From the NCBI RefSeq assembly GCF_039645965.1, contig NZ_CP147917.1, positions 62,001 to 126,000 on the forward strand: DNA of 64,000 bases. The letters run 5' to 3'. Of the stretch, positions 1-64,000 are shown in pieces; positions within the stretch are counted from its first letter, which is position 1; each line of letters begins with the position of its first letter. The translations under genes were made by a program, and so were the position numbers. The DNA comes from Sulfurimonas sp. HSL3-2. Lineage in GTDB: Bacteria > Campylobacterota > Campylobacteria > Campylobacterales > Sulfurimonadaceae. A model generated the notes under the pieces. The model worked only from the letters and a program-made list of their open reading frames with translations. It was not told the origin of the DNA and ran no database searches.

Positions 1-1086
1 CATGGTGCTGAATCAGCATTAGTTAACCCGGCGTTAATCACATCTGTAAAAGGTACAGAGATATCTTTCGGTGGTACTCTTTTTATGCCTAACGTAAAAA
101 ATACAAATGATCTTGGTGCTGGCGGTGTTTCTGCTGATAGTGATGCTAAGATGAATGTTATACCAGAAGTTTCTTTAGCTACTAAAGTAAATGATAACTT
201 TTACTGGGGTGTAGGTATGTGGGGAACTGCAGGTATGGGTACTGACTACCGTTCATCTAAAGATATCGCATCAGGCGGAACACAAATGCAAATGGTTACT
301 AACCTTCAACTAATGCAGTTCGGTGTGCCTTTAGCATATACTATGGAAGGTGTAAGTGTAGCTATAACTCCAGTACTACAATATGGAGCACTTGATATTA
401 ATTACAACTCTACAGGTTTACCTGGTGGTGATAAAGTAGGTGCTGGTATTGCTCAAGATTTAAAATTTGGTTATAACTTAGGTTTATCATACCAAACATC
501 TGGTATCACAATAGGTGCTACATATAAATCTCAAATTGATATGGAATATCAAGGACAATTATCAAATGCAATGCAAGCTTTCGGTTTAACTGGATATACG
601 AACGATAAATTATCAACTCCAGCTGAGATCGGTGCGGGTGTTAGTTATGCATTTGATGGTAATACAATCGCTATCGATTTTAAACAGATCCAATGGTCAA
701 AAGCAAAAGGTTACGAAGACTTTAAATGGGATGACCAAAACGTGATCTCTGTCGGTTATGAGTATGCAACAGCTGATTGGGCTGCACGTATCGGTTATAA
801 CTATGCAAAAAGTCCAATTTCTGAGCAAAGTGGATTCGCAGGTAGTTTGACTGCTCCAAGTAGTGGTTTAATTAACACATTTAACCTTTTAGGTTTCCCG
901 GCAATAGTTGAGTCTCATTATGCAATCGGTGGTACATATAACTTTAGTACAACAACTTCACTTGACTTAGCATTTACATATGCTCCGGAAGTAAGTAATA
1001 CATATACAAACTTTACTACTGTAACAGATATAACAACAAAACATTCACAAACAAGCGCAAGTGCACAACTTAACTACGCGTTTTAA
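1..1086 (+). CDS. FadL/OmpP1-type outer membrane porin, 5' truncated
   Basis: The frame is open from base 1, so the gene begins upstream of the window. The first visible codons give a GAESALVNPALIT segment, which matches the N-terminal region of FadL/TodX long-chain fatty acid or hydrocarbon porins (alanine/asparagine/proline motif followed by short strands). The rest alternates glycine- and aromatic-rich strands and ends in NYAF, with the C-terminal phenylalanine typical of outer membrane barrels. Family role: passive uptake of hydrophobic substrates across the outer membrane. About 361 codons are visible and the usual length is 400-450, so only the signal peptide and early plug region are missing. 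The substrate cannot be read from the sequence. Confidence 0.8.
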   Translation, partial: HGAESALVNPALITSVKGTEISFGGTLFMPNVKNTNDLGAGGVSADSDAKMNVIPEVSLATKVNDNFYWGVGMWGTAGMGTDYRSSKDIASGGTQMQMVTNLQLMQFGVPLAYTMEGVSVAITPVLQYGALDINYNSTGLPGGDKVGAGIAQDLKFGYNLGLSYQTSGITIGATYKSQIDMEYQGQLSNAMQAFGLTGYTNDKLSTPAEIGAGVSYAFDGNTIAIDFKQIQWSKAKGYEDFKWDDQNVISVGYEYATADWAARIGYNYAKSPISEQSGFAGSLTAPSSGLINTFNLLGFPAIVESHYAIGGTYNFSTTTSLDLAFTYAPEVSNTYTNFTTVTDITTKHSQTSASAQLNYAF

Positions 1087-1109
1087 TAGATAGATTCTAT
1101 TCATTCTCC

Positions 1110-1125
1110 GTCGCCTTCGGGCGAC
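1110..1125. terminator. UUCG-capped hairpin, possible terminator
   Basis: GTCGCC-TTCG-GGCGAC forms a perfect 6-bp stem capped by the very stable C(UUCG)G tetraloop. It lies 24 bases after the porin stop and between two convergent genes, so it could serve both. Neither strand has a clear T-tract after the stem, which lowers confidence in intrinsic termination. Confidence 0.45.
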
Positions 1126-1146
1126 ATCTCCAAAGATTTTCAAAGC

Positions 1147-1356
1147 TTAATTCGGGTGCAGCTCTTTTTTTAGTTCTTTTGGCAGTTGTGCAAAAGCTAT
1201 CTTTTGCTGCCCCTGTTTTACATCACCTTCATATACCATCACATCGACGGTCATGTCTTTTTGATAAAAGCGGATAAGCTTGTAAGTCGTATTGTCTCTT
1301 GTGAACGATATCTTTTTATCGCTTAGTTCAATTGTAGGTTTTTTCTTTTTTGCCAT
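1147..1356 (-). CDS. Small conserved-looking hypothetical protein (69 aa)
   Basis: I do not recognise this 69-residue protein. It begins with a lysine-rich run (MAKKKK) and has a predicted beta-rich middle, with no cysteine motif, signal peptide or membrane segment. It starts 4 bases after the cvfB-like gene upstream of it and is almost certainly co-transcribed with it. The basic N-terminus would fit nucleic-acid binding, as would linkage to an S1-domain protein, but this is inference only. Codon use is like that of its neighbours. Confidence 0.6.
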   Translation of the reverse strand: MAKKKKPTIELSDKKISFTRDNTTYKLIRFYQKDMTVDVMVYEGDVKQGQQKIAFAQLPKELKKELHPN

Positions 1357-1360
1357 AATA

Positions 1361-2206
1361 TTACTTTAAATAAATTCCCGTGTCTTTGACCTCTATAAGG
1401 TTCTTTTCCTGTAAAACAGTCAACGAGTGTTTAAAAGCTTTTTTGCTCATACCAAAAGCATCTGTGATGAGCTGTGAATCGCTTTTGTAGTTGTATGGCA
1501 TACTTCCGCCGTTTTTCTTGATAAGTTCTAATACTTTTGTAGAGGAGTCGTCTTTTCTCTCTTGCCCTATCTTTTGGATCGATATATCGATATTGCCGTC
1601 ATTTCGTATATTTTTCACGTAGCCGGTTCTTTTGTCGCCGACATGGACGGTCTCAAAGACCTCGTTTCTATATACCAGACCGTTATATTTGTTATCTACT
1701 ATACATTTATACCCAAGCGGAGTCTCATCATATATAAGTATCTCGACCGCACTGTTGCGAAATAGTCCCTGAGGTTTGTCGTCAAGGTACTTGACAAACT
1801 TTTGAGTCCCAATGAGTCTGTCTGTCTGCTCATCGATCACGACACGAAGAAGTTTTTTATCTCCGACTTGAAATGGCTGTTTTTGTAAAGCTTTGGGAAC
1901 GAAAAGGTCTTTTGGAAGTCCCCAGTTCACGAATGCCCCGAATTTTGTCGTATCGACTACTTCAAAAAGTCCGAACTCGTCTATCATAGCTGTCGGCCTT
2001 AGAGTCGTTGACACTAAACGGTCTTCACTATCGGTGTAAACAAATACGTCAAGCAGATCGCCGACTTTCATGCTTTCATTATAGTATTGGTTTGGAAGAA
2101 GCACATCTTCACCGTCTGCTGCAACAAGATAGAGTCCCGGAGATGTGTATCTATCTACTAGAAGTGTATTAACACGACCGATATGGATATGTTCGTTTTG
2201 AGTCAA
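1361..2206 (-). CDS. CvfB/YitL-like S1-domain RNA-binding protein
   Basis: The 281-residue protein has the CvfB layout: several OB/S1-like segments (about residues 1-65, 70-140 and 150-215, with FGLFEVVDTTKFGAFVNWG as a typical S1 core) followed by a winged-helix-like C-terminus (about 220-281, ending in a short helix-turn-helix and wing). CvfB proteins bind RNA and affect virulence or regulatory gene expression in Firmicutes; the role here is unknown. The start is a TTG at 2206, supported by AAAGG at 2213-2217 with 6-base spacing; no in-frame ATG fits. The SD overlaps a TTACATGTAA palindrome at 2216-2225. Confidence 0.75.
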   Translation of the reverse strand: MTQNEHIHIGRVNTLLVDRYTSPGLYLVAADGEDVLLPNQYYNESMKVGDLLDVFVYTDSEDRLVSTTLRPTAMIDEFGLFEVVDTTKFGAFVNWGLPKDLFVPKALQKQPFQVGDKKLLRVVIDEQTDRLIGTQKFVKYLDDKPQGLFRNSAVEILIYDETPLGYKCIVDNKYNGLVYRNEVFETVHVGDKRTGYVKNIRNDGNIDISIQKIGQERKDDSSTKVLELIKKNGGSMPYNYKSDSQLITDAFGMSKKAFKHSLTVLQEKNLIEVKDTGIYLK

Positions 2207-2272
2207 AATTAGCCTTTACATGTAATAGGCTAATTATATCAGGTATCGGATCAATTCTCGTTTAATATACGT

Positions 2273-2294
2273 TTTACATTTTTTCTGATATAAT
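2273..2294 (+). promoter_or_regulatory. Promoter of the rpmJ-rplQ ribosomal operon
   Basis: A perfect TATAAT lies at 2289-2294, 131 bases before the rpmJ start. The only -35-like sequence (TTTACA, 2273-2278) is too close for a classic sigma70 promoter, but Campylobacterota promoters rely mainly on the -10 and upstream AT-rich DNA. The predicted transcript has a leader of about 120 nt. Confidence 0.5.
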
Positions 2295-2300
2295 GCGCAT

Positions 2301-2400
2301 CCGCTTTGCTGTTTTGTACACAATAAGTGAATGTTTGTATCTGTACAAGTTGGTGTAGACACAAGTATTGGTTAAAGTATTTAACCTCAATAAGCGGCAA
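2301..2400 (+). promoter_or_regulatory. Structured leader of the ribosomal protein operon
   Basis: The untranslated leader holds a perfect 7-bp hairpin, GGTTAAA-GTA-TTTAACC (2370-2386). A possible long-range pairing joins CCGCTT (2301-2306) to AAGCGG (2393-2398) just ahead of the rpmJ ribosome binding site. The operon contains rpsD, and S4 represses the alpha operon in E. coli by binding its leader, so an autoregulatory fold is plausible. The structure is seen; the regulation is inferred. Confidence 0.35.
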
Positions 2401-2424
2401 AGATTTAAAGAACAGGAGCTTTCA

Positions 2425-2538
2425 ATGAAAGTACGTGCTTCAGTAAAGAAGATGTGTGACGATTGTAAAGTCGTTAAGAGAAAAGGGATCGTCAGAGTAA
2501 TCTGTAAAAATCCTAAACATAAACAGAGACAAGGATAA
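2425..2538 (+). CDS. rpmJ: 50S ribosomal protein L36
   Basis: This 37-codon gene reads [17 protein letters not shown] and onward to KHKQRQG. It has the C-x2-C pair (CDDC) and the later cysteine and histidine of the zinc-ribbon form of L36. An AGGAG sequence precedes the ATG. The stop is 2 bases before rpsM, so the two are tightly coupled. In Campylobacter rpmJ usually follows infA in a long spc-alpha run; here it is the first gene of the operon. Confidence 0.95.
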
Positions 2539-2540
2539 GA

Positions 2541-2903
2541 ATGGCACGTATCGCAGGTGTGGACTTACCTAAGAAAAAACGCGTAGAGTACGGACTGACA
2601 TACATATTTGGTATCGGTCTTCACAAATCACGTCAAATTCTAGAAGCTACAGGTATTAACCCTGATAAACGCGTTCATGAATTAGACTCAGAAGATGTTG
2701 CAGCTATCACAAAAGAGATCCGTGATTCTCATATTGTTGAGGGTGATCTTCGTAAACAAGTTGCAATGGACATTAAAGCATTGATGGAACTAGGTTCTTA
2801 TCGTGGACTTCGTCATCGTCGTGGATTACCATGTCGTGGACAAAAAACTAAGACAAATGCGCGTACTCGTAAAGGTAAGCGTAAAACTGTCGGCTCAGCG
2901 TAA
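2541..2903 (+). CDS. rpsM: 30S ribosomal protein S13
   Basis: At 120 residues it is normal length. It begins [21 protein letters not shown], with the helix-two-turn-helix region (about 15-60) and the basic C-terminal tail [17 protein letters not shown] that contacts 16S rRNA in the subunit head. It is the second gene of the rpmJ-rplQ operon and starts 2 bases after rpmJ. Confidence 0.97.
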
Positions 2904-2914
2904 GGAATTATTAG

Positions 2915-3307
2915 ATGGCAAAAAGAAAAGCTGTACGTAAAAAAGTAGTAAAAAAGAACATTGCACGTGGTGTGGTTCACATCTCTGCATCATTTAATAA
3001 TACTCTTGTAACTATTACTGACGAAATGGGTAATATGATCGCATGGAGTTCTGCTGGAAGTCTTGGTTTCAAAGGCTCTAAAAAATCTACACCATTTGCA
3101 GCGCAACAAGCAGTTGAAGCAGCAGTAGAAAAAGCAAAAGTTCATGGAATTAAAGAACTAGGTATTAGAGTTCAAGGTCCTGGTTCAGGTCGTGAGACAG
3201 CAGTAAAAGCTGTAGGTGCTATCGAAGGTATCCGTGTTACATTCATGAAAGATGTTACACCATTACCACACAACGGTTGTCGCGCACCAAAACGTCGTAG
3301 AGTTTAA
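2915..3307 (+). CDS. rpsK: 30S ribosomal protein S11
   Basis: This 130-residue protein forms part of the 30S platform. It shows the S11 core ([15 protein letters not shown] near residue 22) and the conserved C-terminus ([17 protein letters not shown]). It lies 11 bases after rpsM and before rpsD, the usual alpha-operon order. Confidence 0.97.
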
Positions 3308-3318
3308 GGAGATTACTG

Positions 3319-3945
3319 ATGGCAAGATATAGAGGTCCAGTAGAAAAAATCGAACGTAGATTCGGTGTAAGTTTGGCACTTAAAGGTGAACGTCGTTTAG
3401 CTGGGAAATCAGCATTAGAAAAACGTCCGTATGCACCAGGTCAACACGGTCAACGTCGTAAAAAAATATCTGAGTATGGTTTACAACTAAACGAAAAACA
3501 AAAAGCGAAATTCATGTATGGTGTTTCTGAAAAACAATTCCGTACATTATTCCAAGAAGCTAACCGTCGTACTGGTAACACTGGTTCGATCTTAATCACT
3601 CTTCTTGAAACTCGTTTAGATAACGTACTTTATCGTATGGGATTTGCTAGTACACGTCGTTTTGCACGTCAATTAGTAAACCATGGTCACGTACTTGTTG
3701 ACGGAAAACGCGTTGATATCCCATCATACGCTGTTAAACCGGGTCAAAAAGTTGAAATCCGTGAAAAAAGCAAGAAAAATCCTCAGATTCTTCGTGCAAT
3801 CGAGTTAACAAACCAAACTGGTTTAGCTCCATGGGTTGATATTGATGCTGATAAAGTATTTGGAATCTTTACTCGTTTACCAGAACGTGAAGAGATTATA
3901 ATTCCAGTAGAAGAACGTTTAATCGTTGAGCTTTACTCGAAATAA
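3319..3945 (+). CDS. rpsD: 30S ribosomal protein S4
   Basis: A full-length 208-residue S4: N-terminal domain starting [16 protein letters not shown], then the S4 RNA-binding fold (about 98-160, [20 protein letters not shown]). S4 starts 30S assembly and in many bacteria represses its own operon. The zinc-binding cysteines found in some S4 proteins are absent. It lies 11 bases after rpsK and ahead of rpoA. Confidence 0.97.
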
Positions 3946-3968
3946 TAAATAAAAAAAGGCGTTTGAGA

Positions 3969-4961
3969 ATGAACAAGATAAAAACTACTCCGCTTCTCCC
4001 ACAAGAGTTTGTGGTTGAGCAGATCAGTGATAACGAAGCGAATATCATCGCTTATCCATTCGAGACGGGTTATGCTGTATCTTTAGCTCACCCGCTTCGC
4101 CGTTTCCTATTAAGCAGCTCTGTTGGATATGCTCCAATAGCTATTAAAATAGAGGGTGCTAAGCATGAGTTTGACTCAGTGCGTGGTATGCTTGAAGATA
4201 TTTCTGATTTTATTATCAACTTAAAAGGTATTCGTTTTAAATTAAAAAACGATGCTACTGCGGTTGAAGCAAACTACAGCTTTGTAGGTCCATGCGAAAT
4301 AAAAGGAAGCGATCTTAATAGTGATGAAGTAGAAGTTGTTACACCTGACGCATTCCTTGCAACGCTTAATGAAGATGCTACTTTAAACTTTAGCATCATC
4401 ATAAATCAAGGTATCGGATATGTACCAAGTGAAGATATTAGAGATGATCTAAAAGAGGGTTATATAGCTCTTGACACATTCTTTACTCCGGTACGTAGAG
4501 CAACTTATAAAATTGAGAACGTTCTAGTCGAAGACAATCCAAACTTTGAAAAAGTTGTACTTAACATAGTTACAGATGGTCAGATTTCTCCGCTTGACGC
4601 ATTCAGAAACTCTTTAGAGGTTATGTATGCACAGCTTGCTGTATTCAACAGTGAAATCAGTATCAAAACTCCTGTTTCTATCGAAAGAGCAGAAGAGAGT
4701 GCAGAACTTAAAAAACTTACAGCTCGTATTGAAGAGCTAGGTCTTAGTGCTAGAAGTTTTAACTGTTTAGATCGTTCAAACATCAAGATGATCGGTGAGA
4801 TCGTTTTAATGAGCGAAAATGATCTTAAAAATGTTAAGAATTTAGGTAAAAAATCGTTTGAAGAGATATTAGAGAAAGTGCAAGAGTTCGGTTTTGCAGT
4901 TGGTGCTGATCTTTCAGATGATTTAGTAAGTTCATTAAAAAAGAAAATAGAAGCTGAGTAA
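3969..4961 (+). CDS. rpoA: RNA polymerase alpha subunit
   Basis: The alpha subunit nucleates core RNA polymerase and contacts UP elements. The N-terminal domain (about 1-230) includes [19 protein letters not shown] short linker is followed by the C-terminal domain (about 250-320) with two helix-hairpin-helix motifs, including [14 protein letters not shown]. An in-frame TTG at 3963 would extend it by two codons, but AAGG at 3956-3959 is well spaced only for the ATG at 3969, so that start is used (330 aa). It sits between rpsD and rplQ. Confidence 0.96.
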
Positions 4962-4979
4962 GCTTAAAGAGGATTTTAG

Positions 4980-5330
4980 ATGAGACATCGTCATGGATAT
5001 CGCAAACTTGGTCGTACAAGTGCTCACCGTGGAGCGCTTCTTAAGAACTTAAGTATTGCATTAATTGAAAACGGTAAGATAGAGACAACTGTACCAAAAG
5101 CTAAAGAGCTTCGTTCATTTGTTGAAAAACTAATCACAACTGCTGGTAAAGGTGATGCTAACGCTCACCGTGCAGTATTTGCAGCTTTACAAAATAAAGA
5201 AGCAACTAAAAAACTAGTTAACGAAATAGCTCCTCAGTACGTTGAACGTGCTGGTGGATATACTCGTATCACTAGAACTCGTATCCGTCGTGGTGATGCT
5301 ACTACTATGGCGTTTATCGAATTAGTATAA
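4980..5330 (+). CDS. rplQ: 50S ribosomal protein L17
   Basis: At 116 residues it opens [17 protein letters not shown], the standard L17 start, and ends in a MAFIELV strand. L17 sits near the polypeptide exit tunnel. An AGAGGA SD precedes the ATG. It is the last gene of the operon and a hairpin follows 20 bases after the stop. Confidence 0.97.
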
Positions 5331-5349
5331 TCTACTGATTCAACCCTTC

Positions 5350-5372
5350 TTCGGGCTTTGCCCGAAACTTTC
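5350..5372 (+). terminator. Terminator of the rpmJ-rplQ operon
   Basis: TTCGGGC-TTT-GCCCGAA is a perfect 7-bp stem (5350-5366) with a mixed ACTTTC tail, 20 bases past the rplQ stop. The T-tract is short, so termination may be incomplete. Confidence 0.6.
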
Positions 5373-5390
5373 ATACTACAAACACTAACT

Positions 5391-5433
5391 AATTGAAATC
5401 TATGGACAAACTATCTGTTTAGATGTTTCAATT
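5391..5433. promoter_or_regulatory. Inverted repeat upstream of the aldo/keto reductase gene
   Basis: AATTGAAA (5391-5398) and TTTCAATT (5426-5433) are perfect inverted arms, with inner TCTA/TAGA arms (5399-5402, 5420-5423). The repeat ends 18 bases before the next start codon. It could be an operator or an mRNA fold near the ribosome binding site. Confidence 0.3.
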
Positions 5434-5451
5434 ACCTTTAAAGAGAATATA

Positions 5452-6687
5452 ATGGCAGATTTTGGATTCGGTACCTACAGGATAAGTGAACATAATCCTC
5501 AGCATATAGAGGCTTTGCGTGAAGCAGTTATAGGCGGTATAAAACTCATAGATACTTCGACGAACTATATGGACGGTGAGGCTCAGCGTGCTATAGCTAA
5601 AGCTATGAAGCTTCTAAGCGATGAAGATGTAAAAGATATCGAGATAGTCTCCAAAGTAGGCTATATTCAAGGTTCTACTTTAGAGCGCCATAAACAAAGC
5701 AGCTTTGAAGAGGTAGTAGAATACAGCGAAAGCTGTTACCATAGTATTTCACAGTCTTTTATCAAAGATCAGATAAGCGTATCTTTACAAAGACTTGAGG
5801 TGGACAGTATCGACTGTCTGCTGCTGCATAATCCGGAGTATTACATCTTAGACGGGATAAACCGCGGCGTAGAGAAAGATGACAGACTAGACGGGATGTA
5901 CCAAAGACTCTTTGACGCTTTTTTAGCGTTAGAAGAGGAGATACGTGCGGGCAGAATAAAAAGCTACGGTATCAGTTCTAACAGCTTTGCAAAACATCCC
6001 AATGATGAAGAGTATCTGCCGTATGAAGACCTTTTGACTCTTGCTGCTGATGCGGCAAAAGAGCTTAGAAATAAAAGACATAGTTTCACGACCATAGAGC
6101 TGCCTGTAAACATGCTTGAAACCGAAGGGCTTAGATGTGCTGCTTGGGCGAAAGAAAACGGTTTAAGAGTCCTTGTAAACCGCCCGTTAAATGCTCAAAA
6201 AGATAAACTTATGTATAGATTGGCTGATTATGAGGAGCCAAGAGAGTATTATTATCACTTAAACGAGCTTTTGGAACTCACCGACAATGAACCCTTAAGA
6301 CCGATGTTTAATCTTATCTCTCAACTTGATCAAAGCAAGCATAAATTTGGATGGGTCGGAGAGTATGATATATTTTTGTATTCACAGGTAGTTCCCCATA
6401 TCAGAAAGTTCTTACAGCCGTTAGATGATGAGAATAAAGCGACTTTAGTCGAGTTTATCGACCTGTTTTTGCAGGAATACGGCAAAATGGTAGCGTATGA
6501 GTGCTCTAGAAACACGAGAGTCCAGTTAAAAGAGGAGCTTAAAGATTGTCATGCTTCATTGCAAAACTGTGCTTTAAAATTTTTACTTAACAATGAAAAT
6601 ATCGATTATGTCTTAGTCGGTGCAAGAAAACCGATCTATGTGGCAGATATTCTATCGATCGGGGATGAACTCCTTAAAAATAGATAG
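5452..6687 (+). CDS. Aldo/keto reductase family protein (long form)
   Basis: The N-terminal ~200 residues show the AKR (alpha/beta)8 barrel and its catalytic tetrad: Asp and Tyr in LIDTSTNYMDGEAQ, Lys in EIVSKVGYI and His in CLLLHNPEYY. Family reaction: NADPH-dependent reduction of aldehydes and ketones. At 411 residues it is about 90 longer than usual; the excess lies between the barrel body and a C-terminal segment ending DYVLVGARKPIYVADIL, which resembles the NADPH-binding end of the barrel. The substrate is unknown. It stands alone between two promoter-like gaps. Confidence 0.8.
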   Translation: MADFGFGTYRISEHNPQHIEALREAVIGGIKLIDTSTNYMDGEAQRAIAKAMKLLSDEDVKDIEIVSKVGYIQGSTLERHKQSSFEEVVEYSESCYHSISQSFIKDQISVSLQRLEVDSIDCLLLHNPEYYILDGINRGVEKDDRLDGMYQRLFDAFLALEEEIRAGRIKSYGISSNSFAKHPNDEEYLPYEDLLTLAADAAKELRNKRHSFTTIELPVNMLETEGLRCAAWAKENGLRVLVNRPLNAQKDKLMYRLADYEEPREYYYHLNELLELTDNEPLRPMFNLISQLDQSKHKFGWVGEYDIFLYSQVVPHIRKFLQPLDDENKATLVEFIDLFLQEYGKMVAYECSRNTRVQLKEELKDCHASLQNCALKFLLNNENIDYVLVGARKPIYVADILSIGDELLKNR

Positions 6688-6765
6688 AAAGAATATCTTT
6701 TATCACATGTTAAGCAATATTTTCATATTTTATGAAATAAATATATAATATATATAAGGTGTAAG

Positions 6766-7041
6766 ATGATACCGTTTACAGATGAAGAGTTAATTGAACC
6801 GGTTAAAAATGTTATAGAGAAAGTTCGTCCATCACTTGCGCTTGACGGAGGAGACATAGCTTTCATAACAGTAAAAAATTCTACGGTATATGTGCAGCTT
6901 CGCGGTGCATGTGTAGGGTGTGGAAGTAGTGGAAACACTCTAAAGTATGGTGTTGAAAGACAATTAAGAATGGATATACATCCGGAACTTACAGTTATTA
7001 ATGTACCGATAGGTATGGAAAACGATATAGATAAATTATAA
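6766..7041 (+). CDS. NifU C-terminal-domain (Nfu-type) Fe-S scaffold protein
   Basis: This 91-residue protein is a stand-alone Nfu domain: VRPSLALDGGDIAFI near residue 20 and the cluster-binding C49-V-G-C52 in RGACVGCGSSGNTL. Nfu proteins assemble or carry [4Fe-4S] clusters to apo-enzymes. The AT-rich gap upstream (6688-6765) contains several overlapping TATAAT-like sequences that probably supply the promoter. It is followed after 14 bases by a TPR-like gene. Confidence 0.9.
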   Translation: MIPFTDEELIEPVKNVIEKVRPSLALDGGDIAFITVKNSTVYVQLRGACVGCGSSGNTLKYGVERQLRMDIHPELTVINVPIGMENDIDKL

Positions 7042-7055
7042 ATCAGGAAAGATGC

Positions 7056-7649
7056 ATGAGTAAAATTAGTAAATATAAAACTCTATCTCTTGCAAATGAC
7101 AGTTTTTTAAAATCAGATTACGATACGGCACTTAGATATTTTGCCGAAGTGTTGCACGATTACCCCGACTCAAAAGAGGCTTATAACGGGGCGATCCTGG
7201 CAGAGATGGCGATGAGCGGTGAAGACGGCGCCGAGGCTCTTTTTGATTATTATACGATATTAAAAGATGAAGATAAAGAGCAGGCAGACCAAGTCATATC
7301 TGAGATACTTGAGACAATAGACGGAACACTTGATCAATTAAAAACAATTTTTGCACAACCTTTAAAAGATAGATTGGAACAGGAAAACGGGATCCTATAT
7401 AAAGATTTTATATCTTTAGTAGAGGATGAGGGAGACTTCAAAAGAGTGTTTGAAAACATCATGTTTTCGACAAAAGTGATTATCTCGGAGAAAGAGGATT
7501 TTGTCGATTTTCTAGATAGATTGATGACTCACGGATTTAAAGAGATGGCACTTTCATATTTGGAGAGTGCATTATCTATCTATCCAAATGACAACCAATT
7601 AAGAGAGCTGTTAAAACGTTTAGCACAAGCGAGAAATATTGAAAATTGA
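7056..7649 (+). CDS. TPR-like protein of unknown function
   Basis: The 197-residue soluble protein is mostly helical. A tetratricopeptide-like pair near the N-terminus (SLANDSFLKSDYDTALRYFA, then AYNGAILAEMA) is matched by another near the C-terminus (MALSYLESALSIYPNDNQLR). No signal peptide is present. It overlaps the start of murE by 11 bases and follows the Nfu gene by 14 bases, so all three are probably one transcript. A scaffold or adaptor role is only a guess. Confidence 0.75.
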   Translation: MSKISKYKTLSLANDSFLKSDYDTALRYFAEVLHDYPDSKEAYNGAILAEMAMSGEDGAEALFDYYTILKDEDKEQADQVISEILETIDGTLDQLKTIFAQPLKDRLEQENGILYKDFISLVEDEGDFKRVFENIMFSTKVIISEKEDFVDFLDRLMTHGFKEMALSYLESALSIYPNDNQLRELLKRLAQARNIEN

Positions 7650-8934
7650 ACTTCCTAACCAGCCGTATAAGTATATAACGGAAAACTCTGCGGAGTGTGA
7701 TAAAGAGACCGCATTTGTAAAGACTTCGCAAAACGAAAAGTACCTGCAAAATGCAATAGACAGGGGTGCTCATTCGATCATCGAGGTCAAAGATATTGCC
7801 CATCTTTTCGGGCTTGACCGTATAAAGATCATCGGTATTACCGGAACGAACGGCAAGACGACGACGGCTAGTGCTATCTACTCGATGCTGCTTGATCTTG
7901 GCTACAAAGCAGCGATGCAGGGGACAAGAGGTTTCTTCCTTAACGACAAGATCGGTGAGGGCAAGTCTCTTACGACTCCAAGTGTCTTAAACACCTACCG
8001 TCATATCTATCAGGCTGTGCGTGAAGGATGTGAGTACTTCGTTATGGAAGTAAGTTCTCATGCTATCGTTCAAAAACGTATAGAGGGGATCGATTTCGAG
8101 CTGAAGATACTTACAAATATCACTCAGGATCATCTGGATTTTCACAAGACTTTAGCTGAGTACACTTTGGTAAAAAACAGCTTCTTTCAAGACGAGGGCA
8201 AAAAACTTATCAATAAAGATGAGCCCAAGGCATCGTTTAACATCAAAAATGCTTTTACGTACGGGATAGAAAACCCTGCGACATACAAGCTGATGGCGTA
8301 CTCGTTAAACGACGGTTCAAGCGGGATCATCCAGAACTTTCATAAAATAGTCCCGTTTCAGGCTTCGCTACACGGCTTTTTTAACCTTTATAATCTCCTT
8401 GCTGCGATAGCTACCGTGGACATAGTAACGGATAAGAGTTTAGAAGAGATCGCTGACGTGGTTGATAACTTTGCCGGAGTTAGCGGTAGAATGGAGCAGG
8501 TATGTCAGGCTCCAAACGTGATAGTGGATTTTGCACATACTCCTGACGGAATGGCGCAGGTCTTAAATGCGTTAAAAGAGAAAGAGCTGCTTGTAGTCTT
8601 CGGCGCAGGCGGGGACAGAGATAAACTCAAACGTCCTCTTATGGGAAAAGTCGCAGCGGCGCTGGCTAAAAAGATCTATGTGACAAGCGATAACCCGCGT
8701 CATGAAGACCCTGATGAGATCATCAAAGATATCCTCGAAGGCATAGAAGATAAAAGCAATGTCGTGGTCGAACCAAACAGAAAAGCTGCAATTGAAAAAG
8801 CGTTAGAGGAACAGGAAAGTGATGAAGTTGTTGTGATCCTTGGAAAAGGTGATGAAGCTTACCAGATCATTTATGACGAGTATCTGCCTTTTGATGACAG
8901 AGAGGTCGTGAGAGAACTACTGAATATAAAGTAG
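7639..8934 (+). CDS. murE: UDP-MurNAc-tripeptide ligase MurE
   Basis: Adds the third peptide residue to UDP-MurNAc-dipeptide in the cytoplasm. The ATP-binding P-loop GTNGKTTT is at residues 69-76, followed by VMEVSSHAI and TNITQDHLDFHKT in the central domain. VTSDNPRHEDP in the C-terminal domain carries the DNPR motif of meso-diaminopimelate-specific enzymes. At 431 residues it is short, as is usual in this phylum. The start is a TTG inside the end of the preceding gene; no in-frame ATG lies before the conserved FITEN-like region, and no strong SD is visible, so translation is probably coupled. Confidence 0.92.
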   Translation: MKIELPNQPYKYITENSAECDKETAFVKTSQNEKYLQNAIDRGAHSIIEVKDIAHLFGLDRIKIIGITGTNGKTTTASAIYSMLLDLGYKAAMQGTRGFFLNDKIGEGKSLTTPSVLNTYRHIYQAVREGCEYFVMEVSSHAIVQKRIEGIDFELKILTNITQDHLDFHKTLAEYTLVKNSFFQDEGKKLINKDEPKASFNIKNAFTYGIENPATYKLMAYSLNDGSSGIIQNFHKIVPFQASLHGFFNLYNLLAAIATVDIVTDKSLEEIADVVDNFAGVSGRMEQVCQAPNVIVDFAHTPDGMAQVLNALKEKELLVVFGAGGDRDKLKRPLMGKVAAALAKKIYVTSDNPRHEDPDEIIKDILEGIEDKSNVVVEPNRKAAIEKALEEQESDEVVVILGKGDEAYQIIYDEYLPFDDREVVRELLNIK

Positions 8935-8941
8935 TCATCTC

Positions 8942-9523
8942 TTAAAATCTATAATTTATTCCGGCGTATGTGTTAACGGCGTCTGTCGTTACAGCACTTG
9001 CTCCGGTTGAACTTTTGTCCCATCTTTCATAATTGATATACTTATATGTCGCTCCAAGTTCAAATATAAAGTGCTCACTAATAGGATAGTAAAAACCGGC
9101 TCCGGCATTATATGAACTAAAATCCAGTTTATTTTTTGTAAATGTGCCGTCTGCGTTTGTATAGGTTATCTGCGTATCAAAATATCCTGCACCGAATCCC
9201 GCTTTTAAGAAGGGATAGAACCCTATATCAAAATCAAATGCTTTGATAAGTTCGACATCTACGGAGTATTTCTCTTTGTCTTTTGCTCCGGCATCTGCAA
9301 AGACACTGTCGCTGTTCGTATCGTAGATAAATCCGAATTGGACCGAATAGCCTTTTAAGTCACCGTACCCTATCTGCAGTTTCGCCATAGGAGATGAAGT
9401 AGATTTATTATAAGGCTTAGAAAAGCTTTCAGAAGAGTATCCGCCTAAGACACCCATATAGACTTGCGCCTCTGCAAAAAGGAGGTTTGACATTAATATT
9501 GAGATCGTGATTATTTTTTTCAT
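8942..9523 (-). CDS. Outer membrane beta-barrel protein
   Basis: A signal peptide (MKKIITISILMSNLLFAEA, cleavage probably near residue 19) precedes a 170-residue mature part of alternating polar/aromatic strands ending in GINYRF, with the C-terminal phenylalanine of barrels. The size and the GAGFYYPISEHFIFELGATY segment fit the OmpW/OmpX-like eight-stranded class (OMP_b-brl). Function unknown. It is convergent with murE (7-base gap) and divergent from the ferredoxin gene, sharing a regulatory gap that contains a Fur-box-like sequence. Confidence 0.75.
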   Translation of the reverse strand: MKKIITISILMSNLLFAEAQVYMGVLGGYSSESFSKPYNKSTSSPMAKLQIGYGDLKGYSVQFGFIYDTNSDSVFADAGAKDKEKYSVDVELIKAFDFDIGFYPFLKAGFGAGYFDTQITYTNADGTFTKNKLDFSSYNAGAGFYYPISEHFIFELGATYKYINYERWDKSSTGASAVTTDAVNTYAGINYRF

Positions 9524-9573
9524 AGGGTGATTATATTGAAAAATTACTTATATGCAAGCTTTAAATCACATAT

Positions 9574-9592
9574 ACTAAAGATTATCATAGTT
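9574..9592. promoter_or_regulatory. Possible Fur box between divergent genes
   Basis: On the minus strand this 19-mer contains an intact ATGATAATC core and agrees with the E. coli Fur consensus at 13 of 19 positions. It lies just upstream of the ferredoxin -10 element (9600-9605), where binding would block polymerase. A weak match in AT-rich DNA can arise by chance. Confidence 0.3.
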
Positions 9593-9599
9593 ATTTTGC

Positions 9600-9605
9600 T
9601 ATAAT
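9600..9605 (+). promoter_or_regulatory. -10 element of the ferredoxin-panD-ybaB operon
   Basis: A perfect TATAAT stands 31 bases before the chosen start codon, in an AT-rich divergent intergenic region. No -35 hexamer is evident. Confidence 0.5.
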
Positions 9606-9635
9606 TCGCGAAATTTTTAGATGGAGAACTATATT

Positions 9636-10010
9636 ATGGGAATTCCTCAACCAGCTTTTTATATCTTTAAGTGTGAACAATCGTCACCTCCAGGTATGCC
9701 GAAACCTTCTTGTGTTAACCCGCAAACACAGGATTTATTCCAATTTTTAGCACAAACTTTGATGCAAAAAGGTATAATGGGAACAGTTCAACCGATCCGT
9801 ACTTCATGTATGAATCGTTGTAATGCCGGACCGATTATGTTAGTAGAACCGGGACATACTATGTATGCAGGTTTAGATAAGGCTAAGATAGAGCGTATTA
9901 TCGACGAACATATCATCGGCGGAAATGTAGTGCAGGAGTATGTGATCCCTGAAGAACTATGGGACGCTCCTATATCTCCATCTGATATGCAAGCTCAGAT
10001 GGGACGCTAA
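9636..10010 (+). CDS. Thioredoxin-like [2Fe-2S] ferredoxin
   Basis: With the start at 9636 the protein has 124 residues and cysteines at 13, 26, 58 and 62: C-x12-C-x31-C-x3-C, the ligand pattern of thioredoxin-like [2Fe-2S] ferredoxins (also found in NuoE). The sequence YIFKCEQSSPPGMPKPSC is typical. Probable role: one-electron carrier in the cytoplasm. The frame is open from an ATG at 9621, but GGAG at 9623-9626 gives 9-base spacing to the ATG at 9636. It is first in a run with panD and ybaB. The 3' tail is proline/methionine-rich and not conserved in the family. Confidence 0.85.
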   Translation: MGIPQPAFYIFKCEQSSPPGMPKPSCVNPQTQDLFQFLAQTLMQKGIMGTVQPIRTSCMNRCNAGPIMLVEPGHTMYAGLDKAKIERIIDEHIIGGNVVQEYVIPEELWDAPISPSDMQAQMGR

Positions 10011-10024
10011 ATTAAGGTAAAAAT

Positions 10025-10390
10025 ATGACTATAGAGATGTTATATAGCAAAATACACCGTGCTACTGTGACAGATGCCAACTTAAACTATGTCGGCTCGA
10101 TCACAATCGATGAAGAGCTTTTAGAAGCTTCAAAGATGCGTGTAGGCCAGAAAGTCGAGATACTCAATGTCAATAACGGCGAGAGATTTTCGACTTATAT
10201 CATTTTAGGAGAGCGCGGTAAACGCGATATCTGCCTAAACGGTGCGGCTGCACGTAAAGTTCACAAAGGTGACAAAGTAATCATCGTAGCATATGCGACG
10301 TATGATGAAAAAGAGCTAGAAAACTATAAACCGAAAGTTGTCATCCTGGATGACGACAATAATATAGACTACATAGCAGAGAGTATCTAA
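10025..10390 (+). CDS. panD: Aspartate 1-decarboxylase
   Basis: Makes beta-alanine for pantothenate and CoA. The proenzyme self-cleaves at Gly24-Ser25 to form the pyruvoyl group; here NYVGSITID places G24-S25 exactly when the first ATG is used, which confirms that start. The 121-residue length is normal. It lies 14 bases after the ferredoxin gene and 1 base before ybaB. The next pantothenate enzyme in this window, panE, is far away at 48.6 kb. Confidence 0.95.
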
Positions 10391-10391
10391 A

Positions 10392-10700
10392 ATGTTTGAG
10401 AACATGGGTGATATGGCAAAAATGCTTTCATCGATGCAAGAACATGCAAAAAAACTGGAAGCTGAACTTGACTCTAAAACATTCACCGTCAAAACAGGCG
10501 GCGGAATGGTAGAGATAGTCGGTAACGGCAGAGGTGAAATCATCGATCTTTTGATCGACGACTCGCTCTTAGAAGACAAAGAAGCTCTTCAGATACTTCT
10601 TATAGGTGCTTATAACGATCTGAATAAGATGGTTGAGCAAAACAAACAAAACAGTGCGGTGGGCATGCTTGGCGGCATGAACCCATTTGGCTCAAAATGA
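10392..10700 (+). CDS. YbaB/EbfC family nucleoid-associated protein
   Basis: The 102-residue protein opens MFENMGDMAKMLSSMQEHAKKLEAEL (helical arm), continues with a GGGMVEIVGNGRGEI strand region and ends in a methionine/glycine-rich tail: the standard YbaB pattern. These dimers bind DNA without strong specificity. It overlaps the PDZ gene by 4 bases (ATGA). In Campylobacter jejuni the same order ybaB - PDZ protein - ispA - tkt is found, which supports the assignment. Confidence 0.92.
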   Translation: MFENMGDMAKMLSSMQEHAKKLEAELDSKTFTVKTGGGMVEIVGNGRGEIIDLLIDDSLLEDKEALQILLIGAYNDLNKMVEQNKQNSAVGMLGGMNPFGSK

Positions 10701-11656
10701 GATATTTTTTTCTTTTTGCCCTCACCTTGACATCGCTCTTTGCTTCGTGCAAAGGCGGCTATTCTTCATGTGAACAAAAGATAAAAGACTCTCACTCTAT
10801 CGTAAACAACTCACTTTATATCCCCATAAACAAGACCCAAAGACTAGTCTACTCACAAGCGACACCTATTGGAAATATCATCAAAGCAGATAAATTTTTA
10901 GGCTTATATCTTGTCGGCGGACTTGAAGGGTTTAGATATCCGTTTAAAATAGGTGCTTATGTACCTTCAGGCGTTGCAGTCGTCAATGATAAGATGGCAT
11001 TAGAGGGTAAAATTACAGAGGAGCAGATAGGCCTAAACAGCTTAGCCAAGTTTAGTGAAGCTCCTTTTGTCCCAAGTTTTTTAAGCAGCAGCTGTTGTAA
11101 TTTAGAGGGACTTGTAACACCGCAGGGGATCATACAAAAAGGGTATCTTTCACACTTTATCAACACAAAAAACAGTGACTACAGCGACATCGGAATCAGA
11201 GTCGATAAGCATAAAACAATTACAAAGATCGATCCGTTTTTAAAAAATAATCCCTTTAAAGTATCAGATATCGTCGTAGCTTTTGACGGAAAAAAAGTCT
11301 GGAGTGCAAATCGTCTGATGCAGGATATTTTGTTTGCAAAGATCGGTACGACTCATAAGATAAAAGTATTAAGAGATAAAAAAAGTTTTGAATTTGATGT
11401 AATGACCTACAAAAGAGTCGGCGGCGGTCTTATCAGCGATACTTTCTTAGAGCAGAAAGGTTTTTATTTCAATAACGATCTGACACTAAAAAGTGTTGAT
11501 GGATATGGATTACAAGCAGGCGACAGACTACTGAGTATAAACGGCAACAGATTAAGCTCCCTAGATGATATTCCCGCCGCGATAGGAACAAAAACTGAAG
11601 ATATGATTTTTCTTTTTCAAAGAGGCGGATTTCAGTTTTTTGTGCACATAAATTAG
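10697..11656 (+). CDS. Periplasmic PDZ-domain protein, probable lipoprotein
   Basis: Begins with a signal peptide, MRYFFLFALTLTSLFASC; the cysteine at residue 18 in FASC makes a loose lipobox, so the protein is either a lipoprotein or exported. Two C-terminal PDZ-like segments are visible: IGIRVDKHKTITKIDPFLKN...VSDIVVAFDGKKV (about 165-240) and GYGLQAGDRLLSINGNRLSS (about 275-310). There is no protease triad. Several cysteines lie in the first half (CKGGYSSCEQ, SSCCNLEG), which suggests disulfides. Its Campylobacter counterpart in the same gene order is an uncharacterised periplasmic protein. Start and stop overlap those of ybaB. Confidence 0.8.
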   Translation: MRYFFLFALTLTSLFASCKGGYSSCEQKIKDSHSIVNNSLYIPINKTQRLVYSQATPIGNIIKADKFLGLYLVGGLEGFRYPFKIGAYVPSGVAVVNDKMALEGKITEEQIGLNSLAKFSEAPFVPSFLSSSCCNLEGLVTPQGIIQKGYLSHFINTKNSDYSDIGIRVDKHKTITKIDPFLKNNPFKVSDIVVAFDGKKVWSANRLMQDILFAKIGTTHKIKVLRDKKSFEFDVMTYKRVGGGLISDTFLEQKGFYFNNDLTLKSVDGYGLQAGDRLLSINGNRLSSLDDIPAAIGTKTEDMIFLFQRGGFQFFVHIN

Positions 11657-11668
11657 TTAAAATTGCAT

Positions 11669-12517
11669 ATGCAAAATTTCGAGATTTTTTTACAGCGTCA
11701 TTTACCTAAAGCGCCAAGCTTTCATCCCTACTATGAGGATGCTCTGCACAATATGCTTCAAGCAGGCGGCAAGCGTTTTCGCCCCGCACTTCTTTTAGGT
11801 GTCGTAAACGCTTTTAACCCGCTTTTAGTAGAGGGAGCGATGCACGGGGCACTTGCGATAGAGATGCTTCATACCTATTCGCTGATCCATGATGATCTTC
11901 CGGCAATGGACGATGCAGCTTTGCGCCGCGGGCATCCGACTCTACATGTAAGTTATGACGAGGTCACGGCCATACTTGTCGGTGATGCTTTGAACACGTA
12001 TGCGTTTGAGGTACTGAGCAACGCTCCCTTTAGCGATAACACAAGAGTAAGACTGATCCGCGAACTTGCTGTAAACGGCGGACACGGCGGTATGGTCTTA
12101 GGTCAGGCGATAGACTGCTATTTTGAAAATCAGCCGCTCTCTGTGGATAAGATAAAGTTCTTACATGTAAACAAAACTGCAAAGCTGATAGCTGCTGCGT
12201 TAAAGATGGGAGCTATCATCGCGGGTAAAGATGAAATAGAGGACGAGATCTATGATTTCGGTATAAAGCTTGGGCTTTTGTTTCAGATCCAAGACGATAT
12301 CTTAGATGTGACGCAAACTGATGATGAGGCTGGAAAAACGACGAATAATGATGATGGTAAAAACAGTTTTGTTACTGTACTTGGACTTGACGAGGCGATG
12401 AAAGAAGCTGATGATTTGGCTGATGAATTAACACAGATGATGAATAGTTTTGATGAAAAGCTTTATAAAGAACTATCACCACTTTTAACAAACTACATAA
12501 ACAGACACAAAGGATAA
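11669..12517 (+). CDS. ispA: Polyprenyl synthetase (geranyl/farnesyl diphosphate synthase)
   Basis: Condenses IPP with allylic diphosphates. First aspartate-rich motif DDLPAMDD (in SLIHDDLPAMDDAALRRGHPT, about residue 82) and second QDDILD (about 210) are both intact; GGKRFRPALL near residue 35 binds IPP. The frame is open from a TTG at 11663, but the ATG at 11669 is the natural start (282 aa); neither has a clear SD, so coupling to the upstream gene is likely. It lies between the PDZ gene and tkt, as in Campylobacter. Confidence 0.92.
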   Translation: MQNFEIFLQRHLPKAPSFHPYYEDALHNMLQAGGKRFRPALLLGVVNAFNPLLVEGAMHGALAIEMLHTYSLIHDDLPAMDDAALRRGHPTLHVSYDEVTAILVGDALNTYAFEVLSNAPFSDNTRVRLIRELAVNGGHGGMVLGQAIDCYFENQPLSVDKIKFLHVNKTAKLIAAALKMGAIIAGKDEIEDEIYDFGIKLGLLFQIQDDILDVTQTDDEAGKTTNNDDGKNSFVTVLGLDEAMKEADDLADELTQMMNSFDEKLYKELSPLLTNYINRHKG

Positions 12518-12522
12518 ACAAG

Positions 12523-14439
12523 ATGGCAAATCAGATGCGCCAAAAGATGGCAGACAGTATAAGATTTTTAGCAGCAGATATGGTTCAAGCAGCAAACTCA
12601 GGACACCCGGGCGCACCTATGGGTCTAGCTGATGTAGCAGTAGTTTTAAGTGAGCATCTTCGTCATAATCCAAAAAATCCTTCATGGTTAAACCGTGATA
12701 GACTTGTATTTTCAGGGGGACATGCAACAGGACTTATCTACTCTCTTTACTATCTTTGGGGATACGGTTTAGAGATAGAAGACCTAAAAAACTTTCGTCA
12801 ATTAGATTCTAAGACTCCGGGACATCCAGAATACGGACACACTAAGGGAATAGAGATAACGACTGGTCCGTTAGGTCAAGGTGTTGCAAATGCTGTCGGT
12901 TTCTCTATGGCAAGTAAGTTTATGGGCGCTCAGGTTAACAGTGAGACTGCAAAACTGATCGATCACAATGTGTATTGTTTATGTGGTGACGGTGACTTGG
13001 AAGAGGGTATCAGTTATGAAGCGTGTTCGATCGCAGGACATAACAAGCTAGATAATCTGATCCTTATCTACGATTCAAACTGTATCACTATCGAGGGTTC
13101 TACAAGTCTAAGTATCAGCGAAGATATCCGCGGAAGATTCGAATCTCAAGAGTGGGATGTATTTGAATGTGACGGTCACAACTTCGATGAGATAAACAGC
13201 GCGATAGAGAGTGCAAAAGCAAGTTCTAAACCTGCACTTATCATTGCTCATACGACGATCGCAAAAGGTGCATGTGAGCTAGAGGGTTCACACCACTCTC
13301 ACGGTGCTCCGCTTGGTGAAGATGTCATAGTCGAAGCGAAAAAAGCTGCAGGTTTCGATCCAGAGAAAAAATTCTTTGTTCCAGAAGATGCTATGGCTAG
13401 ATTCAGATGTGCGATAGAGAAGGGCGATCTTTTGGAGCGTGAATGGATCCACAGCCAAAAGACTATGCCTTTGATGGAGCAAAACTCAGCGCTTGAAGCG
13501 TTGCAAAATCCTGATTTTTCAAAAATCCAATGGCCTGTATTTGACAAAGCAGATGCGACTCGTAACACGAACGGTAAGATCATGAACGCTATCGCTCGTG
13601 CACTTCCAAGTTTCTTAGGCGGTTCGGCTGACCTTGGACCATCAAACAAGACAACCTTAAACGATATGGGTGCATTTCCAAAGGGAAGAAACATCTATTT
13701 CGGTATCCGTGAGCACGCTATGGCTTCGATCGTGAACGCTATGGCACTTTACGGTCCGCTTTTACCGTTCTCATCGACATTCTTTGTGTTCTCAGACTAC
13801 ATGAAACCTTCGGCTCGTATTGCAGCACTAAGCGGCATCCAGCAGTTCTTTATCTGGACGCATGACAGTATCGGTGTCGGTGAAGACGGTCCGACTCACC
13901 AGCCTATAGAGCACTTAAGCCAATTCCGTGCACTACCGAACTTCTATGTATGGCGTCCGGCTGACGGAGCTGAAAACATCACAGCTTGGAAAGTGGCGCT
14001 AGAGATGAAGAACTCTCCGTCTGCATTCGTTTGTTCACGTCAGAACCTTCCTGTTCTTCCTGCTTGCGTTAAAGGTGATATGGCAAAAGGCGGATACCTT
14101 TTGGCTTCTGATGATAATGCAACGATAACACTTATGGCATCTGGTTCTGAGGTGGAAGTAGCACTCAAGACAAAAGAGCTTTTAAATGCACAGGGTAAAA
14201 AAGCAAACGTAGTAAGTGTCCCTTGTTTTGATCTTTTAATAGAGCAGGAGAAAGCTTACATCGACAGTATCATACTTCCAGGCACTAAAAAAGTCGCTAT
14301 AGAAGCAGCTCGTGGTATGGAGTGGTACAGATTTGCCGATGAGGTGATCTGTATGGATAGTTTCGGTGCATCAGCACCAGCCGGACAGCTGTTTGAGAAG
14401 TTTGGTTTCACGGCTGAAAAAATAGCAGCTAAATTATAA
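12523..14439 (+). CDS. tkt: Transketolase
   Basis: Thiamine-diphosphate enzyme of the non-oxidative pentose phosphate pathway. Of normal length at 638 residues. The N-terminal domain has SGHPGAPMGLADVA and the TPP motif GDGDLEEGISYEACSIAG. The pyrimidine domain has GSADLGPSNKT and FGIREHAMASIVNA; a C-terminal domain follows. It is 5 bases after ispA. The pathway is needed for ribose and aromatic precursors in organisms that lack a full oxidative branch. Confidence 0.96.
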   Translation: MANQMRQKMADSIRFLAADMVQAANSGHPGAPMGLADVAVVLSEHLRHNPKNPSWLNRDRLVFSGGHATGLIYSLYYLWGYGLEIEDLKNFRQLDSKTPGHPEYGHTKGIEITTGPLGQGVANAVGFSMASKFMGAQVNSETAKLIDHNVYCLCGDGDLEEGISYEACSIAGHNKLDNLILIYDSNCITIEGSTSLSISEDIRGRFESQEWDVFECDGHNFDEINSAIESAKASSKPALIIAHTTIAKGACELEGSHHSHGAPLGEDVIVEAKKAAGFDPEKKFFVPEDAMARFRCAIEKGDLLEREWIHSQKTMPLMEQNSALEALQNPDFSKIQWPVFDKADATRNTNGKIMNAIARALPSFLGGSADLGPSNKTTLNDMGAFPKGRNIYFGIREHAMASIVNAMALYGPLLPFSSTFFVFSDYMKPSARIAALSGIQQFFIWTHDSIGVGEDGPTHQPIEHLSQFRALPNFYVWRPADGAENITAWKVALEMKNSPSAFVCSRQNLPVLPACVKGDMAKGGYLLASDDNATITLMASGSEVEVALKTKELLNAQGKKANVVSVPCFDLLIEQEKAYIDSIILPGTKKVAIEAARGMEWYRFADEVICMDSFGASAPAGQLFEKFGFTAEKIAAKL

Positions 14440-14465
14440 TTATGTTCTAAACCGTAATCATTTTG

Positions 14466-14474
14466 TGTTAGAAT
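14466..14474 (+). promoter_or_regulatory. Extended -10 promoter of the CZB chemoreceptor gene
   Basis: TGTTAGAAT is an extended -10 (TGn plus TAGAAT at 14469-14474), 34 bases before the start. The same TGnTAGAAT form occurs at 50788-50796. Confidence 0.45.
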
Positions 14475-14507
14475 AGTTATGTTTTACAATATAACTTGGG
14501 AGTCATT

Positions 14508-15581
14508 ATGTTTGGTTCAAGCGCAAAGATTGCGGAATTAGAAAAAAAGTATAAGGCGGAGCTGGAGCAGCTTCAATCGGAAAATCGTGATTTAAAAGAG
14601 AAGATCTCTTTTCTCGAGAGTGAAAATGCCAAGCCAAAAGAGGAGGGAAATGTCCATGACTTTATGGATGTTGTCATCGGGAGTTATTCTGACGGGACCT
14701 CTTTCCTACAAAACATTATAGAAGACAGTGTCGAAAAACTAGTCGCTGTGAATGAACTCAACGATAAAACTGTTATGAGAATGGGAAATATAGAGAGTGA
14801 AACAGACTCTATAGCAGGTTCTATCGACAGTATCCAGCAATACGCAAACCAACTCGGCGGTGATTCAAACTCTTTAAACGACAGCGTCATGTCGATAGCC
14901 GATATCATCAACCTTATTAAAGACATCTCTGACCAGACAAATCTTCTTGCCCTTAATGCTGCCATCGAAGCAGCGCGTGCAGGTGAACATGGACGCGGTT
15001 TTGCCGTTGTCGCAGACGAGGTCAGAAAACTTGCTGAGCGCACACAAAAAGCGACTCAAGAGGTCGAGATAAACATCAACGGTCTTAAACAAAATTCAAA
15101 CTCGATGCTTGAGATAAGCACTACGTTTATTCAAGAAACTGCAAATGTGATGGAAGTACTGGATGGATTTAGAGAAAACGTCAGACTTGTAAGAAGAAAC
15201 TCTACAAACATTCAAGAAAGAACAGAAGCCCTTACAAATGAGTTACATGTAAGTAACGGTAAGATCGATCATATCGCCTTGAAACTCAAAGGTTACAAAG
15301 CGATGATAGAAAAAGAAACATTTGATGTAATAGATGAGCACAGCTGTAGATTCGGTAAGTGGTTCGGCACTATTACGGGAACACTTTTGAAAAACTACTC
15401 AAGCGACGTCAATACAATAAGCAAGCACCATGCGAATGTCCATAAAGGGATCAAAGAGGAGACAGAACTTTGGATGTCGGGCAAAGAGAAAGAGGGTCTT
15501 GCACGTATGAAAGACGTTGAAAGATCAAGTGAAGATGCATTCCAGCTTCTTCTGTCAATAGTTAGAAACGCCTCAAAATAG
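14508..15581 (+). CDS. Soluble methyl-accepting chemoreceptor with C-terminal CZB zinc domain (TlpD-like)
   Basis: The protein has 357 residues and no membrane segment or signal peptide. A coiled coil at about 5-45 is followed by a short MCP signalling hairpin with the invariant tip [19 protein letters not shown] (about 143-162) and then a CZB domain: [10 protein letters not shown] near 279 and HHANVHKGI near 307 supply the Cys and His zinc ligands. In Helicobacter pylori TlpD, a cytosolic CZB receptor, senses oxidants such as hypochlorite. The start is the ATG at 14508 with GGAG 5 bases upstream, not the TTG at 14496. The 3' end overlaps the convergent Maf gene by 9 bases. Confidence 0.9.
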
Positions 15582-16124
15582 ATAGGGTTTAAACACTTCG
15601 ATGGTGAGTCCCATCGCGGTGCTTTCAAACCCTCTGACCTCTTTTATATAGTTTTTACAAAACCCTTCTACCATGCAGGCACCGGCTTTTCCACGCCAGT
15701 CACCACTTTCTAGATATGCTTCTAAAGCCACTTCGTCAAATTTTTCAAAAAGATAGTCAGTCGATGATATGTCTATGACCTTCACATCCTTGCTGTGATA
15801 GATAAGACAGGTGATGATGGAGGTGATGCTTCCGCTTTGTGTTAAAAGGATGTTTCTTGCTTCATCAGCGCAGCGTGCTTTTCTTAGGATATTGCCGCCA
15901 GTGGAAATAACCGTGTCTGCTACTAAAAGAGGATAGTCGTCGATCCCAAAGTGTTTGAAGTTTGCCTCGTACTTGCCCAGAGTCGCAAGATAGACGAAGT
16001 TTTTCGCATCTTTTGCTACGATGGAGTCCTCATCAAACTCCACGCTCTCTTGAACAAACTCTATGCCGGCATCTTGAAGAAGTTTGGCACGAGTCTCAGA
16101 GGAAGACGCTAGTCTAATACGCAT
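15573..16124 (-). CDS. Maf-type nucleoside triphosphate pyrophosphatase
   Basis: The 183-residue protein opens [19 protein letters not shown], the Maf signature, and has the conserved LVADTVIS segment (about 67-74). Maf proteins hydrolyse non-canonical nucleoside triphosphates to monophosphates and have been linked to septum inhibition. It overlaps the CopD-like gene upstream by 11 bases. It is unrelated to the flagellin 'Maf' (motility accessory factor) at 60.5 kb in spite of the shared name. Confidence 0.88.
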
Positions 16125-16650
16125 TTCTTAAAAATACGCCTAGATAGATAGCAATTAGACCCAGAACTATATTTAAAGGGACCATGTACTTTGCAATAAG
16201 TTTCAGTGTAGAAGCTGCAGCGATAAGATCACCGTTAGCGATCAGTTTTGCCGCTTTATTGCGTCTGATTACCATCGCTAAAAAGTTAACTGCCATAACA
16301 AGCCAGATAGCCTCTTTTACATGTACGATGTTGTAAATAAACATAGCATAGTCGTTTAAGACGTTTCCGTTTGGACCGACAGCCGCAGTTCTAAAACCGT
16401 ATCCGACAGCCATGATGACAGCTGTAATGATAAGGATGATGACAAACGGAGCGACGATGCTGAAAAGTCTTTTTAGAGCGTGAGCCGAGCGTTCTATCTT
16501 TTCGGGGACATTGTCGATAAGCTGGATCGACTGATGTGCTGCAAAACGCATAGCGATCATCCCGCCTACCCAGATAACGGCACTGATGATATGTAAAAAT
16601 ATAACAATGTTCTTATGTTCCGAAAAGATCGTATAGATAAGATGTTTCAT
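16114..16650 (-). CDS. CopD-like four-helix integral membrane protein
   Basis: The 178-residue protein has four predicted transmembrane helices (about 15-35, 65-90, 105-125 and 150-172). HIISAVIWVGGMIAMRF near residue 20 and HVKEAIWLVMAVNFLAM near 111 carry histidines that could bind haem or copper, as in CopD and related families. Its ATG overlaps the alaS stop (TAATG) and its end overlaps maf by 11 bases, so alaS, this gene and maf are one transcript. The substrate is unknown. Confidence 0.65.
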   Translation of the reverse strand: MKHLIYTIFSEHKNIVIFLHIISAVIWVGGMIAMRFAAHQSIQLIDNVPEKIERSAHALKRLFSIVAPFVIILIITAVIMAVGYGFRTAAVGPNGNVLNDYAMFIYNIVHVKEAIWLVMAVNFLAMVIRRNKAAKLIANGDLIAAASTLKLIAKYMVPLNIVLGLIAIYLGVFLRNAY

Positions 16651-19199
16651 TATGAAAGAGCCTTTGTTATGAAGTCGTTCGCGACCTCTTTAGCTTCAGG
16701 AAGCTTCGTTACATCTTTTCCGCCTGCTTGTGCGAAGTCAGGTCTTCCGCCTCCGCCTCCGCCAAGTACCGGAGCTACTATCTTGATCCAGTCGCCAGCT
16801 TTAACGCCTGAGTTTTTGATTCCCGCTGCGATGAGGACTTTGTCATCTTTTACCTGGAAAAGCATCGCACAGATAGATTCATGCTGGTTTTTAAGCTCAT
16901 CGATACGATCTTTGATATCACCTGCAGTGATCTGCTCGATCACGACTGCAGTCGAACCGATCATCTGCACGTCTATCTTCTCTTTTGAAGCGTTATGTGC
17001 TTCTACCAGTTCATGTTTAAGAGTATGAACCTGCTCTTTTAGTCTCTCTATCCCAGCTAAAAGGTCTTGGTTTTTCACACTCTCTTTTGCTACGTTTAGA
17101 GTGTGGCGCTGTGCTTTTAGGTAGTTGTACGCCGCATTTCCGCAGACCGCTTCGATACGTCTTACACCCGCACTGACACCGCTCTCTTTAGTGATGATGA
17201 ACGTTCCGATCTCAGTCGTGTTTTGTACGTGTGTCCCGCCGCAGAACTCGACAGATGCGTCACCGAAACTGACGACTCTTACTCTGTCGCCGTATTTTTC
17301 ACCGAACTGAGCTTTTGCTCCGCTGTTTTTCGCTTCTTCGATATCCATCTCTTTTGTCACACCTGCGATAGAGTGCATGATCTGGAAGTTTACCATCTCC
17401 TCGATCTGTGCTATCTCATCAGCAGTAAGTGCTTTTGGATGTGAAAAGTCGAATCTTAAACGTGTCGCTTCTACAAGTGAACCCGCTTGAGATATATGTG
17501 ATCCAAGAGTCTCGTAAAGCGCTGCGTGAAGCAGGTGAGTCGCAGAGTGGTGTTTTGTCACTTCGCCTCTTGATACATCGACTACGGCTTCAACTGTATC
17601 GCCTACATGTAAAGTGTTTGTTAATTCGATATGGCTTAAGATCAGTCCATGGAACTTTTTCGTGTCAAGTACGTTCGCATAACCCTTTAGCGTACCGATG
17701 TCTCCCGCTTGTCCACCGCTTTGCGCATAAAACGGAGAGTTGTCTAGAAGTACCCAGCCAGTGTGTGTCGCATGGATCTGCTCGACGTTTACAAAATCTT
17801 CACTAAGCAGTGCCAGGACTTTTGAACTGTATGAACGGTTCTCATATCCGACGAAACTGTTTTCTCCGAACTTCTCTAAAAGCGTTTTAAAGTCTCCCGC
17901 AGCATGTTCGTCTCCACTGCCTTTCCAAGCAGCTTTTGCGCGAGTTCTCTGCTCATCCATAAGAGAGTCAAAAGTTTCGACGTCAAGTTTAAGATGTTTC
18001 TCTTTTAACATATCTTCAGTAAGGTCAAGAGGGAAACCGAAAGTATCGTAAAGTTTAAATGCGACCTCTCCGCTAAAAATCTCTTTTGTGTTCTTTAACT
18101 CTTCGTTGAAAAGCTCTATCCCGGACTCGATAGTCTTAAAGAATCTTGCTTCTTCAAGTTCTATCTGCTCTTTTACGGCATCGGCTTTTTCAGCTAAGTA
18201 GCCATACTCTTTACCCATGATAGAGATAAGCGTATCGACAAGTTTGTACATAAACGGTTTTTTAAATCCTAAAAGGTACCCGTGGCGGACACCGCGGCGC
18301 AGGATTCTACGAAGCACATAACCGCGTCCCTCATTTGAGAAGTTTGTACCCTGAGCAAGCAGGAATGTCGCAGTACGGATATGGTCTGCGATAACTCTAA
18401 AAGACGCACCGCTTGCATAGACATACTCTTTACCTATCATCTGTGAGACCTGATTGATAAGAGGCATGAAAAGTGATGAACCGTAGTTGCTTGTCGCACC
18501 TTCAGTGATCGCGACAACACGCTCTAATCCCATACCTGTGTCGATAGACGGTTTTGGAAGAGGGTGAAGTTCCCCTTTTGCATTACGCTCATACTGCATG
18601 AAAACAAGGTTCCAGATCTCTAAGAATCTATCGCCTTCGCCGCCCATCTTGTCCTCAGGACCGTTAAAATGTTCTGCACCCTGATCGTAAAATATCTCGC
18701 TACACGGACCACACGGACCTGTATCTCCCATCTGCCAGAAGTTGTCATCATCGCCCAAACGCATGATACGCTCTTTTGCGATATGTTTTTGCCAGATAAG
18801 TTCAGCTTCGTCATCGCTTTCGTGAACCGTGACCCACAGCTTGTCTTTGTCTAGCTTTAGGACCTCTGTTATAAACTCCCATGCATAAGCTATAGCATCC
18901 TCTTTGAAGTAATCTCCGAAGCTGAAGTTTCCAAGCATCTCGAAAAAAGTATGGTGGCGTGCCGTATGTCCGACGTTTTCTAAGTCATTGTGTTTTCCAC
19001 CTGCACGGACACATGTCTGGCATGATGTCGCACGAGGATTAGCCGGAACAGGGACTTCCCCTGTAAAGATCGATTTAAACGGAACCATACCGGCATTGTT
19101 AAACAGCAACGTCGCGTCATCCGGGACTAGAGGAGCACTCGCTACTCTTGCATGATTTTTTGATTCAAAAAATTTTAAAAACTCTTCTCTGATGTCCAT
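16650..19199 (-). CDS. alaS: Alanyl-tRNA synthetase
   Basis: Class II synthetase with an editing domain. N-terminal catalytic core (about 1-350): [29 protein letters not shown] and GMGLERVVA. Editing domain: [12 protein letters not shown] and CGGTH supply the zinc ligands. C-Ala domain: [15 protein letters not shown]. The frame is open to an ATG at 19208, but GGA at 19209-19211 fits the ATG at 19199 (9-base spacing), giving 849 aa. First gene of an alaS - copD-like - maf operon. Confidence 0.96.
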
Positions 19200-19378
19200 A
19201 ATAGTCATTCCACATGTAAAATTGCGCGATTATATCTTATTTGCAATTAATCTTTTATATAATATTGCATATAATAGAGGCAAAGCTAACTTGAAATGGT
19301 TAAATTTGTTTGATAAAATGAGTAAAGTTCTTCTATGACAATAGATAAATTTTGTTAGAACTTTATGAAGGAAAAATG

Positions 19379-20620
19379 ATGGAAAACGTATATCTTGGAC
19401 GCCAGCCGATAGTAGACAGCAACTCTTCTATATGTGCTTATGAGATCTTGTATAGAGATAAAAACAAAAAGAGTAATACCGGTGATGACAGGCATGCTAG
19501 CGCTTCTGTCATAAACAGTATTTTAAACGTTTTTGGAACAAAATCTTTACTCGGCGAGTATAAAGCTTTTATACAGATAGATGACAAGTTTTTAATGCAT
19601 GATATCGTTTTTACCATTCCAAAAGAGTTTTTTATATTCTCTCTTATTTCTAAGATCGAGATGACAGAAAAAGTGCTAGAGAGAGTCCAGCAGCTTCATG
19701 CTAAAGGGTATGAACTCTGTATAAATGATATCGATTTAAGAAATGTCGGTAAATACAAATCCGTTTTAAAAGAGCTGTCATATATAAAGATCGATTTTGA
19801 ATTTGAGATGCCTGCAAATGCAAAAGAGTTGATCGAAAAGATAAAATCATACGGTATTAAGATCATCGCTACAAAAATAGAGACTACAAAAAAATATGAA
19901 CTGGCAAAGGAGCTTGGCTGTGACTGGTTTGAAGGATACTTTTTTGCAGAACCAAAAATAGTAGAAAACGCGGTATACGAGCCGTCGCAGTTTCATATAC
20001 TCAAGCTTTACAATCTTCTTTTACAAGATGTCAACATCGATGAGATCACGAAAGAGTTTGAGGATAATCATGAGGTGACAGTAAAACTGCTTCGTTTTAT
20101 AAACTCCGGTGCTTTTCACTTTAGACAAAGACTCTCCTCTATTCATCATATCTTAGTCTTAGTCGGACGCGTACCGCTTGCCCAATGGCTGATGCTGATG
20201 ATCTATTCAAAGTCAGTCTCTAAAGATGAGACGAAATCACCGTTGATGCTTATGGTCAAATATAGAACGGAACTGATGCAAAACATCTTGAAAGTCGTCG
20301 ATCCGACAGCCGGAACTAACATGTTAGGCGAAGCATACTTTGTCGGCGTATTGTCACTTATAGATACTGTTTTCGGTGTTAAACTTGAAACGATACTCGA
20401 TGATATGCATATCTCCGATGAAGTGAAAAATGCGATACTTTTCGATGAGGGGATATTGGGTGAGATATTCTCTTTAGTGCGTGATATTGAGGCTTTTGAT
20501 ACTCAGGCGATATCGGAATTTGAAGAGAGATATTTTTTACATGACAATGTCATCAAAAATATCGTTCTTCAGGGTATAAAAGATGTAAACAGTTTTGAAA
20601 ACCCTAGTCTGTCAAACTAG
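19379..20620 (+). CDS. EAL-HDOD (YuxH-type) regulatory protein with degenerate EAL domain
   Basis: The N-terminal ~200 residues form an EAL-like domain in which the catalytic EAL triplet reads EIL (CAYEILYRDKNK) and downstream metal-binding motifs are not recognisable, so c-di-GMP hydrolysis is unlikely. The C-terminal HDOD domain (about 205-400) has KLLRFINSGAFHFRQRLSSIHHILVL. Such proteins act as signalling adaptors, sometimes c-di-GMP binders, in motility and surface attachment. Start: GAAGGAA at 19367-19373 precedes two adjacent ATGs (19376, 19379); the second has the better spacing. The frame is open further upstream to a TTG at 19352. Monocistronic. Confidence 0.88.
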   Translation: MENVYLGRQPIVDSNSSICAYEILYRDKNKKSNTGDDRHASASVINSILNVFGTKSLLGEYKAFIQIDDKFLMHDIVFTIPKEFFIFSLISKIEMTEKVLERVQQLHAKGYELCINDIDLRNVGKYKSVLKELSYIKIDFEFEMPANAKELIEKIKSYGIKIIATKIETTKKYELAKELGCDWFEGYFFAEPKIVENAVYEPSQFHILKLYNLLLQDVNIDEITKEFEDNHEVTVKLLRFINSGAFHFRQRLSSIHHILVLVGRVPLAQWLMLMIYSKSVSKDETKSPLMLMVKYRTELMQNILKVVDPTAGTNMLGEAYFVGVLSLIDTVFGVKLETILDDMHISDEVKNAILFDEGILGEIFSLVRDIEAFDTQAISEFEERYFLHDNVIKNIVLQGIKDVNSFENPSLSN

Positions 20621-20624
20621 AAGT

Positions 20625-22040
20625 TTAGTTTATAACGACTGATTTTATCTCAGTCATCTCCTCTATAGCAAAGCGGGGGCCTTCTCGTCCGACACCGCTT
20701 AGTTTTACACCGCCGTACGGCTGGATATCAAATCTCAGTGTCGGCATATCGTTGATAATTATCCCGCCGGCATCAAGTTCATCTATCGCGCGTTTTGCAA
20801 GTGAGAGGTCATTTGTAAATACCGAGAACTGCAGTCCGTAAGGAGAGTCGTTCATCTTGTCTCTTGCCGTCTCAAAATCATCCACTTTTATAAGCGAGAC
20901 GATAGGGGCGAATACCTCTTCGCAGACTATTTTCATCTCGTCCGTCACGTCAGCCATAACACACGGATAGAACAGTCTTCCTTCACTTTTTACTGTAAGC
21001 AGAGACGAGGCTCCTTCGCTTATGGCACTCTCCACCCAGTTCTTAGCTCTGCTTACGGCGTCTTCATCTATTAACGGTCCCATAAAGGTATCGTCGTCAT
21101 ACGGCGAACCGACTACAAGTTTTTTTGTCGCCTCAGCCATTTTTTTAGCAAACTCGTCATAGATCCCGCTGTTTACGTAGATGCGTTGCAAAGAGATACA
21201 TACCTGTCCCGAGTTTACAAAAGCACCGATGGCACATTTACCGGCAGCCAGATCAAGGTCAGCTGTACGGTCGATGTATGTCGCCGCATTTCCTCCAAGC
21301 TCAAGGCTTACTTTTTTTATTCCGGCATTTTTGGTGATGATATTTCCTACAGGCACGCTTCCCGTGAAGCTTACGACTCTTGGAATATCACTTGTGATAA
21401 GCGCACTTCCCACCTCTGCATCGCCGTAGACTACACTTAGTGCATCTTTAACGGCGTATTTACTCTCTATAAAGAGCTTTGCAAACTTGTAAGCCGTCAG
21501 AGGTGCTTCGGGTGTCGGTTTTAACACGACTGCATTACCCGCGACTAATGCAGGAGCAAGTTTATGGGCTACAAGATTAAGAGGAAAATTAAACGGTGTG
21601 ATCGCCACGACGACACCTGCAGGCTCACGCGTAAAGTAGGAGATGGATTTTCTTCCGCTTGGCATCGCATCGGTGTTTATCGTCTCGCCGTGCATAGTCC
21701 TCATCGTCTCTGCACTAAGCGTGATGGTCTCGATGGCGCGTTCGACCTCTATGCGAGAAAAAGTGATGGGTTTACCCACTTCATCGGTTATGGTACGTGC
21801 GATATCCTCTTTATTCTCACGCAGTTTATCCGCAACGTCTAGAAGCCAAGAACATCTTTGTGAAAGTGTCGATCTTTTGGCCTCTTTGGCTGCGTTTTGA
21901 GCGATAGCAAGAGCTTTTAGCGCATCATCTGCATCACATACGGGTGCAGTGCTTACGACTTCTCCGTTAAACGGACTACATCTTTGAGACAGTTTTTCTT
22001 TTGCGGCTTCCAAAGAGCCAAAATAGATCTTTGCTTCCAT
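20625..22040 (-). CDS. NAD(P)-dependent aldehyde dehydrogenase
   Basis: The 471-residue protein is a normal ALDH-superfamily member. NFPLNLVAHKLAPAL holds the conserved Asn; VSLELGG contains the general base Glu; NSGQVCISLQR contains the catalytic Cys; ICEEVFAPIV lies near the cofactor site. GQVCISLQR resembles lactaldehyde/glycolaldehyde- or succinate-semialdehyde-type enzymes more than GAPN, but the substrate cannot be fixed from sequence alone. It begins 10 bases before the DUF481 gene ends, read in the transcript order DUF481 gene then ALDH, so it may be co-transcribed with it. Confidence 0.88.
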   Translation of the reverse strand: MEAKIYFGSLEAAKEKLSQRCSPFNGEVVSTAPVCDADDALKALAIAQNAAKEAKRSTLSQRCSWLLDVADKLRENKEDIARTITDEVGKPITFSRIEVERAIETITLSAETMRTMHGETINTDAMPSGRKSISYFTREPAGVVVAITPFNFPLNLVAHKLAPALVAGNAVVLKPTPEAPLTAYKFAKLFIESKYAVKDALSVVYGDAEVGSALITSDIPRVVSFTGSVPVGNIITKNAGIKKVSLELGGNAATYIDRTADLDLAAGKCAIGAFVNSGQVCISLQRIYVNSGIYDEFAKKMAEATKKLVVGSPYDDDTFMGPLIDEDAVSRAKNWVESAISEGASSLLTVKSEGRLFYPCVMADVTDEMKIVCEEVFAPIVSLIKVDDFETARDKMNDSPYGLQFSVFTNDLSLAKRAIDELDAGGIIINDMPTLRFDIQPYGGVKLSGVGREGPRFAIEEMTEIKSVVIN

Positions 22041-22050
22041 GGTTTCCCTC

Positions 22051-22797
22051 CTAAAACTTATATACTAAACTTGTAGTTTGTGTAAAATCCTCTTTTTTGA
22101 CACCGACCGCCGGTTTAGAATCTACATCGTAATAGACTTTTATCGATGCATACAGCTCTTCATAAACGTGAACACGCAGTTCCAAACCGTTTGAGATGAT
22201 ATAGTCATCGATCGCATCTATTTTTGGCTGATAATATCCTACGTAAGCGATACTGGAGTCTTCGCCGAGTTTTCTGCTGTATGACAGATAGAGATTTGCT
22301 CTGCCGTTGTCTTCGGTCGGATCGACAGCGGTAGTGTAATCTATATGCTCGTAAAAAGCACCTACGCCTATATATGCACTGGCTGTAAGTTTATCCAAAA
22401 TATGAAAACGAAATCCACCGCCTGTTAAAAATCTTTCCTCGATCTTTGTAAACTCGTTTGTCTGTGATTGTGCAAAGAGTTCCCAGTTAATATCTTTTTG
22501 TGCATCAAATGTATGGATGTATCTTAGATGTGCATAGGTCTTATTCGTGTTTTTAACACCCGAAGCTTCTGCATAGTTGGCAGATACTTCACCCCAAGTC
22601 ACATAGCTTGCATTGTTATCATAAAGGACTCTTGCGCCGCCTTTGTACTCGTCTTTTTCTGTATTTCCACGTTTTGTCTCTAAAGATGCTTCAATTTCTC
22701 CGCTTATTCCAGGGTTCTTCCCGATCTCGACGGGTGCTATAGAAACGACAGCATGTGAAAGTGCTAAACATGAAAGCAGTAGCAGTAAGTAACGCAT
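22051..22797 (-). CDS. DUF481-type outer membrane protein
   Basis: Signal peptide MRYLLLLLSCLALSHAVV, then a 230-residue beta-rich protein ending TTSLVYKF. The early segment GISGEIEASLETKRGNTEKDEY matches the opening of DUF481 (YdiY-like, salt-induced outer membrane) proteins, where a glycine-rich strand is followed by a T/RGNTx turn. Pairs of strands end in aromatic residues throughout. No enzymatic motif. It is separated from the lipoprotein operon upstream by a hairpin-containing 110-base gap, and is followed closely by the aldehyde dehydrogenase gene. Confidence 0.65.
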   Translation of the reverse strand: MRYLLLLLSCLALSHAVVSIAPVEIGKNPGISGEIEASLETKRGNTEKDEYKGGARVLYDNNASYVTWGEVSANYAEASGVKNTNKTYAHLRYIHTFDAQKDINWELFAQSQTNEFTKIEERFLTGGGFRFHILDKLTASAYIGVGAFYEHIDYTTAVDPTEDNGRANLYLSYSRKLGEDSSIAYVGYYQPKIDAIDDYIISNGLELRVHVYEELYASIKVYYDVDSKPAVGVKKEDFTQTTSLVYKF

Positions 22798-22873
22798 TGA
22801 TATCCTTTGTAAAAATTTCGAGATTGTACTAAAACAGAGATTTGAGTATGCTAAGAGAGAGGTTTAGAGTTTC

Positions 22874-22901
22874 CATGTAAGCCAAGATTTATGCTTACAT
22901 G
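22874..22901. terminator. Palindrome-based hairpin after the lipoprotein operon
   Basis: CATGTAAGC (22874-22882) and GCTTACATG (22893-22901) form a perfect 9-bp stem with a 10-base loop, 6 bases past the stop of the LPP20-like gene. The right arm carries one of the TTACATGTAA palindromes (22895-22904). There is no T-tract on the minus strand, so it may stabilise or process the transcript rather than end it. Confidence 0.45.
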
Positions 22902-22907
22902 TAAAGG

Positions 22908-23930
22908 TTATCTTTTTTGATTTCCGTTGGTGATAAAGTGGATGATCCCCTCGCGGGCTATGATATCCTCATATTTTTTTGTGCGCGATATGGCGTCTTC
23001 AAATCCGTCAGGTGAACCTGATTTTGTTTTGACAACAGCGTTTGAGACACGTTTGCCTGTTTTATCATAAGCCTCTATAGTCGTCGTCCTAAGCGCCCAC
23101 GTCATTTTCGCAAACTGCGGGTTTGCAGAGGCAATATGTTTTTCGACTGCTTTTGTTCTTATCTTGATCAGGACATTATATATCTTATCGCTGAACTTGA
23201 AGTTTTCAAGACTTAGTTCCGAACGCACTAAAGATGCTAAAGATTTTGAGTTCTCATCTGCCTGGATCTTAAAGACAAGGTTGTTTTGAGCCTCTCGTAT
23301 CTCTTTTGTGTACATCTTGTATCTGTTAAGGTATACGGAGTCTTGGAAATTTGGTTTTATGATTTTGATAATTGGGAAATAGTTGTCGGTCTCATTTAAA
23401 AGATCATTGATCTTGTTACTGAGTTTTAGTTTTTCAAAAACGGTAGAACCTGAGAATATATCCCATTCATTCATGATCTTTTCATCTACTTTCTTTAGTT
23501 TTGTGATGTACGTACGCGCGAGTTCTTCTCTGTCCACTTTAACCAAGACATGCCATGCTGTACCGTCGTTATAGCTATCTTCGATCCCGACGTTAGAGTA
23601 CTCTATCTCTTTTGCTTTTGTCACGACATCTTGTTTTACTTTACTTAGCACCTCTTCATCATTACCCAGTCTTGAAGCCGAAAGACTTGAACTAAATGTC
23701 GAGTTGACCGATACGGAGATGCGAGAGGAGATGTCTGCAAGGGCACTGTTTTTAGCGTCGGTCTGTGTCTTACCGTCGCCTACGCCATAGTAGTATCTAG
23801 AGGTATCACCAGGCGGTGAGCTTACCCAAGCGGCACTCGCCGCATTTTGTTGTTCAGATATAGATGCACCGTTACATGATGCAAATATAAATAATCCTAA
23901 AAGTATTACAACCGCTTTGATCTGTCTCAC
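22908..23930 (-). CDS. LPP20-family lipoprotein
   Basis: A lipoprotein-like signal (MRQIKAVVILLGLFIFASC, lipidated Cys probably at 19; the -3 residue is Phe, slightly off consensus) precedes an LPP20-type domain: WVSSPPGDTSRYYYGVGDGKTQTDAKNSALADISSRIS (only the general pattern is described), in which a WV-x-PP strand is followed by Y-x-GVG and a helix of alternating Ala residues. LPP20 is an abundant Helicobacter pylori outer membrane lipoprotein. A C-terminal ~150-residue part is less recognisable. Third gene of a lipoprotein operon; it starts 24 bases after the preceding gene. Confidence 0.75.
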   Translation of the reverse strand: MRQIKAVVILLGLFIFASCNGASISEQQNAASAAWVSSPPGDTSRYYYGVGDGKTQTDAKNSALADISSRISVSVNSTFSSSLSASRLGNDEEVLSKVKQDVVTKAKEIEYSNVGIEDSYNDGTAWHVLVKVDREELARTYITKLKKVDEKIMNEWDIFSGSTVFEKLKLSNKINDLLNETDNYFPIIKIIKPNFQDSVYLNRYKMYTKEIREAQNNLVFKIQADENSKSLASLVRSELSLENFKFSDKIYNVLIKIRTKAVEKHIASANPQFAKMTWALRTTTIEAYDKTGKRVSNAVVKTKSGSPDGFEDAISRTKKYEDIIAREGIIHFITNGNQKR

Positions 23931-23954
23931 ATTGTCTCCTTTAGTATTTCACCC

Positions 23955-25298
23955 TTATTTCGTATCTTCTGAAACAGGTGTTTCCTCTTCACTGTTTTTT
24001 TTCTCATCTTCAGCTGCCGCTTTATCCGCTTCAGCTTTCGCCTCTGCCGCTTCTACGATGATACTTGTTATATCCTCATACTTTTCAGCAAGTACTGCCT
24101 GTTTATGTGCGTAGTATGTACCGATACCGATATTTGGCAAGAAGTATATAGCATTTTTAACCAAACGTTCTATACGTATTTTAAATTTTTCGGCGTATCT
24201 TGGAAATCTTGCCGCAGCGATCGCTAAAGACTGAAGCTCTTTGGGAAAGTTTTGAATGATCGGCTGACCTGCTATGTTTGATATAGCGACGCCAAAAGCA
24301 GAGTATGCTTCCGTTGCACCGGTTTGTATCTCTTTTGAGACCAGATTCACATTTTTAGCAAGTTTTATCTGATCTTCATCGAGTCTGATGTCGGATTTCA
24401 GTGCAGTCGTAGCATCATCCAAAAGCGTAAAGTAGATCTTCTCTTTTTCATCTGCATCTGCTTTTGCCTGAGAGAGTTCGGTTTCGATCTGAGCGAGTCT
24501 GTCATTGATATTTACTCTCTCTTCATGACTGAGTGAAGATTTTTTTGATGTACCTGTTTGAGTAAGCATCCCTTTTAGTTTTGCCTGCAATGAGCCCTTT
24601 TCACCCTCTAATCCGGCGGTATTAGCATACGCTTTTAACATATCGTCTCTGGCAAGTTTGAGATCTTTTTGATAGTTTGTCGGCGTCAGGGAGATAAGTG
24701 CATCGCCGAGAGTCTCATACACATCGGTAGTCCCCGCCTCTACCATCTTCATCTTTCCGTCTTTAAAATCAAGAAAGCTCTCTAATGATGAGTCGAATTT
24801 AAACGGATCAGGCCAGTTTGAACGGTCTTTTCCATAAAGGATGATGATCTTTTGGATCGCTCTGTACGTAAGCGGTGAGATAGGGTCAGATACAGTCCCT
24901 GCAATAGCTCCCATATCAAAACCTGCTGCTTTGCTTAGCGCGTTCATTCCCCCTGAACTGCCAAGCATCTTACGCTGAATAGGTTCACTGTAGCGTATGG
25001 TCGAGTAGTAAGGGCCGTTTTTAAGAGCACGCACGATGATCTTCGCTTGCGCATCACTGATATCAGCAGCGACCTGCGCAGGCCATAGGGCGTCGCCCGA
25101 GATAGGCATCTTCATAGCCATGATATTGTTCTCACGTACGATAGTCATCCCTACGGCGACACGATTTGCCTGTTTCTCGAGAGTAGGGACTTCGACTTGA
25201 CTTGCCAGTCCCTCTTTTAACGTACTACATCCCGTCATACTCATTAAGAGCGCTACAGTTACCCCCGCTTGAATCGTTACAGATCTTAATTTAACCAT
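23955..25298 (-). CDS. Lipoprotein of unknown function with central coiled coil
   Basis: Not recognised. The signal peptide ends in a good lipobox, SMTGC (Cys at residue 24). The 447-residue protein has a coiled-coil-like stretch at about 255-300 (RLAQIETELSQAKADADEKEKIY), a hydrophobic patch around residue 395 (AIYFLPNIGIGTYY) and a low-complexity acidic tail (KAEADKAAAEDEKKNSEEE). It starts 24 bases after the stop of the upstream lipoprotein gene. Three successive lipoprotein genes suggest one envelope complex; this is inference. Confidence 0.6.
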   Translation of the reverse strand: MVKLRSVTIQAGVTVALLMSMTGCSTLKEGLASQVEVPTLEKQANRVAVGMTIVRENNIMAMKMPISGDALWPAQVAADISDAQAKIIVRALKNGPYYSTIRYSEPIQRKMLGSSGGMNALSKAAGFDMGAIAGTVSDPISPLTYRAIQKIIILYGKDRSNWPDPFKFDSSLESFLDFKDGKMKMVEAGTTDVYETLGDALISLTPTNYQKDLKLARDDMLKAYANTAGLEGEKGSLQAKLKGMLTQTGTSKKSSLSHEERVNINDRLAQIETELSQAKADADEKEKIYFTLLDDATTALKSDIRLDEDQIKLAKNVNLVSKEIQTGATEAYSAFGVAISNIAGQPIIQNFPKELQSLAIAAARFPRYAEKFKIRIERLVKNAIYFLPNIGIGTYYAHKQAVLAEKYEDITSIIVEAAEAKAEADKAAAEDEKKNSEEETPVSEDTK

Positions 25299-25322
25299 TT
25301 ACTCTTCCCTTTTTTGGTCATT

Positions 25323-26261
25323 TTATTCAAACTCGTCAGTAGATGTTCCCATCTCTCCGCTTCTGTTTTTGATCAGTCCCTGATTTTTTGCATCTTGTGA
25401 TTTTGTTTTTTCCAGAAGTTCGTAAAAGTTGTCAAATCTTGCTTTTGCAGAGATGACAAGTTCGTCTTTTGAACCGCCTCTGCTGAGAGCCATGTTGTAG
25501 TACTCATCCGCTTTTTCCAGTCCGCTCAGATTTTCGGTCATGCTTGCCTGCGCTTCATAAAGGATCGCCAGATCATAGTAAAAGTTCATATCGCGAGTTC
25601 CTTTGTACTTTTCCATAGCTCTTATAGCACCGTTATAGTTTCTGCGTTTAGCGTAGTCTATAGCATATGCGATATCATCTGGAAGCGGCTTGAACTCTCT
25701 TAGCTGAAATGTTTTCAGCGGCGAAATGTCCGATACGAAATCCTCTACGACATCTTTTGCCGCTTGAGATGCAAGTTCGGACTCCGAAGGCAGCTTGAGA
25801 GGGTCTTTTGATTGGCGGTTTTTTACAGCCGTATATGATTTGGACAAGAACTCCTCAGCAGCGCGTGAAAGTGTAAAACTCACTTCAAGCTCCACTGAAC
25901 GTTTGTTCGCAGTAGACTTATACTGGTAGTTGTTTATACTCATGATCAAAACGACATCATTCTCTCCAGCGATGGGGTTTAGTGCGATGAAGTTCGTCTG
26001 CGTGAGTTTGGCTTTGATATTGTCTATAAGATAGTTTTTCATCTTCGGTATAGTTCTTTTGATGTTGAGGACATCAGGATTTATAGCGATAGCCAGATAA
26101 GCACCTTCAGGGATCTCATCATCTTTTGTGACCATCTTTTTGATCTTTGCTTCTTCACGCGGCGGCGAGTATGACGGTATGGTGATTTTCGCTCCCGTGG
26201 CACATCCTGTGATAAGAAACGCACTCAGACTAAATGCCAAGACTAGGTATTTTCGGTACAA
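25323..26261 (-). CDS. Lipoprotein with C-terminal TPR-like region
   Basis: Not assigned to a named family. Signal and lipobox are clear: ...FLITGC with Cys at residue 19. The N-terminal part (about 30-190) alternates strands and helices like LpoB/CsgG-type periplasmic domains (YLAIAINPDVLNIKRT, DVVLIMSINNYQY). The C-terminal part (195-290) has TPR-like helices (AIDYAKRRNYNGAIRAME, ADEYYNMALSRGG). The start is a TTG at 26261 fixed by AAAGGAG with 6-base spacing. First gene of the lipoprotein operon, with a possible Fur box 19 bases upstream. Confidence 0.65.
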   Translation of the reverse strand: MYRKYLVLAFSLSAFLITGCATGAKITIPSYSPPREEAKIKKMVTKDDEIPEGAYLAIAINPDVLNIKRTIPKMKNYLIDNIKAKLTQTNFIALNPIAGENDVVLIMSINNYQYKSTANKRSVELEVSFTLSRAAEEFLSKSYTAVKNRQSKDPLKLPSESELASQAAKDVVEDFVSDISPLKTFQLREFKPLPDDIAYAIDYAKRRNYNGAIRAMEKYKGTRDMNFYYDLAILYEAQASMTENLSGLEKADEYYNMALSRGGSKDELVISAKARFDNFYELLEKTKSQDAKNQGLIKNRSGEMGTSTDEFE

Positions 26262-26279
26262 AATGATCTCCTTTATAAG

Positions 26280-26296
26280 TAATGCTAATAATTATT
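26280..26296. promoter_or_regulatory. Possible Fur box ahead of the lipoprotein operon
   Basis: TAATGCTAATAATTATT agrees with positions 3-19 of the E. coli Fur consensus at 14 of 17 bases and is partly palindromic. It lies 19 bases upstream of the TTG start of the first lipoprotein gene. Iron control is a hypothesis. Confidence 0.35.
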
Positions 26297-26403
26297 AACA
26301 AGTATAGTTTGTTCAGATTTAAATACGACTGAAAAAGATATAAATGCACTGCAATCTTAAAAGATAGTTTTGATACACTACAAAAAATGTTTTAGAAGAT
26401 CTC

Positions 26404-26973
26404 ATGCCAAGAATAGAAAACGAAAAATTTTACAAAGCATCGCTAGAAAAGCATGGTCTTACATGTAAGGCACTGCATTGGAACAGTGAGCACAATCAAG
26501 AGATAAGGTTTAAAGTCCTGCTCTCTTTGCTCAAAGATGATATCTCTGCGTGCAGTATCGTAGATGTTGGATGTGGGTTCGGCGATCTCTACAGGTTCAT
26601 GAAGAAAAAACCGCTAAGTTATACAGGTATCGACGTGATGGATGAGATGGTTTTAGAAGCGCGTGCGAGAACCGGATGTGAGATCTTAAAACTCGATGCG
26701 TGTACGGATGAACTGCCTCTAGCGGATTATTACTTTTGCAGCGGGGCGATGAACATACTTCAAAAGTTCGAGACATACCAGTTTATACGCAACTGTTATA
26801 CTGCATCAAAAAAAGGGTTTATCTTTAACATCTTAGAAGGGGATGACGAATCTCTTGTTTATAACTACTTTAGAGAGAAAGAGATAAGAATAATCGCAGA
26901 TGAGCTCGGTGCAAAGGTCGAGATACAAAAAGGATATCTGCAAAAAGACATATCGATAGGGATGTATAAATAA
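26404..26973 (+). CDS. Class I SAM-dependent methyltransferase
   Basis: The 189-residue protein has motif I IVDVGCGFGDLYRF (about residue 52), motif II SYTGIDVMDEMVLEA (about 77) and a short C-terminal half, the small UbiE/COQ5-like fold. The substrate is unknown. Its stop codon overlaps the ATG of the asnB-type gene (TAATG), so the two proteins are made together; a joint pathway (amidotransfer plus methylation) is suggested but unproven. A perfect TTACATGTAA occurs in the coding sequence at 26459-26468. Confidence 0.82.
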   Translation: MPRIENEKFYKASLEKHGLTCKALHWNSEHNQEIRFKVLLSLLKDDISACSIVDVGCGFGDLYRFMKKKPLSYTGIDVMDEMVLEARARTGCEILKLDACTDELPLADYYFCSGAMNILQKFETYQFIRNCYTASKKGFIFNILEGDDESLVYNYFREKEIRIIADELGAKVEIQKGYLQKDISIGMYK

Positions 26974-28772
26974 TGTGTGCCATCTTTGGAGTCATCGGAA
27001 GCTATGAAGAGCAAAAAGCAAGATACGCGCTTTCTCTTATGCAGCACCGCGGACCGGATTTCTGCGGAGTCGTGCAGGAAAAAGATCTTTTCTTTGCACA
27101 CAATCTTCTTAGTATCATGGACACTTCGCCAAACGCGCGTCAGCCCCTGCGCCACAAAGAGATCATCCTTAGTTTTAACGGGGAGATATATAACTTTCAG
27201 GAGCTCAAACGTGAACTTGAGTTTGACTATAAAAGCAGCGGGGACAGCGAAGTCCTTGTCGCGGCGTATCTGAAGTGGGGCGTGGATTTTGTCCAGCATC
27301 TTCGCGGGATGTTCGCCATCGCACTTAAAGACGGCGACACGCTTTATCTTTTTCGCGACAGACTCGGTAAAAAACCGCTTTATTATCATCAGGGTGAGAG
27401 TTTTGTCTTTGCTTCGGAGATCAAAGCGATACTTCCGTTTTTAAAGCACAATCATCTCAACAGTGACGCACTGCTCAGTTATCTCTCCTTTTTGGCACCA
27501 ACTCCGCCGCATACTTTTTTTAAAGGTGTAAATAAACTCGCAGCGGGAGAGTACCTTATATATAAGCATAATAAAGTCGAGGTAAAACGCTACTATGATA
27601 TCTTACATGTAGAACCGAACCTTATAGACAATGAAGATGAAGCGCTAAAGCTGATAGAGGAGAATCTTTTTGATTCCATCTCGATGCGCCTGAACTCCTC
27701 TGCACCGATGGCTTCGCTTCTCTCAGGCGGGATCGACAGTGCGTTCATCGCAGCCGTCTCAAAAAAGATGGGACATGACCTGCACACTTTCACACTCGGA
27801 TATAACGAGTACCAGAACTACGACGAGCGTAAGAACGCTTTTGACACGGCAGAGTTATTGGGTGTGAAAAATTCTATCGTCGAGATAGATCAAGGCAAGT
27901 TTATCGAAGCAAGCGACAGAGTGTTCGATACGCTTGACGAACCGCTGAACGACCCTGCGGCTATTCCCTTGTATCTGCTTTTTGAAGGGATACAAAAAGA
28001 GGGGTACCGTGTGGTCATGAGCGGGGAGGGAAGCGATGAGCTTTTCCTGGGTTACAGACAGTACTTTGAGTATCTCGACATTGAGAAAGCTTCGACTTTA
28101 ATGCACAAAAACTGGCTGAAAAAATATTTTCGTTCAAATTTTTCGATGAACAGGGAGTGGGAGTGGTACAAACGTATCTGGGACGAGACACTTCTGTTCC
28201 GCACTTCGGGAGAGAAGTTTACCGATCTGCAAAAAAACGAGCTTCTCCGCCAAAATATAAGAGACAATGAGTCGCTGAAATATCTCAAGCCCTATAGAGA
28301 CAGGTTTGAGAACAGCGCTCATAGTGATGAGAGTATATGGTACAGCTATGTCGATCTAAATATCTTTCAGGCGGAGCACTTTTTAAGAAAGCTAGACCAT
28401 GTCAGCATGGCTCACTCCATAGAGTCGCGCACACCGTTTTTAGACCATAATCTTGTAGAGAGCGTCTTTAAGACCTCCCCGCATCTGAGATATCAGGAGG
28501 GCAGGACAAAGTCGCTTTTAAAGAAGATAGCCTTGCCGTATCTGAACGAAGAGATCTTAAAACGTAAGAAGAAAGGTTTTTCAAACCCCTATATGGAGTG
28601 GCTGATAGCTTCTGGCAGAATATCTTTGATATTGGAAGTAAATGAGCAGACAGGGATGTTTAAAAACGAGATCTTGGAAAAATATATAGAGATGGCCAAG
28701 AGAGGGAGATTTAAACAGCATGTCTGGGGACTCTACGTTCTCTCTTGGTGGATTAAAAAGTATATGATTTGA
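26973..28772 (+). CDS. asnB: Asparagine synthase (glutamine-hydrolysing) family protein
   Basis: The N-terminal glutaminase domain starts MCAIFGVIG, so Cys becomes the catalytic N-terminal nucleophile after Met removal; LMQHRGPDFCG and SFNGEIYNFQEL follow. The C-terminal synthetase domain has the ATP pyrophosphate loop LLSGGIDSAFIAAVS (about 250) and SGEGSDELFLGYRQY (about 350). At 599 residues it fits AsnB and also the related amidotransferases of surface-polysaccharide and secondary-metabolite clusters. Translational coupling to a methyltransferase makes a specialised modification role possible; plain asparagine synthesis is the default. Confidence 0.88.
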   Translation: MCAIFGVIGSYEEQKARYALSLMQHRGPDFCGVVQEKDLFFAHNLLSIMDTSPNARQPLRHKEIILSFNGEIYNFQELKRELEFDYKSSGDSEVLVAAYLKWGVDFVQHLRGMFAIALKDGDTLYLFRDRLGKKPLYYHQGESFVFASEIKAILPFLKHNHLNSDALLSYLSFLAPTPPHTFFKGVNKLAAGEYLIYKHNKVEVKRYYDILHVEPNLIDNEDEALKLIEENLFDSISMRLNSSAPMASLLSGGIDSAFIAAVSKKMGHDLHTFTLGYNEYQNYDERKNAFDTAELLGVKNSIVEIDQGKFIEASDRVFDTLDEPLNDPAAIPLYLLFEGIQKEGYRVVMSGEGSDELFLGYRQYFEYLDIEKASTLMHKNWLKKYFRSNFSMNREWEWYKRIWDETLLFRTSGEKFTDLQKNELLRQNIRDNESLKYLKPYRDRFENSAHSDESIWYSYVDLNIFQAEHFLRKLDHVSMAHSIESRTPFLDHNLVESVFKTSPHLRYQEGRTKSLLKKIALPYLNEEILKRKKKGFSNPYMEWLIASGRISLILEVNEQTGMFKNEILEKYIEMAKRGRFKQHVWGLYVLSWWIKKYMI

Positions 28773-28775
28773 TTA

Positions 28776-29267
28776 TTATAATGATTTTTCCTGCATAAGA
28801 GCCAGTTCAAGAGGACCGCTTACATAGTTTGCAAAAAAGTTTAGGACCTTCATATCTTCGTCGGTAAAATCACCGTCTATCTTGTTTAGAAGCTGGATGA
28901 TCCCTATCACTTCATGATTTGAGTCGAATATAAGAGTCGTAATGACATTTCTTGTCACAAAACCCGATTTTTTATCGATGTTTGGCATAAAGAACTCGTT
29001 GTCGTATGGATCGTTTACAAGCTGCGCAGTTCTGGTCTTAAAAGTATGCCCGACGATTCCGGAATCTATAGATATCGCTATACGGCCGATACCGTCACTG
29101 TGTTTTGTCCAAAGCATATCCGCTTCATAGTCGACTAAAAATATAGAACATCTTTCACAGTTAAGCAGTCTTTTTGCTTCAATGGAGATAAGCTCTAAAG
29201 CGTTATCCATATGAGGTGTCTCTATAAGCTGCTTACCAAACTTTGCTATCTCTGAAAACCTTTGCAT
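28776..29267 (-). CDS. GAF-domain sensor protein (second of the pair)
   Basis: The 163-residue protein is a single GAF domain: ERCSIFLVDYEADMLWTKHSDG, GIVGHTFKTRTAQLVNDPY and VIGIIQLLNK. It has no output domain. It is a paralogue of the GAF protein encoded at 31097-31597, with aligned motifs along the whole length (CSI.., D.EG/SGI..G.T, NDPY, QLLNK). Its ATG overlaps the stop of the PII-like gene (TAATG). Ligand unknown; GAF domains bind cyclic nucleotides, haem or other small molecules. Last gene of the GAF-DUF1538-PII-GAF operon. Confidence 0.85.
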   Translation of the reverse strand: MQRFSEIAKFGKQLIETPHMDNALELISIEAKRLLNCERCSIFLVDYEADMLWTKHSDGIGRIAISIDSGIVGHTFKTRTAQLVNDPYDNEFFMPNIDKKSGFVTRNVITTLIFDSNHEVIGIIQLLNKIDGDFTDEDMKVLNFFANYVSGPLELALMQEKSL

Positions 29268-29608
29268 TACGCATCCCCTTGTAGTTGTTTTTCAAAATTT
29301 TCCAATTGGTTTTGTGTTATTCCTGCGATCGATTCTATCGGCATGGAGATAATTATACCCTTTTCTGTAAGGTTTAGTCTCTCATCAAGAGCTTTCATCA
29401 CTTTTTTACTTAAGTTTTTCTCTAAAATAAACATCAGCACCGATTCGCTTCTCTCATAAACGAGTCCGAAAAAAGTCGTCTGTTCATTGAGCCCGATCCC
29501 GCTGCCTTTCATAATGGTGACTCCGCCCGCACCGTTTTCTTTAGCTACGTCTATAGCCTCTGTCTCTAACTCTTCATCTATAACGACTAAAAGCATTGAA
29601 AATTCCAT
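29267..29608 (-). CDS. PII-like signalling protein
   Basis: The 113-residue protein has the PII/CutA-like ferredoxin fold pattern: MLLVVIDEELETEAIDVAKENGAGGVTIMKGSGIG at the N-terminal half is the GATGVTIxxGxG-type signature of PII-like proteins (key residues G27-G28-V-T-I and G34-S-G). The T-loop with the modifiable tyrosine of true GlnB/GlnK is not seen. PII-like proteins often gate membrane transporters encoded next to them, and this gene starts 2 bases after the DUF1538 transporter gene. GGAG lies 5 bases before the ATG. It overlaps the next GAF gene by one base. Confidence 0.75.
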   Translation of the reverse strand: MEFSMLLVVIDEELETEAIDVAKENGAGGVTIMKGSGIGLNEQTTFFGLVYERSESVLMFILEKNLSKKVMKALDERLNLTEKGIIISMPIESIAGITQNQLENFEKQLQGDA

Positions 29609-29610
29609 AA

Positions 29611-31104
29611 CTACTCCTTTTGTTGTGTTCTTTCATTTATGATCGCATAAAGCATGACTGTTATCATCGGAAACAGAGATGCAAATGCGATGAGCCCGAA
29701 TCCGTCGATAAGCGGCGAACGGTTTTCAATGTTGGTAGCAAGTCCCAGTCCAAGTGCCGCGACTAACGGTACGGTTACCGTTGAGGTCGTGACACCGCCC
29801 GAGTCGTAAGCTATCGGAACAATATAGCGGGGTGAAAAATATGTCAGTACGATCACTACGATATATCCCGCCATTATGTAGTAGTGTATGGGATCGCCGT
29901 AGATGATCCTGTATGTCCCCAAAGATATCCCTGTCGCCACACCGATGGCTACGGCTATGCGGAGGACACGTTCTTTTATCTGCCCGCTCGATATCTCTTC
30001 GACTTTTTGTGCTATTGCCAAAAGAGCCGGTTCTGCCATTGTCGTTGAAAAGCCTATCATAAAACCGAAAAGATAGATATAAAAGTGGTTCTCCTGCTGT
30101 GTCAGAGAGAGCGCCATCGACTCGCCGATAGGAAAAAGCCCCATCTCTAACCCGACGATAAACGCATACAGCCCGATAATCACAAATCCTATACCAATCA
30201 TCGTCTTTTTAAGGTTTATAAGCGCTTTTTTGATGATTATATATTGAAAGAAAAAGATGACCACAAGGATAGGCATTACATCTTTTACTATTAAAAAAAG
30301 GTCATAAGCGATCTTTTTGACATTTTTAAAGATGTCGACTTTTATGATCTCCGTCTGAGCCAGAGCCTGTATCGGTTTATGTATGGTGCTTGGTTCAGCA
30401 AACGAGTAAACGGATATGCCGTAGAGCTGGACAAATATCATGGGCGTGAGCGAAGCAAAGGCGATAAGCCCAAAACCGTCTATGACCGGATTTCTTCCTT
30501 TTATACTGCTGGCAAGTCCGATGCCAAGAGCCGCGACAAGCGGTACGGTAACGGTCGAGGTCGTGACTCCGCCCGAATCATAAGCGAGCCCGACGATCTC
30601 AGGCGGGACGAAGTTTGTCAAGACGACCGTTAGGATGTAACCGGTTATGATGTAGTAGTGGATGGGATGTCCGACGATGATGCGGTAGCTTCCAAGAGCT
30701 ATGGCAAAGCCGACGGAGAGTGCCACTGTGATTCTCAGCATCTCCGAGTCTATGCGTCCCTGACTTATCAGTGAGGCTTTATTTGCGATGGCGATAAGGG
30801 CGGGTTCGGCTACCGTCGTTGAAAAGCCTATCAAAAATGCGAACAGAAGCAGCCAAAAAACGCTCCCTTTTTGCGCAAACTCATGAGCTAAGCTTTCACC
30901 GATGGGAAATATCCCGATCTCCAGCCCCTGCATAAAGATGGCAAGCCCAATAGCCACGATGACAAGCCCTATGACAATAGAGGTCACACCGCTCGGCATA
31001 CTTTGTAGAATGACAAGCTGGAAAAATGATATGACGATTATTATCGGAAGAAGGTCTTTGAACGAGTTTAGTAAAAGTTTAAAAAAAAGTCCTATATTAC
31101 TCAT
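29611..31104 (-). CDS. DUF1538 membrane transporter, internally duplicated
   Basis: The 497-residue polytopic protein consists of two DUF1538 halves (about 1-250 and 265-497). Each half repeats the same three signatures: FPIGES, GFSTT-x-AEPAL-x-AIA, and AYDSGGVTTSTVTVPLVAALG, the last nearly identical in both copies. From memory, a DUF1538 pair from Halomonas (UmpAB) was described as a cation/proton antiporter; a single fused chain would carry both halves. The gene starts 8 bases inside the upstream GAF gene and is followed by a PII-like gene, so regulated ion transport is the best inference. Confidence 0.85.
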   Translation of the reverse strand: MSNIGLFFKLLLNSFKDLLPIIIVISFFQLVILQSMPSGVTSIVIGLVIVAIGLAIFMQGLEIGIFPIGESLAHEFAQKGSVFWLLLFAFLIGFSTTVAEPALIAIANKASLISQGRIDSEMLRITVALSVGFAIALGSYRIIVGHPIHYYIITGYILTVVLTNFVPPEIVGLAYDSGGVTTSTVTVPLVAALGIGLASSIKGRNPVIDGFGLIAFASLTPMIFVQLYGISVYSFAEPSTIHKPIQALAQTEIIKVDIFKNVKKIAYDLFLIVKDVMPILVVIFFFQYIIIKKALINLKKTMIGIGFVIIGLYAFIVGLEMGLFPIGESMALSLTQQENHFYIYLFGFMIGFSTTMAEPALLAIAQKVEEISSGQIKERVLRIAVAIGVATGISLGTYRIIYGDPIHYYIMAGYIVVIVLTYFSPRYIVPIAYDSGGVTTSTVTVPLVAALGLGLATNIENRSPLIDGFGLIAFASLFPMITVMLYAIINERTQQKE

Positions 31105-31597
31105 TCTCGTCTGCGAACATAGATGCTAACTCTAGATAACTGCTGATGTAGTGCGAGAAAAATATCATAAATTTTGAATCATCCGTAGTAAAACCGCCTT
31201 TTTTATTTAGAAGCTGCAAGACGCCTATGATCTTTCTGCTAGAACTAAATACAGGACAGGTTGCGATGCTTCTGGTCACATAGCCTGTTTTATGGTCGAT
31301 CTCTTTTAAAAATCTCACATCATTGTAGGGATCGTTGCTGATAATGGGTTTTTTCTCTTTTAAGGTGTATCCTGCCAGACCTTCATCGGCTTTGATCCTT
31401 ATTCTGTTGATCCCGTCTGCAAATGTCGTCCAGAGTTCGTTTTTGTTCTCGTCATAGATGTAGATTGAACATCTGTCTGCATCGAGCAGATCTCTTGCCG
31501 TTTGTGAGATCAGAACCAATCCGTCGTTTAAAGATGGCTTGCTTAAGAGCTTTTTGCCGAATTCTGTTAATTTTGCATATCTTGAGCTGTTGTCCAT
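31097..31597 (-). CDS. GAF-domain sensor protein (first of the pair)
   Basis: The 166-residue single GAF domain has DRCSIYIYDENKNELWTTFADG, EGLAGYTLKEKKPIISNDPY and KIIGVLQLLNKKGG. It is paralogous to the GAF protein at 28776-29267 and starts the operon. GGAG stands 6 bases before the ATG. Its last 8 bases overlap the DUF1538 gene, a strong sign of translational coupling. No DNA-binding, GGDEF or kinase domain is attached, so its output must be through protein contact, probably with the transporter or PII-like protein. Confidence 0.85.
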   Translation of the reverse strand: MDNSSRYAKLTEFGKKLLSKPSLNDGLVLISQTARDLLDADRCSIYIYDENKNELWTTFADGINRIRIKADEGLAGYTLKEKKPIISNDPYNDVRFLKEIDHKTGYVTRSIATCPVFSSSRKIIGVLQLLNKKGGFTTDDSKFMIFFSHYISSYLELASMFADENE

Positions 31598-31687
31598 AAT
31601 CTTCTCCGCTACATGTATTAAGAGATATTATATAAAATTTGTTTAACACTTTATTAAGTAAAATTCGTTTCAAAAGAGGAATATATT

Positions 31688-32032
31688 ATGAAACTAACAA
31701 TTTGGCACAATCCAAAATGCTCGAAGTCGCGTCAGGCATTGGAGATATTAAATGAAAAAAGCGTTGATGCGGATGTCGTGAAGTATCTTGAAAACACTCC
31801 TTCAAAAGAGGAGATAAAAGATGTCTTGGCAAAACTGAACATCTCGGCAAGAGAGCTGATGAGGACGAAAGAGGATATCTATAAAGAGCTGGGGCTCAAA
31901 GATGAGACGGATGAGGAAAAACTGATCGATGCGATGGTGGAAAATCCGAAGCTTATAGAACGTCCTGTCGTCATAACAGATAAAAAAGCCGTTATCGGAC
32001 GTCCGCCGGAGAAGATATTAGAGGTGCTCTAA
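31688..32032 (+). CDS. ArsC/Spx-family thioredoxin-fold reductase
   Basis: The 114-residue protein matches glutaredoxin-dependent arsenate reductases: HNPKCSKSRQALEIL with the catalytic Cys11, and the C-terminal arginines in LIERPVVITDKKAVIGRPPEK that bind arsenate. No arsR or ars transporter gene is nearby, and Campylobacterota often carry such a lone copy, so an Spx-like or general redox role is possible. Its 3' end overlaps the convergent deaminase gene by 15 bases. Confidence 0.85.
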   Translation: MKLTIWHNPKCSKSRQALEILNEKSVDADVVKYLENTPSKEEIKDVLAKLNISARELMRTKEDIYKELGLKDETDEEKLIDAMVENPKLIERPVVITDKKAVIGRPPEKILEVL

Positions 32033-32458
32033 TTTTTCGATGATGACTCCGTTGTCTTTTATAAACTTTGAGATCACTTCGGAGTGTGTGTGTTCGTAGG
32101 ATTTTGCGTAGACTATGCGTTTTATCCCGCTGGCGATAAGGTTTTTACTGCATTCGCTGCATGGTTCTAACGTGACGTAGATAGTCGCACCCTCTACGCT
32201 GATCCCTTTTCTTGCCGCCCAGATGATAGCGTTCATCTCTGCGTGGATCTCGTACGTTTTAGACCATTCGTGATGCTCTTTTGTGTACTCGTCATTCCAA
32301 TGGTCTTTACAGTTTGTATATCCTGCAGGCGTCCCGTTGTAACCCGTACTTAGGATTCTTCCGTCTTTAACTATTACTGCACCTACCTGCTTTGAAACAC
32401 ATTTCGATGCACTCGCAATCTCTGTGGCTATATTTATAAAATTTATATCGCTTAACAT
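32018..32458 (-). CDS. dCMP/cytidine deaminase family protein
   Basis: The 146-residue protein has the zinc-deaminase signature H72-A-E74 and P-C100-x2-C103 (LEPCSECSKN). Two extra ligand-like residues in NCKDHW (C50, H53) are typical of dCMP deaminases of the ComEB type. Reaction: dCMP to dUMP, feeding thymidylate synthesis. It is divergent from accB and convergent with the arsC-like gene, with which it shares 15 bases of 3' coding sequence. Confidence 0.88.
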   Translation of the reverse strand: MLSDINFINIATEIASASKCVSKQVGAVIVKDGRILSTGYNGTPAGYTNCKDHWNDEYTKEHHEWSKTYEIHAEMNAIIWAARKGISVEGATIYVTLEPCSECSKNLIASGIKRIVYAKSYEHTHSEVISKFIKDNGVIIEKLEHL

Positions 32459-32485
32459 ATCAGCCCTGAAATTTAATATTTGTTA

Positions 32486-32494
32486 TGGTATTAT
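32486..32494 (+). promoter_or_regulatory. Extended -10 promoter of accBC
   Basis: TGGTATTAT has the TGn extension and a good -10 hexamer (32489-32494), 37 bases before the chosen accB start and immediately after the divergent deaminase start. Confidence 0.4.
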
Positions 32495-32530
32495 ATCGCA
32501 AAATTTAATATATATTTTGGAGACTTAAAA

Positions 32531-32983
32531 ATGGACATGAAACAGATAAAGGCGCTTATGCGTGAATTTGATGAAAGTGGTTTAAGTAAATTAAAAATAG
32601 CAAAAGATGAATTTAGTATCGAACTTGAAAAAGTAGTGGGCGCTGTTGCAGCTCCTGTCGCTGTTGCTGCTGCACCTGTCGCTGCGGCACCTGTTGCTGC
32701 TGCTGTTGTTGCAGCTCCAAGTGAAACTGCTGTTGAAATTTCTGGTGATATGATCCTTTCTCCAATGGTAGGTACATACTACGCTTCTCCGTCTCCTGAC
32801 TCTCCTGCATTCGTGAAAAAAGGCGACACAGTTAAAAAAGGTCAAGTATTAGCTATCTTGGAAGCTATGAAGATCATGAACGAACTTGAAGCTGAGTTCG
32901 ACTGTAAGATCCTTGACGTACTAGTAAGTGACGGACAGCCGGTAGAGTATGATATGCCGTTATTTGTAGTAGAAAAGATTTAA
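32531..32983 (+). CDS. accB: Biotin carboxyl carrier protein of acetyl-CoA carboxylase
   Basis: Carries biotin between carboxylase and carboxyltransferase for malonyl-CoA synthesis. N-terminal helical segment, then an Ala-Pro-Val linker (about residues 37-65), then the biotinyl domain with ILEAMKIMNELEAE, where the Lys of AMKIM is biotinylated. The frame is open to 32480, but GGAG at 32519-32522 fits the ATG at 32531 (150 aa). It lies 3 bases before accC. Confidence 0.94.
   Translation: MDMKQIKALMREFDESGLSKLKIAKDEFSIELEKVVGAVAAPVAVAAAPVAAAPVAAAVVAAPSETAVEISGDMILSPMVGTYYASPSPDSPAFVKKGDTVKKGQVLAILEAMKIMNELEAEFDCKILDVLVSDGQPVEYDMPLFVVEKI
32641..32720 (+). repeat. Alanine/proline/valine-linker low-complexity repeat in accB
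   Basis: About 80 bases of GCT/GTT/CCT-type codons encode the flexible linker between the two BCCP segments. Such tracts are prone to length change, and they produce meaningless glutamine-rich frames on the other strand. Confidence 0.7.
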
Positions 32984-32986
32984 GCA

Positions 32987-34327
32987 ATGGCTGAAATAAA
33001 ACGTATACTCGTTGCAAATCGTGGTGAGATCGCTTTACGTGCGATCAGGACTATTAAAGAGATGGGCAAAGAAGCGGTCGCTATCTATTCGACTGCGGAT
33101 AAAGGCAGTGAATATCTAAAACTGGCTGATGCTGCTATCTGTGTCGGTGCAGGACCGAGTTCACAGAGTTATCTTAACATCCCAAATATCATATCTGCAG
33201 CAGAGATCAGCGGTTGTGATGCGATCTTCCCGGGATATGGTTTCTTAAGTGAAAACCAACATTTCGTCGAGATATGTACACACCATAAGATCAAGTTCAT
33301 AGGACCGACTCCTGAAGTCATGGTGCTTATGAGTGATAAGTCAAAAGCTAAAGATGTCATGATCAAAGCAAACGTCCCTGTTGTTCCTGGTAGCGACGGT
33401 GCGATCACTGATATGAAAGATGCAAAAAAAAGAGCTAAAGAGGTCGGTTATCCGGTTATCCTTAAAGCGGCTCAAGGCGGAGGCGGACGCGGTATGCGTG
33501 TCGTTGAAGATGAAAGCTATCTTGAAAACGCATTCTTAGCAGCTGAGAGCGAAGCTATCACTGCATTCGGCGACGGTACGATCTACATGGAAAAATTCAT
33601 TAAGAACCCTCGCCATATCGAAGTTCAGATCATGGCTGATGCTCACGGGAATGTTATCCATGTGGGTGAGCGTGACTGTTCTATGCAACGTCGTCACCAA
33701 AAACTTATCGAAGAGTCTCCGGCTATCGTACTGACTCCTAAAGTTAGAGCAGACCTTCATAAAGCGGCTGTTCGTGCAGCTGAGTATATCAAGTATGAGG
33801 GTGCGGGTACTTTCGAGTTCCTTTTAGATGCAGACCTGAACTTCTACTTCATGGAGATGAACACTCGTCTTCAAGTCGAGCATACTGTTTCTGAGATGGT
33901 AAGCGGTCTTGACCTTGTTAAGATGATGATCGAAGTGGCAGAAGGCAAAAAACTTCCAAAACAGGAAGAGATCGTCTTAAAAGGTCACTCTATCGAGTGC
34001 CGTATCACTGCTGAGGACCCGATCAAGTTCCTTCCGTGTCCAGGTAAGATAAGCACTTGGATAGCACCGGGCGGCAAAGATGTCCGTATAGACACTCACG
34101 CTCATGCGAACTACATCGTTCCTTCGACATACGATTCTATGATAGGGAAACTTATCGTTTACGGCGAGACAAGAGATGAAGCGATAGCTAGAATGCACAG
34201 AGCACTTAGCGAGTTTCAGGTAAGCGGTATAAAAACTACTATAGCATTTCATAAGAAGATGATGAAAAACCCTGACTTCGTAAGTAACAACTTCGATACG
34301 AAATACCTAGACGGGTATAAAGGCTAA
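32987..34327 (+). CDS. accC: Acetyl-CoA carboxylase biotin carboxylase subunit
   Basis: Carboxylates biotin on BCCP using ATP and bicarbonate. The 446-residue protein has the normal three parts: N-terminal ILVANRGEIALRAIRT, an ATP-grasp domain with AAQGGGGRGMRVV and MQRRHQKLIEESPA, and a C-terminal domain with EMNTRLQVEHTVSE. It follows accB by 3 bases and ends at a strong hairpin. The same accB-accC order next to a SurA-like gene and gltX is found in Campylobacter. Confidence 0.97.
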   Translation: MAEIKRILVANRGEIALRAIRTIKEMGKEAVAIYSTADKGSEYLKLADAAICVGAGPSSQSYLNIPNIISAAEISGCDAIFPGYGFLSENQHFVEICTHHKIKFIGPTPEVMVLMSDKSKAKDVMIKANVPVVPGSDGAITDMKDAKKRAKEVGYPVILKAAQGGGGRGMRVVEDESYLENAFLAAESEAITAFGDGTIYMEKFIKNPRHIEVQIMADAHGNVIHVGERDCSMQRRHQKLIEESPAIVLTPKVRADLHKAAVRAAEYIKYEGAGTFEFLLDADLNFYFMEMNTRLQVEHTVSEMVSGLDLVKMMIEVAEGKKLPKQEEIVLKGHSIECRITAEDPIKFLPCPGKISTWIAPGGKDVRIDTHAHANYIVPSTYDSMIGKLIVYGETRDEAIARMHRALSEFQVSGIKTTIAFHKKMMKNPDFVSNNFDTKYLDGYKG

Positions 34328-34332
34328 ACACC

Positions 34333-34363
34333 GATATATGAACATCAGTTCATATATCTTCTC
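34333..34363. terminator. Terminator between accC and the convergent SurA-like gene
   Basis: GATATATGAAC-ATCA-GTTCATATATC is a perfect 11-bp stem (34333-34358) followed by a pyrimidine-rich TTCTCTCTTC tail. It begins 6 bases after the accC stop and may serve both convergent genes. Confidence 0.7.
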
Positions 34364-34384
34364 TCTTCGTTAAGTCTCTATTTT

Positions 34385-35221
34385 TTACTCAGGCATTCTT
34401 ATCGTTTTGATATTTGCATTGAGTCTAGCACGGTCAAAATACTCTTTTAACACCTGTTCACGTTTGTCTGCCATGATCATATTGGTGATCTGTGCTTTCA
34501 TCTCATCCAGATTGACATCTTTGTTTTTCGTCACTGATTGAATGTAAAAACTGACATACCCGTTTTTGCCGTTAGGGATGATAGGAGAGAAACCGTTTAA
34601 CGGAGTCTTTTCAAGCAGGTCGGCAAGCTGAGGAGCTATCTTGTTGTACTCGAAGACTTGATCATGACGAGAGATCTCAGGCGAGTAGAACATAGGGTTG
34701 TCTACTTTTTCCTGAAGTATGTCTTTTTGTTTTGACTCATATACGACCGTAGAAAAGCTCTGCGCATGGTTGAACTGCGATTTGTGTAACTCATAATAGT
34801 CTTTTATCTCCTGCTCATCAGGCTCTTCCATGTGTGAAAAAGCGATCGCCTGAAAAAGTTTCTGATTTGTAATACGCTCTTTTATCTTCTGTTGTATCTC
34901 AGATGAGGTCATGTTTTCACTGTTGGTGACAGCTTCGTAGAACTGGTTTACCGTCATGTTGTTCTGTTTAGCCATATTTTTTATCTCGTCTATCACTTCG
35001 TCGTTCGTGACCTCTATCTTGCGGGCTTTTATCTCCTGCTCTTCAAGTTTTTTACGTATAAGAAGATCTATAGTTTTTGTCTGGTCAAGATGTGATTCTT
35101 GCATCATCTTCTTGATATCAAGAGTAGTGATCGGTTCGTCTTGGACTAAGATCGCTACACCGTCGACGATTTTTGCATTAAGAGTAAGGGATAAAAGGAT
35201 GAAAAATATGATTTTGTACAT
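34385..35221 (-). CDS. Periplasmic SurA-type chaperone/PPIase-like protein
   Basis: The 278-residue protein starts with a signal peptide (MYKIIFFILLSLTLNA) followed by VDGVAILVQDEPITTLDIKKMM, the typical SurA N-terminal start. A helical chaperone part runs to about residue 140. The C-terminal part lacks a recognisable full parvulin core, so chaperone activity is more likely than isomerase activity. Probable role: delivery of outer membrane proteins. It has the same place between accC and gltX as its Campylobacter counterpart (Cj1289). A GTACATGTAA near-palindrome overlaps its start. Confidence 0.82.
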   Translation of the reverse strand: MYKIIFFILLSLTLNAKIVDGVAILVQDEPITTLDIKKMMQESHLDQTKTIDLLIRKKLEEQEIKARKIEVTNDEVIDEIKNMAKQNNMTVNQFYEAVTNSENMTSSEIQQKIKERITNQKLFQAIAFSHMEEPDEQEIKDYYELHKSQFNHAQSFSTVVYESKQKDILQEKVDNPMFYSPEISRHDQVFEYNKIAPQLADLLEKTPLNGFSPIIPNGKNGYVSFYIQSVTKNKDVNLDEMKAQITNMIMADKREQVLKEYFDRARLNANIKTIRMPE

Positions 35222-35313
35222 GTAAGTCGCTTTTTAATTTGATTTGAACTGTTATTTTACCCGCTTTTAACCAATGATTATCTAAAATTACATACTTTAT
35301 AAAAAGGCTTATT

Positions 35314-36702
35314 ATGGTTGTTACACGTTTTGCACCGTCTCCTACAGGTTATCTACATATCGGAGGACTCAGGACTGCACTTTTTTCATATCTTTGGGCC
35401 AAAAAAAATGGCGGTAAATTCATCTTACGTATAGAAGACACCGACCTAAATCGTAACTCACAAGAAGCAGCAGATGCCATTGTCGCTGCATTTAAATGGC
35501 TTGGTCTTTCACATGACGGCGAGATCGAGTACCAGTCAAAACGTATGGATATCTACAAAAGATATATCCAAAAACTTCTTGACGACGGAAAAGCATACCA
35601 CTGCTATATGTCAAAAGAGGAGCTAAACGAGCTTCGTGAAGAGCAGATGGCGCGTAAAGAGCGTGCTATGTATGACGGACGTTATCGTGACTTTACAGGC
35701 ACTCCTCCTGAGGGTGTAGAGCCGGTCGTGCGTATCAAAGCTCCACTAGAAGGAAAAGTCGTAGTACCAGACGGCATCAAAGGCGATGTGACATTTGAGG
35801 TAAAAGACATCCTTGATGACTTCATCATCGCTCGTGCAGACGGTACACCGACATACAACTTCGTAGTGGCCATCGACGATGCACTCATGGGCATCAACAC
35901 GGTCATCCGCGGAGACGACCACCTTTCAAACACACCAAAACAGATGGTGGTCTACGAGGCTTTAGGATTTGAGATACCGAAGTTTTACCATGTACCGATG
36001 ATCCATAACTCTCAAGGGAAAAAACTAAGTAAACGCGACGGCGCGACGGATGTCATGGAGTACAAAGAGCTAGGTTACACGCCTGAGGCACTTCTGAACT
36101 TCCTGGTACGTCTTGGATGGAGCCACGGAGATCAGGAGATCTTCTCTATGGATGAGATGATAGAGCTTTTTGACCCTAAAGACATCAACCGTTCGGCTTC
36201 TATCTACAACGTAGACAAGCTTGACTGGTTAAGCTCTCACTACATCAAAAACATGCCTAACCCTGAGCTTTCAGAGTTACTGGAGTATTTTGGTCTTATG
36301 CTTTCGTCACATGACAAAAGAGAGATACTTCTAGATGCATTAAAAGAGCGTGCAAAGACGCTTCAAGAGCTTGCAGACCTCATAGGCGAAGTGCTGAGCG
36401 CACCAATCGTGTATGAGGAAAAAGCGGTCAAGAAAGCTTTCAAAGAGGACTCTGCAGAGATCCTTAACGATTTTGCCCAGAGACTGAAAAAAGCTGAAGG
36501 CCTGCACCTTCCGATAGACTACCATCACGTGATGGAAGAGCTTGTAAACGAAAAAGAGATAGGTTTCGGAAAGATAGGTCAGCCGTTACGCGTTGCACTT
36601 CTAGGAAAACTATCTGGTCCGGGACTTGACGTAGTTATGTCAGTCATAGGACGCGACGACACACTAGCACGCATAAAAGCGGCGATCGAAGCAAACAGCT
36701 AA
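35314..36702 (+). CDS. gltX: Glutamyl-tRNA synthetase
   Basis: Class I synthetase of 462 residues. The HIGH motif appears as PTGYLHIGGLRTALF at residue 9 and the KMSKS motif as GKKLSKRDGATDV near 237. Campylobacterota usually carry two GltX enzymes, one of which charges tRNA-Gln for the GatCAB route; which one this is cannot be judged here. AAAAGG precedes the ATG. Its 3' end forms a hairpin, and the accessory region begins just after. Confidence 0.95.
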   Translation: MVVTRFAPSPTGYLHIGGLRTALFSYLWAKKNGGKFILRIEDTDLNRNSQEAADAIVAAFKWLGLSHDGEIEYQSKRMDIYKRYIQKLLDDGKAYHCYMSKEELNELREEQMARKERAMYDGRYRDFTGTPPEGVEPVVRIKAPLEGKVVVPDGIKGDVTFEVKDILDDFIIARADGTPTYNFVVAIDDALMGINTVIRGDDHLSNTPKQMVVYEALGFEIPKFYHVPMIHNSQGKKLSKRDGATDVMEYKELGYTPEALLNFLVRLGWSHGDQEIFSMDEMIELFDPKDINRSASIYNVDKLDWLSSHYIKNMPNPELSELLEYFGLMLSSHDKREILLDALKERAKTLQELADLIGEVLSAPIVYEEKAVKKAFKEDSAEILNDFAQRLKKAEGLHLPIDYHHVMEELVNEKEIGFGKIGQPLRVALLGKLSGPGLDVVMSVIGRDDTLARIKAAIEANS

Positions 36703-36716
36703 TAAGGCTGTTTTGC
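36691..36716 (+). terminator. Hairpin overlapping the gltX stop codon
   Basis: GCAAACAGC (36691-36699) pairs with GCTGTTTTGC (36707-36716) with one bulged base; the gltX stop lies in the loop. A short CTTTT follows at 36723. Probable weak terminator. Confidence 0.4.
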
Positions 36717-36753
36717 TCTAACCTTTTACTTCTTCATTTTATTCAATAAACTA

Positions 36754-37183
36754 CTTTACATGTAAGGGTGTTCTCATACTTTTTTCCTCCGCAAAAAAAG
36801 TATGCAAAAAAGCTCGTGTCACGGTTGGATTTCTTCACGCCTTTCTTCGGTCGTTACAGCTAAAAATCAAAAACTCGGGCAAGCCCTCAAACAGTTTGAT
36901 TTTCCTACGCTTCCACTCGGTCAAAAAAGCTAAAATCCAAAGTGACACCAAGAGAACGCCGACCAAATTTCCCCGTTAGTTGCAACATCTGCAGAGCCAA
37001 GTGATAGTAAAGAAATGACGTAAAGAAAATGCAACTGTTTGAGTGAAACGAGTTTTGCATTTTTAGGAATGGATTTACTATCTCTTGGGAACTTGACAAA
37101 GTCAAGCTCGAAGCCGTTGCAAGAGCTTTTTGGTACTTTTTTGCGGAGAAAAAAGTACAGAGAGAAACGCTTTACATGTAAGC
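36754..37183. repeat. Inverted-repeat-bounded non-coding element (MITE-like or structured RNA)
   Basis: Both ends carry, in inverted orientation, a TTACATGTAA palindrome (36756-36765; 37172-37181), a GTTCTC-like spacer and a hairpin with a six-A/T run: ATACTTTTTT/AAAAAAGTAT (36776-36803) and GTACTTTTTT/AAAAAAGTAC (37133-37158). Both hairpins have CTCCGC-type loops in the same inverted sense. The interior holds a GTGTCAC...GTGACAC inverted pair (about 36817-36945), an imperfect direct repeat (ACGC...CGGTC...AGCTAAAA at about 36837 and 36907) and a CTTGAC-AAA-GTCAAG hairpin (37092-37106). No convincing gene lies inside and no transposase is present. It fills most of the 542-base gap between gltX and the nuclease-helicase gene. 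Confidence 0.6.
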
Positions 37184-37244
37184 ATGTTTTGTCATTTTTG
37201 AATAAATGACTATAATGTTTATTAAATAAAAGGTAATTAAGCTG

Positions 37245-40200
37245 ATGAAAAGAATAATTAAAAAAATTAGTGAATACAAAAGCTGGCAAGAATTAAAATT
37301 AAAGCTTATAGATACTCTTGGAAAAAAAGAAAAAGGTGATGTCTTTGAGTTAATAACCAAATACTTCTTACTAATTGATCCTGTATATCAGACAAAACTT
37401 AAAAATGTATGGCTATTAAATGAAGTTCCAAGTGATGTAAAAATATATTTACACTTACCAGATAATGATGAGGGCATAGATTTAGTTGCACAAACCAAAG
37501 AAAATGAGTATTGGGCTATACAATGTAAATATAGAACCGATGAAGAAAGTTCTATTAAAAGAGCTGACATTACTACATTCATAGATATAGCAAATACAAT
37601 ATGTAAAAATATTTCGCATAAATTAGTCTGTACTACTTCTAGTAAACAAAGTGATAAATTTGATAAACTTTATGATGATACTATTTCCTTTCTCTTAGCA
37701 GATACATGGAGTACTTTAAATGAAGAGTTTTTTGAGAAACTCAATGCTTATTTAGATAATCAAAAAATTATTTTTAAACCTTGGGTTCCGCTACCTCATC
37801 AGCAAAGAGCTATTGAAAATGCCTATAAGCATTATATTGAGGAAAATAACAATCGTGGCAAGCTCATTATGGCGTGTGGCAGTGGTAAAAGTTTAACTGC
37901 TTATTGGATAGCACAGAAACTTAGTGCGAGAAATATGCTTATTGCTGTACCAAGTTTAGCGCTCATAAAGCAAACATTGGAAGTGTGGACAAGAGAGAGT
38001 ACAGCTAACAATATTGATATTAACTGGTTGGCAGTTTGTAGTGATGACACGGTATCTCAAGATGACACCTTCATGGCAACTACAAAAGACTTAGGTATAA
38101 AGGTTTCAACCAATATAGAGTATATATCAAAGTGGCTAAGTAATACAACACATTATAATACAACAATCATTTTTACAACATATCAAAGTTCTGAAGTTAT
38201 TGCTAAAGCATCAAAAAGGGTAGATTTTGTCTTTGATTTTGGAATCATGGATGAAGCTCATAAAACAGCAGGATTAAAAGGTTCACTTTTTAGCCATTTA
38301 CTTTTTGATGAAAATATTTTTATTCGTAAAAGACTTTTTATGACTGCTACAGAGAGATATTATAAAAGTAGTAGTGATGAAATAGCTAGTATGGATGATA
38401 TTGATATTTACGGTGAGGATTTTGAAGTATTGTCATTTAAAGAAGCTCTTGAAAGTGATCCTCCAATTTTATGTGATTATAAGATCATTTCAATGATGGT
38501 AACTAAGCGAGAGATTGAAAAACTCATTGAAAAAAATACCTATGTGAAACCCAAAAATGAAAATTACACGAAAGAAGTTGAAGCAGAAATGTTGGCTTCT
38601 ACAGTTGCCTTACACAAAGCTATCAAAAAATATAATATTAAGCATACCATTTCTTTTCATAGCAGTATCGAAAGAGCAAAGTTTTTTCAATTACAAGAAA
38701 CTGCATTTAGAAAAAGTTTTAGTGAATACACTCACTTAGATACTTTCCATGTAAGTGGTGATACTCCAACGGCGAAAAGAAAAAAAGTTATTAATGAATT
38801 TGCAAACTCAGAAAACTCACTGATAACTAATGCACGATGTCTTACCGAAGGTGTGGATGTGCCAAATATAGATTGTATTTTATTTGCTGACCCTAAAAAT
38901 AGCACGGTTGACATCGTTCAAGCCGTTGGAAGAGCATTGCGATTATCCAAGGATAAAGAATTTGGATATGTTGTAGTTCCCGTTTTGATAGATGATGAAT
39001 ATATTAGTATTGAAGATATCAAAAACAAAAATTTTCAGTCCATTCTCACAATACTTAGAGCTTTGGCTTCTAGCGATGATAGGATAATTGATTATTTTGA
39101 AACAATTGAGAATAAAGATAGATCAAATAAGAGTAGATTGGTTAACTTTGATATTCCACTTGGATTAGGTATTGATATTAATGAATTTAACGAAGCAATC
39201 AAGCTTTCAATAATTCCTAAAATTAAAAATCTTAAATGGAGATTTTTTGAGGAAGCTAGAGAATTTGTGAGAAACTTGGGACTAAAAAACAACGAAGAAT
39301 GGAAACGTTATTGTCAAAATAAATTGATAAAAAAAGATTTAAAACCTAGTGATATTCCATCAAGTCCAAATTCAGTATATAAATTGCATGGATGGAATGG
39401 CATGAAGGACTGGTTAGGTACAACATATGATTTAAAGTATTTGCTTTTTGAGGAAGCGAGAGAATTCGCAAGAAGTTTGGGATTTAAATCTAAAAAAGAA
39501 TGGGACCAATATAAGCATTCTGAAATGGAAATTTCAAATATTCCATCAAATCCACATATTGTTTATTATAATAGTGGTTGGAAAGGCTGGCAAGATTGGC
39601 TTGGCTATTCGAGATTGGATAGATATCTTTCTTACGAAGAAGCATCACAATATGTACAAAGTATAGGTGTAAATTCTCGGGATAAGTGGAGAAGATTTTC
39701 AAAAGAAAAAAGACCAAGTAATATTCCTGCTCTACCTAATGAAATTTATAAACATAATGGTTGGATTGACTGGCAACATTTTTTTGGAACAGATAAATAT
39801 TCATATAAAGAAGCCAAAAAATTTGTCCATACATTAAATCTAACTACTTCGAAAGAATGGATCGATTATTGTCAAGGACAATATACAGACTTGCCTAAAA
39901 GACCTATCAAAATACCTTTAACGCCAACTGTTGCTTATGTTAAAGAATGGGGTGGCTGGGAAGATTGGTTAGGAAATGCAAAGTATTTGCCATTTGAGGA
40001 AGCTAGAGAATTTGTAAGAAAGTTAGGACTTAAAGGCCAAGTGGAATGGAAGGATTATTTTGCTGGTCGACTTTCTCATTTACCATCAAAACCAAATAAT
40101 ATCCCAACTGATCCAGGAAGAGTATATAGTGATAAATGGCAAGGTTTTGGAGACTGGGTTGGTACTGGTAGAAAACGACGGGCTAATAATACAAATGGCA

Positions 40201-40844
40201 ATGACGTTTGGTTACCTTATGAAGAAGCAAAAAAATTTGTTCATACATTACAATTAATAAGTTCAACGCAATGGCAACAATATATTAAGGAGAAACTTAA
40301 TGACTTACCAAGCAAGCCAGATAAGATTCCAAAACAACCTTGGTTTGTGTATAAAGATAGTGGTTGGAAAAATTGGAATGACTGGCTTGGAGAAAGTTCT
40401 AATAATAAAATAAGAACAAAAGTGCAAAATGCGCTTCCATTCGAAGAGGCAAGAGCATTTGTAAGAAGTTTAAAACTTAAAAATACCTATGAATGGAAAG
40501 CCTATAAAAAAGGTGAATTGGAAGGTTACAAATCAATTCCTGATAATATTCCAAAAACTCCATATAGTTATTATAAAGATTATGGCTGGATTGGAATGAA
40601 TGATTGGCTTGGCATATCTTCTATAAATAGAACAAGAATTCAAACATCAAAAAAAGTTTTGGCTTATGAAGATGCAAAAAAAATTGTGCATACGTTTGGT
40701 TTGAAAAACACTTATGAATGGCAAGATTATTGCAAAGGAAAATTAAAACATTTGCCTCCAAAGCCAAATAACATACCTGCTACACCATGGAATGTATATA
40801 AGAATAAAGGCTATATCAGTTTGTCAGATTGGTTAGGGAGCTAA
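37245..40844 (+). CDS. PD-(D/E)xK nuclease - SF2 helicase with eight C-terminal INT_rpt-like repeats
   Basis: A 1199-residue protein. Residues 20-150: Mrr/HsdR-like nuclease fold with D-x-G-I-D near 81-85 and QCK in YWAIQCKYR (about 94). Residues 180-570: SF2 helicase with Walker A ACGSGKS (about 209), DEAH in GIMDEAHKTAG, motif III MTATER and motif VI QAVGRALRLSKD. Residues 665-1199: eight 60-75-residue repeats of the form (F/Y)EEA-x2-FV-x2-L-x-L-x5-EW...IP-x2-P...Y-x4-GW-x3-DWLG. No methyltransferase or specificity gene is adjacent. The gene is more AT-rich in its codons than its neighbours, and a repeat element abuts it: signs of transfer. Candidate defence protein. Confidence 0.85.
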   Translation: MKRIIKKISEYKSWQELKLKLIDTLGKKEKGDVFELITKYFLLIDPVYQTKLKNVWLLNEVPSDVKIYLHLPDNDEGIDLVAQTKENEYWAIQCKYRTDEESSIKRADITTFIDIANTICKNISHKLVCTTSSKQSDKFDKLYDDTISFLLADTWSTLNEEFFEKLNAYLDNQKIIFKPWVPLPHQQRAIENAYKHYIEENNNRGKLIMACGSGKSLTAYWIAQKLSARNMLIAVPSLALIKQTLEVWTRESTANNIDINWLAVCSDDTVSQDDTFMATTKDLGIKVSTNIEYISKWLSNTTHYNTTIIFTTYQSSEVIAKASKRVDFVFDFGIMDEAHKTAGLKGSLFSHLLFDENIFIRKRLFMTATERYYKSSSDEIASMDDIDIYGEDFEVLSFKEALESDPPILCDYKIISMMVTKREIEKLIEKNTYVKPKNENYTKEVEAEMLASTVALHKAIKKYNIKHTISFHSSIERAKFFQLQETAFRKSFSEYTHLDTFHVSGDTPTAKRKKVINEFANSENSLITNARCLTEGVDVPNIDCILFADPKNSTVDIVQAVGRALRLSKDKEFGYVVVPVLIDDEYISIEDIKNKNFQSILTILRALASSDDRIIDYFETIENKDRSNKSRLVNFDIPLGLGIDINEFNEAIKLSIIPKIKNLKWRFFEEAREFVRNLGLKNNEEWKRYCQNKLIKKDLKPSDIPSSPNSVYKLHGWNGMKDWLGTTYDLKYLLFEEAREFARSLGFKSKKEWDQYKHSEMEISNIPSNPHIVYYNSGWKGWQDWLGYSRLDRYLSYEEASQYVQSIGVNSRDKWRRFSKEKRPSNIPALPNEIYKHNGWIDWQHFFGTDKYSYKEAKKFVHTLNLTTSKEWIDYCQGQYTDLPKRPIKIPLTPTVAYVKEWGGWEDWLGNAKYLPFEEAREFVRKLGLKGQVEWKDYFAGRLSHLPSKPNNIPTDPGRVYSDKWQGFGDWVGTGRKRRANNTNGNDVWLPYEEAKKFVHTLQLISSTQWQQYIKEKLNDLPSKPDKIPKQPWFVYKDSGWKNWNDWLGESSNNKIRTKVQNALPFEEARAFVRSLKLKNTYEWKAYKKGELEGYKSIPDNIPKTPYSYYKDYGWIGMNDWLGISSINRTRIQTSKKVLAYEDAKKIVHTFGLKNTYEWQDYCKGKLKHLPPKPNNIPATPWNVYKNKGYISLSDWLGS
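39235..40841 (+). repeat. Eight tandem ~200-bp coding repeats (INT_rpt-like)
   Basis: The repeats begin at about 39235, 39436, 39622, 39796, 39976, 40204, 40429 and 40660. Each ends in a WLG-, WVG- or FFG-type motif; the third (HFFG) and fifth (DWVG) deviate. Nucleotide identity between copies is moderate, so the array is old rather than a fresh slippage product. The unit resembles the Pfam phage-integrase repeat unit from memory. Confidence 0.75.
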
Positions 40845-40868
40845 AAAATACACATATAGACGCGTTAT

Positions 40869-40917
40869 CTGTTATTTTGTTTCAGTACATCTATAACCAC
40901 TTCTTGTGAAATAACAG
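40869..40917. terminator. Long-loop inverted repeat between convergent genes
   Basis: CTGTTATTT (40869-40877) and AAATAACAG (40909-40917) are perfect 9-base arms, 24 bases after the helicase stop and 11 bases before the end of the small convergent gene. The 31-base loop makes efficient termination doubtful. Confidence 0.4.
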
Positions 40918-40928
40918 CAAATAATCTG

Positions 40929-41243
40929 TTACTTCACGAACTCCGCACCCTGCTGAGTCAACACCAAAGTGACTCCATCAGCCTGAACTTCAAAAAGCCC
41001 TTCGCGGACAAGCTCTTTCATAGCATCTTCAAAATCACCGTCTTGCTTCGGTCCAATTTTGGTCAAAACATTTCTGATGACATCCTGCTTTGTCATTACC
41101 TGACCTGCAGTATTGTTCTTTTTAAACCAGCTTTTAAACATCGCTTTGATCTCCTCTTTAGCAGAGACTTCCGGCTCTATCTTTTTAGGGACTCTTCCTT
41201 TGTTGGCATGGTAGATTTTTTTCTTTGGCATTGGTGATCTCAA
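40929..41243 (-). CDS. Small protein with winged-helix-like C-terminus
   Basis: The 104-residue protein is not recognised by name. The basic N-terminus (PKKKIYHANKGRVPKKIEP) is followed by a predicted winged helix: MTKQDVIRNVLTKIG, FEDAMKELVREGLFEVQADGVTLVLTQQG. No enzymatic motif. The start is uncertain: a TTG at 41243 has AAAGG upstream with 6-base spacing, while the ATG at 41231 would trim four residues. The gene follows metH by 16 bases on the same strand and may be part of its transcript. Confidence 0.6.
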   Translation of the reverse strand: MRSPMPKKKIYHANKGRVPKKIEPEVSAKEEIKAMFKSWFKKNNTAGQVMTKQDVIRNVLTKIGPKQDGDFEDAMKELVREGLFEVQADGVTLVLTQQGAEFVK

Positions 41244-41259
41244 GGGTTACCTTTCTATT

Positions 41260-44200
41260 TTATACATTGTAGTAGCTAGCGTTTGGATGGTAAACCACTA
41301 GTGCCGATGTCGATTGTTCAGGATGTATCTGGAATGTCTCACTAAGTTCGATTCCAAACTCCTCAGGCTTTAAAAGGTTAAACAGCGGACGGTTGAGCTC
41401 CAAGTCAGGACATGCTGCGTAACCAAACGAGTAACGCGCTCCCTGATACTTGTTCATCTGAACGTCGTTTATGGTACTGCCCTCATTTTCTGCGATGTTC
41501 AGGTCAAGTCTTATCTGCTTATGTACCATCTCTGCCAGTGCTTCGGCAAGCTCGACGCCCAGACCGTGGAACTGGTAGTACTCCGTGTATTTTCCCTCTT
41601 CGTAGAGTTTGCGTTCCACTTCGCTGAGTTTACTTCCCGCACTTACACATGTAAGAGCGATGACATCGTGTCTGTCATGATGGAAGAAGTCGCTCAGCGC
41701 ACGGTGCGGCTTGCGTCTTTGTCTCGGGAAGTCAAACTCCTCTACGGCTCTTGGATATGCTTCGTTAAACGGCTCGGTGTTGATGTCGTTCTTACCTGTA
41801 TATCCTTCACTTTCATCGAAGATAACAAGACGGTTGTCATCGCTTCTGCACGGCCAGTAACCGTAGATGATCGTCGGCTCAAAAAGCTTCTCATCCAAAA
41901 ACTGCGCTTTGAGTCTTTCGTATGCAGGCCAGATTACTTCGTCAAGCTGCTTTTGGTACGCCTCTTTGCTCATCCCTTTAGAGCTGTAGCCCCAGCGTGA
42001 TTTGAAAAGTATCTTATGGTTAACCCATTCAAACGCTGCTTCTACCTGTGCAGGCGTAAGCTTCATCTCGCGTCTTCCCCAAAATGGAGGAGTAGGGACA
42101 TCTACTTCGCGAGAAGGCATCTTTATCTCATGAAATGGAGGGATGATGATCTCCGCGTCCTCTACCTGCTCGATAACAGGCGCATCTGGGTGAAGATTGG
42201 TGTCAGGATTACCCGCTTCGATGCGGCTCATCGCCGTTACACCGTCAAAAGCGTCTTTACAGTAGAAGATTGGTCCGTCATAAAACGGACGGCAGAAATC
42301 ATCGATGAACGCACGAGTAAGAGCTGCACCGCCGAGGAGTATCGGTACTTTTATTCCCGCACTTTTGAGTGCTTCAAGATTCTCTTTCATCACCTGTGTC
42401 GATTTTACAAGGAGTCCGCTCATACCGATGGCATCTGCGTTGCTCGTCTTTAACGTCTCCAAAAAGCTGTCAAGTTCTACTTTGATACCTAGATTGATGA
42501 CTTTAAACCCGTTATTTGAGAGGATGATGTCGACAAGGTTTTTACCTACGTCATGCACATCTCCCTTAACCGTTCCAAGTACCAAGGTCGTGTCGGTCTT
42601 TTTGTCGATCTTCGGCAGATGCGGCTGAAGATAGTCGACCGTCGTCTTCATCGTTTCGGCACTTTGCAGTACGAACGGAAGCTGCATCTGTCCCGAGCCG
42701 AAAAGCTCTCCGACCACTTTCATTGCATTTATAAGGATCTCATTTACGATGCGCTCCGGAGCGATGGTCTTACGAGCCTCTTCCACAAGAGGGATCATCC
42801 TCTCTTTGTCGCCGTCCATCAGAAGTTTTGCTATCTTCTCTTCATCTGTTAAGAGTTTATACGCCTCATCTTCGGCTTCGTTATCAACTGCCTCTTTACC
42901 GCTGAAATGGTCGATGAACGTGAACAGTGCCTCGCCGTTTGGTTTGCGGTTGAAGATAAGGTCGTCACAGATCGTCTGCTCCTCTTGGCTTATCTTGTTT
43001 ATCGGGATGATATGTTTTACGTTGATGATGACCGATGTCAGTCCCGCTTCTATACAGTGGTGCAGAAACATCGAGTTCAGGTATGGTCTTGCGTCTTTAT
43101 CAAGTCCGAACGAGATGTTCGAAAGACCTAAAATAGCCCCGACCTCTGGGTGGCGCGTTCTTAGCTCGCGAATAGCCTCGATGGTGTTGATACCCGCGTC
43201 GAAATACTCCTCGTCACCGCTTCCAAGCGTAAACGTAAGAAGGTCGAACACCAAGTCTTCAGGGTTGATGCCGTGCTTTTTAGTAGCGAGTTCGTAGATA
43301 CGCTCGGCTATAGCCACTTTGCGCTCTACTGTTTTTGCCATCCCTTCTTCATCGATCGTCAGACAGACAAGTGATGCACCGAACTTTTTAGCCAATGAAC
43401 ACACCGCATCGAACTTCTCTATCCCGTCTTCAAGGTTGACAGAGTTGATGATGGGCTTTCCGCCGATAAGCTTAAGTGCTTCTTCTAACGCTGCCGTCTG
43501 AGTAGAATCGGGCATCAAAGGAAGTGAGAGTTTTTGAGCGTAAAGACTCATAACGTGTCTCATATCTTTTGTCTCGTCGCGTCCTGCAAACCCTACAGAT
43601 ACGTCAAGCACGTGTGCGCCTGCGCGTACCTGTTGCTGACCCACAGAGAGCGTGCCCTCGTAGTTCTCATCCAGTAGAAGTTCACGAAACGCTTTTGAAC
43701 CTGTCGCATTACTTCTCTCACCCACTAGAAGCGGAGCAGGGTTCTGCATCAAAGGTGTCGTGTTGAAAAGTGAGGCAAGTGAAGTCGGCTGGCTTCCGCT
43801 AGGTGCTTTTGGAGTCTTTGATGTCACACGGTTTGTAAGCGCGCGGATATGCTGAGGAGTAGTCCCGCAGCATCCGCCTAGAAAACTCACGCCGTCAAAC
43901 TCTAAGAACTCCTCCTGCTTGTCTGCAAACTCATCAGGCCCCATCGGGTAGAATGTATAGCCTCCGCGGTTTTGCGGAAGTCCTGCATTTGCGTGGATAG
44001 AGATAGGTTTGCCCCATACCTCGCTAAGTGTCTTGACATGCTTTTTGACTTGATCCGGTCCTGTCCCACAGTTGAATCCGAGGCTGATGATGTCAAACGG
44101 TTCGAGTATTGCTGCGATGGTAGTCGCATCCGTTCCGATAAGCATCGTCCCCGCAAGCTCGATGGTCACTGAGACCATAACGGGCACTTCGACTCCGCGC

Positions 44201-44748
44201 TCTACGCTTGCCGCATCACATGCGTGAAGTGCTGCTTTTATCTGAAGCGGGTCTTGACAGGTCTCGAGTAAAAATATATCCACACCGCCGTCGATGAGTC
44301 CGAGTGCACACTCTTTATACCCTTCAAACATCTCATCATAGTGGATATGTCCAAGAGATGGAAGTTTTGTCCCCGGACCGATAGAACCGAGTACATAGCG
44401 CGGTTGTTCAGGTGTCGAGAACTTGTCGCACATCTTTTTAACGACTGCCGCTCCCGCACGTGAGAGTTCATAAGCGCGGTGACCGATGCCGTACTCGTCA
44501 AGTACCCATGAAAAAGAGCCGAACGTATTTGTAGTTATGAGGTCTGCACCCGCAGTAAGATATGCGCTGAAGATATCTTCCATGACGTCGACTGCCGTTA
44601 CGTTAAGGAGTTCGTTACACCCCTCTAAGCCTTCCCAAGCCTCTTTAGGTATCTGTTCATCACGTTGTTGCAGCTGCGTACCCATAGCACCGTCGATGAT
44701 AAGCGGACGCTTTTTTATAGTCTCTAATATTTGCTGTTTTACTGACAT
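41260..44748 (-). CDS. metH: Cobalamin-dependent methionine synthase
   Basis: Full-length (1162 aa) four-module enzyme. Homocysteine domain 1-320 with zinc ligands C227 and C293-C294. Folate (pterin-binding) domain about 335-610. B12 cap and binding domain about 640-880 with D-V-H732-D-V-G, the His that ligates cobalt. SAM-reactivation domain about 900-1162. Reaction: methyl transfer from methyltetrahydrofolate to homocysteine. No cobalamin-riboswitch B12 box is visible in the 106-base upstream gap. The long open frames on the other strand are shadows. Confidence 0.97.
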   Translation of the reverse strand: MSVKQQILETIKKRPLIIDGAMGTQLQQRDEQIPKEAWEGLEGCNELLNVTAVDVMEDIFSAYLTAGADLITTNTFGSFSWVLDEYGIGHRAYELSRAGAAVVKKMCDKFSTPEQPRYVLGSIGPGTKLPSLGHIHYDEMFEGYKECALGLIDGGVDIFLLETCQDPLQIKAALHACDAASVERGVEVPVMVSVTIELAGTMLIGTDATTIAAILEPFDIISLGFNCGTGPDQVKKHVKTLSEVWGKPISIHANAGLPQNRGGYTFYPMGPDEFADKQEEFLEFDGVSFLGGCCGTTPQHIRALTNRVTSKTPKAPSGSQPTSLASLFNTTPLMQNPAPLLVGERSNATGSKAFRELLLDENYEGTLSVGQQQVRAGAHVLDVSVGFAGRDETKDMRHVMSLYAQKLSLPLMPDSTQTAALEEALKLIGGKPIINSVNLEDGIEKFDAVCSLAKKFGASLVCLTIDEEGMAKTVERKVAIAERIYELATKKHGINPEDLVFDLLTFTLGSGDEEYFDAGINTIEAIRELRTRHPEVGAILGLSNISFGLDKDARPYLNSMFLHHCIEAGLTSVIINVKHIIPINKISQEEQTICDDLIFNRKPNGEALFTFIDHFSGKEAVDNEAEDEAYKLLTDEEKIAKLLMDGDKERMIPLVEEARKTIAPERIVNEILINAMKVVGELFGSGQMQLPFVLQSAETMKTTVDYLQPHLPKIDKKTDTTLVLGTVKGDVHDVGKNLVDIILSNNGFKVINLGIKVELDSFLETLKTSNADAIGMSGLLVKSTQVMKENLEALKSAGIKVPILLGGAALTRAFIDDFCRPFYDGPIFYCKDAFDGVTAMSRIEAGNPDTNLHPDAPVIEQVEDAEIIIPPFHEIKMPSREVDVPTPPFWGRREMKLTPAQVEAAFEWVNHKILFKSRWGYSSKGMSKEAYQKQLDEVIWPAYERLKAQFLDEKLFEPTIIYGYWPCRSDDNRLVIFDESEGYTGKNDINTEPFNEAYPRAVEEFDFPRQRRKPHRALSDFFHHDRHDVIALTCVSAGSKLSEVERKLYEEGKYTEYYQFHGLGVELAEALAEMVHKQIRLDLNIAENEGSTINDVQMNKYQGARYSFGYAACPDLELNRPLFNLLKPEEFGIELSETFQIHPEQSTSALVVYHPNASYYNV

Positions 44749-44854
44749 TATCTATCTTTAATATTTTATTGATATTATTCTATCAAAATGGAGCATAAAA
44801 AGTGATGAAGCTCTTGCTACATGTAAAGATATTTAAGATTTGGGATAGTTACTG

Positions 44855-45487
44855 TTGATTGATGAGATAAGAGAGCAGTGTTACAAGTGTTACAGACCAA
44901 GATCAAGCTGTATGTGTTTACATGTAAGAGCGGTCGAGACAAAGACGAAGTTTGTGATATTGATGCATCCAAAAGAGTACAGAAAGATCAAAAACGGTAC
45001 GGGGCATCTGACCCATCTCTCGCTTCCGAACTCCGAGCTGTATGTAGGCATAGACTTTAGCTCTCACAACAGAATAAACGAGATACTCGGTGATGAAAAG
45101 AACATCTGCTATCTTCTTTATCCCGGCAAAGACGCCATCGAGATAAACTCGCATAAGATATCACGTGAAGGCAGAGATGTCGTGATCTTTGTGATCGATT
45201 CTACGTGGGCATGTTCAAAGAAGATGCTTCGTCTGAGTGAAAATATCTCCTCTCTTCAGAGCATCAGTTTCACACACACGAAGAAGTCCGAATTCGCCAT
45301 AAAAGAGCAGCCCGAGGACTACTGTCTTTCGACCATAGAATCTGTTTTATGCGTGATGGAGATACTGGATAAAAACGGGGAAGAAGAGATAACAAAAGAG
45401 TCGTTCGAAGGGTTTTTAAACCCTTTTAAAAAGATGATAGATTTTCAGATAGAGTATATGCAGGAGTGTAAAAATCCGAGGTTTTAG
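44855..45487 (+). CDS. DTW-domain tRNA aminocarboxypropyltransferase-like protein
   Basis: The 210-residue protein has the N-terminal cysteine cluster QCYKCYRPRSSCMC, a central VILMHPKEYRKIKNGTGHL and the DTW signature as IDSTWACSKKML. DTW proteins (TapT/TuaA family) place the acp group on uridine in tRNA or rRNA using SAM. The start is a TTG with no in-frame ATG nearby and no strong SD. A perfect TTACATGTAA is read in frame as Leu-His-Val (44918-44927). The 3' end overlaps the convergent GGDEF gene by 4 bases. Confidence 0.88.
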   Translation: MIDEIREQCYKCYRPRSSCMCLHVRAVETKTKFVILMHPKEYRKIKNGTGHLTHLSLPNSELYVGIDFSSHNRINEILGDEKNICYLLYPGKDAIEINSHKISREGRDVVIFVIDSTWACSKKMLRLSENISSLQSISFTHTKKSEFAIKEQPEDYCLSTIESVLCVMEILDKNGEEEITKESFEGFLNPFKKMIDFQIEYMQECKNPRF

Positions 45488-47268
45488 CCGAGGATTACTA
45501 TATTACGCCCGCTTTTTTTAGCTGTATATAAAGCATCGTCCACTCTTTTTAAAAGTGATTTTATCGATTCACCGCTTTGGTACTGTACGACACCGAAACT
45601 CATAGTGATCGGCAGTACTTTTTTATGCTCTTCGATCTCTAAACGCAGCTTTTGTGAGATTATCTCCGCTTCTTCAAGAGCCGTGTTCGTGAGGATGATC
45701 ATAAACTCTTCACCGCCCGTTCTGCAGAAAACATCGGTTTTTCTTAATATATCGGAAACAAATCTGGTATATTCTATAAGAACCATATCTCCTGTTTCAT
45801 GCCCGTACTCGTCGTTTACGCGTTTAAAAAAGTCGATATCAAGCATGACAAGCGAGAACGGAGTCTTATAACGATCCGTTCTGGCCACTTCCTCTTCGAT
45901 CTTTTGATCAAAATAGTGACGGTTGTATATTCCTGTGAGCGAGTCTTTGATACTAAGTTCGATCAGATCTTTTTGGTACTGTTCCTCTTTTGATATATCT
46001 GAAAAGATGATGCTGTAGTGTTTCGGATTTTGAGAGATCTGCGCTGCGGTCACTGCAAAATAATAGACGTGATCCAGATATCTTATTTTTGCTTTATGTC
46101 TTATACCCTTATTTAGGATGATATAGTCTATCCAGTACAGCTCGCCCATCTGTTTTTGCAGACAACCGTTTTCAGGCACAAACAGGTCACATATACATTG
46201 ATAGTATTTTAAGAAATCATCAAGTGAGTGATATGTGTAAAAATATGCGAAAAATGCCTTATTCGCATCTATTATCTGTTCGCTGTCGTTCACGATGACA
46301 ATATTGCTGGAAGTATCCAAAATGGATTTATAATATCTTTTTTGGTTTCTATTTTTGATTAACATTATAGTGCTGACGATAAAGAGGGCGATCAGAGCAA
46401 GCAGTATAAAGATGACGATCCCTTTAAACGTAAAAAAATCGAGATGCTCTTCATTGATATCTGATATTTTTTTAAACATCAGAAAGTATCCAATATCTTC
46501 GGATTTGATGTTTTTTATTCCGCAAGAGGCGATGACATAGCCGTTTTCGACTTTATATGATCTATGAAAATAGTTTTCGACATTATGTTTCTCTAAATAA
46601 TCAAGAAGCTCTTTGGATGCATCTATATTGGCGACATAGTAGTTTTTGATAAAAAGTTTTGTGAAGGGATATTTTAATTGTTCGCTATAGTCTTTAGCAA
46701 CGACGACGACAGATTCGATATTTGAAGATTCCAGATTTTTTACGATCGAGTTAAAGTGGGTGATGACCTCTAAGACACCGACGAACTTCTCCCCGTTAAA
46801 TACCGGGACCATACTTTTTATGGAAAGGTCGAACATCCCGATGCTGATAGAATATGTCGTTTTTTTAGTAGAGAATACATATCTTAAGTCGTCTCTGATA
46901 TCTATGAGTCTGTCGCCTTTGATATCTGTCCAGCTTCTATAGATAGATATCCCGTCTTTGTCGATCAGGTTGATCCATACATTTTTATAAAGTGTTTCTT
47001 TTTCAAAGTTTGTTATCAGCTCTTTGTAGTAGTCAGGGGCTATATCTCTGTGCTCTAAAGTAGAGACCAGACGTTTATCGTTTGCAAGACTCAAAGCGAT
47101 CGCCATAGTCGATTTCTGCTTCTGCAGGATCATCAAAGAGACTTTTTTCTGCATCGACTCCGCTTCGATCTTGTAGGTGTTATTTCTCATATCGGTAACA
47201 TTGGATCTTATATAACCGGCATATATAAAAATAGCTGTAATAATGGTAATAATCAGAAAAAGTATCAA
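45484..47268 (-). CDS. Membrane-anchored diguanylate cyclase (sensor-PAS-like-GGDEF)
   Basis: An N-terminal membrane helix is followed by a periplasmic sensor of about 250 residues, dCache-like, with YKNVWINLIDKDGISIYRSW. A second helix (about 275-300), a PAS-like segment (IIDANKAFFAYFYTY, about 335) and a GGDEF domain (about 435-594) complete it. The active site reads GGEEF and an RxxD inhibitory site (RKTD) stands five residues before it, so an active, feedback-controlled cyclase is expected. The TTG at 47268 is the longest standard start, but the frame stays open upstream for about 18 codons that would supply a better charged N-terminus (KKFDKGFHILKSYK), possibly from an ATT. Start uncertain. 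Confidence 0.88.
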   Translation of the reverse strand: MILFLIITIITAIFIYAGYIRSNVTDMRNNTYKIEAESMQKKVSLMILQKQKSTMAIALSLANDKRLVSTLEHRDIAPDYYKELITNFEKETLYKNVWINLIDKDGISIYRSWTDIKGDRLIDIRDDLRYVFSTKKTTYSISIGMFDLSIKSMVPVFNGEKFVGVLEVITHFNSIVKNLESSNIESVVVVAKDYSEQLKYPFTKLFIKNYYVANIDASKELLDYLEKHNVENYFHRSYKVENGYVIASCGIKNIKSEDIGYFLMFKKISDINEEHLDFFTFKGIVIFILLALIALFIVSTIMLIKNRNQKRYYKSILDTSSNIVIVNDSEQIIDANKAFFAYFYTYHSLDDFLKYYQCICDLFVPENGCLQKQMGELYWIDYIILNKGIRHKAKIRYLDHVYYFAVTAAQISQNPKHYSIIFSDISKEEQYQKDLIELSIKDSLTGIYNRHYFDQKIEEEVARTDRYKTPFSLVMLDIDFFKRVNDEYGHETGDMVLIEYTRFVSDILRKTDVFCRTGGEEFMIILTNTALEEAEIISQKLRLEIEEHKKVLPITMSFGVVQYQSGESIKSLLKRVDDALYTAKKSGRNIVILG

Positions 47269-47328
47269 TAGATATAATTTATAACTCTTTAAAATGTGAA
47301 ACCCTTTATCAAATTTTTTAATAGTATA

Positions 47329-48498
47329 CTACATTCCAGGGATACGCGGTATAGACCCAAGCTTAGATAATCTACAGTATTTGCCCCATCCCTTTTTTAA
47401 CCAGTGCCCGACTATCGGAAGAGGGATCATTCTGGCTTTTTTGTCATCTCTGTAGACAAATGCAGCCCCGTCTCCGCTGTCCATGACACAAAGTATATTG
47501 AGATGTTCCTGATATCCTTTTTTATTTGTCCTGTTTTTTTCTTTTTCATTGATGTTATGTGCTACATTTCGTGCCATTACCTCGGCTAGATGCCCCTGCT
47601 TTGCTCTCCAGTCAGGTCCTTCAATTGCTGCGACGTCACCTACGGCGTAGATATTTTCAAATCCTTCGACTTCACAAAAGTCGTTTATCTTTATAAATCC
47701 GGCAGGATTTTTAGGCAGGTCTGAACTTTTTACGACCTCATGCCCGTCGCCGGCCGGGATGAACATAGTAAAATCACTTTGCAGTTTGCTGTCGTCTTCA
47801 AAGATCACTCCGTCTTCTTCGAAAGCTTTTATCTTTTTACCGAAATGTTTTTGTACCATGGTGCGTTCAAGAAAAATATCCATCATCTTGAGTGCTTTTT
47901 CACCCATTCTGGCACCGGGTTTCGGCATCGGTGCAAAAAAATTAAGTTCAAACTTATCTCGTAACCCTCTTTTTTTAAGCATGTTGTGGACATTGAAAAG
48001 AAGCTCGAACCCAGGACCGCCGCGAACAGCTGAGGTGTCGTTTGGATTGCCGCCGAAACCGAAAGCTATCTTGCCGCTACCTTTTGCTATGAGTTCATCG
48101 AGTTTCTCTTTGATAAGAAGAGACTGCTGTGGTGCTCCGCAGATCGAGAGCGAGTTCTCTATCCCTTTTGCTTTCATCTTCGATGCGCCCATAGCGATAA
48201 CCAGATAATCAAAATCATTCAGTATATCGCCGCTTTTTAAGGTAATGCGACGGCTAGCGGCTTCTATCGTCTCGACTCCGTCTACAATGAGATCGAAACC
48301 ATGTGCTTTTTGCAGCTCTTTAAGGTCTACGCAGATATCTTGAAATCTTGTCTCTCCGGTAGGTACCCAGATGGATGTCGGATAGATATAAAAAAAGTCA
48401 CGGTCACTGACTAAAGTGACATCGTATTTATCTTTTCTTAGGAAGATCGCTGCTTCAAGACCGGCAAACCCACCGCCTAAAATTAGAACTTTTTTCAT
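47329..48498 (-). CDS. FAD-dependent oxidoreductase of the sulfide:quinone reductase type
   Basis: The 389-residue flavoprotein has the FAD site ILGGGFAGLEAA at residue 6 and YAVGDVA near 284. It resembles sulfide:quinone oxidoreductase and type II NADH dehydrogenase folds. Cysteines lie at 56, 120, 275, 337 and 375; SQR needs a redox pair near the flavin, and 120/337 are the only plausible candidates, so the SQR call is tentative. The C-terminus (HWLKKGWGKYCRLSKLG) is amphipathic and would suit membrane attachment. The start is the ATG at 48498: AAGG is 6 bases upstream, whereas it touches the ATG at 48504. Confidence 0.7.
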   Translation of the reverse strand: MKKVLILGGGFAGLEAAIFLRKDKYDVTLVSDRDFFYIYPTSIWVPTGETRFQDICVDLKELQKAHGFDLIVDGVETIEAASRRITLKSGDILNDFDYLVIAMGASKMKAKGIENSLSICGAPQQSLLIKEKLDELIAKGSGKIAFGFGGNPNDTSAVRGGPGFELLFNVHNMLKKRGLRDKFELNFFAPMPKPGARMGEKALKMMDIFLERTMVQKHFGKKIKAFEEDGVIFEDDSKLQSDFTMFIPAGDGHEVVKSSDLPKNPAGFIKINDFCEVEGFENIYAVGDVAAIEGPDWRAKQGHLAEVMARNVAHNINEKEKNRTNKKGYQEHLNILCVMDSGDGAAFVYRDDKKARMIPLPIVGHWLKKGWGKYCRLSKLGSIPRIPGM

Positions 48499-48602
48499 AC
48501 CCATCCTTGTGTTATAATTTCATCTAATACAAAATATTATGGTTATTGGCGTTAAGATTAGCTTAAAAACAAGCTAGTTTTGTCAATATGGAGGAGATTG
48601 TG

Positions 48603-49481
48603 TTGAGAGTGCTTATTTATGGACTTGGCGGGGTGGGCGGATATCTCGCGGCTTACCTGAGTCAGACAAAAAATGAGGTCGTCGGTGTGGCACGCGGTAA
48701 CCATCTTCAAGCCATAAAAGAGAATGGTCTGCGAGTAGTGGAGGATGATAAAACCTTTACGGCAGAGTTTGAAGCAGTCGATGAAAAAGAGCTAAGCGGA
48801 GTGTTTGACGTAGTCATATTCTGTGTAAAAAGTTATGACCTGGAGGATGCTGCTCTTACATGTAGGCCTTTTTTGAAAAAAGAGAGTATTGCTCTTTGTC
48901 TTGCAAACGGCGTTGAACACGGCGATACGCTTCGCAGACTCTTACATGTAAAGGTCTTGGACGGTTGTATCTATATTCTTTCGCATATTCAAAATCCCGG
49001 CGAGATCAGAAAGATGGGGAATGTGTTCGCTCTTGTTTTCGCAGGAGAGGGCAGTGAGCTTCTGGCGGATATGTGTGATGAGGCGGGGCTCAGATACAAA
49101 GTACCGGAAAACATCAATGAGGCTATCTGGAAAAAGTATATCTTCATCTCTACTTTTGCGATGCTCACAAGCTACTATGATGAACCGATAAGATCGATCT
49201 ATGAAAATCATCATGATAAAGCTTTAAGTGTATTAAAAGAGGTGGCATTAATCGCAAAAGCAAAAGATATAGATATACAAGAGGAGATAGCAAAGTCACT
49301 GCACACGGCTTCAAAACTGCCGCAAACTGCTTCGACTTCGATGCATAAAGACATCAAAGCAGGGAGAAAAGACGAGCTTGAGACGCTATGCGGTTATCTG
49401 GTAAGAGAAGCGGATGCCTTACATGTAAGCATACCTGATATACAGAGATACTATGATGAACTTTTAAAAGTCCATCACTGA
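48603..49481 (+). CDS. panE: 2-dehydropantoate 2-reductase
   Basis: NADPH-dependent ketopantoate reduction in pantothenate synthesis. The Rossmann motif LIYGLGGVGGYLAAYL is at residue 4, followed by VIFCVKSYDLEDA and CLANGVEH. The C-terminal helical domain holds NINEAIWKKYIF and STSMHKDIKAGRKDELE, the PanE/ApbA signatures. The frame starts at an ATG at 48588, but that codon overlaps a GGAGGAG SD (48590-48596) that is correctly spaced for the TTG at 48603 (292 aa). The gene contains two perfect and one near-perfect TTACATGTAA. Confidence 0.88.
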   Translation: MRVLIYGLGGVGGYLAAYLSQTKNEVVGVARGNHLQAIKENGLRVVEDDKTFTAEFEAVDEKELSGVFDVVIFCVKSYDLEDAALTCRPFLKKESIALCLANGVEHGDTLRRLLHVKVLDGCIYILSHIQNPGEIRKMGNVFALVFAGEGSELLADMCDEAGLRYKVPENINEAIWKKYIFISTFAMLTSYYDEPIRSIYENHHDKALSVLKEVALIAKAKDIDIQEEIAKSLHTASKLPQTASTSMHKDIKAGRKDELETLCGYLVREADALHVSIPDIQRYYDELLKVHH

Positions 49482-50102
49482 TTATTTTACTAACTCTATC
49501 TCGATACGGCGGTTTTGCGCACGCCCCTCTTCTGTATCGTTATCGGCTACAGGGTTTTTCTCGCCCTTACCGATCGCTGTCAGTCTGGCTCTTGAGATCC
49601 CGTATCTTGTAAGAGCTTCTTTTACGGCATCTGCTCTTTTTTGAGAAAGGTCAAGATTTTTTTCTGCATCACCCGATGCATCGGTATAGCCTAAGATGAT
49701 AACATCATAGCCGTCATTTTCCTGTAAAAACTGTGCAAAATCCTTTACATCATCGATGACGGCATCCGTGACATCATAGCGGTTCGTATCAAACGTGACG
49801 TGCAGGACTTTAGTAGTGGGACAACCGTCCATATCGACGGTAAAGCCGTCAGGAGTATCTGCACATTTGTCTTTTGAATCGACGACACCGTCATTATCGC
49901 TGTCAAGCTCTTTCTCTACGGTTTTTTCTTCAGTCTTATCCCCTTGCTCAGCTTTTTGCTCAGCTTGCACCTGTGTATTCTCTTGAATTACAGGTTTCTT
50001 AACAGCAGCCTTTTCTACGGAAACAGGTTTGATATAGGGAAATACTTCACTTGCAACAGCGAAAGATGAAAGGGCGAACAGTGACAATAAAATAGCTCTC
50101 AT
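49482..50102 (-). CDS. OmpA-family protein with a thrombospondin type 3-like repeat
   Basis: Signal peptide MRAILLSLFALSSFAVAS, then a charged Gln/Glu/Lys-rich linker (about 30-65), one TSP3/calcium-type repeat DSDNDGVVDSKDKCADTPDG and a C-terminal OmpA domain (about 100-206) with NRYDVTDAVIDDVKDFAQ and LSQKRADAVKEALTRYGI, which binds peptidoglycan. It has no N-terminal barrel, so it is a periplasmic or outer-membrane-associated anchor. The ATG at 50102 is chosen over a GTG at 50108. It is convergent with panE with no space between the genes. Confidence 0.85.
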   Translation of the reverse strand: MRAILLSLFALSSFAVASEVFPYIKPVSVEKAAVKKPVIQENTQVQAEQKAEQGDKTEEKTVEKELDSDNDGVVDSKDKCADTPDGFTVDMDGCPTTKVLHVTFDTNRYDVTDAVIDDVKDFAQFLQENDGYDVIILGYTDASGDAEKNLDLSQKRADAVKEALTRYGISRARLTAIGKGEKNPVADNDTEEGRAQNRRIEIELVK

Positions 50103-50216
50103 AAACACTCACTTTTTGATTTTTTAAATTATAACGAAATTTTAAATTTTAATCTGCCGACTTAAAAAGTCTCATACTATTATTGTGTAAAATCACGTAA
50201 ATTGAAAGGATTTTTT

Positions 50217-50744
50217 ATGGCTGTAAAAAAACTTGTGCTCGGCGGCGGATGCTTTTGGTGTGTCGAAGCAGTGTATAGCAATGTAAAAGGTGTTTTAAAA
50301 GCGATAAGCGGATATGCAGGAGGGGCGAGAAAAAATCCCTCATATGAACAGGTATGCAGCGGTGCTACCGGACATGCGGAGGTCGTAGAGATAAGCTATG
50401 ACGATGAGCTCATAACGATGGAGGAACTGCTCGATATCTTTTGGGAGATCCATGACCCGACTACGTTAAACGCTCAAGGGGCAGATGTAGGGACGCAGTA
50501 CCGTTCGGTCATCTACTACGAGAGTGACGAAGAGAAGGCGAAGATACTGGGCTCTATAGAAAAGGCCTCTTCAAAGTTCAGAGATAAGATAGTCACGGAG
50601 GTAAGCCCTTTGCCGACTTTTTATCCGGCAGAGGCATACCACCAAAACTACTTTGCATTAAATCCAAATCAGGGATATTGCCGAGTCGTCATCGCTCCTA
50701 AAGTCCAAAAATTTGTGACACATTTTCCCGATAAGCTGGCATAA
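50217..50744 (+). CDS. msrA: Peptide methionine (S)-S-oxide reductase
   Basis: Repairs oxidised methionine. The catalytic motif GGGCFWCVEA places Cys12, with a second Cys at 15; GYAGG and a typical EAYHQNYFALNPNQGYC region follow (YHQ-Y motif; possible resolving Cys). 175 residues from the ATG at 50217, which is preceded by AAAGGA; the TTG at 50202 is part of the same SD region and is not used. No msrB is fused or adjacent. Confidence 0.94.
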   Translation: MAVKKLVLGGGCFWCVEAVYSNVKGVLKAISGYAGGARKNPSYEQVCSGATGHAEVVEISYDDELITMEELLDIFWEIHDPTTLNAQGADVGTQYRSVIYYESDEEKAKILGSIEKASSKFRDKIVTEVSPLPTFYPAEAYHQNYFALNPNQGYCRVVIAPKVQKFVTHFPDKLA

Positions 50745-50787
50745 ATATTACTTATAGAGATTGTAAGCTTTCTATTATTTTATTCTG

Positions 50788-50796
50788 TGCTAGAAT
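50788..50796 (+). promoter_or_regulatory. Extended -10 promoter upstream of the thioredoxin reductase-like gene
   Basis: TGCTAGAAT (hexamer TAGAAT 50791-50796) lies 26 bases before the ATG at 50823 and matches the form found at 14466-14474. Confidence 0.45.
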
Positions 50797-50822
50797 AGTA
50801 AAAAATCTATTTAGGAGCGGGC

Positions 50823-51776
50823 ATGGATAAAGTTTACGATATGGTTATAGTTGGAGCGGGGCCTGCGGGTATCGCTGCAGCGGTAGAGAGCTATATGCTC
50901 GGGATTAGAAATATCTTGATGTTGGAAAAAGATGAAAACCATAATGCCACGATCCGAAAATACTATAAAGACAACAAACGTGTAGACAAAGACTGGAAGG
51001 GTCAAAAAGTAGAGCTTGACGGAAATATCTATTTCCTTGACGGCACGAAAGAGACTACTCTGGACTTTTTTGACGAGGTGATAAAATCACATGGAGTCGA
51101 ACTCAAAACGCATACGGAAGTCAGTAAGATAGAAAAAACAGACGGGATATTCGATGTCTATATCGCAGGCGGGAGCGTTAAAGCAAAATATGTCGTAGTC
51201 ACCATTGGTAGAATGGGTAAACCGAACAAACCTGACTATAAGATCCCCGCAGGCATCAAAAAAAGAGTCGGTTATACGCTTGACGACTGTGTCGGTGATG
51301 AAAAGATACTTGTAGTCGGCGGCGGGGACAGTGCTATCGAGTATGCTGTCGACCTGAGTGAGAAAAACGATGTCGCTATCTGCTACAGACGCGAGACTTT
51401 CAGACGCGCAAATCCTACAAACCAAAGAGATATCGCAAATGCCATAGCCCATAAAGAGGTGCGTCCTATTTTAGGTGTGAATATCTCAGGGCTTGAAGAT
51501 GAAGAGGGCAGAGTAAAAGTCTTGTTCGACGAGATAGAACTGGAAGTGTATGACAGAGTGATCTATGCCATAGGCGGTACGACTCCGAGTGCATTTTTGG
51601 CAAGTTCCGGCATAGGCGAACAAGACGGCAAGCCTGTTCATGACGATAACTATGAGACGGCGATAGAGGGACTTTTTGTCGCAGGAGATATTACCCAAGA
51701 ATCAGGCGGTTCTATCGCTCTTGGGTTAAACCACGGCTACAAGATAGCATGTCATATAAACAATAACTGTATTTAA
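50823..51776 (+). CDS. Thioredoxin reductase-like flavoprotein lacking the CxxC (YpdA/FNR type)
   Basis: The 317-residue protein has the FAD motif IVGAGPAGIAAAVE at residue 9, an NAD(P)H motif LVVGGGDSAIEYAVDL near 162 and the FAD-ribityl motif LFVAGDIT near 280. The redox CxxC of thioredoxin reductase is missing; RRANPTNQRD and similar text stands in that region. This fits YpdA-like bacillithiol or ferredoxin-NADP reductases. A homologue of unknown partner is common in Campylobacterota. AGGAGCGGGC precedes the ATG. Confidence 0.85.
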   Translation: MDKVYDMVIVGAGPAGIAAAVESYMLGIRNILMLEKDENHNATIRKYYKDNKRVDKDWKGQKVELDGNIYFLDGTKETTLDFFDEVIKSHGVELKTHTEVSKIEKTDGIFDVYIAGGSVKAKYVVVTIGRMGKPNKPDYKIPAGIKKRVGYTLDDCVGDEKILVVGGGDSAIEYAVDLSEKNDVAICYRRETFRRANPTNQRDIANAIAHKEVRPILGVNISGLEDEEGRVKVLFDEIELEVYDRVIYAIGGTTPSAFLASSGIGEQDGKPVHDDNYETAIEGLFVAGDITQESGGSIALGLNHGYKIACHINNNCI

Positions 51777-51789
51777 ATCTGTTTAGCTG

Positions 51790-52161
51790 CTACTGATCTT
51801 TTACGATAGGTCCGTCAGAGGAGGTCTCGATATCGTAGCCTCCCTCATCATTAGGGATCAAAAGTGAGAGTTCTATGGAGCAGTGAAGATAGTCCGCCGT
51901 AGTTATCGGCGGGTTGTTCTTATCTTGAAATGCTGCGACTTTCGCGTTATATATGATATCGTCAATAAGAGCTCTTGAGGCTTCAGATGATTTCGCTTCA
52001 CCGCAGATTTTGTCATCCAATATGATAGATACCGCACATCCTATTTTCTGCTCTAGAGCAGGGTACTCTTTTAAAAGAGCATCTCTGTCGATTTTTCTCG
52101 TTGCTTCAATGACCTCTTCAATGGAATCGCGTACAAGTTGTAGAAGCGGTGATCTTGCCAT
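51790..52161 (-). CDS. AMMECR1-like small protein, motif-deficient
   Basis: The 123-residue protein is similar in layout to AMMECR1 domains: an N-terminal helix (LLQLVRDSIEEVIEA), a strand region (CAVSIILDDKICGEA), a helix ending YNAKVAAFQDKNNPPITTADY and a final strand SIELSLLIP. That NA-x-AAF-xD-x3-PPIT-x2-DY...S(I/V)E(L/V)S-LIP line is characteristic. The family's LRGC(I/V)G hexapeptide is absent and the protein is about 60 residues short. Its partner genes (Memo, radical SAM) are not next to it. Function unknown. Identification by eye, moderate confidence. Confidence 0.5.
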   Translation of the reverse strand: MARSPLLQLVRDSIEEVIEATRKIDRDALLKEYPALEQKIGCAVSIILDDKICGEAKSSEASRALIDDIIYNAKVAAFQDKNNPPITTADYLHCSIELSLLIPNDEGGYDIETSSDGPIVKDQ

Positions 52162-52201
52162 TTTGCGACTCCTTTTATGCGGTTTTTTAAATTATAGCAA
52201 A

Positions 52202-53359
52202 TTATGCGATTATTTTCTCTTTTTGATAGCTGTTTATGATCTTGATCACAAGCATAACGAGCAGGACTTGAAAAAGTGATGCCAAGATAAACGCATAGTA
52301 GTGAAACTGGTCGATACTGTCTGCATTGTATGCAAGTGTCGCCATAGCGATAAGAAGTGTCAGCGGCATCGACTGGCTGAGTCCCATCAAGATCGAATCT
52401 CTAAGACCATACTCTTTTATAAAGACGAGTGAACTAAGCAGACGCATAATGATCATGACAAACGTAATGATCAGTGCTTTTACGATAAGCCCGTCTATTA
52501 ACAGTGCATTGAGATTAAATGTACTCCCGATATGGATAAAAAAGATTGGGATTAAAAATCCAAATCCGAAACTTGCCAGTTTTTCCGGCAGTTCATACTT
52601 ATGTTCAAAGAACGTAGGGATGAAGATACCTGCTAAGAATGCACCGAACGCTAACTCAAGGTCAAGATAGAGCATAACCGCTACAAGGGTAAAAAATATT
52701 CCCATCGAGAGTCTTATATCCTGTTCTTTGTTGTCGTTATGCGGCATAAGTGCGACGGAGACCTCAGGAAACCACCAAAACAGAAGCTGCAGAGAACGAA
52801 ACAGTAAAAGCATAAAAAGTAAGAACAGGATCAGTGCGAAGAGTGCTTTAAAAAGTCCGATCCCGCTTCCATATTCCAGTGCAGCCGAGACAAGAGTAAG
52901 CAGGGCGATACTGACGACTTCGCCGATCCCTCCGGCAGTCATCGAGAGCGTCAGCCAGTCTGTTTTTCCATACTCTTTTGAAAGTGTGGCGACCAGTCCG
53001 ACGGAGATAAGCGGCAGAAGCACCATAAATATCTTTCCAAGAGAAAAATAGAGTGAAAACGCGATGGAAAATGCATAAAGTAAAAGAAGATAAAGCAAGA
53101 TCATCTTGACCAGTTTTGGAGGTGTCTTTAACACTTTTTTGAGATCGATCTCCGTCCCGGCGATAAACATCAGATACAAAAATCCGAACTCCGCGACTAT
53201 ATCGAAGATGTTTTGGTGATGCAAAAAGCCGACATACCCCAAGACGGAACCAAAGACGATCTCAAGCGGAGTGGTAGGAAGTTTTAATATTTTTGCAAAA
53301 AATGGAGAAAATATTACTATTAAAGAGATAGTAAATATAAGTTTTACATCATCTATCAA
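52202..53359 (-). CDS. CPA2-family cation/proton antiporter
   Basis: The 385-residue polytopic protein has 11-12 predicted helices. FFAKILKLPTTPLEIVFGSVLGYVG and FLYLMFIAGTEIDLKK are typical of KefB/NapA-type antiporters; the central AFGAFLAGIFIP region holds the usual broken helix. There is no C-terminal RCK/TrkA-N domain, so it is the bare transporter. Role: Na+ or K+ exchange for H+, pH or ion balance. The start is a TTG at 53359 with AAGGA upstream. The upstream gene on this strand is bioB, 58 bases away. Confidence 0.85.
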   Translation of the reverse strand: MIDDVKLIFTISLIVIFSPFFAKILKLPTTPLEIVFGSVLGYVGFLHHQNIFDIVAEFGFLYLMFIAGTEIDLKKVLKTPPKLVKMILLYLLLLYAFSIAFSLYFSLGKIFMVLLPLISVGLVATLSKEYGKTDWLTLSMTAGGIGEVVSIALLTLVSAALEYGSGIGLFKALFALILFLLFMLLLFRSLQLLFWWFPEVSVALMPHNDNKEQDIRLSMGIFFTLVAVMLYLDLELAFGAFLAGIFIPTFFEHKYELPEKLASFGFGFLIPIFFIHIGSTFNLNALLIDGLIVKALIITFVMIIMRLLSSLVFIKEYGLRDSILMGLSQSMPLTLLIAMATLAYNADSIDQFHYYAFILASLFQVLLVMLVIKIINSYQKEKIIA

Positions 53360-53417
53360 AACTTTTTTCCTTTTTATCTATTTTACACGTCTAATGAGAA
53401 AAGCGCATTAGATTACG

Positions 53418-54266
53418 TTAAGCATTAGGCGATGTAGCGATATCAAGACCTAAAGATTTTAACATCTCCAGGTCTTGGTTCTTTTCTCTGCCTAAAGTAG
53501 TGAGATAGTTACCGATAACGATAGAGTTCGCTCCGGCTTCAAATATCTCGTTTTGTCTCTCGCCAAACATCGTCTCTCTGCCGCCTGCGACCATGATACG
53601 ATCGGCATCGCTTAACATCTCACGTGTGAGTCTGATAAGCTCTAACGCTTCATCCACACTGATATCGCTCGGTTTTATAGGAAGCGCTTCATTATGGATA
53701 TAGAAGTTGATCGGCACAGATGTCGGATTCAGCTCTTGCAGAGATTTTAGCATACTTATCCTGTCATCTTGTGTTTCGCCAAGACCAAAGATACCGCCTG
53801 AAATAAGTACGAGGCCCGCTTTATTGACATTTTTGCAGGTCTCAAACCTTTCATCCCAAGGATGGGTCGAGCATATTTGTGGGTAAAACTCACGTGATGT
53901 CTCTAGGTTGTGGTTATAAGCTTTTATGCCGGCTTCTTTTAACTCTAAAAGCTGCTCTAAAGAGGCCGTACCGTTACATGCGATGAGTCTTAGTTCAGGT
54001 ACTTCGCGGCTGACTTCGCGTGCGACTTCACACACAAATTTTAAGGTCTTGTCGTCAAGCCCTTTATGTGCCGTTACCAGACAAAAACCAAGTGCACCGC
54101 TCTCTTTCGCTTCTTTCGCTTCTTGCACTATCTTGTCTATAGGTTTTTGTATGTAACGCTCTATGTCAGCTTTATATTTTACACTTTGAGAGCAAAACTT
54201 ACAGTCTTCGTTACATGTACCGCTGTTTATGTTGCTTATCGCACATAAAAAAATCTTTTTGCTCAT
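53418..54266 (-). CDS. bioB: Biotin synthase
   Basis: Radical-SAM enzyme that inserts sulfur into dethiobiotin. The [4Fe-4S] motif C18-x3-C22-x2-C25 (TCNEDCKFCSQS) is intact; YNHNLETSREFYPQI, GGIFGLGET and INFYIHNEALPIKP follow, and GGRETMF contains the conserved Arg of the auxiliary cluster. At 282 residues it is the short Campylobacterota form. The gene overlaps the phosphodiesterase gene by 4 bases. Product biotin would serve AccB. Confidence 0.92.
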   Translation of the reverse strand: MSKKIFLCAISNINSGTCNEDCKFCSQSVKYKADIERYIQKPIDKIVQEAKEAKESGALGFCLVTAHKGLDDKTLKFVCEVAREVSREVPELRLIACNGTASLEQLLELKEAGIKAYNHNLETSREFYPQICSTHPWDERFETCKNVNKAGLVLISGGIFGLGETQDDRISMLKSLQELNPTSVPINFYIHNEALPIKPSDISVDEALELIRLTREMLSDADRIMVAGGRETMFGERQNEIFEAGANSIVIGNYLTTLGREKNQDLEMLKSLGLDIATSPNA

Positions 54267-54781
54267 ATAGTCCTCTCAAAAAAGAAATGTGATTCGATGA
54301 AATCACTATGTTTAGGGTCTTTGTTATAGTATGTCACACTGTATTTATTGTCGGTTATATCGAGCATCGCGCACTCCACAAGAGGCTTGTTCCTTGCACA
54401 TGCTTCGCCGGGATTTAAAAACAGTGTGTTATTTTTAAAGTCACATTCAAAAATATGCGTATGTCCAAACAGTACGATGTCAGCATCGGGACTCATATAA
54501 AATGGCAGATGCATCAGTTTGAACCTTGTGTTCGCAAGTTTGAAATAGTAAGGCTCTTGTACAAGATTGTATTTGTTATGATAATGAACAAGATGTGCAT
54601 CGTTATTTCCGTAAACAGCGACATATTTGACGCCGCTGTTCTTTAGTTGCTCCAAGACTTCGACTTCGACAATATCTCCTGCATGTATTAAAAACTCCGC
54701 ACCGTTTTTTAAAAGGTGGTCTACGACCTCTTTTGAAAGCGCAGATTTTTTATGCGTGTCGGAGAATATACCAATCTTCAT
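54263..54781 (-). CDS. YfcE/MJ0936-type metallophosphoesterase
   Basis: The 172-residue protein has the calcineurin-like metal motifs GIFSDTHKK (D-x-H, residue 8), LIHAGDIVE (GD), YGNNDAH (GNND) and LFGHTHIFE (GHTH). Family members hydrolyse phosphodiesters such as bis-pNPP or cAMP; the physiological substrate is unknown. Its start overlaps the topA stop by one base (TAATG) and its end overlaps bioB by 4 bases, forming a topA-yfcE-bioB transcript. Confidence 0.9.
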   Translation of the reverse strand: MKIGIFSDTHKKSALSKEVVDHLLKNGAEFLIHAGDIVEVEVLEQLKNSGVKYVAVYGNNDAHLVHYHNKYNLVQEPYYFKLANTRFKLMHLPFYMSPDADIVLFGHTHIFECDFKNNTLFLNPGEACARNKPLVECAMLDITDNKYSVTYYNKDPKHSDFIESHFFFERTI

Positions 54782-57006
54782 TACTCTTTCTCTTCACTCT
54801 CTCTAGGAGTACGGTTTTTACATTTTATACACTCGTAAACATCTTTATTTCTATATACTCTTGCTGCGAGTACGCCGTTACAGCCGTCCTCTTTACATCT
54901 AAGAGCCGTCGGTTCGAATTTAGAGATGAATTTACACTCCGGATAGTTCTCACATCCCCAGAATGCACCTCTTCTTGATTGGCGGAAGAGAAGTTTTCCA
55001 CCGCAGTCAGGACAAGGGATCTCAGATTCTTTTGTCGTAGACTCTAACGCTTTAGTGTTTTTACATTTAGGGTAAGCGCTACATGCTAAGAACTTACCGT
55101 TACGGCCGCTTTTTACGATCATATCGCTGCCGCACTTCTCACATTTTTCATCACTGGTCTCAGCTGGAGCTTTCTCTTCGTTTTCTTCACCCTCTACCTG
55201 TTCGGTATATTTACACTTAGGGAATCCGCTACACGCGATAAAGTTTCCGTAGCGCCCTGAACGAAGGAGAAGTTCGCTTCCGCATTTTGGACAGTTTTTA
55301 CCCGTAGGCTGTGCCAGTTTTGTGCTGACGATGTTCTTTTTACCCTCTTCGATCTCTTCCATAAATGGGAAATAGAAATCTTTTAGAGTCTTTTGCCAGT
55401 CTTTGTGACCTTCGGCTATCTCATCCAAGTCCTCTTCCATATTTGCCGTAAAAGAAGCATCGACGATCTCTTTAAAGTGTTTTTCTAAGAGTTCAGTCAC
55501 GGTAAAAGCCATCTCAGTCGGTACCAGCTGTTTTTTCTCTACGTTTATATAGGTTCTAACAGTCAATGTCGAGATAGTAGGTGCATACGTAGACGGACGG
55601 CCTATCCCCTCAGCTTCAAGTTTCTTAATAATAGAAGCTTCACTGTAACGCGCGGGCGGTTCAGTAAAATGCTGAGTCGGTACGATAGATTTGATGTCTA
55701 TCGGTTCATTCTCTTTTAAAGTAGGAAGAAGCTTGTCTTTGTCATCGCTTCCTAAGACTTTATAGAAACCGTCAAATATCAGTTTTCTTCCCGTCGCTTT
55801 GTATTCAGAGTTTTTACCGCTGAACGTGATGCTTTGCTGCTCAAAAATAGCATCGTTCATCTGACAAGCCATAAATCTTTCATATATAAGCTTATAGAGT
55901 TTGATCTCATCTGCTTTCAGATATTTTGCCGCTACTTCAGGAGTGAATTGAAGCATAGTAGGACGGATCGCCTCGTGCGCTTCTTGTGCACCCTTTGATT
56001 TTTTCGCATAGACTTTAGGAGATGCAGGGATATATTTATCTCCATATCTCTTAGAGATCTCTTCTCTTACCGCATCAACTGCTTCTTTTGCCATATTCAA
56101 TGAATCGGTACGCATATATGTGATAACACCTGAAGTTCCTTCGGGAGTCTTGACACCCTCATAAAGAGACTGTGCGATCATCATCGTCTTTTTCGGAGAG
56201 AATCCAAGCTTGCTTGACGCTGTCTGCTGCAGAGTCGATGTCATAAACGGCGGAGGAGTCGAGCTTTTACGTTGTTTCGTCTCGATAGAAGAGACGATAA
56301 AGGAGTCTTTTTGTATCTCAGCGACTATCTTTTTCGCTTCATCTGCATTTTTAATAGAGAGCTTTTCTATCTTGTCACCGTAAAAAGATGTCAGATTTGC
56401 TTCGATCTCAGGTTTAAAGATAGTGTCTATGCTCCAGTATTCTTGAGGGACAAACGCTTTGATCTCGCGTTCGCGGTCGACGATGATCTTCAGAGTCGAT
56501 GACTGGACACGTCCTGCTGAGAGCCCTTTTTGTATCTTAGAGCTAAGTAGCGGAGAGAGTTTGTAACCGACTATTCTGTCAAGCAGACGACGTGTCTGCT
56601 GTGCATTTACGCGGTTCATATCTATACTGCGTGCAGTCTCTAGTGCATGCATGATAGCAGTTTTAGTGATCTCGTGAAACACTATCCTAGGCAGAGTCTC
56701 AGGATCTTTTTTGATCGCATAGGCGATATGCCAGCCTATCGCTTCTCCCTCGCGGTCCTCATCGGTCGCGATATAGATGGTATCTGCTTTCTTTGCCAGT
56801 TCCTGTATCTCTTTAACGACACCGCTGTTCTCTTTTGCAACGCTGTAAGTGGGAGTAAGCTCATTGTTGTCATCCACTGTTATTCCAAAGCGTGATTTAG
56901 GAAGGTCACGAATATGCCCTTTTGAAGCTATGACTTCATACCCTTTTCCTAAAAAGTTTTTGATTGTTCGTGCTTTTGCCGGTGATTCGACGATAATTAA
57001 GTCCAA
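54781..57006 (-). CDS. topA: DNA topoisomerase I
   Basis: Relaxes negative supercoils. The 741-residue protein has the TOPRIM domain at residues 1-115 (IVESPAKARTIKNFLG; D82-E-D84), the catalytic Tyr297 in VITYMRTDS, and four C-terminal zinc-ribbon segments from about residue 575 (CPKCGSELL, CEKCGSDMI, CPDCGGKLL and a last C...C...CIKC). No SD stands out. It is divergent from flaA, leaving a 180-base gap that contains the flagellin sigma28 promoter. Confidence 0.97.
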   Translation of the reverse strand: MDLIIVESPAKARTIKNFLGKGYEVIASKGHIRDLPKSRFGITVDDNNELTPTYSVAKENSGVVKEIQELAKKADTIYIATDEDREGEAIGWHIAYAIKKDPETLPRIVFHEITKTAIMHALETARSIDMNRVNAQQTRRLLDRIVGYKLSPLLSSKIQKGLSAGRVQSSTLKIIVDREREIKAFVPQEYWSIDTIFKPEIEANLTSFYGDKIEKLSIKNADEAKKIVAEIQKDSFIVSSIETKQRKSSTPPPFMTSTLQQTASSKLGFSPKKTMMIAQSLYEGVKTPEGTSGVITYMRTDSLNMAKEAVDAVREEISKRYGDKYIPASPKVYAKKSKGAQEAHEAIRPTMLQFTPEVAAKYLKADEIKLYKLIYERFMACQMNDAIFEQQSITFSGKNSEYKATGRKLIFDGFYKVLGSDDKDKLLPTLKENEPIDIKSIVPTQHFTEPPARYSEASIIKKLEAEGIGRPSTYAPTISTLTVRTYINVEKKQLVPTEMAFTVTELLEKHFKEIVDASFTANMEEDLDEIAEGHKDWQKTLKDFYFPFMEEIEEGKKNIVSTKLAQPTGKNCPKCGSELLLRSGRYGNFIACSGFPKCKYTEQVEGEENEEKAPAETSDEKCEKCGSDMIVKSGRNGKFLACSAYPKCKNTKALESTTKESEIPCPDCGGKLLFRQSRRGAFWGCENYPECKFISKFEPTALRCKEDGCNGVLAARVYRNKDVYECIKCKNRTPRESEEKE

Positions 57007-57090
57007 AATATTTTCCTATATATAGTAGTATGCTACTTTTCGATTTTGAAAGTGTATCAAAAAAAAATAAAATAATTTGAAAAAATAATT

Positions 57091-57117
57091 TAAAGCTTTT
57101 TTTTTAGGTGTCGATAT
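57091..57117 (+). promoter_or_regulatory. Sigma28 (FliA) promoter of the first flagellin gene
   Basis: TAAAGCTT (57091-57098), an 11-base spacer and GTCGATAT (57110-57117) match the classic sigma28 consensus (TAAAGTTT-N11-GCCGATAA) with few differences, and CGATAT is the Campylobacter/Helicobacter form of the -10. It lies 70 bases before the flagellin ATG. Confidence 0.85.
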
Positions 57118-57186
57118 AGTTTATATCAGCAAGGACGCTGAGAAAATTTTGAAGAGCTAAAAGCTCTCGCCCTAAAAGGATTTACA

Positions 57187-58659
57187 ATGGGTTTTAGAAT
57201 AAATACAAATATTGCTGCTATGAACGCTCATACAAATGCAATGATGAACAACCGTGCGATGGATAGTTCACTATCTAAACTAAGTTCAGGTCTTCGTATC
57301 AATACTGCGGCAGATGATGCTTCTGGTATGAGTATTGCGGATTCACTACGTTCACAAGCTTCTTCTTTAGGTCAAGCTATATCAAATGCAAATGACGGTA
57401 TCTCTATCGTTCAAATTGCCGATAAAGCGATGGATGAGCAGATCAAAATTCTTGATACTATTAAAACAAAAGCTACTCAAGCTGCTCAAGACGGTCAAAG
57501 TACTGACTCTAGAAAAGCGCTACAAGCGGATATCACTCGTCTTATGGAAGAGCTTGATAACATCGCTGGTACTACTTCATTCAACGGTCAACAACTTCTT
57601 TCTGGTCAATTTACAAATAGAGAGTTCCAGATCGGTGCTTACTCTAACCAATCTGTAAAAACAAGTATCGGTGCTACAAGTTCTGATAAAATCGGGAACA
57701 CTCGTTTTGAGACAGGTACTGTTATCTCGACTGCAGCTAACGTAACACTTACATTCTCAGCGGTAAACGGTACAAGTGATGTAACACTTGAATCAGTTGT
57801 TATCTCTACAGGTGTCGGTACTGGTATCGGTGCTTTAGCTGAAGTTATCAATAAATCTTCTGATAAAACTGGTATCCGTGCATCATGGCAAGTATCTGAG
57901 ACAGGTAATGCGGCAATCGCTTCAGGAACTATCTCAGGATTAACGATCAATGGTGTAACTATCGGTCTTGTAACTGTTCAAGCAAATGATAAAGACGGTG
58001 CTCTTGTTGCAGCTATCAACGCTGTTAAAGATTCTACTGGTATCGTTGCTTCTGTTGATAGTAGAGGTTATTTAAACCTTACATCTACAGACGGTAGAGG
58101 TATGAAAGTATCTGGTACTGGTTTAGATACTGTTGCAAACCTTGATACAGCAGCGGTTCAAAACTACGGACGTTTAAGTTTAACTCGTCTTGACGGTAAA
58201 GATATCCGTGGTATCTCTGCTGCAGGTGTTGGTTATTCAGCTACTGCTGAAGCTACAGTTAACCTTAGAGAGACTAAAGGTGTTATCAGTGCAGATATCG
58301 CAAGTGCTATGGGATTCAATGCAAACTCAAATGCAGAGAACATCACAAAAGATAAATCTGCTGGTGTTACGACATTAAAAGGTGCTATGGCGGTAATGAA
58401 CATTGCTGAAACTGCACAAAAAATGCTTGACCGTGTTCGTTCAGACCTTGGTTCTGTACAAAACCAACTTGTTTCTACTGTAAACAACATCTCAGTTACA
58501 CAAGTTAACGTTAAAGCTGCGGAATCTCAAATCCGTGATGTCGATTTCGCTTCAGAGAGTGCAAACTTCTCTAAAATGAACATCTTGGCACAATCTGGTT
58601 CATATGCTATGAGTCAAGCTAATGCTGTTCAACAAAACGTTCTAAGACTATTACAATAG
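57187..58659 (+). CDS. flaA: Flagellin A (sigma28-dependent)
   Basis: The 490-residue flagellin has conserved D0/D1 ends ([20 protein letters not shown]; ...[19 protein letters not shown]) and a variable middle (about 190-370). It has no signal peptide, as expected for type III flagellar export. The region [16 protein letters not shown] at about 90-105 has the TLR5-evading form seen in Campylobacter and Helicobacter. Serine/threonine-rich central segments are potential nonulosonate glycosylation sites, in agreement with the pse and Maf genes nearby. AAAAGG precedes the ATG. Confidence 0.95.
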
Positions 58660-58686
58660 TCTTAGGTTGTTTCCTCGAAAATGTAC

Positions 58687-58716
58687 TTAGACTACTTCAG
58701 TAGTCTAATACCTTTT
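58687..58716 (+). terminator. First hairpin after flaA
   Basis: TTAGACTAC-TTCA-GTAGTCTAA is a perfect 9-bp stem with a four-base loop (58687-58708), followed by TACCTTTTT. A related CTAC-TTCA-GTAG core occurs after flaB (about 60444). Confidence 0.65.
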
Positions 58717-58726
58717 TAAAAACTTT

Positions 58727-58760
58727 AGCCGGGAGCCTTTTGACTCTCGGCTTTTCTTCA
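58727..58760 (+). terminator. Second terminator after flaA
   Basis: AGCCGGGAG (58727-58735) pairs with CTCTCGGCT (58744-58752) with one G-U pair, followed by TTTCTTC. Together with the first hairpin it forms a double terminator that separates the two flagellin genes. Confidence 0.75.
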
Positions 58761-58817
58761 TTTTTTTCTTCTTTCTTATTTTTATACTTATATTCAAATC
58801 TTAATATTCAATAAAAT

Positions 58818-58833
58818 TGGAACACATTTTGCT
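58818..58833 (+). promoter_or_regulatory. Sigma54 (RpoN) promoter of the second flagellin gene
   Basis: TGGAAC-ACATT-TTGCT has GG at 58819-58820 and GC at 58831-58832 with the obligatory 10-base gap, against the consensus TGGCAC-N5-TTGCW. It lies 58 bases before the ATG. Confidence 0.85.
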
Positions 58834-58891
58834 TTTTACTCCTTAACAAGATTTTACACGGATGTAAAACTACATTCTTAAAGGATAAAAG

Positions 58892-60364
58892 ATGGGTTTC
58901 AGAATAAATACAAACATCGCGGCTATGAGTGCACACACCAATGCAATGATGAACAATCGTTCAATGGACAGTTCACTTAGTAAACTAAGTTCAGGTCTTC
59001 GTATCAATACTGCGGCAGATGATGCTTCTGGTATGAGTATCGCGGATTCACTACGTTCACAAGCTTCTTCGTTAGGTCAAGCTATCGCTAATGCAAACGA
59101 CGGTATCTCGATTATTCAAGTTGCCGATAAAGCGATGGATGAGCAGATAAAAATTCTTGATACTATTAAAACAAAAGCTACTCAAGCTGCTCAAGATGGT
59201 CAAAGTTCAGATTCACGTAAAGCGCTGCAAGCGGATATCAGCCGTCTTATGGAAGAGCTTGATAACATTGCCGGTACTACTTCATTCAACGGTCAGCAAC
59301 TACTTTCCGGTCAGTTTACAAACAAAGAGTTCCAGATCGGTGCTTACTCTAACCAGTCTGTAAAAGCAAGTATCGGTGCTACAAGTTCTGATAAGATCGG
59401 GAACACTCGTTTTGAGACAGGTGCTGTCATTACTGCTGGGACTACGGTAAGTCTTACATTTTCGGCAGTAAACGGTACAAGTGATATCACATTAGAGTCA
59501 GTCGTTATCTCTACTGGTGTCGGTACCGGTATCGGTGCTTTATCTGAAATAATCAATAAATCTTCTGATAAAACAGGTATTCGTGCTTCTTGGCAGGTAT
59601 CTGAAACAGGTTCAACTGGAATTCTTTCAGGAACAATCTCAGGATTGACACTAAACGGTGTGACAATCGGACTCGTCGATGTTAAAGCAAACGATAAAGA
59701 CGGTGCTCTTGTTGCAGCTATCAACGCTGTTAAAGATTCTACGGGTATCGTTGCTTCTGTTGACAGCAGAGGTCGTCTGACATTAACGTCAACTGACGGT
59801 AGAGGTATCAAGATCTCCGGTACAAACTTAGACTCAGTCGGTGGACTTGCTGCAGCTGCAGTTGAGAACTATGGACGTTTAAGTTTAACTCGTCTTGACG
59901 GTAAAGATATCCGCGGTATCTCTGCTGTAGGTGTTGGTTATTCAGCTACTGCTGAAGCTACTGTAAACCTTAGAGGGACAAAAGGTGTTATCAGTCCGAA
60001 TATCGCAAGTGCGATGGGATTCAATGCAAACTCAAATGCAGAAAATCTTACAGCAGATAAAACAGCAGGTGTTACGACACTAAAAGGTGCTATGGCTGTT
60101 ATGAGTATTGCTGAAACTGCACAAAAAATGCTTGACCGTGTTCGTTCAGACCTTGGTTCTGTACAAAACCAACTTGTTTCTACTGTAAACAATATCTCGG
60201 TAACTCAAGTTAACGTAAAAGCTGCGGAATCTCAGATCCGTGATGTAGACTTCGCTGCAGAGAGTGCAAACTTCTCTAAACTGAACATCTTGGCACAATC
60301 TGGTTCATTTGCTATGAGTCAGGCTAATGCTGTTCAACAAAATGTATTGAAATTATTACAATAA
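58892..60364 (+). CDS. flaB: Flagellin B (sigma54-dependent)
   Basis: This 490-residue paralogue of the first flagellin is of exactly the same length and near identical at both ends and in most of the middle; differences cluster around residues 175-265 and 310-375. The ends read [20 protein letters not shown] and [19 protein letters not shown]. In Campylobacter the sigma54-controlled flagellin builds the hook-proximal filament and the sigma28 one the main filament; the same division is expected here. AAAGGA precedes the ATG. Confidence 0.95.
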
Positions 60365-60466
60365 TTTCAATCATTTCTTTAGAAAATGTGCTTAAATTAC
60401 TAGCGTAAGCTACGGGTATATTTCTTTAGAAAACCTTCTTAAGCTACTTCAGTAGTTTTCTATCTA

Positions 60467-60492
60467 AAGATAAAGCTTTTAGGCTTTATCTT
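60467..60492. terminator. Hairpin between flaB and the convergent Maf-type gene
   Basis: AAGATAAAGC-TTTTAG-GCTTTATCTT is a perfect 10-bp stem. It overlaps the stop codon of the minus-strand gene by two bases. T-tracts are poor on both sides, so a mixed terminator/stability element is likely. Confidence 0.55.
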
Positions 60493-62401
60493 AATCTTTC
60501 GGTAAACAGTTATTATTTCTACACTCTATGACTATCGCACTTCTTCCTCTAGTTATGGCAGTTACCTGAGCTTCTAGTCCACCTGCAAGTGAGAACAGCC
60601 AGTATTTGTGCTTTTGTATCCATTCGACAAGTTTCTCTTTTTTCTCTTCATCTGTATTACTTGACTGGATAACAAGTTTAGCAAGATCGAGTTCCTGATG
60701 GAATATATAAGACTGTACGGTATCTATATACATCTTTGAAAACTCTAAGCTCTCTATTCTTTCTTTGATAAGGTCGATCTCATCCATGAGTTTTAGTAAA
60801 GAGTCATAGTCTATTTCACTCTTTTGTATTGTATCTATATGTTCGCACTCAGCAGACACCTTTAAAAAGAGCTCTTCTACATCTTTTTTCAGTTCAAGAC
60901 CGTAATCCAGCATCTCTGCCGTCTTTGTATACGCTTCTTTGAGAAGTTCTATATAACTCTCATGATCGACTTTCTCTAAGGATATCTTCGATTTCTTCTT
61001 CTCTTTTGCTACAAAAGATGCGAGGACATCTTTAAAAGGCATCTCTATAGAGCCTGTGATCCTTGCACCTCCTTCTGTAGAGTTATATGTCTTGATGTTA
61101 TGCTCGTTTGCTTCATCTATCGCACGTTCAAAATAGTTTTTAAACATATCCCAGATATATGTCGTACGTATAAAACCCTCTCCACCGTATCGGACTACTT
61201 CAAGATCGTTATTGGACTGCTTGACTTCGGATTCGCTGAATATATGTCCTTTTGAATGACTTTTGCCATCATCGGAATATGCCAGATCCTGTCCTATCAA
61301 GACTACTTTATCGTATCTCATCAATAGTGCTAACTGATAACCCATATTTGCAGCACTCATACCTGCACCAAGATATCCGAAATCTTTAAAATCGTAATAG
61401 CGCATATATGCCAAAGGACGCATCGATAAAAGCAGTTTTCTATTTTGTAAATTATTGACAGTTTTTTGATGTGTCAAAGATGAGACAACAAAGTAAGTGT
61501 CTTTTACCAGTTCGTCATCCAAGTCTTCAAAAAACTTGGAAGTAAGAGGAACTCTTTCCATCGATACGACAAGGTCAGGTTTGATCCCCTCTTTTTGCAA
61601 AATAGGCAAAGATGCATCAATACAGACGATAGTGACATAATCAGCATACTCTTTAAGCAGTGGAAGCTGCTTTGCAAGTGAAGGACCTGTTGAGACGACT
61701 ACGGCAAGATCACTGTTCTTACTTGCTAAAAGATCTGACGTCTTATAGTTTTGTAACATCACGGGAAGATTATTGATATGCTGTTCTATCCCAATAAGTG
61801 AATCGGTGGCATCGTTTCCATGCCCTAGAACCATATGTTTATATGCTCTGATGACAGTAGTATTTACATCGATTATATTTTGAGAATAGTTGTCTTCATA
61901 GTAGTGAGAGTGGATATGCATATCATATATTTTTGCATACGGTTTTATATCGCCTTTATAGATTATTTTTACCGCGTTTGCAAAGTTAAAAGAGTCTGCG
62001 CTTTTTATGATGACTCTTTCAGAAGCAATGTCTTCTGCTATATCAATAAAGTTCAATGCGATATAGATCATCTCAATATCAGGTTCTACAATCACAAGGT
62101 GTTTTAGAGATTCATTTTGCAGCAGAGCTTTTGTAAGCAGACCGTTGCCGATCCCGTAAAAAAACAGTACAGGGAATCTAATATAATGCTCTTGAATATT
62201 TTCAAGAGTTCTTTCCAACTCTTCTAACGGTTTCACATACAAAAAGTTTTTTGTCTGGTTATTCATAATATTGATATCAAGAGGATCTTTTCCTTGATAC
62301 ACATCGAATTTGGTGTTTTCCTGAATCGAAAAAAGTGAGACTCCAAGTAGCGGATCAACTTTTATTAGTGCTTCAAGGTTCTTTTTGTAAAAATCTTGCA
62401 T
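60491..62401 (-). CDS. Motility-associated factor (Maf/DUF115) flagellin nonulosonic acid transferase
   Basis: The 636-residue soluble protein has the central MAF_flag10/DUF115 domain (about 180-390): SDLAVVVSTGPSLAKQLPLL, TIVCIDASLPILQKEGIKPDLVVSMER and VVLIGQDLAYSDDGKSHSKG. In Campylobacter, Helicobacter and Aeromonas, Maf proteins transfer pseudaminic or legionaminic acid to flagellin Ser/Thr before export. An N-terminal Rossmann-like part (FYGIGNGLLTKALL) and a helical C-terminus frame it. It lies 9 bases after pseI and beside both flagellin genes. Confidence 0.88.
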   Translation of the reverse strand: MQDFYKKNLEALIKVDPLLGVSLFSIQENTKFDVYQGKDPLDINIMNNQTKNFLYVKPLEELERTLENIQEHYIRFPVLFFYGIGNGLLTKALLQNESLKHLVIVEPDIEMIYIALNFIDIAEDIASERVIIKSADSFNFANAVKIIYKGDIKPYAKIYDMHIHSHYYEDNYSQNIIDVNTTVIRAYKHMVLGHGNDATDSLIGIEQHINNLPVMLQNYKTSDLLASKNSDLAVVVSTGPSLAKQLPLLKEYADYVTIVCIDASLPILQKEGIKPDLVVSMERVPLTSKFFEDLDDELVKDTYFVVSSLTHQKTVNNLQNRKLLLSMRPLAYMRYYDFKDFGYLGAGMSAANMGYQLALLMRYDKVVLIGQDLAYSDDGKSHSKGHIFSESEVKQSNNDLEVVRYGGEGFIRTTYIWDMFKNYFERAIDEANEHNIKTYNSTEGGARITGSIEMPFKDVLASFVAKEKKKSKISLEKVDHESYIELLKEAYTKTAEMLDYGLELKKDVEELFLKVSAECEHIDTIQKSEIDYDSLLKLMDEIDLIKERIESLEFSKMYIDTVQSYIFHQELDLAKLVIQSSNTDEEKKEKLVEWIQKHKYWLFSLAGGLEAQVTAITRGRSAIVIECRNNNCLPKD

Positions 62402-62410
62402 ATACCCTCT

Positions 62411-63451
62411 TTATTTTGTTATATCGTTATAAGACAGTCTGTCGCCTTTGGATAGATCATGAGTAAATCTACTTCCAAGAATATCACTGAGATGTTTTGG
62501 ATGAAGTCCATAGCCAGGGCGTACAGAACGAATATTTTTTTCTGTAATGATCTCTCCGGCTTTTACGTCTTCTGCTATATAGAGACTTCTGCTGAACTGT
62601 CTGCTTTTTCTTTTTTTATCGTTCATAGTGTAGTCAACTTTACCTAAAAGTTTTTCGGTGTCTCTTATGGCGTTTATCATATGGGAAAACTCTTGTTTAT
62701 CCATTGAAAAGTCTGCATCGGCTCCGCCTATAGACCTGTCTAAAATAAAATGCTTTTCAATCACCTTCGCCCCCAGCGTCACAGCTGCGATAGGTGCCGT
62801 ACTGCCAAGTGTATGGTCTGAAAATCCCGAGATCACTCCAAATGTCTGAGCAAGATTCGGTATAGTCAAAAGATTTGCATCTTCAAGCGGTGCCGGATAA
62901 GCACTTGTACATTTTAAAAGAACTATATCATTATTGCCTGCACTTTTGCAAATATCGACCGCATCTTGTATCTCATCGATTGTGGCGATTCCTGTTGAGA
63001 TGATCATAGGTTTGCCTTTTGATGCAGTGTATCGTATTAGTTCATAATCCGTTATCTCAAATGAAGCGATCTTGTATGCCGATGGATCGAACTGCTCTAG
63101 AAAATCGACGGCACTCTTATCAAAAGGGCTTGAAAATATGTCGATACCGATACTTCGGGCATATGTAAAAAGTTCTTCGTGCCATTCCCATGGAAGATAG
63201 GCTTCTTTATAAAGATCGTAAAGCTTTTTGCCATCCCAAAGAGTTCCGCCTTTGATGATAAAATCATCTTTTTCACAATCAAGCGTAAGCGTATCGGCTG
63301 TGTAGGTCTGAAGCTTTATCGCATTTGCACCGATCTCTTTTGCCGCTTTGATCGTCTCTTTTGCAATATTTATATCTCCTCCGTGGTTTGCGCTGAGTTC
63401 AGCGATGATATATGTACCGTCATTTATTAAGTCAAAATTACCTATTTTCAT
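62411..63451 (-). CDS. pseI: Pseudaminic acid synthase
   Basis: The 346-residue NeuB-family enzyme condenses phosphoenolpyruvate with a 2,4-diacetamido sugar. It has the TIM barrel opening YIIAELSANHGGDINIAKETI, KLQTYTADT, SGFSDHTLGS and KVIEKHFILDRSIGGADADFS, and a C-terminal antifreeze-like SAF domain (about 285-346, SLYIAEDVKAGEIIT). The GADADFS stretch and the adjacent pseH favour PseI over sialic-acid NeuB. It overlaps pseH by 14 bases. Confidence 0.92.
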   Translation of the reverse strand: MKIGNFDLINDGTYIIAELSANHGGDINIAKETIKAAKEIGANAIKLQTYTADTLTLDCEKDDFIIKGGTLWDGKKLYDLYKEAYLPWEWHEELFTYARSIGIDIFSSPFDKSAVDFLEQFDPSAYKIASFEITDYELIRYTASKGKPMIISTGIATIDEIQDAVDICKSAGNNDIVLLKCTSAYPAPLEDANLLTIPNLAQTFGVISGFSDHTLGSTAPIAAVTLGAKVIEKHFILDRSIGGADADFSMDKQEFSHMINAIRDTEKLLGKVDYTMNDKKRKSRQFSRSLYIAEDVKAGEIITEKNIRSVRPGYGLHPKHLSDILGSRFTHDLSKGDRLSYNDITK

Positions 63452-63917
63452 TTTTAAGCTCCAAACGTATTACTTCTTTGTTATTGATATTGTTTTTACC
63501 GATCTCATTAAAACCATATTTTTTGTAGAGATTGTATGCTCTAGAGTTTTCACTAAAGACCTCTGCGAAGATACTTTTTACTTTTAAAGTATCAAAGGAG
63601 TACTCGATGATCGTCTCAAGCAGGATGCTTCCAAGCCCCTTTGTCGCGACTTTGCTATAAATGCCCATCTCCAGAGTTTCTGAATTGATATCCGTAAAAT
63701 TGATGACGCCGATATACTCATCATCTTTTTTTACCAAAAAGTATAGCTTTTCTTTTCGATTTTTTAAACTATCGATAAAATTCAAATGGTTTTCTAACGA
63801 TATGTCACTATCGGTATACATCCATTTTTTTATATCGGGATGGTTTCTCCAAGAGAGTACCATCTTTTTCTCTTCCATGGTAAGATCGACAAAATTTATT
63901 AATGTGATGTTATTCAT
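63438..63917 (-). CDS. pseH: GNAT N-acetyltransferase of pseudaminic acid synthesis
   Basis: The 159-residue GNAT protein opens ITLINFVDLTMEEKKMVLSWRNHPDIKKWMY, a line typical of PseH, and has the acetyl-CoA loop KVATKGLGSILLE near residue 92. PseH acetylates the 4-amino group of UDP-4-amino-4,6-dideoxy-AltNAc. It overlaps pseI by 14 bases and the upstream partial gene by 8 bases. Confidence 0.88.
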   Translation of the reverse strand: MNNITLINFVDLTMEEKKMVLSWRNHPDIKKWMYTDSDISLENHLNFIDSLKNRKEKLYFLVKKDDEYIGVINFTDINSETLEMGIYSKVATKGLGSILLETIIEYSFDTLKVKSIFAEVFSENSRAYNLYKKYGFNEIGKNNINNKEVIRLELKNENR

Positions 63918-64000
63918 TGTCCAACTTTTTCAATATTGCAGATAGATGCTTCTGCAGATCTTTTTTGTCAAATTTTTTAAGGGTCGGATATTTTTTCTTT
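63910..64000 (-). CDS. 3' end of an upstream gene, possibly pseG
   Basis: Twenty-nine codons and a TAA are open to the window edge, ending KHLSAILKKLDNE. The stop overlaps the pseH start by 8 bases, as usual in tightly packed operons. The position next to pseH and pseI suggests pseG (UDP-sugar hydrolase) or another nonulosonate gene, but the visible part is too short to identify. Confidence 0.55.
   Translation of the reverse strand, partial: KKKYPTLKKFDKKDLQKHLSAILKKLDNE

Follow-up and report, generated by a model that had tools for sequence, protein, structure and literature searches.

An eight-repeat INT_rpt-superfamily array joined to an Mrr-type nuclease and SF2 motor in Sulfurimonas

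Introduction

Type ISP restriction enzymes methylate their own sites, so that self DNA is spared. They are single polypeptides in which an Mrr-type nuclease and an SF2 translocase are combined with a coupler, a gamma-class N6-adenine methyltransferase (NPPY) and a target-recognition part (Type_ISP_C/TRD). In the representatives LlaGI and LlaBIII the first half is conserved, and it is the TRD that varies (about 52% identical; PMC4872093). Two further groups have to be considered here because of their repeats. Proteins of the family PF14882 comprise VPA1269-family recombinases of gamma-mobile-trios and small plasmid repeat proteins with tandem units of ~55–60 amino acids, and the second group is that of the nuclease-helicases with HA repeats (PF03457). 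In the literature searched no paper was found that describes the function of Mrr-SF2-INT_rpt or Mrr-SF2-HA proteins. Finally, Druantia type III consists of the two genes DruH and DruE, and DruH is thought to sense infection by recognising late phage proteins (PMC13192584).

The gene and its site

The gene analysed here and the intergenic element upstream of it lie in a stretch of 64,000 nucleotides (the window):

37245..40844, forward strand: Mrr-SF2-INT_rpt array protein, 1199 amino acids (open frame at these coordinates; purifying selection on the motor)
36749..37190, no strand assigned: intergenic repeat element upstream of the gene, multicopy and bounded by imperfect inverted ends (copies in its own genome; inverted arms)

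The initial annotation had described the gene as AT-rich, isolated between housekeeping genes and flanked by a repeat element. Its GC content is indeed 31.7% compared with 40.8% for the window, and its GC3 is 21% versus 46–52% for gltX and metH. It stands alone between gltX on one side and orf104/metH on the other; no defence genes adjoining this copy were seen and it lies outside any defence island. The flanking element is real and multicopy, but it was probably already there before the gene arrived and is thus probably part of the pre-existing site and not of the system, since it also occurs between gltX and orf104 at the gene-free site of a relative (G006/L074). On this ground the idea that the element brought the gene into the site is rejected. 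The gltX-metH interval, whose comparison had been proposed, is empty of the gene in this same relative.

Nuclease and motor

The first half of the protein comprises three parts:

37245..37739, forward strand: N-terminal Mrr-type (PD-(D/E)xK) nuclease, residues 1–165, motif GID...QCK (Pfam Mrr_cat_2; alignment with the LlaBIII nuclease; motif in four orthologues)
37740..39164, forward strand: SF2 helicase-like translocase motor, residues 166–640 (ResIII, 7.9e-15; Helicase_C, 8e-14; LlaBIII and LlaGI matches; motor tree)
39165..39233, forward strand: connector between motor and array, residues 641–663, where the ISP coupler would begin (no match to ISP_coupler, PF22240)

Every nuclease and helicase motif named at the outset is present (GIDLVA..AIQCK at residue 77, ACGSGKS at 210, DEAH at 336, MTATER at 366 and QAVGRALR at 559), and all five are conserved in the four orthologues, with MTATER reading MTATERRYK in that of G181. 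The suggested HMM search of the N-terminus returned Mrr_cat_2 at residues 44–142 (E=1.7e-18). The former description as an Mrr/HsdR-like nuclease-helicase needs narrowing: the enzyme is of restriction type, but its motor is specifically that of type ISP with an Mrr_cat_2 nuclease and not HsdR. Similarity to LlaBIII extends over residues 26–625 (E=1.1e-65) and LlaGI follows with 1.3e-52, while the PADLOC type IIG/ISP model matches with E=2.8e-96, i.e. the first ~640 residues match type ISP enzymes. Like these the protein is a single polypeptide, homologous over ~600 residues, with an Mrr-family nuclease showing D...QxK and an SF2 translocase of the ISP kind. Unlike theirs, its motor belongs to a clade of repeat-bearing motors (support 99/100), outside which the sampled ISP enzymes fall. 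Neither PADLOC nor NCBIfam holds a model for the whole architecture.

Beyond the motor the protein departs from type ISP enzymes, since the eight-repeat INT_rpt-superfamily array sits where those have coupler, methyltransferase and target-recognition domain. Pfam models for ISP_coupler, N6_Mtase and Eco57I gave no match in the protein, and NPPY and the ISP target-recognition domain PF18135 are absent too; in a Variovorax ISP enzyme used as control, coupler, methyltransferase, NPPY and PF18135 were all present. A whole-genome search for the three main DNA-methyltransferase families showed that the host essentially lacks them: PF01555 and PF00145 gave no match, and PF02384 a single marginal one (22.8 bits). 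The only methyltransferase noticed nearby (26404–26973) matches only general small methyltransferase domains. A classical type I or type III restriction-modification system is excluded because there is no HsdM/HsdS or Mod gene nearby, and the earlier statement that a cognate methyltransferase is missing is supported.

The repeat array

The repeat profile detects exactly eight units in residues 664–1199, as in the initial annotation, each with an i-E between 1e-19 and 6e-29:

39234..39422, forward strand: repeat 1, residues 664–726, conserved between orthologues (76% identity to L002, the closest orthologue)
39435..39608, forward strand: repeat 2, residues 731–788
39621..39791, forward strand: repeat 3, residues 793–849, variable (33% to L002 over 30 aligned residues)
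39792..39977, forward strand: repeat 4, residues 850–911, variable (47% to L002)
39981..40166, forward strand: repeat 5, residues 913–974, variable (55% to L002), followed by a basic linker GRKRR (pI 11.7)
40206..40394, forward strand: repeat 6, residues 988–1050, conserved (81% to L002), with a counterpart in DruH-position proteins
40428..40616, forward strand: repeat 7, residues 1062–1124, source of the structure model
40653..40841, forward strand: repeat 8, residues 1137–1199

The profile was built partly from units of the window protein, and independent plasmid and phage proteins also score with it; chance as source of the repeats is excluded. Structure prediction of a single unit (repeat 7, AlphaFold2) gave four short helices with a mean pLDDT of 94.6, as the proposed check on one repeat had asked, and a full-length model computed from two sequences was set aside (mean pLDDT 34). 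Foldseek and VIA-align returned no significant PDB match for the repeat, a weak negative in view of its small size, so that DNA binding is not readable from a known fold. The array is strongly basic (charge +27, pI 9.5) compared with the motor (pI 5.9).

Assignment to a family is less direct. The initial annotation saw a resemblance to PF14882, which stands as superfamily kinship but not as a match to that model, since PF14882 scores 15.6 bits (E=0.019) against the window protein, i.e. under its gathering cut-off of 26.5, and matches only 4 of 28 single repeats (best E=7e-4). Our own profile detects the arrays of VPA1269, of Deinococcus and of phage, the first two of which exceed the PF14882 cut-off, and this points to membership of the repeats in a wider INT_rpt superfamily. 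As PF14882 gave 0 matches in 397 genomes of the phylum and also 0 in the controls, the purpose-built profile was used instead. Scanning of viral contigs with the array gave no matches. The rows of the 28-row repeat profile differed too much to serve in a pattern scan, and single repeats were aligned because the repeat-triplet alignment was out of register. Exonuc_X-T_C matches above the Pfam cut-off over 41 residues within repeat 1 and again, weakly, in further repeats; we regard this as a chance resemblance.

Orthologues and evolution of the array

Four orthologues with six or seven repeats each were found (6–8 across the set if the window protein is included), and in all five genomes the gene is solitary and occupies a different chromosomal locus. 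The protein occurs in one of eight genomes of the genus and is missing from most of the family, the repeats being present in 9 of 228 family genomes (~4%). It does not occupy one common site throughout its relatives and its composition is not ordinary, an outcome that favours the initial idea; a patchy, horizontally acquired gene is supported by these data. The locus is mobile, and some orthologues, but not the window copy, have a defence neighbourhood; among the orthologue neighbours are a CAP12/Pycsar TIR effector and a PD-T4-5-like protein.

Array and motor evolve at very different rates. Between the window protein and L002 the motors are 87% identical whereas repeats 3–5 are only 33–55% identical; dN is 0.07–0.08 in nuclease and motor (dS 0.7–0.9, i.e. 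purifying selection on the motor) versus 0.46–0.60 in repeats 3–5. G113 and G181 have motors with 77% identity, and their repeats 2–6 are mostly below 50%. Repeats 3 and 4 of L002 are nearer to those of G113 (61/70%) than to those of the window protein, despite the similarity of the L002 and window motors, and the arrays look mosaic. Type ISP enzymes likewise join a conserved motor to a variable C-terminal specificity part, and such sharp divergence on a conserved motor would be expected if the repeats choose the target. The putative role of target reader, as initially proposed for the array, gains support from this divergence.

Related proteins

The plan of Rhodococcus WP_064689746 is almost identical (~1200 amino acids, Mrr_cat_2 nuclease, SF2 motor and eight C-terminal repeats of ~65 amino acids), with 32% identity over residues 20–668. 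Its repeats are of the HA family, in contrast with the INT_rpt repeats described here: PF03457 finds eight units in the Rhodococcus protein and no match in the window protein, and the window repeat profile misses HA. With PF14882 proteins the situation is reversed. They share the superfamily and the tandem arrangement, but instead of a nuclease-motor they carry a Tyr-recombinase (Integrase_2) or no partner at all. The repeats further occur on Integrase_2 Tyr-recombinases that belong to mobile trios, on giant-virus helicases, on a phage protein of HNH-like type and on proteins beside Tus-like genes.

In Sulfuricurvum and in a related family, the gene directly before DruE3 in a Druantia III-like operon codes for a DruH-position protein whose N-terminus carries four such repeats. 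An ordered repeat pair with basic linker matches window repeats 5–6, and window repeat 6 is 56–57% identical to repeat 4 of DruH-position proteins. Druantia type III differs from the solitary window gene in having two genes without Mrr nuclease. The Sulfuricurvum protein matched no PADLOC model, DruH included, and the DruE partner on a Roseomonas plasmid is without repeats and shows no significant match to it.

Proposed function and alternatives

We consider it probable that the protein is a solitary, methyltransferase-free and methylation-independent translocating nuclease of antiviral type, related to type ISP enzymes, with the array as exchangeable target reader. The basic array would dock on a target in invading DNA, which may be a sequence, a DNA structure or a nucleoprotein site, and docking would free the ATP-driven motor to translocate. 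By analogy with LlaGI and LlaBIII, the Mrr nuclease may then cut where motors collide or stall. Self DNA would escape without methylation of sites because targets in the host are few or out of reach, or because they arise only in the course of infection. The enzyme could be re-aimed when repeats in the middle of the array are exchanged, gained or lost.

It seems unlikely that, in the manner proposed for DruH, the array instead captures a structural or replication protein of a phage and that this capture permits the nuclease-motor to act on DNA close by. The closely related four-repeat array at the N-terminus of the DruH-position protein and the sensing role ascribed to DruH favour protein binding, and mid-array diversification also fits an arms race over protein recognition; but the array is strongly basic, the Sulfuricurvum protein is not scored as DruH, and the repeats also occur with DNA-acting partners that have no sensing role (the recombinases, HNH-like protein, giant-virus helicases and Tus-like neighbours mentioned above). 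A type IV-like enzyme directed against modified (methylated or hypermodified) DNA that is lacking in the unmodified host genome is improbable, even if an Mrr-type nuclease occurs here without methyltransferase in a host essentially devoid of the three main families. The weak PADLOC mREase_IV matches (1e-6) are confined to the shared helicase core, a Pfam search found none of the known modified-base reader domains SRA, EVE and YTH in the protein, and eight diversifying repeats are not expected for a modified-base reader. A housekeeping helicase-nuclease of DNA repair or recombination, to which weak matches of RadD, Hef and XPB models in the helicase core and the lack of adjoining defence genes might point, is highly improbable for a gene that is missing from seven of eight genus genomes, always lies at a different site, has foreign composition and carries a fast-evolving array.

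Wider meaning

An ISP motor without methyltransferase that has repeats as reading head, together with a cousin that has HA repeats, raises the question whether tandem repeats are interchangeable target readers, and solitary nucleases raise the further question how killing of the host is avoided. If the repeats read DNA unit by unit, they could provide a new programmable binding scaffold. A far-reaching and unlikely extension is that INT_rpt arrays constitute a general exchangeable recognition code, in which each repeat of ~60 residues would supply a defined piece of specificity, comparable to what TALE- or HA-type repeats might do, with blocks shuffled among unrelated effectors (ISP-like nuclease motors, DruH-type sensors, mobile-element recombinases and phage endonucleases), amounting to programmable methylation-independent restriction. 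The occurrence of these repeats in Druantia III-like operons, recombinases and giant-virus helicases suggests that one shared recognition module is used on both sides of the virus–host conflict.

Nuclease-motor protein and its relation to type ISP enzymes

37245-40844, plus strand: open reading frame of 1199 amino acids, Mrr nuclease, SF2 motor and repeat array

This protein joins a restriction motor resembling that of type ISP enzymes to an INT_rpt array, which is probably an exchangeable reader. The initial annotation had described a nuclease-helicase with a C-terminal reading array; what it observed holds up, and its inference proves correct for the most part. The frame is real, and all motifs named there were found (GID...QCK at residue 77, ACGSGKS at 210, DEAH at 336, MTATER at 366, QAVGRALR at 559) and all four orthologues conserve them (MTATER of the one from genome G181 being taken from its own sequence). 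Pfam places the suggested Mrr-type nuclease at residues 44-142 (Mrr_cat_2, E 1.7e-18), followed by ResIII (7.9e-15) and Helicase_C (8e-14). The PADLOC model for type IIG/ISP restriction-methyltransferases matches residues 26-630 (2.8e-96), and the solved structures closest to the motor are LlaBIII (4xqk, 1.1e-65) and LlaGI (5ffj, 1.3e-52).

ISP enzymes read and methylate DNA via a coupler, a gamma-class methyltransferase and a target-recognition domain, whereas Pfam detects none of these in the window protein; in a true ISP control from Variovorax, ISP_coupler, N6_Mtase and Type_ISP_C are all present. The motor-domain tree groups all five repeat-bearing motors in a single clade (support 99/100) apart from the sampled ISP enzymes. 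Helicases with Helicase-associated (HA, PF03457) repeats fall on the repeat-bearing side of a weaker split (88/98), on long branches that leave their exact placement unsure. A Rhodococcus protein represents the mirror image, with the same nuclease and motor but eight HA repeats. In the open-access literature searched no paper on the Mrr-SF2-INT_rpt architecture was found, though descriptions may exist elsewhere. A 936-aa frame (L104, genome G493) encodes another SF2 helicase from the same motor superfamily; its repeat, of about 70 residues, is of a different kind (consensus by eye ATxEFVxxxGYEKL...YKGFxIGxFR) and may represent a third or HA-like type of reader.

The repeat family and its carriers

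Our profile, built partly from these repeats, finds exactly the eight units counted initially (residues 664-1199, i-E 1e-19 to 6e-29), and its eight matches in the whole genome all lie within this gene. The array is basic (charge +27, pI 9.5); nuclease and motor are mildly acidic. A single repeat, modelled with 14 others as alignment, is confidently predicted as four short helices (pLDDT 94.6), a fold that no solved structure resembled in structure comparison. The best matches among viral models are a 309-aa protein, its length fitting the repeat protein of Xanthomonas jumbo phage XacN1, and SF2 helicases of Klosneuvirus; those of Bodo saltans virus and Terrestrivirus match less well. TM by query is 0.66-0.79, and with Foldseek E-values of at least 0.04 these likenesses are suggestive only.

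The proposed likeness to INT_rpt holds at superfamily level, but the Pfam model itself (PF14882) falls short of its cut-off. Judged by profiles, the repeats are a divergent branch of that superfamily, because ours also picks up proteins of the VPA1269 family and of Deinococcus that are strong PF14882 matches (4.5e-52 and 7.6e-18). Repeats of the window type also occur on VPA1269/Integrase_2 recombinases adjoining gmtY and gmtX, and small plasmid INT_rpt-repeat proteins of Shewanella and Pseudoalteromonas (loci L081, L084, L080) adjoin Tus-like terminus-binding proteins and conjugation genes. Two further carriers are:

L021:7209-8990: protein of a 485-kb megaphage, HNH-like centre (assigned by eye, no Pfam match), five INT_rpt-type repeats
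L097:9033-11963, minus strand: SF2 helicase without nuclease, 976 aa, two INT_rpt-type repeats close to the C-terminal end

Jumbo phages XacN1 and RAS14 encode smaller repeat proteins (L022, L023).

Array evolution and Druantia III-like loci

Between the window protein and its closest orthologue (L002) nuclease and motor show dN of 0.07-0.08 and dS of 0.7-0.9, and repeats 1, 6 and 7 stay close, while dN reaches 0.46-0.60 in repeats 3-5. Repeats 3 and 4 of L002 are closer to those of genome G113 (61 and 70%) than to the window's, with motor identities of 87% (window/L002) and 71% (L002/G113). The motors of G113 and G181 share 77% identity, most of their repeats less than 50%. The arrays thus look mosaic, as judged from pairwise identities of few sequences.

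L054:8503-16924, L055:6670-15103, L056:8280-16698, L096:8541-16992: Druantia III-like pair, DruH-position protein with four N-terminal repeats

This protein of about 1190 residues, found in three Sulfuricurvum-like genomes and one of another family (L096), matches no PADLOC model. It is the DruH counterpart by position, since it overlaps the start of the DruE3 helicase gene (1e-197 in L054, by likeness in the other three), which HsdS- and HsdM-like genes follow. A CD-NTase and a patatin effector lie nearby in L055. An ordered pair of repeats in the DruH-position protein, basic linker included, corresponds to repeats 5-6 of the nuclease-motor proteins (up to 65% and 54-57%), which suggests that array blocks were exchanged between the two protein kinds or share a target.

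Proposed mechanism and self-protection

Architecture and evolution are the only parts of the mechanism established here. By analogy with LlaGI and LlaBIII, where translocation and cleavage on collision were measured (PMC4666363, PMC7049714), the array would most likely locate its target on the DNA of an invader, the motor would then start and translocate, and the Mrr nuclease would cut on collision. A protein target of the array is a serious rival, since DruH is regarded as sensing proteins made late by the phage (PMC13192584). As noted initially, there is no methyltransferase fused to the motor or adjacent to its gene; across the host genome PF01555 and PF00145 match nothing, and PF02384 gives a single marginal match (22.8 bits, 238-aa frame). 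With these families essentially absent, gene content indicates that a partner methyltransferase cannot provide self-protection, so within the host the target would have to be rare or masked, unless it arises only upon infection.

Locus and distribution

36749-37190: multicopy intergenic element, imperfect inverted ends (36777-36798 and 37137-37157), core of about 200 bp

The gene has a foreign base composition. Comparison of the gltX-metH interval, proposed initially, identifies an empty site by sequence in the relative G006, because gltX, the element, orf104 and metH are contiguous there and the stops of gltX and orf104 lie 503 bp apart, versus 4226 bp in the window. The nuclease-motor-array protein occurs in one of eight genomes of the genus, and 9 of 228 genomes from the family carry such repeats by the profile. 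Four further genomes of this family have solitary orthologues, with 6-7 repeats and with different flanks in each (serS/rhodanese; flhB/PD-T4-5-like; acetyltransferase-like/ParE-like; CAP12 TIR effector/transposase), some neighbours being named from searches and the rest by eye. The element, possibly MITE-like, is also present at the gene-free G006 site, and its core recurs at some five further positions in the genome. Elsewhere, a 54-aa open frame between unrelated genes (L060, G062:C5:18038-18145) corresponds to the second half of a repeat and is probably what remains of an array gene since lost.
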